From a virus, in the IMG/VR virus record IMGVR_UViG_3300021437_000042, positions 1-40,850 of that record: 40,850 nucleotides of DNA; one strand, 5' to 3'. The notes under the pieces are model-generated. The model was given only the letters and a program-made list of their open reading frames with translations, did no database searches and was not told the origin of the DNA. This document shows, in pieces, positions 1-40,850 of the stretch. Position 1 is the first letter of the stretch; each line of letters starts with the position of its first letter. Both the position numbers and the translations under genes were made by a program.

Positions 1-139
1 TTGTGGGTGGAACAGGCACGGCCACAGCGGGGGGCACGGTCAATGTGCAGGAACTGGCGCCACAGCCGCAGCAAGCCGCTGCGAATGTCACTGCCGGCGC
101 CGGGACAACGCTCACAGCGGCTCAGATGTGTGGCTTCGT
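1..139. repeat. Terminal direct repeat, left copy (genome closure)
   Basis: Bases 1-139 match 40712-40850 except at base 7 (G here, T at 40718) and base 129 (T here, G at 40840), leaving 121 identical bases between the mismatches. Joining the copies restores one uninterrupted gene, so this is most simply the overlap of a circular or circularly permuted genome. A true packaged end repeat is less likely because it would cut a gene and because P22-type phages package by headful. Confidence 0.9.
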
Positions 140-416
140 TCTGATGCGCTCAGGGCCGGGTGCAGACTTTACCGATACCCTCCCAAATGCGCCCTGGAGC
201 ACTGCCTTCGCACAATATTCCTACACCGGGCGTCTGCCATTGCTGGCGATCAATCAGACGGCCCACAATTGGACGATTTCCCCCGGATCGAACGTCATCT
301 TGAACGGGAATCTGAGCGGCGGGAATTATGTGATTCCGGCCACGAGCCAGCGCAATTTCTGGATCCAGTTGAATGATGGGCACACGCCATCCTCGCGTGC
401 GGTTATGTGGGGATAA
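1..416 (+). CDS. Tail-associated structural protein, C-terminal part (continues from 40441)
   Basis: This is the downstream part of a gene that starts at 40441 and crosses the junction; closed, it encodes about 228 aa and stops at 414-416. The visible part begins with a Gly/Thr-rich stretch and ends in a beta-rich domain containing SGPGADFTDTLPNA and a final SSRAVMWG. Domains of this look (G.GA.FTDTLP) are common at the C-termini of phage tail and head proteins, which suggests a virion surface or trimerisation domain; this is family impression, not proof. It directly follows the gp10-like stabiliser gene. The left-end copy has Cys (TGT at 129) where the right-end copy has Gly, and Gly instead of Val at codon 6-8. 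Specific function unknown. Confidence 0.7.
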   Translation, partial: VGGTGTATAGGTVNVQELAPQPQQAAANVTAGAGTTLTAAQMCGFVLMRSGPGADFTDTLPNAPWSTAFAQYSYTGRLPLLAINQTAHNWTISPGSNVILNGNLSGGNYVIPATSQRNFWIQLNDGHTPSSRAVMWG

Positions 417-1030
417 TCAATTACGGCGCTGTGGATGGTCGTAATGTCTGGCAGGATGAAGCGTACAATCATGGCACGTCGAATGCTACGGCGAGTGCGC
501 TAACACCATACGGAACGGCTCCCAGCCGACCGAGAGAGCACCCGGAGCATCTTTTGAACGATTCGCAGCCTTCGGCATCACTCACGCTGCGCAGTCAATT
601 AGATCGTCTGCAAGAAGAAATCTCCAGATATCCGCAGACGACAGCGCTAGAGACAGAACACCATTTCTGCGACGGCATGTACGCCCGCGTTTATCGGCAA
701 CCTGCTGATATTCTCGTTGTCAGCAAGATTCATAAGAAAGAGAATTTCTTCATTGTTGCTGCCGGCAAAGCGGTAATCACTACGGATGATGGCCCGGTAG
801 AACTGTCAGCCGGCATGCTTTTCGTTACCAAGCCAGGCACAAAGCGCGCTGTGCTGACTGGCCCCGAATGCGGTGTGACCATCATTACGGTGCATAGAGT
901 CGGCAGAGAACGGCGCCTTGATCGACTCGAGAAGCGTTTGACTGAACACAATGAAGCCGATCGATTCACCGCTGACAATAAGCCGAAGCCTGGCGTTCTG
1001 ACCGATAAATCTCCGGAGTTCATCACATGA
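407..1030 (+). CDS. Cupin-like phage structural-region protein
   Basis: A 207-aa protein with a GTG start overlapping the preceding gene by 10 bases. Residues 1-75 are low-complexity and polar. Residues about 85-165 look like a single cupin beta-barrel: HHFCDGMYARVYRQPAD, then KIHKKENFFIVAAGKAVIT, then a glycine turn and KPGTKRAVLTGPECGVTIIT. The two His-containing strands that bind metal in cupins are only partly matched, so an active enzyme is uncertain. The C-terminal 40 residues are charged and probably helical. Cupin-like proteins occur next to ejection genes in several podophages. The stop overlaps the next start in ATGA, so translation is likely coupled. Role unknown; perhaps a small virion protein. 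Confidence 0.65.
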   Translation: MGIINYGAVDGRNVWQDEAYNHGTSNATASALTPYGTAPSRPREHPEHLLNDSQPSASLTLRSQLDRLQEEISRYPQTTALETEHHFCDGMYARVYRQPADILVVSKIHKKENFFIVAAGKAVITTDDGPVELSAGMLFVTKPGTKRAVLTGPECGVTIITVHRVGRERRLDRLEKRLTEHNEADRFTADNKPKPGVLTDKSPEFIT

Positions 1031-2268
1031 CATGGGCTGCGGTTGCGATTGCCGGTGCCGCGGTTGTCGGTGCGGGTGCCTCTGTCTATGCCTCCAATCA
1101 GCAACAGGCAGGACAGCAGAATGCGATTAACACGCAACAGGGCATGTTCAATACTGTTGCTGGAATTCAAAGTCCTTTTGTCAATGCCGGAACAACGGCG
1201 CTAAGTACGCTGATGGGCGGACTTGGCGGCGGCGGTCCAATTGGACAAGCCGCTGCTCAAATTAAATCCCAATTCAAAGATCCTTACATGAATGGGATGA
1301 GCGATCAACAGGTGGTCAATTACTTCCAGCAACAAGCGCCGCAATGGCTATCTACTGGCGCTAACTCTGCGGGCGTTCCGTTCGCATATCCTGGATGGCA
1401 ATCGCAAGTCCAGAATATGTTGAATACGGTCAAGCAAACTACAGGCGGTGCTCCCGCAACCGGTGCGGCGCCTCCTAGCGGTATTCAATCGGTTGCTGGC
1501 GCTGGTGGACCTGGATCGATGCCTGGAACCGGTGTCGTGAATCCCAATGGCACGATAGGCGGTGGCGGTGGAGCGGGAGCCGCTACGTCAGCCTTTGCGC
1601 CGGTTGCGGGCGGCAGTCCGCAGGCGATCGATCAGGGCCTTATCTATGGCGGCGGCGGCATAGGTATTCCGACTGGCGGCATGGCAGGCGGCGGCGGTGG
1701 TGGATCTACTGCTGGTGGTATCGCTCCAGGACAATTCACATCATCTTTCACGCCCACTGACTTTCTGAGCAATCTTGATCCGGGCTACGGATTCCAACTG
1801 CAGCAAGGCGGTGCGGCGATCCGGAATCAAGATACGCCAGGCGTAGGAGCGCTCTCCGGACCAGCGCTTAAAGATTTGATGACGTTTAATCAAGGTCTAG
1901 CAAGCACCGGATATCAGAACGCCTATAACCGGTGGCTCACAACCAACAATGCGATATTCGGACGGCTGTCTGGTATTGCCGGATTGGGCGCCAATGTTGC
2001 AACCGGAGTCGGTACGCAGGGTGTCACGCTGGGTACTGGTATTGCTCAAGCACAAGCGGCACAGGGCGGGGCCGCGGCAGGAGGAACGGTTGGCGCTGCG
2101 AATGCATTAGGGAATTCTTCGATACCGCTTGCATATCTGATGTCGAATCAGAATCCCAATACTCAACAGCCGGGCGGGATTCCTAGCTATATGAGCACTG
2201 ATCTAGGTGCTGGCTATGGCAACCTTGCTGGTATGGGAGGCGGAAGTAGCTTCGGAGGAGGGGCATAA
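1027..2268 (+). CDS. Putative DNA ejection / internal virion protein (gp7-like position)
   Basis: A 413-aa Gly/Ala/Gln-rich protein starting in an ATGA overlap. Residues 4-22 form a small hydrophobic segment (AAVAIAGAAVVGAGASVYA) followed by a Gln-rich amphipathic helix. The middle (about 135-240) has several poly-Gly runs. The C-terminal third contains FLSNLDPGYGFQLQQGG and GYQNAYNRWLTTNNAIFGRL, a pattern I associate with phage proteins annotated as DNA transfer proteins. It is the first of three adjacent genes lying where P22 carries its ejection proteins gp7, gp20 and gp16, between the tail machine and the tail spikes. The likely role is leaving the capsid with the DNA and helping build a channel across the envelope. 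Family membership is inferred from position and composition. Confidence 0.65.
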   Translation: MTWAAVAIAGAAVVGAGASVYASNQQQAGQQNAINTQQGMFNTVAGIQSPFVNAGTTALSTLMGGLGGGGPIGQAAAQIKSQFKDPYMNGMSDQQVVNYFQQQAPQWLSTGANSAGVPFAYPGWQSQVQNMLNTVKQTTGGAPATGAAPPSGIQSVAGAGGPGSMPGTGVVNPNGTIGGGGGAGAATSAFAPVAGGSPQAIDQGLIYGGGGIGIPTGGMAGGGGGGSTAGGIAPGQFTSSFTPTDFLSNLDPGYGFQLQQGGAAIRNQDTPGVGALSGPALKDLMTFNQGLASTGYQNAYNRWLTTNNAIFGRLSGIAGLGANVATGVGTQGVTLGTGIAQAQAAQGGAAAGGTVGAANALGNSSIPLAYLMSNQNPNTQQPGGIPSYMSTDLGAGYGNLAGMGGGSSFGGGA

Positions 2269-2271
2269 CCC

Positions 2272-3759
2272 ATGCCCGATTTCGGCTCACCCGTTGCGCA
2301 GAATGTAGATATCAATCCCGGTCGTGGGATCCAGACCATTTCAGGATTGATGGGACTGAAGCAACAACAACAGGCGATCCAATCGAAGGCGATAGGAATT
2401 CAGCAGCAAGAGCAAGCGCTGCAGACAGGACAATATACACAACAGGCTGCTCAGGCCACTGCGCAACAAGCACAACAGACCGCATCGCAACGAGCCGCCA
2501 TCGCGCAAATAGACTGGCTCAATTATCACGGCGATGATGGATTATTGTCCGTAGATAAAATGCTGTCTGACAAAGACCTTCAGAAGAAAGCAGGCGATCA
2601 ATTCCCCGATGTGCTCAAAGCAGGCGCAGGAATCCGCCAGCAACAGATCGAAAACAGGCAGTCTCTAGTCAATCTGAATACTGGCATGCGTACTCAGTTT
2701 GGTGCTTTGATGGGTGCGCTTGCCAATGATGAAGACGTGCTTAAAGATAATCCAGCGGGGAGACAAAGAGTTACTGATGGCATCAATCAATGGGCACAAT
2801 CTGCTGGCGTTCCTGAGGCTGCACAAGTCGCAAAGATTTACGCGCCTGTCGCGCAACATGCGCCTAATGGTCAATTGGCACCATCGCTCACCAATATTCA
2901 ACAGCAAGCCCTTGGCGGCAAGATAGAAGAGAAGATAGAAACTGATCCATTTGGTAATAAATACATCACTGGTTATCTCCCAAATGGCCGCATTGGCTAT
3001 ACACGACCTGTACCGGGAGAGACAACGACGGGCGGCGGCGGTACGGGTGGTACAGGCCCGATGAATGTGCAGGCTGGTGATACACCAGAGGCCGCGGCCA
3101 ATCTGCGCAATGAAGGCGAATCTGCCCGCGTTGCGATGGCGTCCGCTCCTGACATTCACAACAATAACAAGATCATCCGAGATGAATTGAACAACGTCGC
3201 CGCAACCGGTCAGGCTGGCGGCATCATTGCCAAAGCAGAGAGCTGGTTTGGCGCAGGATCGGTCAAGGGTGACAGTCCATCAGAGAGAGCAGCATCGGCC
3301 TATGACATGATTGGCAAGGCTACGATGCGTAATGCTGCGCAGTTCTCCAAGAGTGTACCTGGCACGAATGAAGGTTTGCAGGCAGCGGAAAAGGTGATGG
3401 GCAGTCAGACCACGAATCCGACTGCACTGCGTAAGATTTCCGATTTGGCAGATACCGCCGCCACGAGCGCAGAACTGTACTATCCGGGGCTGCAAAAGGC
3501 TGTAGCGACTGCAGGTAAGCGCGGATGGTTCGCCAAGCGCGATTTCGATCAACAGTGGGCACAGAATCAGGGCGTTCCACAAGCACCATTGGGTGCAGTC
3601 CAATGGTTCGATGCGCTCAAGCGTGATGATAAATCGGCCATGAATGATGTGCTGAATCCGCCCAATGTCAAAGCATCGGATTTGCAGGCCTACCGCGCAG
3701 CGCTCAAGCAGAAGATGCTGAACCTCAAGAAACTCACTGAGACGGGATCAATCCAATGA
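2272..3759 (+). CDS. Putative ejection protein, Gln-rich (gp20-like position)
   Basis: A 495-aa protein three bases after the previous stop. The N-terminal 75 residues are extremely Gln/Ala-rich with heptad-like spacing (QQQQAIQSKAIGIQQQEQAL), so probably a long amphipathic helix. The middle (about 90-270) is mixed helical with a Gly/Thr-rich linker near residue 255. The rest is helical and ends in a Lys-rich tail. No catalytic motif is visible. Its place between two other candidate ejection proteins, overlapping the next start in ATGA, suggests that the three are made together and packaged as internal virion proteins. P22 gp20 is 471 aa, a similar length. Function inferred from position only. 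Confidence 0.6.
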   Translation: MPDFGSPVAQNVDINPGRGIQTISGLMGLKQQQQAIQSKAIGIQQQEQALQTGQYTQQAAQATAQQAQQTASQRAAIAQIDWLNYHGDDGLLSVDKMLSDKDLQKKAGDQFPDVLKAGAGIRQQQIENRQSLVNLNTGMRTQFGALMGALANDEDVLKDNPAGRQRVTDGINQWAQSAGVPEAAQVAKIYAPVAQHAPNGQLAPSLTNIQQQALGGKIEEKIETDPFGNKYITGYLPNGRIGYTRPVPGETTTGGGGTGGTGPMNVQAGDTPEAAANLRNEGESARVAMASAPDIHNNNKIIRDELNNVAATGQAGGIIAKAESWFGAGSVKGDSPSERAASAYDMIGKATMRNAAQFSKSVPGTNEGLQAAEKVMGSQTTNPTALRKISDLADTAATSAELYYPGLQKAVATAGKRGWFAKRDFDQQWAQNQGVPQAPLGAVQWFDALKRDDKSAMNDVLNPPNVKASDLQAYRAALKQKMLNLKKLTETGSIQ

Positions 3760-6212
3760 GCACATTGGATGATGCCCTGTCGGCATTCGATCAGGCGACA
3801 GGATCTGCACCTGTTAACAATCCGGGAGCACTTAAGAATCCGGGCGGTGTTGGCTTCCAGCAATTCGCAACGCCACAGCAGGGACAGGATGCCATTGATC
3901 GGCAATTACAATTGTATGGTAAGCGCGGGATCAACGATCTGGCCGGCATCGTCTCGACGTGGGCACCGGCGATGGACAAAAATCAAGTCGGTCCCTATAT
4001 TCGGCATGTCGCACAAGTAAGCGGCCTTGATCCATTCACGCCGCTGAATATGGAAGATCCTACCGTCCGCAGCAAAATCGCTCGAGGGATCATTGCGCAT
4101 GAGAATGTGGGCGGGAAAGCCGCCGCAGCGCGGGTTGCCTCATCCGGTGACTCAGATTGGGACAAAGCGATATCGGCATTTGATACGCAAGGCAGCGCTT
4201 CTACAGCACCACAAGCAGGCGGCTATAAGTCGGTTGTCGGTGCGATGCCACCACAAGCGCCAACACAAATACCATCCACGCCAACACAACTCGGTCCTGT
4301 CGCTACAACAGGTGTTGCAGCGGGAAAGACAGTCGGAAATCTCGTTTCAGGTCTAGGCGAATTCGGGCTGAAAGCCTATTCTGGAACTGGTTTGCCTGGA
4401 TCGGAACTTGCCAGGGAAGGCGCAGAGCGGCTGTATCGCGGCTCGCAGCGGGTCAATGATTGGTATACACAGGCCACGAAAGACCATCCCATTGCACAGG
4501 ATGTAGGCGAATTCGGCGGGAATGTGGTTGCCGGGTTAGCGCTGCCTGAAATTAAGGGTATGGGACTTGTATCAAGACTCCTGCTCCAATATCCGGCAAT
4601 GGGCGGTATGTTTGGCGCCGCACAGCAGCTCGATCCAAACGACCCTAATTATTGGGTCAAGAAGAGCGTGCAGACGGGCACAGGGGTGATTGGCGGTGTG
4701 GTCGGCGGTGCGGTAGGAGAGGCGGCAGGGAAAGTCGCTGGCGCCGTTCTGGGCAAGGCTGGACAGGCAACCCAATGGGCAGCGAGCAAACTGGGAATTG
4801 GTGGATTGGATCAGCAGACTGCCGCTGATCTGGCAAAGTCCAGCCCTGAACTACAGCAGGCCGTCGCCGCCGCAGCGCAAGGCGGCAAAGCCATCAATAA
4901 GATGGCACTGCAACGCCAGATCGAAGCCGATTCAATTGGGACATCGTTGACGGAGGGACAGGCAACAGGCGATCCCATCAAGATTTCAGAGGAACTGAAC
5001 TTTCGGCGCAACAATCCGGCGCTGGTGCAGCATTTGAATGATCAGGACGCGCAGATGTTCCGGTTTCTCGATGGCCTGCGCAGCCAGGTGGCGCCCAATG
5101 TGCCGGATGTTCTGAGTGCCAGTCACTCTGTGGTCAATGCCGCAAAGCAAGTGATCAAGGATCAGGACACGAAGATCACTGCGGCATATAAGGCGCTTGC
5201 TGATGCCAACGGCGGTAATCTGCCGATGGACGGTCAGATGTTCGCTGCGCAGGCAAGTCGCTCGCTTGCGCAAAACATGAAATCGGCATTCCTGCCCAAA
5301 GAAGTCAACAGCATCATGAATGAGTTTCTACAGAACAATCGTCCGATGACTTTCGAGAATTTCGAGAATCTTCGGACGATTCTTGCTGCGGAAGCACGCA
5401 AGGCTGATCGAGCGGGAGATGGGAACGCTGGTGCTGCAGTGTCGCTCGTGCGCAATGCCTTGGAATCGATGCCGATTCCTGACGCACTAACTGCTATCAA
5501 GCCATTGGCCGATACGGCTCGAGGGCTCGCCAAGCAGCAATTTGATATGTTCCGCGATTCGCCGGCCATGCGTGCCATTGATAGCAGACAGTTCAATGAG
5601 GATACGTTCCTCCGCACACACGTCATCAACGCATCACCGCAGCAATTGACCAACTTTGTAGCGGCCTTGCATGACAGGCCCGATGCGCTGCAATCGATGA
5701 AGGCTGGTGTGATCAGTCATTTGCACGATAGCGCCGAAAGTTCCAACCAGACTTTTCTGCATGCCAGATATAACGATGCTTTGGATGCGCTGGGATCCAA
5801 GCGAGAGATCCTGTTTGCACCAGAAGAATTGAAGCAATTACAGACAGTCGGGAATGTGGCGAACTACACGCACATCCAGCCGCGCGGGCACTATGTCAAT
5901 AATAGCAATACGGGTGCCGGATTTGTACAGGGCGCCGCAACCGCCGCAGCCCATATGATTGATGCTGCTACCGGATTGCCAATTCCTGTTGCAAGTTTGA
6001 GCGTAGGCGCTGCGACACAGAATGCCGCAGAGAAAGCCTCACGGCAAAAGCTCAACTCCATGCTCAGTATCGGGGCTGGCGCTACCGGGCCGGGTGTTGT
6101 CGAGCGGGCGGCTCAAGGCGTTGCCAAGGCGCTCCCGCGCATTACGGTTCCAGCGGGCGCAGCGGCGCTTTCGGATATAGAGCGCAATCGACCTGCGCAG
6201 TCCAATCCCTAG
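3756..6212 (+). CDS. Large ejection protein with N-terminal peptidoglycan-degrading-like domain (gp16-like position)
   Basis: An 818-aa protein. Residues 1-130 carry the pattern NNPGALKNPGGVGFQQFATP, then QDAIDRQLQLYGKRGINDLA, GIVSTWAPAMDKNQVGPYI and HVAQVSGLDPFTPL. This resembles the lysozyme-like module of virion muralytic proteins such as the PRD1 P5/structural lysozyme group. Residues about 265-310 are a Gly/Ala-rich hydrophobic stretch that could enter a membrane. From about 330 on the protein is long and helical, ending in a Pro/Gly-rich hydrophobic tail. The natural reading is an ejected protein that opens the cell wall locally and helps move DNA across the inner membrane. P22 gp16 is 609 aa; this one is longer because of the added N-terminal domain. 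Confidence 0.7.
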   Translation: MSTLDDALSAFDQATGSAPVNNPGALKNPGGVGFQQFATPQQGQDAIDRQLQLYGKRGINDLAGIVSTWAPAMDKNQVGPYIRHVAQVSGLDPFTPLNMEDPTVRSKIARGIIAHENVGGKAAAARVASSGDSDWDKAISAFDTQGSASTAPQAGGYKSVVGAMPPQAPTQIPSTPTQLGPVATTGVAAGKTVGNLVSGLGEFGLKAYSGTGLPGSELAREGAERLYRGSQRVNDWYTQATKDHPIAQDVGEFGGNVVAGLALPEIKGMGLVSRLLLQYPAMGGMFGAAQQLDPNDPNYWVKKSVQTGTGVIGGVVGGAVGEAAGKVAGAVLGKAGQATQWAASKLGIGGLDQQTAADLAKSSPELQQAVAAAAQGGKAINKMALQRQIEADSIGTSLTEGQATGDPIKISEELNFRRNNPALVQHLNDQDAQMFRFLDGLRSQVAPNVPDVLSASHSVVNAAKQVIKDQDTKITAAYKALADANGGNLPMDGQMFAAQASRSLAQNMKSAFLPKEVNSIMNEFLQNNRPMTFENFENLRTILAAEARKADRAGDGNAGAAVSLVRNALESMPIPDALTAIKPLADTARGLAKQQFDMFRDSPAMRAIDSRQFNEDTFLRTHVINASPQQLTNFVAALHDRPDALQSMKAGVISHLHDSAESSNQTFLHARYNDALDALGSKREILFAPEELKQLQTVGNVANYTHIQPRGHYVNNSNTGAGFVQGAATAAAHMIDAATGLPIPVASLSVGAATQNAAEKASRQKLNSMLSIGAGATGPGVVERAAQGVAKALPRITVPAGAAALSDIERNRPAQSNP

Positions 6213-6276
6213 ACCGAATGCGATAGCGCCCATGAATGGATCAAGCATGATGAATACTACCACTGGAGCGGCCTAA

Positions 6277-7827
6277 ATGCCCGCCGTATCGCTTAGTCCG
6301 GATCCGATCCTGCAGTTCCTGAATAATCAGGGCCAGCCCAATGCGGGCGGGACAGTGCTTACGCAGGTGGGCGGCGTCAACTATCCGACCTATCAGGATT
6401 CGGCGGGCACGATTGCGCTACCGAATCCGATACCGCTCAACTCGAGGGGTGAGATCAGCAATGCAGCGGGCGTCTCCTGCCAATTGTTCCTGGTGACTGG
6501 CGTTACCTACGTCTTCACGCTCTACGATCCGCTGGGCAATCAAATCAACCAGGCGACTTATGTCGCAACCGTAGCAACGCCGGCGCCGGAATGGCTGCTT
6601 CAGACCGCAACTATCGCCTACATCAGCGCTGCATCATTCACCATTGCGGGCAATCTGACTGCGACGTTTGACGTAGGTCGAAGGGTCCGAACGACCAATA
6701 CGGGCGGCACAGTCTATAGCAGCGTGCTCACCTCGAGCTATAGTGGCGGAACAGGACTGACCACGGTCACGCTGACCAACGATTCGGGCAGCCTGGATAC
6801 TGGCCTGTCGGCGGTCTATGTCGGGTTGCTGGATCCGGCCAATACTTCACTTGGCTTTGGCAGTGTCCAGCGGTATCTGGGCTCTGTTTCTGGTACGCAG
6901 ACGATCACGACGGGGACGGTGTTCACGGCGGCATCCATTGGGCAGGAGATCCAGATCAACGGCGCTGCCGCGGCGACATTGCCGCTATCGACGACCGTCA
7001 GCGCCGGCCAGTGCATGAGTTTCAGGTCAATGAATGCCAGTGCAACGGTGGCTGCACAGGGCACAGATGTACTGGTCGTGAACGGATCCACCAGCAGCGC
7101 GGCTGGCAGTCTTGCGCTCGGTGCTATCGGGGACTGGGTTGTATTCATGTCCAATGGCGCAGGGTCATGGTTTGCCATTGGGATCAACAAGGCGCCTGTG
7201 CCATTTACCTATGTGGGCACAAGCAGTACCTATGCCACGCCGTATGGGACGAAAGTGCTGCATCTGAAAGGCGTCGGACCAGGCGGCGGCGGTGGCGGAT
7301 CAGGGACTGCGGCTGGCAGCGTTGGGGGCACACCTGCCGGGTCAACATGGGGATCAATGACTTTGCCTGCTGGTGCGGGTGGCACGGTCGGCGCAGCGGG
7401 GGTAGGGGTAGGCGGTGCATCGGGCGGACCACCTAGCGGCGTTCTGGGGACCGCGACGCAAAGTGGAAGCAGCATTGCCGGTGAAGGGCCTTATTACACC
7501 GCTATTGCTGCCGCTTATGAGGCTGGAGGAGCGGGTGCACCTAACTTGTTCTTCGCCAGTTTGATTCAACCTCAAGGCGGCCAGAACGGCGCCAATGCAC
7601 CTTTCTCCGGTATTGGCGGCAATGGTGGCGGCTCTAATGCGACCAGCAATTATCACGGTGGCGGCGGTGGCGCTAGCGGTGCATCGATCGAAACATGGAT
7701 CTTCAATCCAGCCGTGAGCTATGTTTTCACAGCTCCGGCAGGAGGAACAGCAGGGACTGCCGGGACAAGCGGACTAGCGGGCGGCACAGGCGGGCCAGGT
7801 GCTTGGTGGGGTGAAGCGTGGTTTTGA
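6277..7827 (+). CDS. Tail fibre / adhesin with glycine-rich C-terminal domain
   Basis: A 516-aa protein. Residues 1-100 match the N-terminal virion-binding pattern of many podovirus fibres and spikes: FLNNQGQPNAGGTVLTQVGG, YPTYQDSAGTIALPNPIPLN, SRGEI and FTLYDPLGNQI. Residues about 110-310 are a beta-rich shaft. From residue 320 the chain becomes extremely glycine-rich (VGPGGGGGGSG and later GGNGGGSN) and ends GTGGPGAWWGEAWF. A glycine-rich distal region recalls polyglycine-sandwich adhesin tips such as T-even gp38, where loops between glycine helices set host range; this comparison is by composition only. A 64-base gap precedes it and the start follows GGAGCGGCC. It is followed three bases later by the large tailspike gene. 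Confidence 0.75.
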   Translation: MPAVSLSPDPILQFLNNQGQPNAGGTVLTQVGGVNYPTYQDSAGTIALPNPIPLNSRGEISNAAGVSCQLFLVTGVTYVFTLYDPLGNQINQATYVATVATPAPEWLLQTATIAYISAASFTIAGNLTATFDVGRRVRTTNTGGTVYSSVLTSSYSGGTGLTTVTLTNDSGSLDTGLSAVYVGLLDPANTSLGFGSVQRYLGSVSGTQTITTGTVFTAASIGQEIQINGAAAATLPLSTTVSAGQCMSFRSMNASATVAAQGTDVLVVNGSTSSAAGSLALGAIGDWVVFMSNGAGSWFAIGINKAPVPFTYVGTSSTYATPYGTKVLHLKGVGPGGGGGGSGTAAGSVGGTPAGSTWGSMTLPAGAGGTVGAAGVGVGGASGGPPSGVLGTATQSGSSIAGEGPYYTAIAAAYEAGGAGAPNLFFASLIQPQGGQNGANAPFSGIGGNGGGSNATSNYHGGGGGASGASIETWIFNPAVSYVFTAPAGGTAGTAGTSGLAGGTGGPGAWWGEAWF

Positions 7828-7830
7828 TCC

Positions 7831-10800
7831 ATGTCTGATACTAACTTCACCGATGGCGTCACGGTCATTGGTTCATCGTGGCTCAATGATGTCAATAAGA
7901 CGGTCTATCGAGCACTCGCGTCCGGTGGAGTAGCGCCGACTACGCCGGCACAGGTAGCTAATAATCTGCCGGTAGTTCAAACCCTGACAATGGGTGCGAA
8001 CATGAACAACACCGGCACGCCGACTAATCCGATAATCAATGCCAGTGGTTCGCCAGGACCGACTGGGCAGCCTGGTGCATCGGCCACCACAGGAAGCATC
8101 ATGCCTGCCGGGGCGTTGTTCTCGTTCACAGCGGCAGGGTTACAGGCCGATCCGACTACTACAACGCAGATTGATCGCTGGTTTGATGGAATCAGCAGCA
8201 GTTATTACCTGACGTTCAAGCAGGATGCGACGAACGGCAATACGTTCTCGACTGCCAACAAGACATTGACACTACCGGTGCAAAGCTATATGGCTCCGGT
8301 CAATCAGACTGCGATTTCTACGACCGCTGTTTATACCTTAGCGATTCTGTTCAAACTCACGACAACGCCGGCCAGCAATAACGATACAGTTATTGCGATG
8401 AACAACTTTAGTCTGCTTGTCAATACCAGCGGGCAATTGAGCGGATTTTTCAATGGCAGCGGAGGAAGCTCATTCTTCCCGGCATCACCGGCATTCCCAT
8501 CATCTCCTAGCGGCTATGTTGCAATCAAGATCGAGGCGAATTGTACTGCCGGTGCAGTCGGGAATCTCTCGGCAGGTACCGCAGCGGTCTATATGGTCGG
8601 CTCAAGCGGAACGACGACCACCTCGAGCACGAGCTTGCCGCTTTCCACTACCACGATCAATGTTGCATCAACCACTGGATTTCCTGCTTCGGGGAGTGTT
8701 CTGATTCCTGGATGGCCCGGAGTCATCACTTATGCGAGCCTCAGCGGCTCTACGCTGGTGGGGTGCAATGGCGGTCCCTCCACAGGAACCATCCCGACAG
8801 GATCAACGGTCAATCTTGCGTCGTGGGGATCAAGCTTGACAACGCCCACGGGATTGGGCGCAACCGTAGGGGCGATAACCACAGACCTAGGTCTTTATCT
8901 CCATGCTAATCCAGGTCAGGGTGCGAGTGCTACATGGAGTCAGGGCGTCAATGAAACGGGAGATTTTCATTTTTGGCCTCGGTTGATCAGCACGATAGAG
9001 CCAGATGATTCAAACCTGATCCAGCTTCTATACGGTGGCGTAGCACAGGCACCCTCTGTCGGATCGATTACAGGACAAATCAGATCCAATATGCCGCTTG
9101 CGCGGCAGCTAGCCGTTGCATCAGAGCCGACCTATGTCAATACAGAATATTTAGGCGGATTCGATTATGCGACCAATGTTGACAATCTGGCGCGATTGCA
9201 GGGATGGATCAATCAGTACGGCTATCTGTCGCTGCGGGCCTCCAATGTCGAGGCTACCGATGGATCAAAACCGGGCGGCTATTCACAGAACAGCACCGTA
9301 AGCATCGGCATATCAAACACATTATGGATGCCGGTGTTCGGTGGATTGCGCGGGGATAATTCCTACATCGCAGCAACAAATACATTCCCGACGACGGGAT
9401 GGCCGACAGTCCTCGGTCTCTATACGCCAAACGATAATGACTGGCCCTTTGAGGGTGCGGCGAACAAGAGTCAACTGAAAGGTGTGCAGATCGTTGGTCC
9501 TGGTTCTACCACGGCAACGATCGGTTTTGATTCTGTTTATTCAACCTCCGGCAATACGACGACGCCGGCTACTGGCACTGCCCAGAACATTCGCGTTGGC
9601 ACGATGGCGAATCACTTTTGGGAGGATATTGCCGCACAAGGATGCGGGGCCGCCTTCAGACTTGCCATACTGCAGTATGGGACGCTGCGCAAGCTGCTGG
9701 GATTCAACTCGAATATCGGATTCGTCCACACCGAAAGCCCTACTGGCGGCGGCGAGACAGATATGTTCGAGATGCAAGAGTTGCACGCGCACTCTTGCAT
9801 CTACGGTCATATCTTCGCTGCAGATGTCTATCAGGGCGGGATCTTCGCCTATCGCATCAAAAGCGCATGGGCGAAGAATGCACAGAACACTGGCTATTCT
9901 TTAGTCAACATCGCCGCGACAGTGCCGCCCAGTCTGACGGCGAGACCAGTTGGCGTATCCAATACGTCATCGGTCACGATCGATGGTGGATCGTCTGAAT
10001 TCAACTCCAGCGCTTATGGTGAATATGACATTTACCAGACGGTGACAGTGCCGCATGTGCCATCTACCAGTACATCGACGATCCCGACGAAAGCGTATTC
10101 AATTCCCGTTTGCGAAGTTTACATTCAGACTTCATGGACGTTGAATCTTTTCAACTACGCTTTCGAGACCAATGGCCAGAATATGTCCGTCATTCTGGAT
10201 GGATTTCAAAGCAGGTTGAATACGGATATCAATCCTGGTCTGGGAAATGTAGACGGGTATTCAGTAGCAGCAAGAGGACCGACATGCGCTGTTTATTTTC
10301 AGAGCATTGCGACACAACCTGGATGTTCCATAGTTGAAAATGTCTCCGGATGGCCTTATCAGGTCATCACGCCGATTGAAGCGGGTTCTGAATTTCCTGC
10401 GCGTTGCACGGTCATGTCCGGCTTTGGCGGTATGCAGGCTGTGGACGGCGCAAACGCCAAGCTCGAGATTGGCAATGTCCTCAATGCATCGCATGTCACC
10501 CGTACTCCTGACTGGAGCAATTCAACCGGAGGCATGACCGTTGTTGCATCGGTTTCGGATCCTGCCAGTCCTGATTTCGGGGGTGAGACGGGGCAGAATG
10601 TATCGAGCTTTCAATTCCCGGCAAGCGGTGTCGGCGCAGCAGCAGTCAGCAAATGGCTGATGGGTTTTGCATCGGCAGCATCTGCCAGTGCCGATTCGAT
10701 GCTTGGTTATACGGCAATTGAACTGTATACGGCAAGCGGCACGGTCAGCGCTCCGACTCGGCTGATTCCTTATCTGCAAAATGGTGCATCCGTCTTCTAT

Positions 10801-11268
10801 GGCGGCTGCAATCCGATCTACAACCAAGGAACAGTGGTCAGTGTCAGCAGTCCTCCTGCAAGTGGTGCGGCATGGACAAATCCAGCCGGCTTCCCAATCG
10901 AAGTCACAATCTCTGCTTCGGGAAGCATCACGGATGTCTCTGTCACATCAAGGGCGCACGTTGGGTCTGGTGCTGGCACATACAACGTCTTTACCGGCTA
11001 CACCATCACCGTGACCTATACGGGCACGTTGACGATGAGTTACACCGCCAGCATTCCGATGGCGATCAGACTGTGGCCTGGGCAATGGATGCCGATGGTG
11101 ATCTATCACTCCGGCATCAAGGCCGATGTGCAGCTCGCCTTTCAACTGAATGGCACGCAGGCATCGCAGAGGATCTATACGCGCAAGCTAGCCCATTCTC
11201 GCGTGAATCAATATGAGACTGCCCGCATGGGCCGAGTGATCTCTAATCGACTCTGGATACAGCAATGA
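7831..11268 (+). CDS. Large tailspike protein (beta-helix) with concanavalin-like insertion
   Basis: A 1145-aa protein. The N-terminus (NFTDGVTVIGSSWLNDVNK) is a recurrent short anchor of phage tailspikes. Residues about 90-260 look like a LamG/concanavalin-type beta-sandwich, followed at about 270-330 by a segment with STTTINVASTTGFPASGSVL and TLVGCNGGPSTGT that occurs widely in phage and bacterial surface proteins. Residues about 430-880 have short hydrophobic strands, Asn and Gly turns and SVTIDGGSSEFNS-type repeats typical of parallel beta-helix spikes. The last 150 residues form another beta domain. The role is receptor binding and probably cleavage or modification of surface polysaccharide; I cannot pick catalytic residues. 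Its stop overlaps the next start. Confidence 0.8.
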   Translation: MSDTNFTDGVTVIGSSWLNDVNKTVYRALASGGVAPTTPAQVANNLPVVQTLTMGANMNNTGTPTNPIINASGSPGPTGQPGASATTGSIMPAGALFSFTAAGLQADPTTTTQIDRWFDGISSSYYLTFKQDATNGNTFSTANKTLTLPVQSYMAPVNQTAISTTAVYTLAILFKLTTTPASNNDTVIAMNNFSLLVNTSGQLSGFFNGSGGSSFFPASPAFPSSPSGYVAIKIEANCTAGAVGNLSAGTAAVYMVGSSGTTTTSSTSLPLSTTTINVASTTGFPASGSVLIPGWPGVITYASLSGSTLVGCNGGPSTGTIPTGSTVNLASWGSSLTTPTGLGATVGAITTDLGLYLHANPGQGASATWSQGVNETGDFHFWPRLISTIEPDDSNLIQLLYGGVAQAPSVGSITGQIRSNMPLARQLAVASEPTYVNTEYLGGFDYATNVDNLARLQGWINQYGYLSLRASNVEATDGSKPGGYSQNSTVSIGISNTLWMPVFGGLRGDNSYIAATNTFPTTGWPTVLGLYTPNDNDWPFEGAANKSQLKGVQIVGPGSTTATIGFDSVYSTSGNTTTPATGTAQNIRVGTMANHFWEDIAAQGCGAAFRLAILQYGTLRKLLGFNSNIGFVHTESPTGGGETDMFEMQELHAHSCIYGHIFAADVYQGGIFAYRIKSAWAKNAQNTGYSLVNIAATVPPSLTARPVGVSNTSSVTIDGGSSEFNSSAYGEYDIYQTVTVPHVPSTSTSTIPTKAYSIPVCEVYIQTSWTLNLFNYAFETNGQNMSVILDGFQSRLNTDINPGLGNVDGYSVAARGPTCAVYFQSIATQPGCSIVENVSGWPYQVITPIEAGSEFPARCTVMSGFGGMQAVDGANAKLEIGNVLNASHVTRTPDWSNSTGGMTVVASVSDPASPDFGGETGQNVSSFQFPASGVGAAAVSKWLMGFASAASASADSMLGYTAIELYTASGTVSAPTRLIPYLQNGASVFYGGCNPIYNQGTVVSVSSPPASGAAWTNPAGFPIEVTISASGSITDVSVTSRAHVGSGAGTYNVFTGYTITVTYTGTLTMSYTASIPMAIRLWPGQWMPMVIYHSGIKADVQLAFQLNGTQASQRIYTRKLAHSRVNQYETARMGRVISNRLWIQQ

Positions 11269-11996
11269 GCGCTCCTCCTGGAACGGCACTCTATAACTGG
11301 CAGATAGGACTTGGCGCCACATTCACGAATGGAACACAGATCACAGGATGGGTTGATCAAGCCAGTTCAAAAGTAATGAATCAAGGCGGTACTGGATCGA
11401 ACAACAGCTATTCGACTTCGACTGGACTTATATCGCTTCCGCAAAACACCTTTTGGGCTCCGGTCGCGATTACTTCCCTGTCGCAGCCTTACACGGTCTG
11501 TGCTCTCTTAAGCCTGAACGGCAATGCTGGAAACTTCCCCTATTTCGTTAAGGATGCTGCCAGTATGCAGGGATTCTGGAATTCTGGAACGAGTTTAGGT
11601 ATCGGCAATGGTTCGACGATGACGTGGACAACGGCCGATATCAGTTCTGGTAATCACACCGTTATTGCTGTTTACAACGGAACTTCTTCAAAGCTCTATA
11701 TTGATGGCACTGATCAAGGCGCGGCGAGTTCAGGAACTACAGTCGGAACCGGGCAAATAGTGAACTCCGTGGAACCTATGGGCGGCACGAATCCTAATGC
11801 TGCCGGATTGCATATGGGCTCATTCCTTATCTATGCAGACTTCATTGGCGGCACAGGTGCACTGAACGGCGTGACTTCAGCGCAGATTGATACTTGGCTA
11901 AAAGCGCAGCCTGGTACAGCGGGCAACATCATCCTTCCCCCCGGATCAAAGATGGACGGGGGCATGCAATCCTTGACAGGCGGTATGAGGGGCTGA
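11265..11996 (+). CDS. LamG/concanavalin-like putative carbohydrate-binding tail protein
   Basis: A 243-aa protein starting in ATGA with the tailspike stop. It has the alternating strands and turn signatures of a jelly-roll lectin-like domain: ITGWVDQASSKVMNQGG, ISSGNHTVIAVYNGTSSKLY, IDGTDQGAASSGTTVGTG and HMGSFLIYADF. The sequence NGTSSKLYIDGTDQG is close to the 'v.ng...lyidG' core of LamG and Laminin_G_3 domains. The last 30 residues are Gly-rich and disordered. Coupling to the tailspike and similarity in style to the spike's own N-terminal sandwich suggest a spike accessory or second receptor-binding protein. No catalytic function can be read. Confidence 0.7.
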   Translation: MSAPPGTALYNWQIGLGATFTNGTQITGWVDQASSKVMNQGGTGSNNSYSTSTGLISLPQNTFWAPVAITSLSQPYTVCALLSLNGNAGNFPYFVKDAASMQGFWNSGTSLGIGNGSTMTWTTADISSGNHTVIAVYNGTSSKLYIDGTDQGAASSGTTVGTGQIVNSVEPMGGTNPNAAGLHMGSFLIYADFIGGTGALNGVTSAQIDTWLKAQPGTAGNIILPPGSKMDGGMQSLTGGMRG

Positions 11997-11997
11997 C

Positions 11998-12819
11998 ATG
12001 GCAAAGAGAACAGTAAAAGTAGGAGTTACAAGCAGGATCGAGTACGTCTTCCTGCAGGATGCGACGGTCACAACTGGCGCCGGCAAGACGGGATTGGCTT
12101 GGAATACGGCGAGCCTGACGGCTTACTATGTGCTGACCGGCGCGGCCTCGGCTGCCATCACGCTGGCCACGCAGACAGTCACTGGCGCCTTCAGTTCTGG
12201 GGGATTCGTCGAAGTGGATTCGACCAATTGCCCCGGTCTGTATCGAGTCGATATACCGGATGCGGCCTTCGCTTCAGGCACGCATACGCTGGTGTTCATC
12301 AAGCTGACCGGCACCATCGTGCCCTGCGTGCTCGAGTACGACCTGGTGGCTTGGGACCCGCAGGATACGGTCCGCGGTGGTCTGACGGCACTTCCCAATG
12401 CGGCGGCGGGTGCGAATACCGGCCTAGCGGTGGTTGGCACGCAGATTCCAAATGCCAATGCAGGGGCCGTGAATGGCCTTCCGATCCAAGGCGGCGCAAT
12501 CCCGAATGCAGCGGCAGGGGCCAATACCGGACTCCCGATTGTTGGTACTCAGGTGCCCAATGCCACAGCTGGCGCTGCTGGAGGGCTCCCGATCGAATAT
12601 CTCACGGAAATTGCCAATGCAGACCTGACGGGTACCGCGGGTGTGACGAATACAATGGCAAAGAAGATCGCAGGGATTTACTCTGCCGTCTTTATGAAGT
12701 CCACGTTCAATAAGACGAGCGGCGTGCGGACCATGTTCAAGTCAGATGGAGCGACCACTCTGCTCGCCGGCACCGATACCGATGATGGGACCACCGTGAC
12801 CAAGGTAAAGACCAACTGA
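11998..12819 (+). CDS. Phage tail-region protein with four 18-residue repeats
   Basis: A 273-aa protein of a type common next to phage tail genes. Residues 1-120 form a beta-rich domain (KTGLAWNTASLTAYYVLTGA, then VDSTNCPGLYRVDIPDAAF, then VLEYDLVAWDPQD), as in many uncharacterised phage tail proteins. Residues 132-203 are four tandem 18-residue repeats on the pattern xPNAxAGAxxGLPIxGTx. The C-terminal 70 residues (AGIYSAVFMKSTFNKTSG) end in a short beta segment with TTLLAGTDTDDGTTVTK. It is probably a structural or fibre-associated protein, with the repeats forming a regular stalk; this is inference from repeat regularity. The start follows one base after the preceding stop. Confidence 0.7.
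   Translation: MAKRTVKVGVTSRIEYVFLQDATVTTGAGKTGLAWNTASLTAYYVLTGAASAAITLATQTVTGAFSSGGFVEVDSTNCPGLYRVDIPDAAFASGTHTLVFIKLTGTIVPCVLEYDLVAWDPQDTVRGGLTALPNAAAGANTGLAVVGTQIPNANAGAVNGLPIQGGAIPNAAAGANTGLPIVGTQVPNATAGAAGGLPIEYLTEIANADLTGTAGVTNTMAKKIAGIYSAVFMKSTFNKTSGVRTMFKSDGATTLLAGTDTDDGTTVTKVKTN
12391..12606 (+). repeat. Four tandem 54-bp (18-aa) coding repeats
   Basis: The reading frame repeats LPNAAAGANTGLAVVGTQ, IPNANAGAVNGLPIQGGA, IPNAAAGANTGLPIVGTQ and VPNATAGAAGGLPIEYLT, each exactly 18 residues. Protein similarity is higher than DNA similarity, so the array is old or under selection. Copies 1 and 3 are the closest pair. Confidence 0.85.
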
Positions 12820-12820
12820 C

Positions 12821-13036
12821 ATGGCCTGGAACACGGCAAGCGAGCGCATCGCAGAACTGCAGACGCCGATCCCCGTATTTCAGGGGAGTGCGGGCGCTAC
12901 TTCGGCATTCGACACCTTCATTGCCGCGGTGGAATTAGGCACATTTGGGGCTATCCCGCTAAGCAGCACGGGCGCTGGCGTCATCCGCCGTCCTCATGGC
13001 GTTCCTCCATTGGGTCGAAGACTTGGACTCGGCTAA
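12821..13036 (+). CDS. Small protein sharing a module with the PASTA protein at 37423
   Basis: A 71-aa protein one base after the previous stop. Residues 7-50 (RIAELQTPIPVFQGSAGATS, then AFDTFIAAVELGTFGAIP) closely match an internal segment of the 37423 protein (RIAELQVPLPIFQGSAGSTP, then AFDTFIAAVQLGMFGVLP). The rest is Arg/Gly-rich, ending GVPPLGRRLGLG. It looks like a free-standing copy of the inserted module. Function unknown; it sits between tail and lysis genes. Confidence 0.6.
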   Translation: MAWNTASERIAELQTPIPVFQGSAGATSAFDTFIAAVELGTFGAIPLSSTGAGVIRRPHGVPPLGRRLGLG

Positions 13037-13041
13037 GCATC

Positions 13042-13263
13042 ATGATTCGCTGTCAGTGGACTGATTGCCAGCGAGAATCTGAATTATGGGTAGAAGATCG
13101 CTACCTATGCAACGAGCATGCGCATGCGTATCGAAATCTCCGGATGCTCCGAGAGGACCGCGATATCTTCAATGATCTGCTGGATGTAGAAATGCCGGAA
13201 AAACATAAGCGGCGCATCCGGACACAAGCTGCGCGATTGGCATTCTTGTTGGAAACAGCATGA
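13042..13263 (+). CDS. Small putative zinc-binding protein
   Basis: A 73-aa protein. The N-terminus has C4 and C9 (CQWTDC) and C23 with H26 (LCNEHAH), a plausible single zinc site. The remainder is a charged helix (MLREDRDIFNDLLDVEMPEK, then HKRRIRTQAARLAFLLE). It lies directly upstream of the endolysin with an ATGA overlap. No known function recognised. Confidence 0.6.
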   Translation: MIRCQWTDCQRESELWVEDRYLCNEHAHAYRNLRMLREDRDIFNDLLDVEMPEKHKRRIRTQAARLAFLLETA

Positions 13264-13742
13264 GTGCCCAATTCGAGCGGGCATGGGTGGATCTGCTGGG
13301 CGAGGAAGCGGGCTACAGCGATCTGGCCGACGATCCGGGCGGCAAGACGATGTGGGGCGTCACGGAGGCCGTGGCTCGAGCGCATGGTTACACGGGCGAT
13401 ATGAAGGATTTGCCGCTTCGGATGGCTCATGACATCGCTCAGTCCGAGTACTGGTATCCCTGGTGTGACCTTGTGCCATATTGCATTGCATTTCAAGTGC
13501 TTAGCGCGCACTATAACGGCGGGCATCCAATCCTGTGGCTGCAGAAAGCAGCGGGCGTCGATCAGGATGGGATTGTCGGGCCGGCAACGCTCTCCGCCGT
13601 CCTCGTCGATCCGGAAGGCGTCGCCATGCGCTTTGCTGCGGCGCATATACGGTATTACACGTCGCTAACCACCTGGGCGGCGTTTTCGAAAGGTTGGGCA
13701 AACCGGGTGGCTAACGACTTGGAGAAATCATCCCATGGCTGA
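13260..13742 (+). CDS. Endolysin, GH108-type muramidase with peptidoglycan-binding domain
   Basis: A 160-aa protein. The N-terminal half has the glycoside hydrolase 108 signature LLGEEAGYSDLADDPGGKT followed by WGVTEAVARAHGY; the catalytic Glu of the family corresponds to E15 or E16. The C-terminal half has the associated peptidoglycan-binding pattern (LQKAAGVDQDGIVGPATLSA). The family cleaves the glycan of peptidoglycan to release progeny. There is no signal peptide or membrane segment, so export would depend on a holin; the next gene fits that role and overlaps the stop by 8 bases. Length is normal for the family (about 160-180 aa). Confidence 0.9.
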   Translation: MSAQFERAWVDLLGEEAGYSDLADDPGGKTMWGVTEAVARAHGYTGDMKDLPLRMAHDIAQSEYWYPWCDLVPYCIAFQVLSAHYNGGHPILWLQKAAGVDQDGIVGPATLSAVLVDPEGVAMRFAAAHIRYYTSLTTWAAFSKGWANRVANDLEKSSHG

Positions 13743-13965
13743 ATCCGCACCCGTATCTGTCCCGCCTGCCCCTGTGATTCAGGGGATTCATCCGAAGGTC
13801 TTCAACGCAGCTGCAGCCGGAGCACTCGTATCGATCCTGATCTGGGCGGTATCGGCAGCACTAGCAGCCTATGCGCCCAAACTCGTCATTCCGCCTGAAA
13901 TCGCCAGCCAGTTCACGGTCGTGGTCGGGGCGATTGTTGGCTATATGACAGCGAGTCCGGCATGA
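13735..13965 (+). CDS. Putative holin
   Basis: A 76-aa protein with two likely transmembrane segments, about residues 28-48 (ALVSILIWAVSAALAAYAP) and 58-75 (SQFTVVVGAIVGYMTASPA), joined by a short loop. Small size, two segments and overlap with the endolysin gene fit a class II holin that would form membrane lesions at lysis. No specific family is recognised. The stop overlaps the next start in ATGA. Confidence 0.65.
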   Translation: MAESAPVSVPPAPVIQGIHPKVFNAAAAGALVSILIWAVSAALAAYAPKLVIPPEIASQFTVVVGAIVGYMTASPA

Positions 13966-14165
13966 GAGCCGCCCTGCTCGTCCTCCTGCTGGCTGGCTGT
14001 GCAAGCATGACCGCTCCGCCTGCTGCCCAGATCACAGCCTGCACGCAATTGCTCCATTCACAACTGGACGCCGGAACGCTGTCGAAAACAGACGCTCAGG
14101 CTGCCGATGCCCAGATGCGCGCGCAGCCGCCTGTTCTGCCGGCTCAATGCGTAGGAAAGGTCTGA
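13962..14165 (+). CDS. Small lipoprotein, candidate outer-membrane spanin subunit
   Basis: A 67-aa protein with a signal peptide and lipobox: MRAALLVLLLAGCASM, with the lipidated Cys at residue 13. The mature part is short and carries Pro-rich stretches (TAPPAAQ, AQPPVLPAQC) and two further Cys. Rz1-type outer spanins are short Pro-containing lipoproteins in the lysis cassette, so this is a candidate o-spanin. The usual nesting inside an Rz gene is absent, which lowers confidence. Confidence 0.6.
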   Translation: MRAALLVLLLAGCASMTAPPAAQITACTQLLHSQLDAGTLSKTDAQAADAQMRAQPPVLPAQCVGKV

Positions 14166-14166
14166 C

Positions 14167-14397
14167 ATGAGCAAATTAGTTGAACTTGAGAAGCGCATTG
14201 CTGAATTGGAGAAAGAACTAGCGCTGCTGAAGGCGCGCCCTCCGATTGAATACCATACCCATCATCATTCGCACGGTCCTGCATCCTATGGCGGCATAGG
14301 TGCATATCCTTGGTGGCAGTATCCGAATCCTACTTGGACGGCGACGAGCGGATATGTACAAACCGCATCAGATACAACTCTCAAGGCGGCATTATGA
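14167..14397 (+). CDS. Hypothetical coiled-coil protein with His-rich centre
   Basis: A 76-aa protein. Residues 1-25 (LVELEKRIAELEKELALLKA) form a near-ideal leucine-heptad coiled coil. It continues with a His cluster (YHTHHHSHG) and an aromatic Gly/Trp/Tyr segment. It may oligomerise; metal binding by the His cluster is possible but unproven. Position in the lysis cassette; the stop overlaps the next start in ATGA. Confidence 0.6.
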   Translation: MSKLVELEKRIAELEKELALLKARPPIEYHTHHHSHGPASYGGIGAYPWWQYPNPTWTATSGYVQTASDTTLKAAL

Positions 14398-14639
14398 GCA
14401 CTCCCGTTCCTCCTGCCTCTACAGACGTTCTGAAGGCCACGATCAACGCCGCAGTCGCGAGTACGGTCAATGCTGCAGTCGATATGGCTGTAGCCTCTGG
14501 GGGCCCCGTAGGTGTTGCTGTGGCCGGTGCATTGGCCGTCTTGATCCCTGCGCTGCTGCGCAAGGATACGCCCGCCGAGATTGCTGCAATGCAATCAGCG
14601 TTGTCTTCCTTTGAGGCGGCAATTGCTGCGAAGCCGTAA
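14394..14639 (+). CDS. Small Ala-rich membrane protein in lysis cassette
   Basis: An 81-aa protein; the ATG at 14394 is chosen because it overlaps the previous stop. Ala/Val-rich residues 16-50 contain GPVGVAVAGALAVLIPALL, a likely membrane segment, followed by a charged amphipathic helix (RKDTPAEIAAMQSALSSFEA). It could be a second holin or antiholin. No family recognised. Confidence 0.55.
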   Translation: MSTPVPPASTDVLKATINAAVASTVNAAVDMAVASGGPVGVAVAGALAVLIPALLRKDTPAEIAAMQSALSSFEAAIAAKP

Positions 14640-14655
14640 ACCTTTCCCTAAACTC

Positions 14656-14907
14656 ATGGACACCGGCCAGATGGACCGGGCCATGATGGAGGAAGATTGG
14701 GATCCTGCTCGAAGCTCGCCGCAGAAAGCCTTCACGCCGCGGCAGTTTCACGAGCCTTTCAGCCCTGTGGAAATCTACTGGCTGCGCAAGATGGCTAGGC
14801 AGTATTACTACGTCAAAAAGTTCGGGGCGTGGGCGCTGGGTGGTGCTTTGATCCTAGCCGCACTCATTCCGCTGTGGGACATCCTGAAGGCGGCGATCGG
14901 AAAGTGA
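14656..14907 (+). CDS. Small single-pass membrane protein
   Basis: An 83-aa protein from the ATG at 14656 (reading MDTGQMDRAMMEEDW). The first 55 residues are polar with many acidic and aromatic residues. Residues about 58-78 (WALGGALILAALIPLWDIL) are a transmembrane helix near the C-terminus. A cytoplasmic N-terminal domain with a C-terminal anchor is plausible. Part of the run of small membrane proteins after the endolysin; function unknown. Confidence 0.55.
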   Translation: MDTGQMDRAMMEEDWDPARSSPQKAFTPRQFHEPFSPVEIYWLRKMARQYYYVKKFGAWALGGALILAALIPLWDILKAAIGK

Positions 14908-14910
14908 TGC

Positions 14911-15090
14911 GTGGACAGAGATGCGCTGCTTCGAGCCTTTCTTGCGCTCCTGGTGGTTCTTGCCACAATTGTCGGTACATTCCTCATCAATGGACTATTC
15001 GAGGAACAGCGCACGCAGAATAAGCTGATCAGCGAACTGAGGATCCAGGTGGGCAAGATACAGCAATGGATTGATGATCACCGGCAATAG
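14911..15090 (+). CDS. Short membrane-anchored coiled-coil protein, candidate inner spanin-like
   Basis: A 59-aa reading frame with a GTG start. Residues 7-26 (LRAFLALLVVLATIVGTFLI) are an N-terminal membrane helix, followed by a charged helix with heptad spacing (EEQRTQNKLISELRIQVGKI). This is the layout of an inner-membrane spanin, although it is shorter than known ones. It is the last rightward gene; its stop overlaps by 13 bases the end of the convergent lipoprotein gene. Confidence 0.5.
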   Translation: MDRDALLRAFLALLVVLATIVGTFLINGLFEEQRTQNKLISELRIQVGKIQQWIDDHRQ

Positions 15091-15695
15091 GCATTGATTG
15101 ACAGATTGAATCCGTAGTAGGTATTTGGATCAATATAGCTCGCGTGCCAGAATAGCCAGAATTTGCCATTTACCACCGGAACCCACGTCGAAGCAGGTTG
15201 CCGCACACCGCCATATCCGGCCAGCGTTGCCTGGAATGTATAGCTGTGCGGGTCCACGCCGGCATTAGGCGCAGCAAATGCGACGGTCATATTTGCTGGC
15301 GACGTGGCATTATTGGTAATCAGCAAGATCCCCGCCAGGAATACCGCTTTCACATCTGCCGGCACACGCTGCGTTACGTCATATTCTATCCATTGATCTG
15401 CAGGCGGCCCCAGTTGTGACGGACCCAGCGCTACATTGACAGTATTCATGAAGATCAATGTATTGTCCACGCCGCCTATGCCTGCCGCTGGCACGCCTAT
15501 GTTGGAGCACTCGAGATACTTACCAGCGCCAGGCCAGTAATCCGGCCACGGCACAGCGGGTCCAGTCTGAGACGGCACAGGGATTGGCGCAATGGTCGGT
15601 GTCGCTTTCGCATCGTTGATGGGCGAGTCACCGCCGCCATTACCTCCGCAGGACGATAGCAGCAAAGACAGAATGATAATGGCGGCTGTCTTCAT
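15078..15695 (-). CDS. Secreted lipoprotein of unknown function (distal gene of leftward operon)
   Basis: A 205-aa protein from the ATG at 15695 (an upstream ATG at 15716 is less likely because it would precede the signal peptide with polar residues and overlap the upstream gene). The signal peptide ends in a lipobox LLLSSC with Cys16. A Gly/Pro-rich linker follows (GGNGGGDSP and TIAPIPVPSQTGP). Residues about 50-205 are beta-rich (ADQWIEYDVTQRVPADVKAV, then STWVPVVNGKFWLFWHASYI) and end NAYCR. Phage lipoproteins on early operons are often superinfection-exclusion or host-surface-modifying factors; that is inference. No homologous family is recognised. Confidence 0.65.
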   Translation of the reverse strand: MKTAAIIILSLLLSSCGGNGGGDSPINDAKATPTIAPIPVPSQTGPAVPWPDYWPGAGKYLECSNIGVPAAGIGGVDNTLIFMNTVNVALGPSQLGPPADQWIEYDVTQRVPADVKAVFLAGILLITNNATSPANMTVAFAAPNAGVDPHSYTFQATLAGYGGVRQPASTWVPVVNGKFWLFWHASYIDPNTYYGFNLSINAYCR

Positions 15696-15696
15696 G

Positions 15697-16137
15697 TCAA
15701 TATGCCTGGAATTCACCGGTTGGGAATGAATTGATCAATTGAGCGCCAGTGAGAAATCCGCTTGCTGTTCCGCTGAAGTAACAATGGACTTCAATCAAAG
15801 CACCAACCGATACAGGAACATCATCGGAGTAATACTGATAGGTCGGATTGGAATTGCTGTGCAGCGCCCCCTGCGCCACTCCATTCACAAAAGTCTGCCC
15901 ATAAATCGTGCTGCCCCATCCTCCCGATGTCATGTAAAAACCGACACGCAAAGTCCCTGCTCGAGCCACATAAAATCCGACAACCGCCGTTGATGTGGAT
16001 TGAACACAGGATTTCGCAGCGCCGATTGCCTCTGCAATTTGATATCCACCTACTCCCACCGAATAGTCACTCGTCGTATCCAGCGCAAACACCGGCGCCG
16101 CTGCAAACATCAGAACTGCAAGAATCAGATTGTTCAT
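15697..16137 (-). CDS. Secreted beta-rich protein of unknown function
   Basis: A 146-aa protein with a clear signal peptide (MNNLILAVLMFAAAPVFA, cleavage expected after A18). The mature part is beta-rich with Gly/Tyr/Ser runs (DYSVGVGGYQIAEAIGAAKS, then VGFYMTSGGWGSTIYGQTF). It has two Cys that could form a disulfide. It starts in ATGA with its upstream gene behind GGGAAGGGA and lies directly before the lipoprotein. An exported soluble protein next to an exported lipoprotein suggests a functional pair in the periplasm or on the surface. No family recognised. Confidence 0.6.
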   Translation of the reverse strand: MNNLILAVLMFAAAPVFALDTTSDYSVGVGGYQIAEAIGAAKSCVQSTSTAVVGFYVARAGTLRVGFYMTSGGWGSTIYGQTFVNGVAQGALHSNSNPTYQYYSDDVPVSVGALIEVHCYFSGTASGFLTGAQLINSFPTGEFQAY

Positions 16138-16334
16138 CTTCCCTTCCCTGTCAAAGTTGAACTACGAAGTACAACGCTTGGATCTGTTCCGCCGCCGTGC
16201 AGTTCATTCAGAGATGCCCCCGCCATAAACGCCGCTCTCATATCCTGCAACGTATACGATTTCGGCCCCTGCGGGCGCATGTCCAGCAGCGAGAACATGA
16301 AGGCGTCGAAGGCGTTATTGAGATGGTCAGTCAT
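16134..16334 (-). CDS. Hypothetical small phage protein
   Basis: A 66-aa protein starting at the ATG (16334) that overlaps the stop of the 32-aa membrane gene. The sequence YTLQDMRAAFMAGASLNELH resembles a motif seen in many short phage hypotheticals ('DMRAAF.AG'). It overlaps the next gene in ATGA. Function unknown. Confidence 0.55.
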   Translation of the reverse strand: MTDHLNNAFDAFMFSLLDMRPQGPKSYTLQDMRAAFMAGASLNELHGGGTDPSVVLRSSTLTGKGR

Positions 16335-16432
16335 CACGGACCCCATTCAATCAATACTGCCGCCGTGATTGCGCATAATCCGACGAAAATCCAGAAGATC
16401 GTGCATGCTAAACATTTCATGCGATCAGTCAT
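16334..16432 (-). CDS. 32-aa single-pass membrane miniprotein
   Basis: A very short frame reading MTDRMKCLACTIFWIFVGLC and AITAAVLIEWGP. It is one transmembrane helix with a basic, Cys-containing N-terminus. Both ends are locked to neighbours: the start overlaps the upstream stop by 8 bases and the stop shares a base with the next ATG, which supports it as a coupled gene. A similar 32-aa membrane frame lies at 20903-21001. Confidence 0.5.
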   Translation of the reverse strand: MTDRMKCLACTIFWIFVGLCAITAAVLIEWGP

Positions 16433-16796
16433 GATGCTGTCCAAAGATGGCTGTATGAATACGACGAAGCTCCCACACAGTGAATTCAGGCATATTGTTT
16501 TCGTGCTGCATCTGCTCCCGCGCGATCCGCTCTGCCGCCTGCAGGCGCTTCAGGGAGGCGAGGATTGAGCGATTGTATTGGGCCTCTACGCAATCGTCAG
16601 GAATGGAAGCGTCTTCCCATATCTTTAGTTCGCACTCTATCCAACCAATCTGCTCCTCGATCGTCGGCTGCGACGGCCCCTGCTCGCTGGTGGTCATGTT
16701 CACTTGCCTCTCTATTGGAATGTGCGGATTAGGAATCCATGCGCCTGTTCTGAAATCTATGCTGCCGTAGAAGATGTTGATATCTGTCGCCCTCAT
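16425..16796 (-). CDS. Hypothetical leftward-operon protein
   Basis: A 123-aa protein if it starts at 16796, where ATG overlaps the upstream stop. An internal ATG at 16697 (reading MTTSEQGPSQPTIEEQIGW) has a better ribosome site (GAGAGG, nine bases upstream) and would give 90 aa. The body is a charged helix (YNRSILASLKRLQAAERIAR), and the C-terminus is MPEFTVWELRRIHTAIFGQ. No domain recognised. Confidence 0.55.
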   Translation of the reverse strand: MRATDINIFYGSIDFRTGAWIPNPHIPIERQVNMTTSEQGPSQPTIEEQIGWIECELKIWEDASIPDDCVEAQYNRSILASLKRLQAAERIAREQMQHENNMPEFTVWELRRIHTAIFGQHHD

Positions 16797-17068
16797 TTCT
16801 TTCCTTTGGCGCGCATAAACTCAACTGTTTCATCAACCACCCTACTAGCGATCGAAGTGATGAACTCTTGAATAAGCGGGATCATCTCCTCCCGATCCCT
16901 TCTCTCCCCTTCGGCCATTCCATCTTTGTGGCCGGCGGCGTAGGCGAGGGCGGCGAAGCGTTCTAGCTGAGAATGCCAGACAGTTATGTACGCAGCGCCT
17001 AGCGTGATTTCTGTCTGTTGCGCCCATTCGATTATCTGCTCCCTGCTCGGCGGGTCAGCGGGGGTCAT
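16793..17068 (-). CDS. Hypothetical protein, paralogue of the 19506 gene
   Basis: A 91-aa protein starting at the ATG that overlaps the preceding stop. It has PSREQIIEWAQQTE, then LERFAALAYAAGHKDGMAEG and a charged tail. The same two-part pattern occurs in the 78-aa protein at 19506-19742 (PTREQIDWWLICAE, then FADLAYAAGFEAGTKQ). Short proteins of this style are frequent in phages of Proteobacteria and uncharacterised. Confidence 0.6.
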   Translation of the reverse strand: MTPADPPSREQIIEWAQQTEITLGAAYITVWHSQLERFAALAYAAGHKDGMAEGERRDREEMIPLIQEFITSIASRVVDETVEFMRAKGKK

Positions 17069-17283
17069 GGCGCGTTTAACTCCTTCAGCGCCTGCTTCTT
17101 CTGTTCGTCCAATTCGTGATCCCATGCCGCAATGACTTCTCGTCGAAATTTTGCTGGCGTCCAGCCTGCTGAAATCGCCTCTTCGACGGCATCCCAGACG
17201 GCGTCCTCTACTCTGGATGGCGTGTGTACGCCCATGGTCGGCAGTCCGTTCGAGATGCCGAATCCTATGCCAAGAGGCTTCAT
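17065..17283 (-). CDS. Hypothetical small protein
   Basis: A 72-aa protein linked by ATGA overlaps at both ends. It is mostly helical after residue 25 (VEDAVWDAVEEAISAGWTPA, then KFRREVIAAWDHELDEQ), a pattern common in uncharacterised phage proteins. Function unknown. Confidence 0.6.
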   Translation of the reverse strand: MKPLGIGFGISNGLPTMGVHTPSRVEDAVWDAVEEAISAGWTPAKFRREVIAAWDHELDEQKKQALKELNAP

Positions 17284-17837
17284 TTGACTCCCTCCCCGCC
17301 CATCTTGCCCTCGGCGGACATTAGAGCCGCGTCGATGGCGGCGTCTAGTTGTTCCCCACTATCGAACGTGAGATCATTTCCAAGCACGTTATAGGTGGCA
17401 TCCCACTGGTAAATCGTAAACACGCCAGCGAACCCCTTGTCTATGTGACTGCGTAGTAATTGATACCGCCGCGCATCCCGTTCCGCCGATTCGGCGCGAG
17501 TGAGAAGCTTGCCCTGTTCATGTTCTGCTTTGTCGCGGTCCAGCAACGCCGCTTCGAGCCGGGCGCGCAGGGCGGTGATGTCTCTCGATTGGGAAATGAT
17601 AAGACTACGGTCAACCCAGTATTCACTGTTCTCCAGTTGATTAATGCGTTCATTGCGAGCTATGACAATATGCTCTAGTTCATAGATACGAGCGAGAAGG
17701 CTCTTCAGGGCGTCGGCGGCTTCGTCATATAGTGGATGCTTCTCATAAACCTCATTTGGTGTGCCATGGTCTAAATCTCTGCGTCTGATGCCAATGCGCA
17801 GCCGCGCCACTAGTCCCGCCAGTTCGGTTGCGTCCAT
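17280..17837 (-). CDS. Coiled-coil protein with C-terminal RYxLLRSH domain
   Basis: A 185-aa protein; the ATG at 17837 is preceded by AAGGAG, and an upstream in-frame ATG is inside the neighbouring gene. Residues about 45-130 are a long coiled coil (ELEHIVIARNERINQLENSE, then RARLEAALLDRDKAEHEQ). The last 55 residues (RYQLLRSHIDKGFAGVFTIY, then QWDATYNVLGNDLTFDSG, then EQLDAAIDAALMS) match the complete second half of the rightward gene at 29783-30052. Domains beginning 'ARRYrwLR' are frequent in phage proteins with no known function. Presumably a host-takeover or regulatory protein; unproven. Confidence 0.65.
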   Translation of the reverse strand: MDATELAGLVARLRIGIRRRDLDHGTPNEVYEKHPLYDEAADALKSLLARIYELEHIVIARNERINQLENSEYWVDRSLIISQSRDITALRARLEAALLDRDKAEHEQGKLLTRAESAERDARRYQLLRSHIDKGFAGVFTIYQWDATYNVLGNDLTFDSGEQLDAAIDAALMSAEGKMGGEGVK

Positions 17838-17859
17838 CAGGGCTCCTTGCGCGCGGCGA

Positions 17860-18267
17860 TCACGGAAAATCTCGTCGCACTTGGATATGCCGATCTTTGA
17901 TTGCTTCGTCCAATAAAGCGATTGCTGGACCACGTTGATAGAAATTGAGGGCGATATTACAAGCGGCGCCCCATTGAGCACCACTCAAGCCCAGTTTCTT
18001 AATTATTTTGTTTGAATGCCCGAACGATTCAATCGCATCTAGATCGCGCTTCCATTGGTCCTTGTCCTCCCATTTGGAAGCGTCATATCTTTCCGCGAGC
18101 AAATGCCGGAGGATTTCTGCGGCCGTGACTTGGATGCATTGTTCATATCCAGGTCCTAATCCTCCCATTTCAATGCTCCATACAGAATGGCCGCTATCCC
18201 ATCGTTGTAACCACTCTGCAGCATCCTTGCCGTAGAAATCTGCAGCTTCTTGCGCTGTCATTGTCAT
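17860..18267 (-). CDS. Hypothetical conserved-looking phage protein
   Basis: About 135 aa. Three ATG codons lie close together at 18270, 18267 and 18261; AGGAG sits five bases before the second, so 18267 is preferred. The protein contains SIEMGGLGPGYEQCIQVTAA, a phrase I associate with a recurrent uncharacterised phage family. The C-terminal half is helical (NKIIKKLGLSGAQWGAACNI). Function unknown. Confidence 0.65.
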   Translation of the reverse strand: MTMTAQEAADFYGKDAAEWLQRWDSGHSVWSIEMGGLGPGYEQCIQVTAAEILRHLLAERYDASKWEDKDQWKRDLDAIESFGHSNKIIKKLGLSGAQWGAACNIALNFYQRGPAIALLDEAIKDRHIQVRRDFP

Positions 18268-18275
18268 CATGGCTC

Positions 18276-18545
18276 CTAAAATGGGATATCCGAATCCATA
18301 TCATCGATCGCCTGGTGCTCAGGTGATGGCTTGTGGGGGAATGGTTCCGGCAAGATGATGGGCTTCACTGCAGTGAAAGACAATGACAGGAACGGCGCGC
18401 CGGTCTTGGTCGTCTTCTCCCACGCACTCACGTACAGATCCATCCCGCTGATCTTGCAGCGGCCTTGCCAGTCGGGATGCTTATCCTCTGTCTTCCTTTC
18501 GTTGCGGAAGAGGGAACCGCCTAGTTCTTTCTGTTCATAGGCCAT
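18276..18545 (-). CDS. Putative single-stranded-DNA-binding-like protein with SSB-type acidic tip
   Basis: An 89-aa protein. The body (GSLFRNERKTEDKHPDWQGR, then MDLYVSAWEKTTKTGAPFLS) has the strand pattern of a small OB-like or beta-barrel domain common in phages. The C-terminus is AIDDMDSDIPF, almost the same as the conserved acidic DDDIPF tip by which bacterial SSB recruits partners. It lies close to the exonuclease and annealing-protein genes, so a role in handling ssDNA during recombination or replication is likely. The core fold is inferred, not proven. Confidence 0.6.
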   Translation of the reverse strand: MAYEQKELGGSLFRNERKTEDKHPDWQGRCKISGMDLYVSAWEKTTKTGAPFLSLSFTAVKPIILPEPFPHKPSPEHQAIDDMDSDIPF

Positions 18546-18895
18546 TATTTCTTCGCTCCCGTTGATTTACCTTGCATGACGCATGCTTCGGCAAAGTCGA
18601 TTGACCGCATAGCGATTTTGCCAACGATGTCCAGCGCTTCAGGAGTCGCACTTTCTTTTTTGGTATCGAATTGCCCTGCCGCCATTTCCATCATGACTTT
18701 CATGGCCTGCATCGCTTCAAGATATTGTTTGTAGAGTTCATCATAAGCACGCTTCAAACTCTCGAAATCTTGTTTGCTAAGCGCTTCCTTTGCGGTGGAA
18801 TCTAGTTTTGAAAGTTTCTGCACCATTCCAGGAAATGCGGACTTCGTGCCTTCCGTAAGATTGGGAGCATTTTGTAATGATGCGGGAAGATTCAC
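18545..18895 (-). CDS. Hypothetical helical protein in recombination operon
   Basis: A 116-aa, mostly helical protein (STAKEALSKQDFESLKRAYD, then ELYKQYLEAMQAMKVMMEMA). It overlaps the exonuclease gene upstream in ATGA and the SSB-like gene downstream by one base. The position suggests a partner in recombination; nothing in the sequence identifies a function. Confidence 0.6.
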   Translation of the reverse strand: MNLPASLQNAPNLTEGTKSAFPGMVQKLSKLDSTAKEALSKQDFESLKRAYDELYKQYLEAMQAMKVMMEMAAGQFDTKKESATPEALDIVGKIAMRSIDFAEACVMQGKSTGAKK

Positions 18896-19509
18896 GCAGC
18901 CTCCTTCGCCGTCAGCAGTTGGTTATAGAGCGCTTCGACTTCGAACAGGAATGCCCGAGCATCGGCTTCAACATGCATGATCTGTTCGCTGGTCGCAGAG
19001 AAATCGCGGATGAAAAGCCGCAGCGGTTCCGGCATCTCCGGGCAATAGGCGACGAACGTCGTGTTGTAGATCTTCGTGCAGGCTTGCTGCAGGATGAGCT
19101 GGTCAAGATGCTCTTGCGGGATCTCGCCGCCGATCATCCACTTGACGAATGTCGTGGGCAGAGGCACCTTGAATTCGTGCAGCCTGTGCTTCGTCACGCT
19201 ATCTGGCGTCGCGCCGCAGAATTCGATGGCCGGGTGCGGATAGAAATCGGCAGGCCCCAGCACGTCGCCCGTCTGGATCTCATAGGCTTCCTTGGCGGCG
19301 TCCTCGAGGTCTATCCCGCGCTGCATGGCGGCGGTGACATAGTGCGTCGTGGCAATGCCGGTCAGGCGCTCAGTGACCAGTTCCACCTTGTAACCGAATC
19401 GTGCCTCCGATTCGCCGCCTTTCTTCAGCATCGCTCTAGCATCACGCATGCGGCTAGCCGTCAGGCAACCGATGCGCTCGCGGATCTGGAAGTCGGTCAG
19501 GCCACTCAT
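18892..19509 (-). CDS. YqaJ/lambda-exonuclease-type recombination nuclease
   Basis: A 205-aa protein. The start RERIGCLTASRM fits the nucleic-acid-binding entry helix of YqaJ/lambda Exo enzymes. Active-site pattern: E69/E74 region (RGIDLEDAAKEAYE), D103 (GATPDSV), E112-x-K114 (HEFKVP) and Q137 (EHLDQLILQQACT). Known enzymes are toroidal trimers that digest one strand 5' to 3' from DNA ends, leaving ssDNA for an annealing protein; such a gene is four bases-overlap-linked upstream in the same operon (19739-20527, one small gene between). Length is close to lambda Exo (226 aa). Well supported. Confidence 0.85.
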   Translation of the reverse strand: MSGLTDFQIRERIGCLTASRMRDARAMLKKGGESEARFGYKVELVTERLTGIATTHYVTAAMQRGIDLEDAAKEAYEIQTGDVLGPADFYPHPAIEFCGATPDSVTKHRLHEFKVPLPTTFVKWMIGGEIPQEHLDQLILQQACTKIYNTTFVAYCPEMPEPLRLFIRDFSATSEQIMHVEADARAFLFEVEALYNQLLTAKEAA

Positions 19510-19742
19510 TTGAGTCCATCCCTAGCGCGTATAGCTTTTTCCATGCTGTAATACCGATTGAGATGCATTAAACCTGCACATTCTTCTCGTTCTTGCTTCG
19601 TTCCTGCTTCAAAACCGGCGGCATAAGCGAGATCGGCAAATTTGCAAAACTGTTCTGGTAATGAGTGATCCATAAGACCGAACGGCGGAAATTCTGCGCA
19701 TATTAGCCACCAGTCAATCTGTTCGCGTGTAGGATGGATCAC
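19506..19742 (-). CDS. Hypothetical protein, paralogue of the 16793 gene
   Basis: A 78-aa protein with a GTG start overlapping the annealing-protein stop (GTGA). It shows PTREQIDWWLICAE and FADLAYAAGFEAGTKQERE, matching in order the 16793-17068 protein. The two probably arose by duplication within the operon. Function unknown. Confidence 0.6.
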   Translation of the reverse strand: MIHPTREQIDWWLICAEFPPFGLMDHSLPEQFCKFADLAYAAGFEAGTKQEREECAGLMHLNRYYSMEKAIRARDGLK

Positions 19743-20527
19743 GCTGCCTCTTGCTGTGGTGCTGGCGCATCCGCTGCCTTCGCCAGTTCCACCAATCGAG
19801 CATAGTTGGCCGTCTCCCTCGCGACCCGGCGGAACGTCTGCACGTCCTGCGCCTGCCACCACTTCTTGAGCGCTTCAAAGCCATCTGCCGCGGCATTCCA
19901 AGCTTCCACGATGAGCGGACGAGTCCAAGGGGGCTCGAGTGTCCACACGAGATCATCGTCGGTCAAGCAGGTTTCATATTCAACCGGCTGTTGCGGCTGA
20001 TCCTGCACGATGGTCAATGCATCGGCAGGCACAATTTCGGCCTTGCCCATGTCTTTGATTTCTTCTGGAACGTACATCCCAGAAGTAGCGCTGGGGCATA
20101 CGGATCTGACACCTTCGCTGATCACACGAGAGCGCAGCATGGCCCTTGGATACTTCGGCCACAGGCTGTCTTTCTTCGAGACGAGCCCGATGCTTTCCGC
20201 CTGGGCATATGTCCATTTGATTGTAACTGTGCCGCCTTGCTGATGCGTGAATGTGGCCGATGCTTCCTTTTCATCGAGCTTATTCCATTTGACGGCGCCG
20301 CCAGCCTTGATGAAATCGCGTAGCATAGCCTCCGACTTCTTGGAAGGCTTGCCCAAAATAACGTCATAGTCACGCATTGCCGCTGCCGGATGCATGCCTT
20401 CGGCTTGTGCCATCAACATGAGCACGAGCACTTGCTGTGTGGATTTCTGCCCAAACATCCCGGACTTCGATACCTGTTCGGCAATGGCTTGCAGATCGTT
20501 GAATGGGACTACTTCTGAACCGGCCAT
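19739..20527 (-). CDS. Single-strand annealing recombinase (RecT/Redbeta-like)
   Basis: A 262-aa protein preceded by AAGGAGAAGCAGAG. Residues 10-75 (LMLMAQAEGMHPAAAMRDYD) resemble the N-terminal core of phage RecT/Bet annealing proteins. The diagnostic stretch is at 127-159: PRAMLRSRVISEGVRSVCPS followed by GMYVPEEIKD, similar to the 'R.MLRaRAiSegvR.v.P....G.YTpEE' signature of the family. Residues about 160-262 are a variable tail. The role is annealing ssDNA produced by the neighbouring exonuclease, making circular or concatemeric genomes after infection. The exact subfamily cannot be fixed by eye. Confidence 0.75.
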   Translation of the reverse strand: MAGSEVVPFNDLQAIAEQVSKSGMFGQKSTQQVLVLMLMAQAEGMHPAAAMRDYDVILGKPSKKSEAMLRDFIKAGGAVKWNKLDEKEASATFTHQQGGTVTIKWTYAQAESIGLVSKKDSLWPKYPRAMLRSRVISEGVRSVCPSATSGMYVPEEIKDMGKAEIVPADALTIVQDQPQQPVEYETCLTDDDLVWTLEPPWTRPLIVEAWNAAADGFEALKKWWQAQDVQTFRRVARETANYARLVELAKAADAPAPQQEAA

Positions 20528-20679
20528 CTCTGCTTCTCCTTCAGATGAATAACGGTTGTCTCACTACTGGGCTGCTGCCGGCGGATGCGGGCGAAGGTCT
20601 CCACAAGATTGGTCATGTGAGACGCTGTGTACGGCCGCTGCGGCACGGCGAGGAGTGACCAGGGGGGGTATTTATTCAT
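20509..20679 (-). CDS. Hypothetical 56-aa protein
   Basis: It starts at an ATG that overlaps the upstream TAA (TAATG) and ends inside the next gene. The protein is basic with PQRPYTASHMTNLVETFARI. The tight coupling suggests a real gene. Function unknown. Confidence 0.5.
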   Translation of the reverse strand: MNKYPPWSLLAVPQRPYTASHMTNLVETFARIRRQQPSSETTVIHLKEKQRWPVQK

Positions 20680-20900
20680 TAGCGGCCCCATTTTTTGATA
20701 GCGCATTCTTTAGCAAATTGCTCGATTAATTTATATGCTCTTCGTAGCTTATCGCCTCTGTCTGGCGTAAAGACACATCCATTTCTGGTCTCTTCAAGCG
20801 CTTTAAGAGCATTTCTAATTCTGCCGCGGACAATAGTTTTGAATTGCCGTTTGGTGCGATATGCCCACCAAGGCCAGCCACCTTTACTTTTAAAGTTCAT
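20679..20900 (-). CDS. Hypothetical basic protein
   Basis: A 73-aa protein; the ATG at 20900 has GGAG six bases upstream and lies just after the 32-aa membrane gene stop. It is very basic (MNFKSKGGWPWWAYRTKRQF, then RGRIRNALKALEE), ending RRAYKLIEQFAKECAIKKWG. It might bind nucleic acid; no domain recognised. Confidence 0.55.
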   Translation of the reverse strand: MNFKSKGGWPWWAYRTKRQFKTIVRGRIRNALKALEETRNGCVFTPDRGDKLRRAYKLIEQFAKECAIKKWGR

Positions 20901-20902
20901 GA

Positions 20903-21001
20903 TCACTCCGCCAGCCACATGACAAACTTGATCATCTCGTACCAGCAGAGCGCGCCGAGTGCCGCTGCGATGACGGCGGCGCGGAGGGCGGCGGGGGTCA
21001 T
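20903..21001 (-). CDS. 32-aa single-pass membrane miniprotein
   Basis: It reads MTPAALRAAVIAAALGALCW and YEMIKFVMWLAE: one membrane helix. The ATG overlaps the preceding TGA in ATGA, and the stop is two bases from the next ATG, so it fills the gap between genes exactly. The size and layout match the miniprotein at 16334-16432. Confidence 0.5.
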   Translation of the reverse strand: MTPAALRAAVIAAALGALCWYEMIKFVMWLAE

Positions 21002-21300
21002 TTTTTCTTCTCAATAACGATATGATCGCGTCCAGCCTTTGCTATCAATTCATGGGAATCAAGCTCAACAGCGCTGATGCCTAGATATCGTTTCAGGACA
21101 GCCTTCCACCAGATTGACTGTCTATGTTCAATTTCAGCGTTGAGACGCGCAACTTCTCTGAACATAGCAGCAATTGTGGCGTCGATTCCTAAGCGTTCTT
21201 CGTTCATTCGCAGCAATGTGTTTGCCTCTTCGAAATCCAATGCGATCGTCTGTGGCTCAAGAGGCAAAAGCGGAGATGGCGCTATTGATTTTTTCATCAT
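20998..21300 (-). CDS. Hypothetical protein
   Basis: A 100-aa protein with alternative adjacent ATG starts at 21300 and 21297. The middle is helical (LRMNEERLGIDATIAAMFRE, then VARLNAEIEHRQSIWWKAVL) with a Lys-rich end. No domain recognised. Overlaps neighbours at both ends, so it is part of the coupled operon. Confidence 0.6.
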   Translation of the reverse strand: MMKKSIAPSPLLPLEPQTIALDFEEANTLLRMNEERLGIDATIAAMFREVARLNAEIEHRQSIWWKAVLKRYLGISAVELDSHELIAKAGRDHIVIEKKK

Positions 21301-21632
21301 CCCCTCGCCAAGTTGTAGTATTTGTCAGTCGATGCGAGATAGTCTTCCTCGCTGCGAGTGAGTTCGTTGTTCAACTCTTTCAGCGACGGCTCGCGCGCCT
21401 CTGCCTCCTCAGCCGTGCTCTGCATGTGTGCAGTTACGCGCAGCTTGAGCGCAATGCGCGCCAGTTCCTGAGTCTCAGCATCCCCGTAGGTCAGCTCGTG
21501 CAGCCACGCCGCCACGTCCTCCGGGTTGCTGCACAGCGCCATGTAGGCCAGGGCTGATCGTTCATCATTGACCGGCGTCGGGGCTTTGGGGGGCATGAGG
21601 ATTTCCTCTGCGAATTTGACTAGGTCGATCAT
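21297..21632 (-). CDS. Hypothetical acidic protein
   Basis: A 111-aa acidic, helical protein (NPEDVAAWLHELTYGDAETQ, then EEAEAREPSLKELNNELTRS). Its ATG shares one base with the upstream TAA. Function unknown. Confidence 0.6.
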   Translation of the reverse strand: MIDLVKFAEEILMPPKAPTPVNDERSALAYMALCSNPEDVAAWLHELTYGDAETQELARIALKLRVTAHMQSTAEEAEAREPSLKELNNELTRSEEDYLASTDKYYNLARG

Positions 21633-21901
21633 TATTCAGATCCTTCTGCTTCAGCAACGGCTAAATCGGCTTTGTGAACAGCGTCGAGATATGCGTTATA
21701 GCGGCGCGTCCATTCTGTTTCTGAATCTTTGCTATCTACAGAGGGACGTGGATTGTTTATTATCGTTCGCAAAATGCCTATCAAATCTTCAATGCAATTC
21801 GCAGCGATTGCCTGAAGGGTTTGCTTAGCAATATGCTCTTGACCGAATGAACTTTCGATTGCACTCCGACGCAATCTTGAGACGATCTCATTGGCATTCA
21901 T
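21632..21901 (-). CDS. First gene of leftward operon, hypothetical
   Basis: An 89-aa protein; the ATG at 21901 has AGGAG eight bases upstream, and the promoter at 21945-21973 is just ahead. It is helical (MNANEIVSRLRRSAIESSFG, then IAANCIEDLIGILRTIINN). It occupies the place of an early regulator but shows no helix-turn-helix or CI-like feature that I can recognise. Confidence 0.65.
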   Translation of the reverse strand: MNANEIVSRLRRSAIESSFGQEHIAKQTLQAIAANCIEDLIGILRTIINNPRPSVDSKDSETEWTRRYNAYLDAVHKADLAVAEAEGSE

Positions 21902-21920
21902 TTTGCATTCTCCTGGCGAC

Positions 21921-21949
21921 TTGTATTTCGTAGTGAATGATGGTAGCAT
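21921..21949 (+). promoter_or_regulatory. Possible rightward early promoter overlapping the leftward one
   Basis: TTGTAT (21921-21926), 17 bases, then TAGCAT (21944-21949) would start transcription near 21956 towards the Cro-like gene. Its -10 box lies on the same bases as the leftward -10, so polymerase could not occupy both. The boxes are weak matches, so this is tentative. Confidence 0.3.
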
Positions 21950-21973
21950 ACTCTCCATCAAATCCGTTGTCAA
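21945..21973 (-). promoter_or_regulatory. Leftward early promoter (sigma70-type)
   Basis: Reading leftward, TTGACA (21973-21968) is a perfect -35 box, followed by a 17-base spacer and TATGCT (21950-21945) as -10. Transcription would begin near 21938, about 37 bases before the first ATG of the operon, whose ribosome site is AGGAG. It probably drives all genes down to 15078, because no gap or terminator interrupts them. Confidence 0.75.
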
Positions 21974-21989
21974 CCCCTTTTCACCACAA

Positions 21990-22199
21990 ATGACACTAGA
22001 CGAAATTCTCGGCAAGTATGGCTCGCAAAGGGCGGCAGGGCACGCCATCGGCTACAGCCAGCAGTCGGTGAGCAAGTGGGTGAAGAAAGGCCACATCCCA
22101 TTCAAGGCACAGGTTGCCATAGAACGCTTTACGAAAGGGCTATTCCGTGCTGAATCCTTCAGCGCCACCCGCCGTCGTATCAACGGGCATCGTGCCTGA
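21990..22199 (+). CDS. Cro-like helix-turn-helix regulator
   Basis: A 69-aa protein from the ATG at 21990. Residues 3-40 (LDEILGKYGSQRAAGHAIGY followed by SQQSVSKWVKKGHIP) match the layout of P22-type Cro: helix, 'fGtq.aAA.alGis..avS.W', then 'iP...A..ie'. The role is binding operators in the adjacent divergent promoter region to control early transcription. The C-terminal 18 residues are basic. There is no clear Shine-Dalgarno. No CI partner gene is seen on the other strand, which is odd for a lambdoid switch. Confidence 0.75.
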   Translation: MTLDEILGKYGSQRAAGHAIGYSQQSVSKWVKKGHIPFKAQVAIERFTKGLFRAESFSATRRRINGHRA

Positions 22200-22353
22200 G
22201 AAGCACTGCGGCTACTGCTCGCGTTACAAGCCGCTCGCCGGCGGCGTCTGGCGCCTTCGTTCCGGCAAGGTCCGCACACTGCGCATCTGGGCCTGCCGCG
22301 AGTGCGCGGCGCGACGGGGCGGGTATGCGGTTGCGCCCGAACCCAGAACGTAG
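22147..22353 (+). CDS. Small zinc-ribbon protein
   Basis: A 68-aa protein with GTG start at 22147 (AAAGGG seven bases upstream); a GTG at 22192 is an alternative giving less overlap with the Cro-like gene. It contains CGYCSRYKPLAGGVWR and RIWACRECAARRGG, a C-x2-C pair twice, so probably one zinc site. Short zinc-ribbon proteins of this kind are common in phage early regions. Function unknown. Confidence 0.6.
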   Translation: MLNPSAPPAVVSTGIVPEKHCGYCSRYKPLAGGVWRLRSGKVRTLRIWACRECAARRGGYAVAPEPRT

Positions 22354-22468
22354 CGCGTTTGAGGCTTATATGAAGCGCATCGGGGTGAAGGCCGACTCCA
22401 TCATGGGCGGCGTGTTCTGGAAGCTGTGGCAGGCGGCGTGCGCGTGGCAGAGGGGGAATCATGGGTGA
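22325..22468 (+). CDS. Hypothetical 47-aa protein
   Basis: It reads MRLRPNPERSAFEAYMKRIG and ends VFWKLWQAACAWQRGNHG. The pattern 'F.A...R.G......FW..WQA..AWQRG' occurs in many small phage proteins of unknown function. It overlaps the genes on both sides by a few bases. Confidence 0.55.
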   Translation: MRLRPNPERSAFEAYMKRIGVKADSIMGGVFWKLWQAACAWQRGNHG

Positions 22469-22946
22469 GGGAAACAGACATACAAAGAACAGGCGGCGGG
22501 GCCCGGAACATCATCTTTGGAAGCACGGCGGTAAAAACGGTTTCCCGCGGGAATATGAGATCTGGCTGCAAATGAGATATCGATGTTACAAGCCACAAAA
22601 CAAGGATTACCACAGGTACGGGGGGCGCGGAATAACGGTTTGCGATAGATGGAGATTTGACTTCGGAGCGTTTCTTGCTGATATGGGTGCTCGCCCAACG
22701 CGGAAACACTCGATAGATCGAATCGACAACGACGGCAATTATGAGCCATCTAATTGCCGATGGGCCACTCCGCAGCAACAGGCGGACAACACACCTAAGA
22801 AGGGGAGGTTTTTGACGTTGGCAGAGGAAACGTTAAATCAGACTGAGTGGGCACGAAAGTTAGGAATTTCCCGTAGTGCGTTGCGCAGGCGCTTGGAATT
22901 GTGGCCTGTCGAGAAAGCGCTAACGACGCCCAATTGCCATGAGTAG
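22461..22946 (+). CDS. Free-standing HNH homing-type endonuclease
   Basis: A 161-aa protein with AGGGGG before the ATG. Residues 35-110 carry the phage HNH layout: IWLQMRYRCYKPQNKDYHRY, GGRGITVCDRW, then HSIDRIDNDGNYEPSNCRWA with H83, D86, N90-D91 and N98 forming the nuclease site. Residues 118-148 look like a DNA-binding helix-turn-helix (TEWARKLGISRSALRRRLEL). Such genes sit between phage genes and spread by cutting related genomes. The surrounding genes are intact, so I see no intron here. DNA composition is more A-rich than its neighbours, in keeping with recent arrival. Confidence 0.85.
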   Translation: MGEGNRHTKNRRRGPEHHLWKHGGKNGFPREYEIWLQMRYRCYKPQNKDYHRYGGRGITVCDRWRFDFGAFLADMGARPTRKHSIDRIDNDGNYEPSNCRWATPQQQADNTPKKGRFLTLAEETLNQTEWARKLGISRSALRRRLELWPVEKALTTPNCHE

Positions 22947-23439
22947 CACCTTTCGCTCTGTCCGTGAATCGCGTCTTGCCGCCAAGAAGGCTTTGGATTT
23001 TTACGCCGACCTTTCCGGGCGCCCCCGGCAGAATATCCAGATTCCTGAGAAGCGGGTCCGGACGAAGAGCCCGGGCCCTTCGGAGCACCAAATTCAAACT
23101 GCGGTAATTTCGTGGTGGAAGCACGCTTGTGGGTGGCATCAACTCCCAGAATTTTGTTTGCTGGCTATCCCGAACGGCTCGTACCGCGATGCCATTACAG
23201 GCGCCCGGCTGAAGTCAGAAGGCGTCCGTAGAGGTGTTCCAGACCTTTTCCTGGCCGTTCCAGTGGCGCACTATGCCGGGTTCTGGCTGGAGCTTAAGAA
23301 ACCCGGCGGCAGCGCATCGGATGAGCAGCTCGCGGTCCTCGACTATCTCGAGCGGCACTACCGCACGGCCATCTGCGACTCGTTCCAGGGGGCGATCGAT
23401 GCCATTTCTCAATATCTGGGGGTGCCGAAACGTGGATGA
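22939..23439 (+). CDS. VRR-NUC domain nuclease
   Basis: A 166-aa protein. Residues 48-155 match the VRR-NUC fold of the PD-(D/E)xK superfamily: PSEHQIQTAVISWW, LLAIPNGSYRD, RLKSEGVRRGVPDLFL (D102), then GFWLELKKPGG (E118 and K120) and SDEQLAVLDYLE. Members are structure-specific nucleases; phage versions are thought to process branched DNA or act before packaging. The start overlaps the HNH stop by 8 bases. Confidence 0.85.
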   Translation: MSSTFRSVRESRLAAKKALDFYADLSGRPRQNIQIPEKRVRTKSPGPSEHQIQTAVISWWKHACGWHQLPEFCLLAIPNGSYRDAITGARLKSEGVRRGVPDLFLAVPVAHYAGFWLELKKPGGSASDEQLAVLDYLERHYRTAICDSFQGAIDAISQYLGVPKRG

Positions 23440-23653
23440 GAAACGGCGCCTCCATGGCCGGCATTGCCAGTGTGCAGCCTGCGGAGCCTACTTTTCGGTC
23501 CTGCGTAACTTTGAAAAGCACCGCATTGGGGACTTCGGCAAGGATCGCCGCTGCGCAACTGCGGCAGAGATGCGGGAAAGCGGACTTCAGCTTGTGGACG
23601 GGTGGTGGAGAGGCGCCCCGCGCGGAGGGCTCCTACGCACAAAGCGAGGCTGA
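23432..23653 (+). CDS. Small C2H2-like zinc finger protein
   Basis: A 73-aa protein from a GTG overlapping the VRR-NUC stop by 8 bases. It contains HCQCAACGAYFSVLRNFEKH followed by RIGDFGKDRRCATAAEM: C-x2-C, then a helix with H and a final C, a single zinc finger seen in many phage early proteins. It may bind DNA or a host protein. Function unknown. Confidence 0.6.
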   Translation: MDEKRRLHGRHCQCAACGAYFSVLRNFEKHRIGDFGKDRRCATAAEMRESGLQLVDGWWRGAPRGGLLRTKRG

Positions 23654-23655
23654 GA

Positions 23656-23832
23656 ATGACTGACGCCGACCTTGAAGCCGCCATCCAGGCCGAATGGTCC
23701 CTCTTCTGGCGCCTGTGCGATGAGAACGACAAGGAAGCTGCAAAACAGACCTTCGAGCAGCTGCGCAAACTCATCCAGCAGCGCAGCCCGGAGCAGATTG
23801 AGGCGCTGGAGCGGAGGCAGGGGTTGAGATGA
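23656..23832 (+). CDS. Hypothetical helical protein
   Basis: A 58-aa protein from the ATG at 23656, just after the preceding stop. It is entirely helical and acidic (DLEAAIQAEWSLFWRLCDEN, then EAAKQTFEQLRKLIQQRS). It ends in ATGA overlap with the next gene. Function unknown. Confidence 0.55.
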   Translation: MTDADLEAAIQAEWSLFWRLCDENDKEAAKQTFEQLRKLIQQRSPEQIEALERRQGLR

Positions 23833-24182
23833 AAGTTCTGGTGTGCGGCGGGCGACGCTTCGGCAAAACAGAGCCGGAGATGGCTTTGATGGAAAATGTT
23901 TTGTATCTTGCCCATAGCCAGTTTCACATTGATTTGCTCATTCAGGGAGGGGCGCCAGGTGCGGACAAATATGCAATATTGTGGGCACTGCGGCATGGTG
24001 TGAAAGCATTGACATTCCCCGCAGATTGGAGTCGCGGCAAAAAAGCCGGGCCGCTGCGCAATCAAGAAATGATCAATGAAAGGCCTGACCTCGTGATTGC
24101 GTTCCCTGGTGGGCGCGGCACCGCCGATTTGCTCTCACGCGCCAAGGCTTGCGGCGTCAAGCGCATCTGGGAATATCCGTAA
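23829..24182 (+). CDS. SLOG/DUF2493 (YspA-like) nucleotide-binding protein
   Basis: A 117-aa Rossmann-like protein. Residues 1-10 (MKVLVCGGRR) are the first strand and loop; LLIQGGAPGADKYAI (38-50), AGPLRNQEMI (73-82) and AFPGGRGTADLL (91-102) are the typical SLOG/LOG-family nucleotide or ligand-binding motifs. Members sense or process nucleotide-derived signals; in phages the substrate is unknown. It starts in ATGA with the preceding gene and is the last gene before the gap in front of the replication ATPase. Confidence 0.8.
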   Translation: MKVLVCGGRRFGKTEPEMALMENVLYLAHSQFHIDLLIQGGAPGADKYAILWALRHGVKALTFPADWSRGKKAGPLRNQEMINERPDLVIAFPGGRGTADLLSRAKACGVKRIWEYP

Positions 24183-24328
24183 CCCAATTTGACCCAGATC
24201 AAATTCAGCGACAATGCCGGGTAAAAAACAGGCGTAGCATATTCATTGCCGGGACATCAGCCGACGGGCTGCGTCTTGCGGTGATCAGGACTTACCGGCA
24301 CCCTATTTCTCATCACCGGAGAATTCAA
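24183..24328. promoter_or_regulatory. Intergenic region with inverted repeat upstream of the ATPase gene
   Basis: This 146-base gap holds a perfect inverted repeat: AATTTGA (24186-24192), six bases, TCAAATT (24199-24205), four bases after the preceding stop. It lacks a following T-run, so it fits an operator or processing site better than a terminator. The ribosome site of the next gene is GGAG at 24319-24322. Confidence 0.4.
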
Positions 24329-25366
24329 ATGCCCGAATCAGAGGCAGAGCGACGCGCCGCTTCTCAGCGCATGATCGCAATGGCCGATGCAGCATTAGCC
24401 TCTGCCGATCGCATCATCAAATCAGGCAAGCCCGACGAGCGGCTGTGGCTGACAGGGTCTGAGTTATTCACAGCCACACACCCACCAGCAACATATCTCG
24501 TCGAAAATCTCATCCCGCAGGGCAGCATTCTCTTTGCGGGGCGCCCCAAAGCGGGCAAATCATGGTTTGCATTGGGCTTGGCCATCGCCGTAGTCACTGG
24601 CGATCATTTCATGGGCCGCGAAGTCAATCGTGGCGAAGTTCTCTACTTAGCCTTGGAAGACAACGAGCGAAGGCTGTCTAAGCGACTGCAGCAATTAGCC
24701 GGCGATCATAGAGCAGAAGAACTGACCGGCTTTACGGCAAGCCTCAACTGGTCAAAAGGCATCCTCGCAGCCTCCGAAATCGATGCCTGGTGCTACAAGC
24801 ATCCGAATGCGCGCCTAGTCATCGTCGATACCCTCAAAATGATCAAGGAGCAGGCCGATCCAAAGAAGAACGGTTACGACGTTGACTACGATTCGCTCGC
24901 AGCTCTGACCGGCGTCGCCAATCACCGGAAAATCACCATCCTGATCGTCCACCACACCCGCAAAGCAGAGTCCGACGATCCTTTCGATACCGTCAGCGGC
25001 ACACTTGGACTCAATGCCGCTGTAGACACAATCTTTGTCTTGCAGCGCAGCAAAGAGCCCCGTGTCGCTACTTTGCACGGGCGCGGACGCGAACTCGAGG
25101 AAGACGTAGAACGCTCCATATCGCTCCATCCGAACGGATTATGGCGCGATGTCGGAACGGCAGAGGCTGGTTCCTTAAGATCGGAACGAATGGCTGTTTT
25201 GGAGGAATTACGCGACTCCGAAACCGGTTTGCGCACATTCGAACTGGCTAAGCGGCTTGGCAAGAGAAGCTTGCCCTCGCTACGTAAGATACTGAATAGT
25301 ATGCAAAAAGACAGGCATCTCATCAAGAAAGGCCATTACTGGTGCTTGCCGCCTGTCTCTCTCTAA
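24329..25366 (+). CDS. RepA/DnaB-like RecA-fold ATPase, putative replicative helicase
   Basis: A 345-aa protein from the ATG with GGAG upstream. Walker A is GRPKAGKS (71-78), Walker B is ARLVIVDTLK with D167, and a VHHTRK motif follows (207-212), as in AAA_25/RepA hexameric ATPases. The acidic LEDN at 109-112 also fits. Residues 285-340 form a winged-helix-like tail (RTFELAKRLGKRSLPSLRK) that could bind DNA. With the iteron-like array directly after the gene, the likely job is origin recognition or helicase loading for phage replication by the host polymerase. A primase or polymerase gene is not visible. Confidence 0.8.
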   Translation: MPESEAERRAASQRMIAMADAALASADRIIKSGKPDERLWLTGSELFTATHPPATYLVENLIPQGSILFAGRPKAGKSWFALGLAIAVVTGDHFMGREVNRGEVLYLALEDNERRLSKRLQQLAGDHRAEELTGFTASLNWSKGILAASEIDAWCYKHPNARLVIVDTLKMIKEQADPKKNGYDVDYDSLAALTGVANHRKITILIVHHTRKAESDDPFDTVSGTLGLNAAVDTIFVLQRSKEPRVATLHGRGRELEEDVERSISLHPNGLWRDVGTAEAGSLRSERMAVLEELRDSETGLRTFELAKRLGKRSLPSLRKILNSMQKDRHLIKKGHYWCLPPVSL

Positions 25367-25371
25367 TTCTC

Positions 25372-25529
25372 TCTCTATATGGAACTATAGAGACTTATAG
25401 AGTTATAGGAACCTATGGAACCATTGGAACCAATACCCATACAGAATGATCAAGATATGGTTCCATAGGGTTCCTTTTACAGACACCCCATTTTCATAGA
25501 CAAAGGTTCCAAAGATTCCTATGGTTCCT
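25372..25529. repeat. Iteron-like 9-bp repeat array with inverted blocks, candidate replication origin
   Basis: From 25381 the sequence repeats every nine bases: GGAACTATA, GAGACTTAT, AGAGTTATA, GGAACCTAT, GGAACCATT, GGAACCAAT. On the other side the inverse core GGTTCC occurs at 25459, 25469, 25505 and 25523, with GATTCC at 25514, again about nine bases apart. Bases 25408-25424 and 25457-25474 form a near-perfect inverted repeat. The region is AT-rich and follows the ATPase gene, as iteron origins often do. Origin function is inferred. Confidence 0.65.
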
Positions 25530-25691
25530 ATGCGCGCGAAGCCAAGACTTAGATTTCTCCCCAAACTCAGGATATGGCATTGCAGCACAAAGGGCGCCTA
25601 TGGCGTCGATCGAACGCCGGCCACGGCCTACGCGAAGTGGTACATCGCACGATTCCGCCTGTTGCAGCCCTTGACACCGCCCACGAAGTGA
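25530..25691 (+). CDS. Small protein after the repeat array
   Basis: A 53-aa frame (ATG at 25530; another in-frame ATG at 25521) reading MRAKPRLRFLPKLRIWHCST, then KGAYGVDRTPATAYAKWYIA. Small phage proteins with 'P.L..LP.LR.W.C......G.G.TP..AY..W' are common and uncharacterised. No ribosome site is obvious. After its TGA the frame continues AYTHTCGGCGKPSRR to a second TGA, so the present stop might be a recent change. Confidence 0.5.
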   Translation: MRAKPRLRFLPKLRIWHCSTKGAYGVDRTPATAYAKWYIARFRLLQPLTPPTK

Positions 25692-25700
25692 GCGTATACC
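25671..25700 (+). promoter_or_regulatory. Candidate rightward promoter for packaging/structural genes
   Basis: TTGACA (25671-25676), 18 bases, TATACC (25695-25700). It overlaps the end of the small gene and precedes the terminase region. The start would be near 25707, directly at the base of a strong hairpin. Confidence 0.45.
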
Positions 25701-25705
25701 CACAC

Positions 25706-25735
25706 CTGCGGGGGCTGTGGGAAGCCCTCCCGCAG
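25706..25735 (+). promoter_or_regulatory. GC-rich hairpin at predicted transcript 5' end
   Basis: CTGCGGG (25706-25712) pairs with CCCGCAG (25729-25735), extended by GGCT/AGCC across a two-base bulge, with a six-base loop. No T-run follows, so it is not a standard terminator. Bases 25736-25837 hold no other recognisable feature. Confidence 0.5.
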
Positions 25736-25837
25736 ATGAGAGGATCGAACGCACCTCCTTTTCAGCGCCCTGTGCAGCCTCCAACACTGCCAGGGCGTTT
25801 TCTCAACCAGATCAGCACAACTCTGACCTTTCAAAAA

Positions 25838-26011
25838 ATGAGCCGCCCACGGGGCACGGGACGCCTTTCCATCGAAGCACAAGCCCGCGCGCTGCGTCTG
25901 AGGGCTATCCGCAACCGACTCACCGATCGCGCCATAGCGGCCCGTCTGCAAGTCTCTGTGGGCACGTTGCGCGGCATCTTCAAACGCTACGGGGGCAACG
26001 CCAATGCCTGA
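25838..26011 (+). CDS. Small helix-turn-helix protein
   Basis: A 57-aa protein reading MSRPRGTGRLSIEAQARALR, then a helix-turn-helix RLTDRAIAARLQVSVGTLRG with a basic end. The fold resembles the DNA-binding part of resolvases and small phage regulators. It precedes the terminase cluster and could control it. Start chosen at the ATG before the conserved part; a longer frame upstream looks non-coding. Confidence 0.6.
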   Translation: MSRPRGTGRLSIEAQARALRLRAIRNRLTDRAIAARLQVSVGTLRGIFKRYGGNANA

Positions 26012-26165
26012 ACGCGAAAGGGGCGAGAAATTGAGCCATTTCATCGGGCGCTTCGTGGGCTCTAAGCGCGAGGAAAAGAAGTTCCCAAACATCAAGCAGC
26101 GCCTGGCGGTCGGCTACAGCGAAGCGCGCCAGAAAGCCCGAAAGGAAAAGCGCCATGCCGCGTGA
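26004..26165 (+). CDS. Hypothetical 53-aa basic protein
   Basis: It overlaps the previous gene by 8 bases and the next by 11. The sequence includes FPNIKQRLAVGYSEARQKAR, a pattern ('KQRLAIaYSEAR') frequent in small phage proteins of this region. Function unknown. Confidence 0.6.
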   Translation: MPERERGEKLSHFIGRFVGSKREEKKFPNIKQRLAVGYSEARQKARKEKRHAA

Positions 26166-26343
26166 CAAGCATCATTCATCCGAGCCAAGGGCAACTCAAC
26201 GCCTGCCTAGCGATCATTTCGAAGCAGACGGACTGTCCCGTGGCAAAGCGACAGGCGCCGTGCGTAAGTCCTACGATGCCCACCTCGAGCAGCGAGAGCC
26301 CCAGAAGCAAGAGGGCGATATCCCACCGGGGCCGCGGCAATGA
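26155..26343 (+). CDS. Hypothetical hydrophilic protein
   Basis: A 62-aa, very hydrophilic protein (MPRDKHHSSEPRATQRLPSD), probably disordered. It is linked to both neighbours by overlaps (ATGA at 26340), which is the main support for it. Another frame in the same place is less likely because it breaks this chain. Confidence 0.5.
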   Translation: MPRDKHHSSEPRATQRLPSDHFEADGLSRGKATGAVRKSYDAHLEQREPQKQEGDIPPGPRQ

Positions 26344-26525
26344 GCGAGAAAGAGCGCGAGAATCCGAAGGCATTTGAGGCTCACATCGAGCAGATGAAGA
26401 ATCATCACGACCGCCTGACCGAAATCGAGAAACGTCTGGGGATTCGCCACAAAGCCGACAACATGCGCTCAGAAGATCAGAAGAAAGGCGCGCAGGAGCC
26501 GCACTATGGGCGTAAGAGGCATTGA
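26340..26525 (+). CDS. Hypothetical charged helical protein
   Basis: A 61-aa protein with ATGA start. One long charged helix (HIEQMKNHHDRLTEIEKRLG) with a basic tail ending HYGRKRH. Function unknown. Confidence 0.55.
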   Translation: MSEKERENPKAFEAHIEQMKNHHDRLTEIEKRLGIRHKADNMRSEDQKKGAQEPHYGRKRH

Positions 26526-26737
26526 TGAAGGGTGAGAAGAACCTTCGCAGCCCCCTGTTGCCAATTTTCCCTTGGTATGGCGAGCGCTACGAGATCAACA
26601 CAGATTCAGTCGTCACCGGCTGGCATGTCTGGGGGGTACGAGTTTGCCTCATGCGTAAGTTCAACCATGAATTGCGCATCTCGTTTTTCTACGGCAGCAA
26701 GTCTCTCTGGATCGGTCGGAGGAAGGCGTGTCTGTAG
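26525..26737 (+). CDS. Hypothetical protein
   Basis: A 70-aa protein from the ATG at 26525, which reuses the last base of the preceding stop. Beta-rich (NTDSVVTGWHVWGVRVCLMR, then RISFFYGSKSLWIGRRK). No family recognised. Confidence 0.5.
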   Translation: MKGEKNLRSPLLPIFPWYGERYEINTDSVVTGWHVWGVRVCLMRKFNHELRISFFYGSKSLWIGRRKACL

Positions 26738-27147
26738 TCGAACACGCCCCCAATCGCCGCAGCGCGAGTCTCAGCGGCTCCAGCGCCACTTTCGTCCCGG
26801 CAGAGTCCAGCATCCGGTGCCTCCGTGACCAGCTCATCGTCGAACCACTGGATGTCATCCACAGCCGCACGCTGATCGTCCCCAAAGATAAGACGAAGCC
26901 CCTGCGCGGCATCGTGCGCGCGGTCGGCCCTGGCTGCTATCCGAAGCGCTACGATCACCCGGACAAGCACAAGCGCAGCAAGATGTGGGATTCAAAGCAG
27001 TTCCGTCCCACTGTGGTGAGAGTGGGCGATCTGGTGGAACTGGGCGGCGCAGAACACGGCGGCTATGCCTTCCAGACGTTCTACTGGGGCGACATGCTGT
27101 GCCTGTGGTGCCGCGAGGAAGATGTAGCGGGAGTGTGCGATGCGTGA
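26728..27147 (+). CDS. GroES-like co-chaperonin domain protein
   Basis: A 139-aa protein with GTG start behind GGAGGAAG. After a 28-residue polar leader the sequence follows the Cpn10 layout: RCLRDQLIVEPLD (30-42), a mobile-loop-like segment HSRTLIVPKD (45-54), then GIVRAVGPGCYP (61-72), VRVGDLVELGG (98-107) and a C-terminal strand. In GroES the mobile loop touches GroEL through a short hydrophobic triplet; LIV here would serve. Phage co-chaperonins such as T4 gp31 replace GroES to fold large capsid proteins. Insertion of about 20 charged residues (73-92) is unusual. Activity with host GroEL is inference. Confidence 0.65.
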   Translation: MSVVEHAPNRRSASLSGSSATFVPAESSIRCLRDQLIVEPLDVIHSRTLIVPKDKTKPLRGIVRAVGPGCYPKRYDHPDKHKRSKMWDSKQFRPTVVRVGDLVELGGAEHGGYAFQTFYWGDMLCLWCREEDVAGVCDA

Positions 27148-27475
27148 AACGCTGACGCTCTCCCGCCGTGAACGCAGATCAATGGGGCAACATCCGCCCA
27201 GCACACTCTCCACTGAGCCTCCACAAGAGGTCTCAGGCCAGGAGGATGCTGCCCCGCCCATTCAGCCGCTTGCCCACACATTCCCCATCCATTGGGCGCG
27301 TGGGCAATTGCTCAATGTCCGCAACACTGGTAGCGAATACGTGCTGACATTGCTGAACGAGGAGTACGACAAGCGCCATCCGGACCGCGCGATCTTCTTT
27401 CCCAATGCTTTCGAGTGCAACGCCTTCCTTGGCTGGTGGTATAGCCGTGAACATGCCGACCCTCGCGCCGGCTAA
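27140..27475 (+). CDS. Hypothetical pre-terminase protein
   Basis: A 111-aa protein overlapping the co-chaperonin gene by 8 bases. The N-terminal 50 residues are polar; the C-terminal half contains DRAIFFPNAFECNAFLGWWY followed by SREHA. A 'FpNAFdCq.FvswWYsR' phrase is common in phage proteins encoded just before the small terminase. Function unknown. Confidence 0.6.
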   Translation: MRETLTLSRRERRSMGQHPPSTLSTEPPQEVSGQEDAAPPIQPLAHTFPIHWARGQLLNVRNTGSEYVLTLLNEEYDKRHPDRAIFFPNAFECNAFLGWWYSREHADPRAG

Positions 27476-27818
27476 GCCGGTGATGGGCCGTCCGCGCGTC
27501 TACGATCGGGACGCGATCGGGCTTGCATTCGAGCAATACATCGAGCAAACCGAGATCCCGATCCTTGCCGAGTTTGCGACCAAGCATAAGCTGCACAAGC
27601 AGTTCATGTATGACTGTCCGGAGTTTGCCGATCTGGTGAAACGGTGCCTGTCGAAGAAAGAATCGGCGCTGGAGCGCATGGCTCTGGCCGGCAATGTGAA
27701 CTGCGCAATGGCAATCTTCAGCCTGAAGCAGATGGGCTGGTCGGATCGGCAGGACTTGACGCACAAGGGCGACCAGTCGGCGCCGCTGGTGTTCTCCAGC
27801 ATCGATCAGAAGCTGTAG
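27453..27818 (+). CDS. terS: Terminase small subunit
   Basis: A 121-aa protein from the ATG at 27453 (overlap of 23 bases with the previous gene; ATG at 27483 is an alternative). The N-terminal part GRPRVYDRDAIGLAFEQYIE and AEFATKHKLHKQFMYD looks like the DNA-binding helices of small terminases that use a 'GRP.ky' entry. KKESALERMALAGNVNCAMA and IFSLKQMGWSDRQD match the family's central region and its 'lk.mgW.D' ending. The ring-shaped protein recognises the packaging start site and recruits TerL, whose gene begins six bases after this stop. Confidence 0.8.
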   Translation: MPTLAPAKPVMGRPRVYDRDAIGLAFEQYIEQTEIPILAEFATKHKLHKQFMYDCPEFADLVKRCLSKKESALERMALAGNVNCAMAIFSLKQMGWSDRQDLTHKGDQSAPLVFSSIDQKL

Positions 27819-27823
27819 CGCGC

Positions 27824-29173
27824 ATGGCCTTTGCCCTGACGGCAAAGCAGCAAGAGGCCAATGCGGTGCTCGCATCTCCTGCGCGGCATATCATGCTGGC
27901 AGGCGGCTCGAGATCAGGCAAGACGCTGCTGATTGTGCGGGCCATCATCATGCGTGCGTTGAAGGCTCCCGCATCGCGGCATGCAATCTTGCGTTTCAGA
28001 TTTGGCCACGTGAAACAATCGATTGTCTATGACACATTCCCGAAGGTCATGGATCTGTGCTTTAGCGGCCAGCGCTACGATCTGTCGCGCTCTGACTGGT
28101 TTGCGCGGCTAGCGAATGGGTCGGAAGTCTGGTTCGGCGGGCTGGATGATAAGGAACGCACGGAAAAGATCCTCGGCACTGAGTTTGCATCCATCTTCCT
28201 GAATGAATGCAGTCAGATCCCGTACTCAGGTCGCAACATGGCGATGACGCGGCTCGCGCAACTTGTGACTGATACCGTCAACAAGTGTCCGCTTGCGCTC
28301 AAGATGTACTATGACGAGAATCCGCCCGATAAGGGGCATTGGACGTATCGTCTGTTCAAAGCGAAGGTCGATCCGGAGACAAAGCAATCGCTGCCGAATC
28401 CTCAGGAGTACGCCTTCCTGCAAATGAATCCGCGCGACAACGCTGAGAATCTATCGCAGGACTACATCAAGACCCTCGAAGGGCTGCCGGCACGATTGCG
28501 CAAGCGCTTCTTGGAAGGCGAATTCCGCGACATGGCGCCCAATGCCTTGTTCAGCGATGAGGCTATTGAGCGCTGGCGTGTCATTGATGCTGAGTTGCCC
28601 GAAATGCTGCGCCTGGTCGTGGCGATTGATCCATCCGGAGCGGAGGATACCGACAATGCCGATAACGATGAGATTGGGATTGTTGTTTGCGGGCTGGGTA
28701 TTGATGGTAATGGCTACGTTCTGGAGGATCTCACCTGCAAAGCAGGACCCGGCGTGTGGGGCAGAGTCGCCTGCAACGCATTCGAGCGGCACGCAGCGGA
28801 CCGAATCGTAGCTGAAGTCAATTTCGGCGGGGCGATGGTGCGAAACGTGATCCACACCGCACGGCCCAGAACGCCCTTCCTGCCGGTGCGCGCATCGCGG
28901 GGGAAAGTAGTGCGGGCCGAGCCTATAAGCGCGCTGGTTGAGTCGGGCAAGGTCAGGATGGCAGGTTACTTCCGAGAACTCGAGGACGAGTTGTGCGCCT
29001 TCACGACCAATGGCTACACTGGTGAGAACAGCCCTAACCGTGCCGATGCGATGATTTGGGGGATGTCTGATTTATTTCCCGAGCTGGTGAAGCCGGTGGA
29101 GGACAAACCTGTGAAGCCGCCTATATTCGTGCATCGGCGCGGCAGCGGGACGGATTGGATGAGGACCCTCTGA
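27824..29173 (+). CDS. terL: Terminase large subunit
   Basis: A 449-aa packaging motor. Walker A is AGGSRSGKTLL (26-36), Walker B plus catalytic Glu is FASIFLNECSQ (121-131, E128), and the coupling region MYYDENPPDKGHW follows. The C-terminal nuclease has VVAIDPSG (D269), IVAEVNFGG (E331) and SPNRADAMIWG (D408). The ATG at 27824 gives the normal start; an upstream open frame overlaps TerS. P22-type terminases translocate DNA into the procapsid and cut by headful, which agrees with a circularly closing genome. High confidence. Confidence 0.95.
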   Translation: MAFALTAKQQEANAVLASPARHIMLAGGSRSGKTLLIVRAIIMRALKAPASRHAILRFRFGHVKQSIVYDTFPKVMDLCFSGQRYDLSRSDWFARLANGSEVWFGGLDDKERTEKILGTEFASIFLNECSQIPYSGRNMAMTRLAQLVTDTVNKCPLALKMYYDENPPDKGHWTYRLFKAKVDPETKQSLPNPQEYAFLQMNPRDNAENLSQDYIKTLEGLPARLRKRFLEGEFRDMAPNALFSDEAIERWRVIDAELPEMLRLVVAIDPSGAEDTDNADNDEIGIVVCGLGIDGNGYVLEDLTCKAGPGVWGRVACNAFERHAADRIVAEVNFGGAMVRNVIHTARPRTPFLPVRASRGKVVRAEPISALVESGKVRMAGYFRELEDELCAFTTNGYTGENSPNRADAMIWGMSDLFPELVKPVEDKPVKPPIFVHRRGSGTDWMRTL

Positions 29174-29776
29174 ATGAATGATGTTGCACTGCCCGAATAC
29201 TACGCTTTCAACAAGGATTGGTTCTCCTCGAACATTCCGATTCTTGATCAACTCTTTGCGCAAATGCTGGCAGAGGCGCCGCGGAAGATCATCGAGATTG
29301 GTTCGTATGAGGGCAGATCATCGTGCTACTTCCTGGACAAATGGCCGGAAGTGGAATTGCACTGCATCGACCCATGGGACGAGAAGATCGAGAACGATAG
29401 CCAGACCATGCAGGATGCCGAAGCGAAGTGGGAGCGCAACACTGCGGGGCGCGCCATCAAGCACAAAGGGCGCTCGAGGGATATCATGCCGCTGATGCTT
29501 GCAGATGAGGCGGGTACATTCGATATCGTTTACATCGATGGTTCGCACGACGCACCGGACGTACTGACCGATGCGGTGTATGCCTTTGATGCGCTGCGGA
29601 TAGGCGGCATCATGATCTTCGATGACTACGCGTGGCAGTTGGACGAGAAGACGCACGACTTGCTGCGCATCCCGAAGATGGCGATTGATGCCTTCATGAA
29701 CATTTACAGGCATCGGATGCGTCAATTGATCGGGGCGCCTGCGTTTCAGATTTATGCGCAGAAGGTGATGGATTAA
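29174..29776 (+). CDS. SAM-dependent methyltransferase (class I)
   Basis: A 200-aa protein starting directly after terL. Motif I is KIIEIGSYEGRSS (38-50), followed by LHCIDPWDE (acidic residue for the SAM ribose), TFDIVYIDGSHD (115-126) and ALRIGGIMIFDDY (140-152). This arrangement resembles Methyltransf_24-type enzymes that act on sugars or small molecules, rather than DNA methyltransferases: no NPPY/DPPY or PC motif is seen. Located between terminase and portal, it could modify a virion glycan or protein, but the target is unknown. Confidence 0.8.
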   Translation: MNDVALPEYYAFNKDWFSSNIPILDQLFAQMLAEAPRKIIEIGSYEGRSSCYFLDKWPEVELHCIDPWDEKIENDSQTMQDAEAKWERNTAGRAIKHKGRSRDIMPLMLADEAGTFDIVYIDGSHDAPDVLTDAVYAFDALRIGGIMIFDDYAWQLDEKTHDLLRIPKMAIDAFMNIYRHRMRQLIGAPAFQIYAQKVMD

Positions 29777-29782
29777 TCGCAG

Positions 29783-30052
29783 ATGAGCGATACACCGAAA
29801 GTTGATGAGATTCTTGCATGGGGTAAAGACGAAGGACTTACATTTGCTGATTTAGTGCTGTTAGCGCGTGACTTGGAGCGCAACGCGACACGATACGAGC
29901 TTCTTCGTTCTCATGTAGGTCAAAGTTTTGACGGGATGTTTGAAATTTCAGAATGGGATGCTACGGATAATGTGATGGGGAATCATCTTTATTTTGATAG
30001 CCCGGAAAAATTGGATGCTGCTATAGATGCGGCCATTAGGGCGTCTAAATGA
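29783..30052 (+). CDS. RYxLLRSH-domain protein, paralogue of the 17280 C-terminus
   Basis: An 89-aa protein. Residues 37-89 (RYELLRSHVGQSFDGMFEIS, then EWDATDNVMGNHLYFDSP, then EKLDAAIDAAIRAS) align end to end with the C-terminal domain of the leftward gene at 17280-17837. The short N-terminal part is acidic and helical. The stop overlaps the next start in ATGA. Function unknown. Confidence 0.6.
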   Translation: MSDTPKVDEILAWGKDEGLTFADLVLLARDLERNATRYELLRSHVGQSFDGMFEISEWDATDNVMGNHLYFDSPEKLDAAIDAAIRASK

Positions 30053-30255
30053 GAATACCTGCGCATTTGCGGCGCAAGGCCCGGGCTAATGCTGTGAGGC
30101 ATGTGCAATGGCAGCGGGAAGTACGTCTTAATTCACGGCTAAATACGATAGCGGGCATTACCGAAGAGACACTGCGATTTTTTGAAGACCGCATAAGTCT
30201 GCAACATTTAGAAGCGCAATTCGCAAAAATTGGCAACGCACATCATGACGCGTGA
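30049..30255 (+). CDS. Hypothetical basic protein
   Basis: A 68-aa basic helical protein (MRIPAHLRRKARANAVRHVQ, then EETLRFFEDRISLQHLEAQF) overlapping both the gene before (ATGA) and the portal gene (11 bases). It might bind nucleic acid. Function unknown. Confidence 0.5.
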   Translation: MRIPAHLRRKARANAVRHVQWQREVRLNSRLNTIAGITEETLRFFEDRISLQHLEAQFAKIGNAHHDA

Positions 30256-32431
30256 TGACGCCGACCGCGACTTTGATGCGATCTCAGAAGAGGAAATCTT
30301 TGAGGAAGCCAAAGATCGCCTGCATCTAGCGAATGAAGCCTATTCGCACAATCGCCAAGAGGCGAAGGCGGACATTCTGTTCCGCGAAGGCGATCAGTGG
30401 GACCACGACACGACCACTACGGCGAGCGAGGATACGCCAGAGCTTACGATCAACCTGACCGATGCCTATGTCACGCGCGTTGAGAACAACATCAAGCAAC
30501 AGAGGCCGCGTGGTAAGTGTCACCCAGTTGGGGACGGTGCAGATGTCGAGCTGGCTGAAATCATCAACGGTATTGGACGGCACATTGAAACAAGGTCTGA
30601 GGCATCGGTCGCTTACGATACGGCAGCAAAATGCGCTCTCACGGCGGGAGAGGGCTATTTCCGCATCATCGCCGAGTATGTCTCGCCCACATCGTTCCTG
30701 AAAGACCTGCGGATTCTGCCAATCCGCAACATCTTCACGGTGCACATGGATCCGGCGGCGATCATGCCGAGCGGTGCCGACCAGATGTGGTGCCTCATCA
30801 GCGTGAAGATGAAGCGCACCGAATATAAGCGGCGTTATCCGGATGCGAAGAACATCAGTTTCAACGATCTAACGCGCGAAGAATCTCGGCTTGACTGGGA
30901 GGACAAGGAAGAGATCCGGCTGGCTGAATATTTCAGGATCAGAGAGAAAGCGGAAACGCTATTCCTGCTTCGCAATTTGCAGGGCCAGGAATTCACGAAG
31001 TGGCGCTCTGAGATGCCGCGGGAGCCGAATAGCAAGTTCTCGCTTGAATATGCAACCAATCTGCTCGCATCGCAGGGCATCAGCATTGAAGACAAGCGCG
31101 ATTCCAGTAAGCAGCAAGTCGAGTGGTTCCGACTCAATGGCACGAAGGTAGTAGAGCGCCAGCAGATTCCAGGCCAATGGATTCCGGTCTTTCGGGTGGA
31201 AGGCAATGCAACCGATGTAGATGGACGAATATTACGTCGCGGCATGGTACGAGCGATGAAGGATGCCGCGCGGATGGTGAACTACGGCGAAGTCGCCAAG
31301 ATCAAGCGGCTGGGTTTGACGCCCAAAGCGCCATGGGTCGCGGCTGAAGGGCAGCTGGATGGGCATCCGGAGTGGGATGACGCCAATATGCGGCCCTATT
31401 CAGTCCTCACCTACAAGCCGATCGTGGTGGAGACCTCGGGCGGTGCACAACTGCTGCCGCCGCCCGCGCGCCAAATGCCGGCGCAACTCGAGCAGGGTTT
31501 TGCCGAATTCACAGCCGGCATGCGATCGAACTTACTTGCCATTGCCGGCATGCCCAATGAGCCGGGACAGGATCAACAAGGCCAAGTGGTGTCCGGTGTT
31601 GCGCTCAAGCGCCGGCAGGGTGTGTCGGATCAGTCGCATTATCAGTATTACGATCAGTTGACGCTTGCCATTGCGCAATGCTGGCGCGTCATGGTCGATT
31701 GGATCCCGCATTACTACTCTGAGGAGCGGATTCAACGCATCATCGGGGAGGATTCGACGCCGGAGATGGTGCCGATCAACAAACCCGAGATGGACGAGCA
31801 AGGCGCTGTCTCCAAGATCAAGAACGATTTGAGCGTCGGGCGATACGATGTGGTCATGGACACCGGGCCTGGATACGAGACCAAGCGCGAAGAGGGCGCC
31901 GAGAACCTGATCAACCTGCTGGGCGTGGCGCCGCTTGCTGAGCTCATCGCCAAGACAGGCGCAGACCTTGTGTTCCGCTCAATCGATCATCCCTACATGC
32001 AGGAGATGGCCGATCGCTTGATGGCAGCCAATCCGGAAGGCTTGCAGAAGATCATGGAAGGGCTGTCGAACCGGGCACGGTCGATCGTGCAGGCGCTTGC
32101 CAACGAGAATACTGCGCTGAAACAACAAGTACAGCAGCTTGCGACTGATCTAAAAGCGGGATTGAGCAAGACAGAGATGATTGCCGCAGCGAAAGTCCAT
32201 GATACGCAAGTAATGGCGCATACGAAGATTCACGATACACAAGTGCGGGCCGATACAGCCCTAGCTATAGAACATGCACGGGGCGGCGTAGCACTGGCAG
32301 TGGAGGAAGTTAGAGCTGGGGGCGAACTGCTTAACACGCATATTGAGGCAGCGCACCATCGAGCTGAGGCGGAACGGATGATGGAAGCGGCTGAGAGGGC
32401 CGAGAAGAAACCGAATGGAGCGGGCAAATGA
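30245..32431 (+). CDS. Portal protein, P22 gp1-like
   Basis: A 728-aa protein from the ATG at 30245. P22 portal is 725 aa. The N-terminal region (ANEAYSHNRQEAKADILFRE, then GDQWDHDT) and PELTINLTDAYVTRVENNI with QQRPRGKCHPVGDGADVELA are typical of P22-type portals ('R..........RP....P.g.g.....a.i..g..R.ie'). Further on come RILPIRNIFTVHMDPAA and FTAGMRSNLLAIAGMPNEPG with SGVALKRRQGVSDQSHYQYY. The C-terminus is a long coiled region, like the P22 barrel. The dodecamer is the DNA entry port and tail docking site. Confidence 0.9.
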   Translation: MTRDDADRDFDAISEEEIFEEAKDRLHLANEAYSHNRQEAKADILFREGDQWDHDTTTTASEDTPELTINLTDAYVTRVENNIKQQRPRGKCHPVGDGADVELAEIINGIGRHIETRSEASVAYDTAAKCALTAGEGYFRIIAEYVSPTSFLKDLRILPIRNIFTVHMDPAAIMPSGADQMWCLISVKMKRTEYKRRYPDAKNISFNDLTREESRLDWEDKEEIRLAEYFRIREKAETLFLLRNLQGQEFTKWRSEMPREPNSKFSLEYATNLLASQGISIEDKRDSSKQQVEWFRLNGTKVVERQQIPGQWIPVFRVEGNATDVDGRILRRGMVRAMKDAARMVNYGEVAKIKRLGLTPKAPWVAAEGQLDGHPEWDDANMRPYSVLTYKPIVVETSGGAQLLPPPARQMPAQLEQGFAEFTAGMRSNLLAIAGMPNEPGQDQQGQVVSGVALKRRQGVSDQSHYQYYDQLTLAIAQCWRVMVDWIPHYYSEERIQRIIGEDSTPEMVPINKPEMDEQGAVSKIKNDLSVGRYDVVMDTGPGYETKREEGAENLINLLGVAPLAELIAKTGADLVFRSIDHPYMQEMADRLMAANPEGLQKIMEGLSNRARSIVQALANENTALKQQVQQLATDLKAGLSKTEMIAAAKVHDTQVMAHTKIHDTQVRADTALAIEHARGGVALAVEEVRAGGELLNTHIEAAHHRAEAERMMEAAERAEKKPNGAGK

Positions 32432-33504
32432 GCATCGTTGTGCAAGACAGCAAAGGAGAATTGGACGCTTACATCAGCGAGCAGGAAGGTGCCGCCGAAG
32501 GCAAAGCGCCGGCCAAGGGAGCCGAAAAGCCGCCCGCAGAGGCCGCTGAGAAGCCCAATGGCGAGGGCAAGCCCGTAGATGAGCCTGAGGACGATCCGGA
32601 CGACCAAGAAGGCGAGGACGGCCTTACAGCGCGCCAGAAACGTGAACTATCGACCAAGATGCTCAAAGCCATCGGCAAGAAGCATCGGGAGATGAAGGAA
32701 GCCGAGGAATTCGCTGCGGCGCAATATAGCGAGCGGCGGCTTGCGGAGGCTCGAGCCGAGCAGTTGGAGCAGGAAATCAGGCGTGTACAGGCCGAAATGC
32801 AGGCCAAAGCGCAACCGGTGCAGGATCCCAATGCTGGGAAGCCCAAACGGGCGGACTTTGAGGACGATTCGACCTTTCAAGAGGCGTTAATCGAGTGGAA
32901 TGTCGATCAGCGCATGCGGCAAAAGGCGGCAGAAGAGGCAAAAGCGTCGAGAGAACGTGAACAGGCCGAAATCTTTGCGGTATCTCAAGAGCGGATAGCC
33001 AAGGCGATAAAACTTGTCCCTGATTACGAAGAAACCGCAAAAGAAGCAGATCAGGAAGTTCCGCCCGCAATATCGACGTATCTGGAGCGCGCGGAGATGA
33101 TTGCCGAGCTTTGCTATCACTTTGCCAAGAATCCGGAAGTATTGGAACGACTGCGGAAGCTGCCGCCCGTGAAGCAATTGGTTGAAATCGGCAAAATTGA
33201 GAGTACACTTAAGCCATTCGGGTCGGAAGACGGCTCGAAAGACGCATCCACCAACGGCGCAACGCCGAGTAGCGGTAACGGTAAGTTGAACGGCCAGCAG
33301 GCATCTGCGCCTGCCACACCGAGTGCCAGCGAAACGGGAACAGTCCCGAGCAAGGCCCGCACGAGCGCGCCGGTGATAAAGCCGTTAGGAAGCCAGAGCA
33401 TGATGCAGGCGGAAAAGGACGAGCGGGATATGAACACCCGCGAAGCCATCGCCGCTTGGCAACGTGAACGCAAGGCGAACCTCGGTTTACGCAAGCGTCA
33501 CTGA
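32428..33504 (+). CDS. Putative scaffolding protein
   Basis: A 358-aa acidic, highly charged protein starting in ATGA with the portal stop. Residues 1-60 are disordered and rich in Ala/Glu/Pro. Residues 70-190 are a long charged helix (EAEEFAAAQYSERRLAEARA, EQLEQEIRRVQAEMQAKAQ). The tail contains Ser/Thr/Pro-rich linker sequence and ends with the basic segment WQRERKANLGLRKRH. P22 scaffold is 303 aa, helical, and binds coat through a basic C-terminal helix-turn-helix. The order portal-scaffold-coat is that of P22, so the assignment rests on position and composition. Confidence 0.75.
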   Translation: MSIVVQDSKGELDAYISEQEGAAEGKAPAKGAEKPPAEAAEKPNGEGKPVDEPEDDPDDQEGEDGLTARQKRELSTKMLKAIGKKHREMKEAEEFAAAQYSERRLAEARAEQLEQEIRRVQAEMQAKAQPVQDPNAGKPKRADFEDDSTFQEALIEWNVDQRMRQKAAEEAKASREREQAEIFAVSQERIAKAIKLVPDYEETAKEADQEVPPAISTYLERAEMIAELCYHFAKNPEVLERLRKLPPVKQLVEIGKIESTLKPFGSEDGSKDASTNGATPSSGNGKLNGQQASAPATPSASETGTVPSKARTSAPVIKPLGSQSMMQAEKDERDMNTREAIAAWQRERKANLGLRKRH

Positions 33505-33537
33505 CGATCTCAGAAGCGGAATTTGCGAAACATATAT

Positions 33538-33560
33538 ACGTCATAGTGACGTGAGGTGAA
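33538..33560 (+). promoter_or_regulatory. Inverted repeat and ribosome site before the coat gene
   Basis: ACGTCA (33538-33543) and TGACGT (33547-33552) form a perfect inverted repeat with a three-base loop, immediately before AGGTGA (33554-33559), the ribosome site for GTG at 33567. A further CGTCA-C-TGACG lies at 33496-33506. Both share the sequence of the intron P1 helix. Confidence 0.5.
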
Positions 33561-33566
33561 TCGAAA

Positions 33567-33663
33567 GTGGCCAACCAGCTCCTGACGATCAGCATGATTA
33601 CAAATCGAGCACTGCCTGTGCTTGCGAATTTGTGCGTGTTGACCGACAAGTTTAACCGTCAGT
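33567..33663 (+). CDS. Major capsid (coat) protein, exon 1 (residues 1-32 plus one base)
   Basis: GTG start eight bases after AGGTGA. It reads MANQLLTISMITNRALPVLA followed by NLCVLTDKFNRQ, the N-terminus expected of P22-type coat proteins ('MaNtLLT..MItreaLrvLeN...f...vNRqYd'). In the genomic sequence the frame meets TAA at 33663-33665. Joined after base 33663 to 34379, the next codon becomes TAT (Tyr) and the frame continues QYDKEFGQKGRKIG, exactly the expected family sequence. Without splicing only a 32-aa peptide would be made. Confidence 0.85.
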
Positions 33664-34378
33664 AAACCAGAAGTCCTGCTGACGTTAAATGCTGTGAACT
33701 CGGTGGAACCCTACAGGTACAATGTTGTATCCAAGGCAATACCGAGCGAAGCCACGATGAAAGTATGTAGCAAATGCAAACAGGAAAAAGCGGTTTCTGA
33801 GTTCTATGTTCAGAAGCGCAGAGACTATATTAATCCTGAATGCAAAAGCTGTACGAAGAAGCACACCAGAGCGTATTACCGGAAACATCGGGAGTCGATT
33901 AGAGTGAAAGAGAATGCTCTGAATCGTGAACGCAGAAAGGCGCTTCGGAATGCGGTATTTGCTGCATATGGCGGTCCTGTATGTGCATGTTGCGGTGAAC
34001 GTGAACTGGCGTTTTTGACGCTGGATCACATCAACAACAACGGCGCAGCGGAACGTCGGAAGATTGCAGGGCGAGCGAATGCGGCAGGAACTTTTACTTA
34101 TGCATGGTTAGCCAAGAAAGGCTTTCCTCCTGGGTATCAAGTCCTGTGCATGAACTGCAATTTCGGGAAACGCATGAACAATGGCGTTTGCCCGCATCGT
34201 GGAACGTGTAACGACTACTCGCAAGAGGTAGGGGCAAGCGCCCCGAAGCGCAGCACGGCGGTTCTTTCGCTCGTAAGTCGAGCCGCCTGAAGATATAGTC
34301 TCCCCCCTGGTGAAAGCCAGGGCAGCGAGGGAAGATTCTCGCGGGCTCACCCCTAGCTAGGGTGTGTTGAAGGCAAGG
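33664..34378 (+). ncRNA. Group I self-splicing intron in the coat gene
   Basis: 715 bases. P1: exon CGTCAGT (33657-33663) pairs perfectly with the guide GCTGACG (33678-33684), giving the required U.G at the splice site. Possible P10: GAC of exon 2 (34381-34383) with GTC (33673-33675). CTCGGT (33699-33704) pairs with ACCGAG (33741-33746), in the context CAATACCGAGCGAAGCC typical of the P4 region. P7: GACTA (34213-34217) with TAGTC (34296-34300). P8: GGCGGTTC (34257-34264) with GAGCCGCC (34280-34287). The core element GAAGATATAGTC is at 34289-34300. Hairpins 34304-34323, 34326-34342 and 34348-34365 resemble P9 extensions. The intron ends with G (34378). Confidence 0.9.
33757..34290 (+). CDS. 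Intron-encoded HNH homing endonuclease
   Basis: A 177-aa protein; the ATG at 33757 follows GAGCGAAG, and a longer frame would run into ribozyme sequence. Residues 1-33 form a zinc ribbon (VCSKCKQEKAVSEFYV with C4, C7, then CKSC 29-32). Residues 74-147 are the HNH domain: CACCGERELAFLTLDHINNN (D90, H91) then GYQVLCMNCNFGKRMNNGVC. Relatives cut intron-free alleles to spread the intron, so the target is expected to be an intronless coat gene at the exon joint. The last 25 residues are encoded by P7 and P8 of the ribozyme and are probably not part of the catalytic fold. Confidence 0.9.
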   Translation: MKVCSKCKQEKAVSEFYVQKRRDYINPECKSCTKKHTRAYYRKHRESIRVKENALNRERRKALRNAVFAAYGGPVCACCGERELAFLTLDHINNNGAAERRKIAGRANAAGTFTYAWLAKKGFPPGYQVLCMNCNFGKRMNNGVCPHRGTCNDYSQEVGASAPKRSTAVLSLVSRAA

Positions 34379-35643
34379 ATGACAAAGAGTTCGGACAAAA
34401 GGGCCGCAAGATCGGCGCGACCTGTAACGTCCGCCTGCCTCCGCGCTATCTGGGTACGTTTGGGCCTGCGCTCAACGTAGAGCCGAGCACGGAGAACTAT
34501 GTCCCGGTATCGATCCTGTATCAGTACCATGTGGACATTCAATTCAACACGATTAACATGCTCCTCGACATTGACGAGTTCGAGGAGCGTTTCCTGCATC
34601 CGGCCTGTATCGCGGTGGCGAACCGGATCGACAACGATGGCGCCTACTTCGCCCTGCAGAACACTGCGCAGCGTGGCGGCACGCCGGGGACGCCCCCGAC
34701 GGCGTTCAAGTCGTTTTCGGATGCTCGAGCGGTCTTGGTGGCAGAGGGCATGCCAAAAGGCATGATCCCGACTGCGGTCCTTCACCCGCTTGCCTCCAGC
34801 TCGATGGCTGACAGCCTGAAAGGACTGTTTAATCCGCAGGCGCAGATTAGCGAGTATTTCGAGACTGGGATGGTGGCGGCGAAAACCGCAGGAGCGGATT
34901 GGTTCGAGGATCCGAACATTGCTAACTACACCACAGGCACGCTGAGCGGCACGCCGGTTCTGGCCGGGGCAACCTCTCCGACCGGTGGCACGGCGCTGCT
35001 CACCTCCGGCTGGGCGCAAAGTGGGACGCTTGAAATCTCTAACGGCGTCTCCAGCGCGGTCGCGCAATGCTACGTCGGCGACACGATTCAAATTCTCGGT
35101 GTCTACCCGGTGAATCCGCAATCCCGCGGGCGTTACGGGAATACGCTGAAGCAGTTTGTCGTGCTCCCGCCTGGCGGCTACGCGCAAATGACCGGAACGG
35201 CATCTCCTGGCGGTCCGCAGTTCGCAGCGGCAACGCTCGCACATGGCACGTTCAACGCATCGACGGGCCTGTATACCTCGAGCAGCGGTGGTCTGACCAC
35301 GGTCACAGTAGGCGAGTGCGTCATCTCAGGCGGGCAGTTCCAGAATGTATCAGCGGCGCCGGTCTCACCCTATACGCTGACCATCAACGGCGGGGCGGCT
35401 TCGGGGACTTCCAGCACGGAGAATCTATACTTTCACCGTGATGCGTATGCTCTGGCCTTTGTCGATCTGCCGCTCCCGCGCACTGCGGTTGAGGCAAGCC
35501 GGGCCTACGATGAGGATCTCGGAATCTCGATCCGGATTGCCACGCAGTACACCATCAACAACGACGCGGAGCCCACGCGTCTTGATGTGGCCTACGGGTT
35601 TGCGAGTCTGTACCGTTCTCTGGGCTACCGGATTTCGGGCTAA
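34379..35643 (+). CDS. Major capsid (coat) protein, exon 2 (P22/HK97-fold)
   Basis: Begins with AT completing Tyr33 and encodes 420 further residues; total spliced length is 453 aa (P22 coat 430). It continues DKEFGQKGRKIGATCNVRLP, PRYLGTFGPALNVEPSTENY and LLDIDEFEERFLHPACIAVA, all typical of P22-type coat N-arm and core. The middle (about residues 195-340) is a Gly/Thr-rich insertion of beta strands, and the end ENLYFHRDAYALAFVDLPLP with a final SLYRSLGYRISG is the family's C-terminal signature. The first bases of this region, back to TAG at 34354, are intron. Assembles the icosahedral shell. Confidence 0.9.
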
Positions 35644-35657
35644 GAGGAGCTACAAAC

Positions 35658-36062
35658 ATGGCATTCCCTGCAGTTACCAACGTAGACGGTTCCAACCCCG
35701 GCCCGAACAGTGGTGTCCTGCCCGATACCGTACAGACGCCCACTGGAAATGTCTGGAAGCTGGCGGTCTTCACCGTTGCGCTGACACCGGCGACGGTGGT
35801 GAACGCCGGACAGAACGAGCAGACTTTTGCGGTAACGGGGCTGCTCACGACCGATCTGGTGTTTGTCAATGCGCCGGTAGCATCCAACGCAGGTATCGGC
35901 ATCAGCGGTACTCGCGTCAGCGCGGCGGGCGTCCTGGCGATCAACTTTACCAATTCGGGAAGCACGACCACGGTCGGACCGCCCGGAAACTACACGGTGT
36001 TCGTCGCCCGGATTCAGCCGAACTGGGTACAGCCCACCTCTGGATCCAGCATTGACTGGTAG
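35658..36062 (+). CDS. Putative head decoration-type beta protein, copy A
   Basis: A 134-aa protein with GAGGAG upstream of the ATG. Residues 50-105 (EQTFAVTGLLTTDLVFVNAP, then GIGISGTRVSAAGVLAINFT) form a beta-sandwich pattern that recurs in the protein at 36720-37061. Its place directly after coat and its small size suggest a capsid decoration or head-fibre protein; this is inference. It begins MAFPAVTNVDGSNPGPNSG. Confidence 0.65.
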   Translation: MAFPAVTNVDGSNPGPNSGVLPDTVQTPTGNVWKLAVFTVALTPATVVNAGQNEQTFAVTGLLTTDLVFVNAPVASNAGIGISGTRVSAAGVLAINFTNSGSTTTVGPPGNYTVFVARIQPNWVQPTSGSSIDW

Positions 36063-36065
36063 CGC

Positions 36066-36704
36066 ATGAGCAAGAATGTCTTCATCGCCACACCCACTTA
36101 CAACGAGTGGGTGTGCATGGAATATGCCTCATCGCTGCTGGCAACCGGTGTGCATCTGGCCGGAGCAGGATATGGGTGCTATCACAGCGTAGCGCCCGGC
36201 AATCCGTTTCTGGATCTGGCGCGCAATCAGTTGGTCGAGGAATTCCTGAAAAGCGATGCAGATGACCTGCTCTTCATCGATGCGGACGTAGGCTGGGATG
36301 CAAAGGTCGTTACGCGGATTCTGTCCTACGATCAGGAAGTGGTCGGCGGCCTGGTTCCGAAGCGTGACCAAAAGAATGACAGCAGCTACCATCAGAACGC
36401 CATTACCGGTGTGATGAGCAAAGAGGGGCTGTTTCAGTCGCTCGAGCTTCCAACGGCATTCATGCGGATCCGGCGCTGTGCGTTTGAGCGGTTGAAGAAG
36501 CCCTATTTCCGGATTGGGGCGAGCAAAGAGGATTTTGGAGAGGATATTTACTTCTGCCGGCGCTGGTGCGAAACCGGTCAATTTGTATGGATCGACTCTG
36601 ATATCAGTTTCAGTCACCGTGGCGGTCGTGCATGGAGAGGTAACTTTTTCGAGCATTGCATCAGTAGCGGCCTGCTCAAGCAGGATGCAGCCAAGGCCGC
36701 TTAG
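36066..36704 (+). CDS. GT-A fold glycosyltransferase
   Basis: A 212-aa protein. The start MSKNVFIATPTYNEWVCMEY is the nucleotide-binding strand and loop of GT2-like enzymes; the metal-binding DxD is LLFIDADVGWD (69-79, D72 and D74). GEDIYFCRR (158-166) is the 'gEDv.fc.r' acceptor/catalytic region, and SFSHRG (181-186) supplies the His often used for metal. It has no membrane segment, so it would act in the cytoplasm. Lying between two related head proteins it may glycosylate a virion component; alternatives are modification of host glycans. Preceded closely by copy A. Confidence 0.8.
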   Translation: MSKNVFIATPTYNEWVCMEYASSLLATGVHLAGAGYGCYHSVAPGNPFLDLARNQLVEEFLKSDADDLLFIDADVGWDAKVVTRILSYDQEVVGGLVPKRDQKNDSSYHQNAITGVMSKEGLFQSLELPTAFMRIRRCAFERLKKPYFRIGASKEDFGEDIYFCRRWCETGQFVWIDSDISFSHRGGRAWRGNFFEHCISSGLLKQDAAKAA

Positions 36705-36719
36705 AAAAGGAATGGGAAC

Positions 36720-37061
36720 ATGCCTAGCCCCAGTGAATTAGCACGCGGTAACATCGTAGGGAACTGGGTACTTGCGGTGATGCTGTCGCCGGCCAGCGTG
36801 GCGGCCAATACCACGGCGGAACAGACCTTTGCCGTGACCGGTCTTGCGATGGGGGACTTTTGCGAGATCATCAAGCCGACCACGCAGGGCGGTCTAGGGA
36901 TCGTCAATTCTCGCGTGTCGGCGGCGGGTGTGCTTGCCATTGCATTTGCCAATGTGACCGGCACAGCCATTACGCCCACTGCATCGGAAGTCTATTCCTT
37001 GCTTGTGTCGCGTCCCGTCAATGTGGCGTCCAACGTAGCAACGCTGACATCTATTAACTAG
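36720..37061 (+). CDS. Putative head decoration-type beta protein, copy B
   Basis: A 113-aa protein, 15 bases after the glycosyltransferase, with AAAAGGAATGGG upstream of the ATG. Residues 33-85 (AEQTFAVTGLAMGDFCEIIK, then GLGIVNSRVSAAGVLAIAFA, then ITPTASEVYSLLVSRP) match copy A at 35658 over the same positions. The pattern 'eQtF.VtGl..gD.....kp...aglgi...RVSAa..laI.F.N...ta.tP....Y' recurs in phage head clusters. Decoration or spike-like role inferred. Confidence 0.65.
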   Translation: MPSPSELARGNIVGNWVLAVMLSPASVAANTTAEQTFAVTGLAMGDFCEIIKPTTQGGLGIVNSRVSAAGVLAIAFANVTGTAITPTASEVYSLLVSRPVNVASNVATLTSIN

Positions 37062-37065
37062 AGAC

Positions 37066-37404
37066 ATGGCAACCACAGGAGCATTCGCCCCACATCAGCA
37101 GCTCACCTATCTGATAGGGAACGCTGCCGCGGTGCAGATTCCTACGCAGTCCTCCGGCGCCGCGATCACGAGCTATCGGGTGAGCAATGTGCTCGCCACT
37201 CGACAGTACCTCACTTGGGCGGCCAACACGGCCACCGGCAGCGCTCCAACCATCTCTGCTGCGGCACCCACCAATGGCGCTCCGGCAACGAATACGATGG
37301 GCATGCCTGGCGGGGCAATCGAAGTCTTCATGTTTCCAGCAAATGCCTGGTTCATCGCCAATGCGGCAGGTGCTTTTGAAATAACGCCTGGCGACGGCGT
37401 TTGA
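37066..37404 (+). CDS. Putative small virion protein
   Basis: A 112-aa Ala/Thr-rich beta-type protein (ITSYRVSNVLATRQYLTWAA, then GGAIEVFMFPANAWFIANAA) ending FEITPGDGV. The ending resembles that of small head proteins in this region of podophages, whose role is unknown. It lies between decoration-type copy B and the PASTA protein. Confidence 0.55.
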   Translation: MATTGAFAPHQQLTYLIGNAAAVQIPTQSSGAAITSYRVSNVLATRQYLTWAANTATGSAPTISAAAPTNGAPATNTMGMPGGAIEVFMFPANAWFIANAAGAFEITPGDGV

Positions 37405-37422
37405 TCTGCGTGGGGCTGCGAT

Positions 37423-37935
37423 ATGCCCACCATGCCCAATGTAGTGGGGCTCGAGCTACAGGCTGCCGAGAAAGCCCTGCAGAGTGCGGGCGTACTTGTT
37501 CCCTCCACGCTTGGCTATTTCGGTCAATGGCCGATCACAGCAAAGTGGGTATCGGCCTATACGGCGCCACTTCCATCCGAATTCGCCACGGCCAACGGGC
37601 GCATTGCCGAGCTACAAGTACCGCTGCCGATCTTCCAGGGTAGCGCCGGATCAACGCCTGCCTTTGATACCTTCATTGCGGCGGTTCAACTGGGTATGTT
37701 CGGCGTGCTGCCGATATCGACGATCGGCGGCGGATCGGCTATCGCGGGGATTGCCATTGCGGGGATTGCCATAGCCGGCCTGGCTAACGATCTGACAACA
37801 GGCGGCATCAATCCGCTGCCGGCGCCATCGGGGACGATCCTGGCGCAAGTTCCCGATTCGGGGAATACAATCTCTCCGAACGGGCAGGTGACATTCTATG
37901 TGGTTGAGTATCCATTCGGGGTAGTGTATCCATGA
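37423..37935 (+). CDS. PASTA-domain protein with inserted module
   Basis: A 170-aa protein. It begins like a PASTA domain (MPNVVGLELQAAEKALQSAG) and ends like the second half of one (GTILAQVPDSGNTISPNG followed by QVTFYVVEYPFGVVYP). Between them (about residues 58-130) lies a foreign stretch: RIAELQVPLPIFQGSAGSTP, AFDTFIAAVQLGMFG, then a Gly/Ala repeat IAGIAIAGIAIAGL. The stretch matches the free-standing gene at 12821. Phage PASTA-like proteins near gp4 are common and probably structural. The stop overlaps the gp4-like start in ATGA-type fashion. Confidence 0.65.
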   Translation: MPTMPNVVGLELQAAEKALQSAGVLVPSTLGYFGQWPITAKWVSAYTAPLPSEFATANGRIAELQVPLPIFQGSAGSTPAFDTFIAAVQLGMFGVLPISTIGGGSAIAGIAIAGIAIAGLANDLTTGGINPLPAPSGTILAQVPDSGNTISPNGQVTFYVVEYPFGVVYP

Positions 37936-38885
37936 CCATCGCACTCGACATCATCAAGGGCGCTTTGCGCCGGATCAATTCCTATCAATCTGGAGAGCCG
38001 ATCGATGCGCCAGACGAACAGGACTGCCTGGAAACCCTGAATGATCTGCTTGATTCATGGAGCACCGATGAATTGCACGTCTTCGGCTCGAACGAGAACA
38101 TTCTGAGCTGGGTGCCGGGCAAGAATCAGTATTCAATCGGCGCGCCGACGAATGCCTTCCTCGGACAGCCTGCGATTGTCGGCACGCTAACCAGTGGCTC
38201 GCCCATCATTACGGGCGTTACCGCCATTCCGTCAAATCTTGTGACTGGTGCCGCGATCACGGATCTGCAGAATCTGCTTCCGGCTGGTGCTACCGTGCTG
38301 ACGATCGGCGCGAGCACCATCACGTTGACCGCGAATGCAACCAATAACTCGACCGGCACGGATCAATTCACCTATACGATTCCTGGCGACTTCAACATCC
38401 CACGTCCATTGCGCATCACGCACGGATTCACGCGCTTCAATTCGCTAGATTTCACGTTGGATGTCTGTGCGACGGAAAGCCAGTACACACAGATTCTCTA
38501 CAAGGCGCAGCCGGGGCCGTGGCCGACGATTGCCTGGTACAACAACACAATGCCCTATGGAACGCTCAAGGTCTATCAGACGCCGGGCAACGGCGCAGAA
38601 CTGCACCTATTCACCGATACCATTCTCTCGAATGTCACGCTGACGCAGGCCATTGTCATGCCGCAGGGATATGCGCGCGCGCTGAAGTGGAATCTGGCAC
38701 GCGAATTGTGCGCAGAATTCGGTTTTCCATTGTCTGAATCGATCAAGGTCAATGCGCAGCAGTCCCTTGATGTCATCAAGGCGCTCAATGCCAAGCCTGC
38801 TGGGATCTCGAGGTATGAGCGGGCGCTGGTGCGCGGAAGTCGGCCCGATGGGGGATGGATAACCCACGGAGGCTATAGGGGCTAG
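37932..38885 (+). CDS. P22 gp4-like tail accessory (head-to-tail connector) protein
   Basis: A 317-aa protein. The N-terminus (ALDIIKGALRRINSYQSGEP, then DCLETLNDLLDSWSTDELHV) is the gp4 family's portal-binding helical part. A beta insertion (TSGSPIITGVTAIPSNLVTG, then TTITLTANATNNSTG-like residues) is longer than in P22 gp4 (166 aa), as in many related phages. The C-terminal helices (LKWNLARELCAEFGFPL) complete the family pattern. Twelve copies extend the portal and receive gp10. Confidence 0.85.
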   Translation: MTIALDIIKGALRRINSYQSGEPIDAPDEQDCLETLNDLLDSWSTDELHVFGSNENILSWVPGKNQYSIGAPTNAFLGQPAIVGTLTSGSPIITGVTAIPSNLVTGAAITDLQNLLPAGATVLTIGASTITLTANATNNSTGTDQFTYTIPGDFNIPRPLRITHGFTRFNSLDFTLDVCATESQYTQILYKAQPGPWPTIAWYNNTMPYGTLKVYQTPGNGAELHLFTDTILSNVTLTQAIVMPQGYARALKWNLARELCAEFGFPLSESIKVNAQQSLDVIKALNAKPAGISRYERALVRGSRPDGGWITHGGYRG

Positions 38886-38887
38886 TC

Positions 38888-40444
38888 GTGGACGTATTTG
38901 GCGACTTCGGCTTTGTCGGCGGCCAGGATGTAGCGCCGCTGTATCTGCAGAATAATCAAATCTGCGTGAATTTCTATCCTGAAGTCAACAAAAACAACCC
39001 GAAGGAAGTGCTGGGATTGCTGGGCTGTCCAGGCTTGAATCAACTTGTTGCGGCACCAGGCGGTGGCGCGCCGGGATTCACGAGCACCACGACGATGTGG
39101 CCCGGACCGTCGAGTGTTACCAATCTTCCGGTGCGTGGCGTCTGGGAACTGCAGAACGCAGATACGCAAGCGTTGGCGGTGATTGGCAATACCTGCTATC
39201 TCGTGACGGCAGCGACGCCTGCCAGTGCGACGAGTTTCCCTACGCTGGCGCTGACTTCGGTCGGCACCTTGCTCACATCCACAGGACCGGTGAGCATCCG
39301 CGACAACGGCGTGCTGGGCGGCTATGCGGTCATCGTGGACGGTCCGTATGGCTATACCTACAATGTCGGTACGGGCGCTTTTGCACGGATCACAGATCCT
39401 GCCTTTCTCGGTGCTGATACCGTCGCCTATATAGACGGCTGGTGGATCTTCAATCAGCCGGGAACGCAGACGTTTTATACCAATTTCCCGCAGTTCAGCA
39501 TCACATTCAATGCGTCCTACTTTGCCAACAAGGATGGATATTCAGATCACTTGATGGCAGTCTTCGAGAGCAAGGAAGCGTTGTGGCTGCTGGGGGAAGA
39601 AACAACGGAAATATGGTATGACTCAGGCGGGGCAACCTTCGGATTCTCACGCTTGGTCAGCACGCTGACTCACATCGGTTGCAAAGCGGCGCATTCAGTA
39701 TCGCGGATCAGCTCGCAAGGTGTCGATGGTCTGATCTGGCTGGGCCATTCGGAACGCGGTCAGAATGTGCTGGTGCGGACGAAGGGCTTTCTGGCGGAAG
39801 TCATCAGCCCGCCGTCCTTCGGTGAGGAAGTGGCAACCTATCCCATCACGTCCGATGCGATTGGCTACACATATCAGGAAGACACGCACGAGTTCTACGT
39901 CATCACGTTTCCCACTGCGGATGTGACTTGGTGCTATGACACGCAAACGGGCTTGATGCACAAACGCCTGTCCTACGATCCCTATTCGCAGACCTTTCAC
40001 CGGCATCGCTCGAACTGCTTCATGGACTTCCAAGGCATGCGGATCGTAGGCGATTATCAGAATGGGGCGCTGTACCAGCTCACTCGGAACGCCTATACCG
40101 ATGCCGGCTGGCCTATCCTCGCCAAGCGCCGATCTCCGCACGTCTGGGACAAAGGACCGCGGCATCGGACGTTCATGGCAAGCCTGCAGTTGGACTTTGC
40201 GCCCGGTGTGGGCAATCCGAGCGGCATGGGCACGACGCCACAGGTAGGGCTGGCGATCTCGAGGGATGGCGGGAAGACCTTCGGCAACCGCTATACGCGC
40301 GGGATTGGGCAAATCGGGCAATACAAGAATCGGACAATCTGGCGCCGGCTTGGCTTTGGGCGGGATAACGTGCTCGATATCGAGATCATCGATCCGGTGC
40401 GCCGGGATCTGGTCGGAGCCACGCTGAAGGCATTCAGCGCATGA
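38888..40444 (+). CDS. P22 gp10-like packaged-DNA stabilisation (tail hub) protein
   Basis: A 518-aa protein; P22 gp10 is 472 aa. GTG start two bases after the previous stop. It has the opening FVGGQDVAPLYLQNNQICVN followed by FYPEVNKNNPKEVLGLLGCP, the hallmark of the family. Beta-propeller-like features follow (TVAYIDGWWIFNQPGTQTFY, then EALWLLGEETTEIWYDSGGA and GVDGLIWLGHSERGQ), with HVWDKGPRHRTFMASLQLDF near the end. The hexamer plugs the tail after packaging and holds the spikes. High confidence. Confidence 0.9.
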   Translation: MDVFGDFGFVGGQDVAPLYLQNNQICVNFYPEVNKNNPKEVLGLLGCPGLNQLVAAPGGGAPGFTSTTTMWPGPSSVTNLPVRGVWELQNADTQALAVIGNTCYLVTAATPASATSFPTLALTSVGTLLTSTGPVSIRDNGVLGGYAVIVDGPYGYTYNVGTGAFARITDPAFLGADTVAYIDGWWIFNQPGTQTFYTNFPQFSITFNASYFANKDGYSDHLMAVFESKEALWLLGEETTEIWYDSGGATFGFSRLVSTLTHIGCKAAHSVSRISSQGVDGLIWLGHSERGQNVLVRTKGFLAEVISPPSFGEEVATYPITSDAIGYTYQEDTHEFYVITFPTADVTWCYDTQTGLMHKRLSYDPYSQTFHRHRSNCFMDFQGMRIVGDYQNGALYQLTRNAYTDAGWPILAKRRSPHVWDKGPRHRTFMASLQLDFAPGVGNPSGMGTTPQVGLAISRDGGKTFGNRYTRGIGQIGQYKNRTIWRRLGFGRDNVLDIEIIDPVRRDLVGATLKAFSA

Positions 40445-40850
40445 GTACGCTTCTCCCCAATCGGATTCTCTCGCCCCAGATGTCATGGGGAACGGTTAAC
40501 GAAGACGGCACGATCACGATTGACCGGCAGTGGTGGCTCTATCTCTATGCCCTGATGCCTGAGAATCCCAATAGCAACGGCGTCGCGCAACCGGGAAGCG
40601 TGCTCTATATCTCGAGTGGCGCTGGGATTACGGGCGATGCTGGCAATTTCGATTGGCGTGGTGCGGGACCTGGAAATGGCCTATTGATCGGGGATGGCGT
40701 TGGTGGTGGTGTTGTGGTTGGAACAGGCACGGCCACAGCGGGGGGCACGGTCAATGTGCAGGAACTGGCGCCACAGCCGCAGCAAGCCGCTGCGAATGTC
40801 ACTGCCGGCGCCGGGACAACGCTCACAGCGGCTCAGATGGGTGGCTTCGT
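40441..40850 (+). CDS. Tail-associated structural protein, N-terminal part (continues at base 1)
   Basis: Starts in ATGA with the gp10-like stop and runs off the window; the frame continues at base 1 and ends at 416 (about 228 aa). The N-terminus STLLPNRILSPQMSWGTVNE, then DGTITIDRQWWLYLYALMPE is a recurrent start of small phage tail proteins following gp10-type genes ('NRIL.Pe.pwG.v..DGtv.i...WwllLy'). The middle is Gly-rich. Probably a virion component; precise role unknown. Confidence 0.7.
   Translation, partial: MSTLLPNRILSPQMSWGTVNEDGTITIDRQWWLYLYALMPENPNSNGVAQPGSVLYISSGAGITGDAGNFDWRGAGPGNGLLIGDGVGGGVVVGTGTATAGGTVNVQELAPQPQQAAANVTAGAGTTLTAAQMGGF
40712..40850. repeat. Terminal direct repeat, right copy (genome closure)
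   Basis: Matches 1-139 at an offset of 40,711 with mismatches at 40718 (T) and 40840 (G). See the left copy. Confidence 0.9.

Follow-up and report, generated by a model that had tools for sequence, protein, structure and literature searches.

Two facing arms of 9-bp-phased repeats at the 3′ end of a RepA-type helicase gene as a candidate replication origin in a P22-type podophage

Introduction

Does an AT-rich cluster of short repeats that directly follows a RepA-like ATPase gene serve as the replication origin of the phage that carries it, and what about such a cluster is conserved in other genomes? The window analysed here is the entire IMG/VR record IMGVR_UViG_3300021437_000042 (40,850 bases), which encodes a P22-type portal, TerL and scaffold. 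An original prediction, made from the letters of this record, had interpreted the cluster as a candidate iteron origin, with the winged-helix tail of the ATPase as a possible binder.

Classical iteron origins of plasmids consist of direct repeats bound by an initiator and located beside an AT-rich region. Their iterons are ~20 bp long and are recognised by an initiator without helicase function, whereas the array studied here is built of 9-bp units in two facing arms. In plasmid RSF1010, ~20-bp iterons are bound by a separate protein, RepC.

Results

A phased, two-armed array behind the ATPase gene

Between the stop codon of the ATPase and the start of the array lie 14 bp; unit positions were read directly from the sequence (Table 1). 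All six units of arm A start at a step of exactly 9 bp, with three degenerate units (GGAACT at 25381, GAGACT at 25390 and AGAGTT at 25399) followed by three perfect GGAACC units at 25408, 25417 and 25426. On the other strand, the two units of arm B have a step of 10 bp and those of arm C (GGTTCC at 25505, GATTCC at 25514 and GGTTCC at 25523) a step of 9 bp. These positions bear out the initial description of six plus-strand units, the last three of them perfect, facing five units of GGTTCC type.

Table 1. Coordinates of the ATPase gene and of the parts of the array in the window
Feature	Position	Strand	Basis
345-aa ATPase of the RepA type (AAA_25); putative hexameric helicase and proposed initiator	24329..25366	+	Pfam, PDB profile, AlphaFold
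C-terminal winged-helix domain, residues 278-339, proposed iteron-binding	25160..25345	+	models and profile/fold matches
Arm A, six 9-bp-phased units	25381..25431	+	sequence
27-bp AT-rich spacer between arms, candidate melting site	25432..25458	.	sequence, G+C scan and inference
Arm B, two inverted GGTTCC units (25459, 25469)	25459..25474	-	sequence
30-bp spacer, arm B to arm C	25475..25504	.	sequence
Arm C, three inverted 9-bp-phased units	25505..25528	-	sequence

The window contains 21 copies of GGAACC/GGTTCC, with 7 exact copies inside the array. Its densest 160 bp hold 7 copies, compared to 1–3 in 300 first-order simulations, and chance thus does not explain the array. The AT-rich setting that had been claimed for it was also confirmed, since positions 25372–25531 have the lowest G+C content among the 4069 160-bp windows tested (37.5%, compared to 55.7% for the window as a whole). 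The minimum of the detrended GC skew lies away from the array, at 27619, in a record that is not closed and has no end repeat.

Facing inverted arms could also act at the level of the transcript, as a long hairpin serving as a terminator or processing site. The region, treated as RNA, indeed folds better than shuffled sequences (z = -3.1), but any facing inverted arrays necessarily fold in this way, and a search of the array revealed no terminator-like site. Moreover, the arms keep their 9-bp phase while varying in copy number and spacing, whereas a stem needs no phase. An RNA element is accordingly very improbable.

Predicted structure of the ATPase and its neighbours

The gene directly before the array was predicted to encode a RepA-like ATPase, and its product indeed matched Pfam AAA_25 (E = 6e-30). 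A profile built from 25 relatives matched RepA of RSF1010 best among solved structures (1g8y, E = 2e-15), and the ATPase thus has a RepA-like hexameric helicase core. In the AlphaFold model (mean pLDDT 88), the core resembles that of RepA (1nlf/1g8y) with a TM score (target) of ~0.7. The C-terminal tail is modelled with good confidence (pLDDT ~74–95) in helix-helix-helix-wing order, so that the predicted structure agrees with the winged helix originally proposed. Its profile and fold matches are to winged-helix regulators and Z-alpha domains, the fold matches being weak. To our knowledge, RepA of RSF1010 carries no winged-helix tail.

Immediately after the array, an open reading frame (25574–26011) encodes a C-terminal HTH_23 domain; an in-frame ATG at 25838 would yield a 57-aa HTH protein, another possible binder of the array. 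The TerL gene starts ~2.1 kb downstream of the array. Upstream of the ATPase gene, the region 22461–24182 contains HNH endonuclease, VRR-NUC nuclease and SLOG-family genes, and a RecT-like gene is located on the opposite strand (19739–20527).

For finding close relatives of the ATPase, a single-protein query did not succeed and an eight-sequence alignment was too divergent; a three-sequence alignment worked. The nearest relatives in viral contigs are only ~40% identical, and the array could thus not be traced through close ATPase orthologues.

GGAACC arrays in other genomes

A query for one arm (GGAACCN3GGAACCN3GGAACC) matched 119 contigs. As candidate arrays, these were mostly rejected as coding repeats (Gly-Thr-X or Glu-Pro-X), with ~16 of the 119 being facing and non-coding, and a two-arm pattern was therefore used instead (GGAACCN3GGAACC, 20–81 bp, GGTTCC, 3–12 bp, GGTTCC). 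This pattern retrieved 26 and 39 stretches in viral contigs, and a similar one gave 23 matches in genome contigs, several of which were coding repeats. Outside these loci the motif is scarce: in four host genomes GGAACCN3GGAACC occurs only 1–6 times, nearly always at array loci. In the open-licence literature, we found no paper that joins a GGAACC iteron with a phage.

The genes beside the two-arm GGAACC arrays form several groups unrelated to one another, with arrays at the 3′ ends of genes of the DUF7146/Toprim_3, VapE, DUF927 and AAA_25 families. At 22 viral loci encoding DUF7146/Toprim_3 primases (~975 aa), the array falls within the last 160 bp of the gene; in L029, L063, L150–L172 and others, the tail of the protein is encoded by the iterons themselves. 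Behind VapE genes the array lies ~100–140 bp past the gene in most cases and ~500 bp past it in L022. Arrays beside AAA_25 genes, which the original prediction had proposed to look for, were found in L130 and in L127, L135 and L141, the last three with a Toprim domain. In a Lamprobacter contig (L184/G004:C29:66191-68097), two GGAACC arrays of opposite orientation lie 1.8 kb apart near a DUF927 gene.

The spacers of GGAACC arrays are TA-rich or alternate purine and pyrimidine. Those of L029, L155, L163 and L171 are often of the alternating kind (GCGCGC, ACACGCGC) rather than AT-rich, an observation that we set beside the Z-alpha-like profile of the ATPase tail.

Further GGAACC arrays are adjacent to terS, in a group extending from L126 to L174 (Terminase_2), in L149, L163 and L165, and in a sphingomonad group where a primase is encoded 3–5 kb upstream. 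In L126, L133, L134, L140, L148, L153, L164 and L174, the two-arm array precedes a Terminase_2-like terS by 97–158 bp and no recognised primase was found nearby; these arrays may be origins or packaging sites.

The same geometry with different hexamers

As an intended negative control, we searched for the same geometry with a scrambled hexamer, GGCAAC. The expectation that it would retrieve nothing was wrong: the two-arm search returned 40 viral contigs, and in 31 of these a VapE, DUF927 or AAA_25 gene ends within ~220 bp of the array. Given that these matches were again helicase-linked arrays, we concluded that it is the geometry, and not a motif, that is conserved. A separate search with GGCAAC at a 14-bp step returned two contigs.

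Consistently, AAA_25 relatives in phage and plasmid records have facing arrays at 9-bp steps just past the stop codon, with different hexamers (CGTCAC, CAATGA, CATACC, GTCGGA and others). An exact two-arm test at the AAA_25 3′ end was passed by 15 of 40 non-redundant loci, as opposed to 0 of 442 other windows from the same loci. The spacing between units peaks at 9 bp (26 gaps), followed by 10 and 18 bp. When phasing was required, 20 of 41 AAA_25 loci, including the one studied here, had two facing 9-bp-phased arms within 250 bp of the helicase 3′ end; none occurred in 347 control windows, and 820 shuffles gave a single one. This phased test is conservative, because several of the loci that fail it show degenerate or coding-end arrays by eye. 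What is conserved is thus the geometry and not the hexamer.

Among DUF927/VapE genes sampled from genomes, 10 of 22 had an array, with varied hexamers, against 1 of 125 windows. AAA_25 genes of bacterial genomes passed the strict test less often, with 4 of 17 and 1 of 17 in two classes; of the intended RadA/DnaB-like controls, which are weaker AAA_25 matches and not a clean set, 0 of 10 and 2 of 10 passed in the two classes. The array rule is therefore strong for RepA-type helicases of phages and plasmids but does not extend to every AAA_25 gene. The helicase gene of some families contains the array within its own 3′ coding end. The Caldicellulosiruptor bescii plasmid pATHE01 (L121:15-2171) has an AAA ATPase gene whose 3′ coding part encodes (Ser-Ile-His)x6, a 9-bp repeat array that is possibly the plasmid's own origin.

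These comparisons bear on two further explanations. Phased sites can serve regulators, and the array might be an operator for the HTH_23 protein (25574–26011, perhaps from 25838), which is predicted from the next gene and is also missing from relatives, or for the ATPase itself. We give this little credence, given that the constant neighbour across loci is the upstream helicase, that in some families an operator would have to lie within the helicase coding end, and that only one promoter-like match was found in 2 kb, the same as in shuffled sequences. Short phased repeats are known from centromere-like sites as well, which would suit a site for partition or incompatibility if the phage were a plasmid-like prophage. 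Against this, a scan of neighbouring genes (part of the window's genes) showed no partition ATPase, and the arrays track helicases, making a partition site very unlikely indeed.

Relatives with a different replication module

We next compared 30 IMG/VR contigs whose portal is 58–74% identical to that of the window. Most of them have retained TerL or the small genes found in the window between the array and TerL, and the small genes beside TerL are kept in ~20 of the 30. None of the 30 contains the ATPase, and none contains a cluster of at least three GGAACC/GGTTCC. About 12 of the loci extend well beyond the place where the ATPase and array would be expected and have other genes there, which in L221 are, in our reading, a primase-like and a helicase-like gene. 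The HTH protein encoded downstream of the array is absent from the portal relatives too.

This exchange of the replication module, in which ATPase and array are missing together, speaks for a link of the array to the replication module rather than for a packaging site. If the array were a pac site, the small terminase subunit would bind the repeats and packaging would start there, as its position between the replication genes and the terminase genes would allow, and as would fit the GGAACC families in which it precedes terS by 97–183 bp. However, no such array occurs in relatives whose TerL is of the same family and which keep the conserved small genes beside it, although these may have a packaging site of another sequence. 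Nor was a terminase found near the arrays of the DUF7146 family or of L127, L135 and L141, and with an unrelated hexamer the geometry still tracks helicase 3′ ends (31 of 40 contigs). We thus regard a pac site as improbable.

Discussion

Judged from sequence evidence, the array is likely to be the replication origin of the phage, forming a unit with the preceding helicase gene. Comparison supported this part of the original prediction, through the relatives with an exchanged module, the 20 of 41 ATPase loci and the modelled tail. What did not hold is the place given to the repeat itself, as relatives use other hexamers in the 9-bp geometry, which itself also occurs outside this phage. Counting against the origin interpretation, in some families (L126–L174; L149/L163/L165) the array is found beside terS, without a recognised helicase.

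The closest known kind of origin is that of PICIs and SaPIs. In PICIs, two sets of iterons flank an AT-rich region 3′ of rep, and a rep-ori segment of a Gram-negative PICI replicates a plasmid (PMC6092414). In SaPI Rep, the C-terminal domain binds iterons that directly follow the rep gene, and that of the SCCmec helicase Cch2 likewise binds short direct repeats downstream of the gene encoding it (PMC7581432), although Cch2 is a D5-type helicase with only three 5-nt iterons. The array described here shares with PICI/SaPI origins its location immediately 3′ of an initiator-helicase gene (14 bp past the stop), the two sides, arm A and arms B/C, around AT-rich DNA, a helicase with a C-terminal DNA-binding domain (here a predicted winged helix as putative binder) and an iteron sequence that varies between elements. 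It differs in that the PICI/SaPI initiators are Pri-Rep, DUF927 or D5/Primase_Cterm helicases, whereas the ATPase has the AAA_25, RepA/RecA fold, and in that it is found in a phage that encodes portal, terminase and scaffold rather than in a satellite without structural genes of its own. Because helicase family and type of carrier both differ, the array would work like a PICI origin without being a member of that class. One paper calls the organization unique to PICIs; here a P22-type podophage carries it next to a helicase with the RecA fold.

From the position of each array, we infer that the helicase is its reader. The winged-helix tail of each ATPase subunit would read one hexamer, so that a ring or spiral of subunits would assemble on each arm. 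The two rings, in opposite orientation, would face each other across the AT-rich spacer (25432–25458), melt it and then move apart as a pair of self-loaded helicases; self-loading has been proposed for SaPI Rep. Since reader and sites are adjacent, they would be inherited and altered jointly, and this would account for a hexamer that varies within a constant geometry.

On balance, we favour a more general view, in which one origin architecture of phages, prophages and plasmids (two facing 9-bp-phased arms at the end of a helicase gene) may serve at least four helicase/primase families (RepA-type AAA_25, VapE, DUF927 and DUF7146/Toprim). The hexamer would change with the DNA-binding tail of the helicase, and origin and initiator would form a transferable cassette whose specificity could be read from sequence.

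The occurrence of this organization in full phages and beside other helicase folds suggests that it either arose by convergence or represents an old module open to exchange. A simple sequence test would provide candidate origins in phage genomes that lack annotation, and the origin recognition of self-loading helicases, like the change of specificity under a constant geometry, becomes a testable question.
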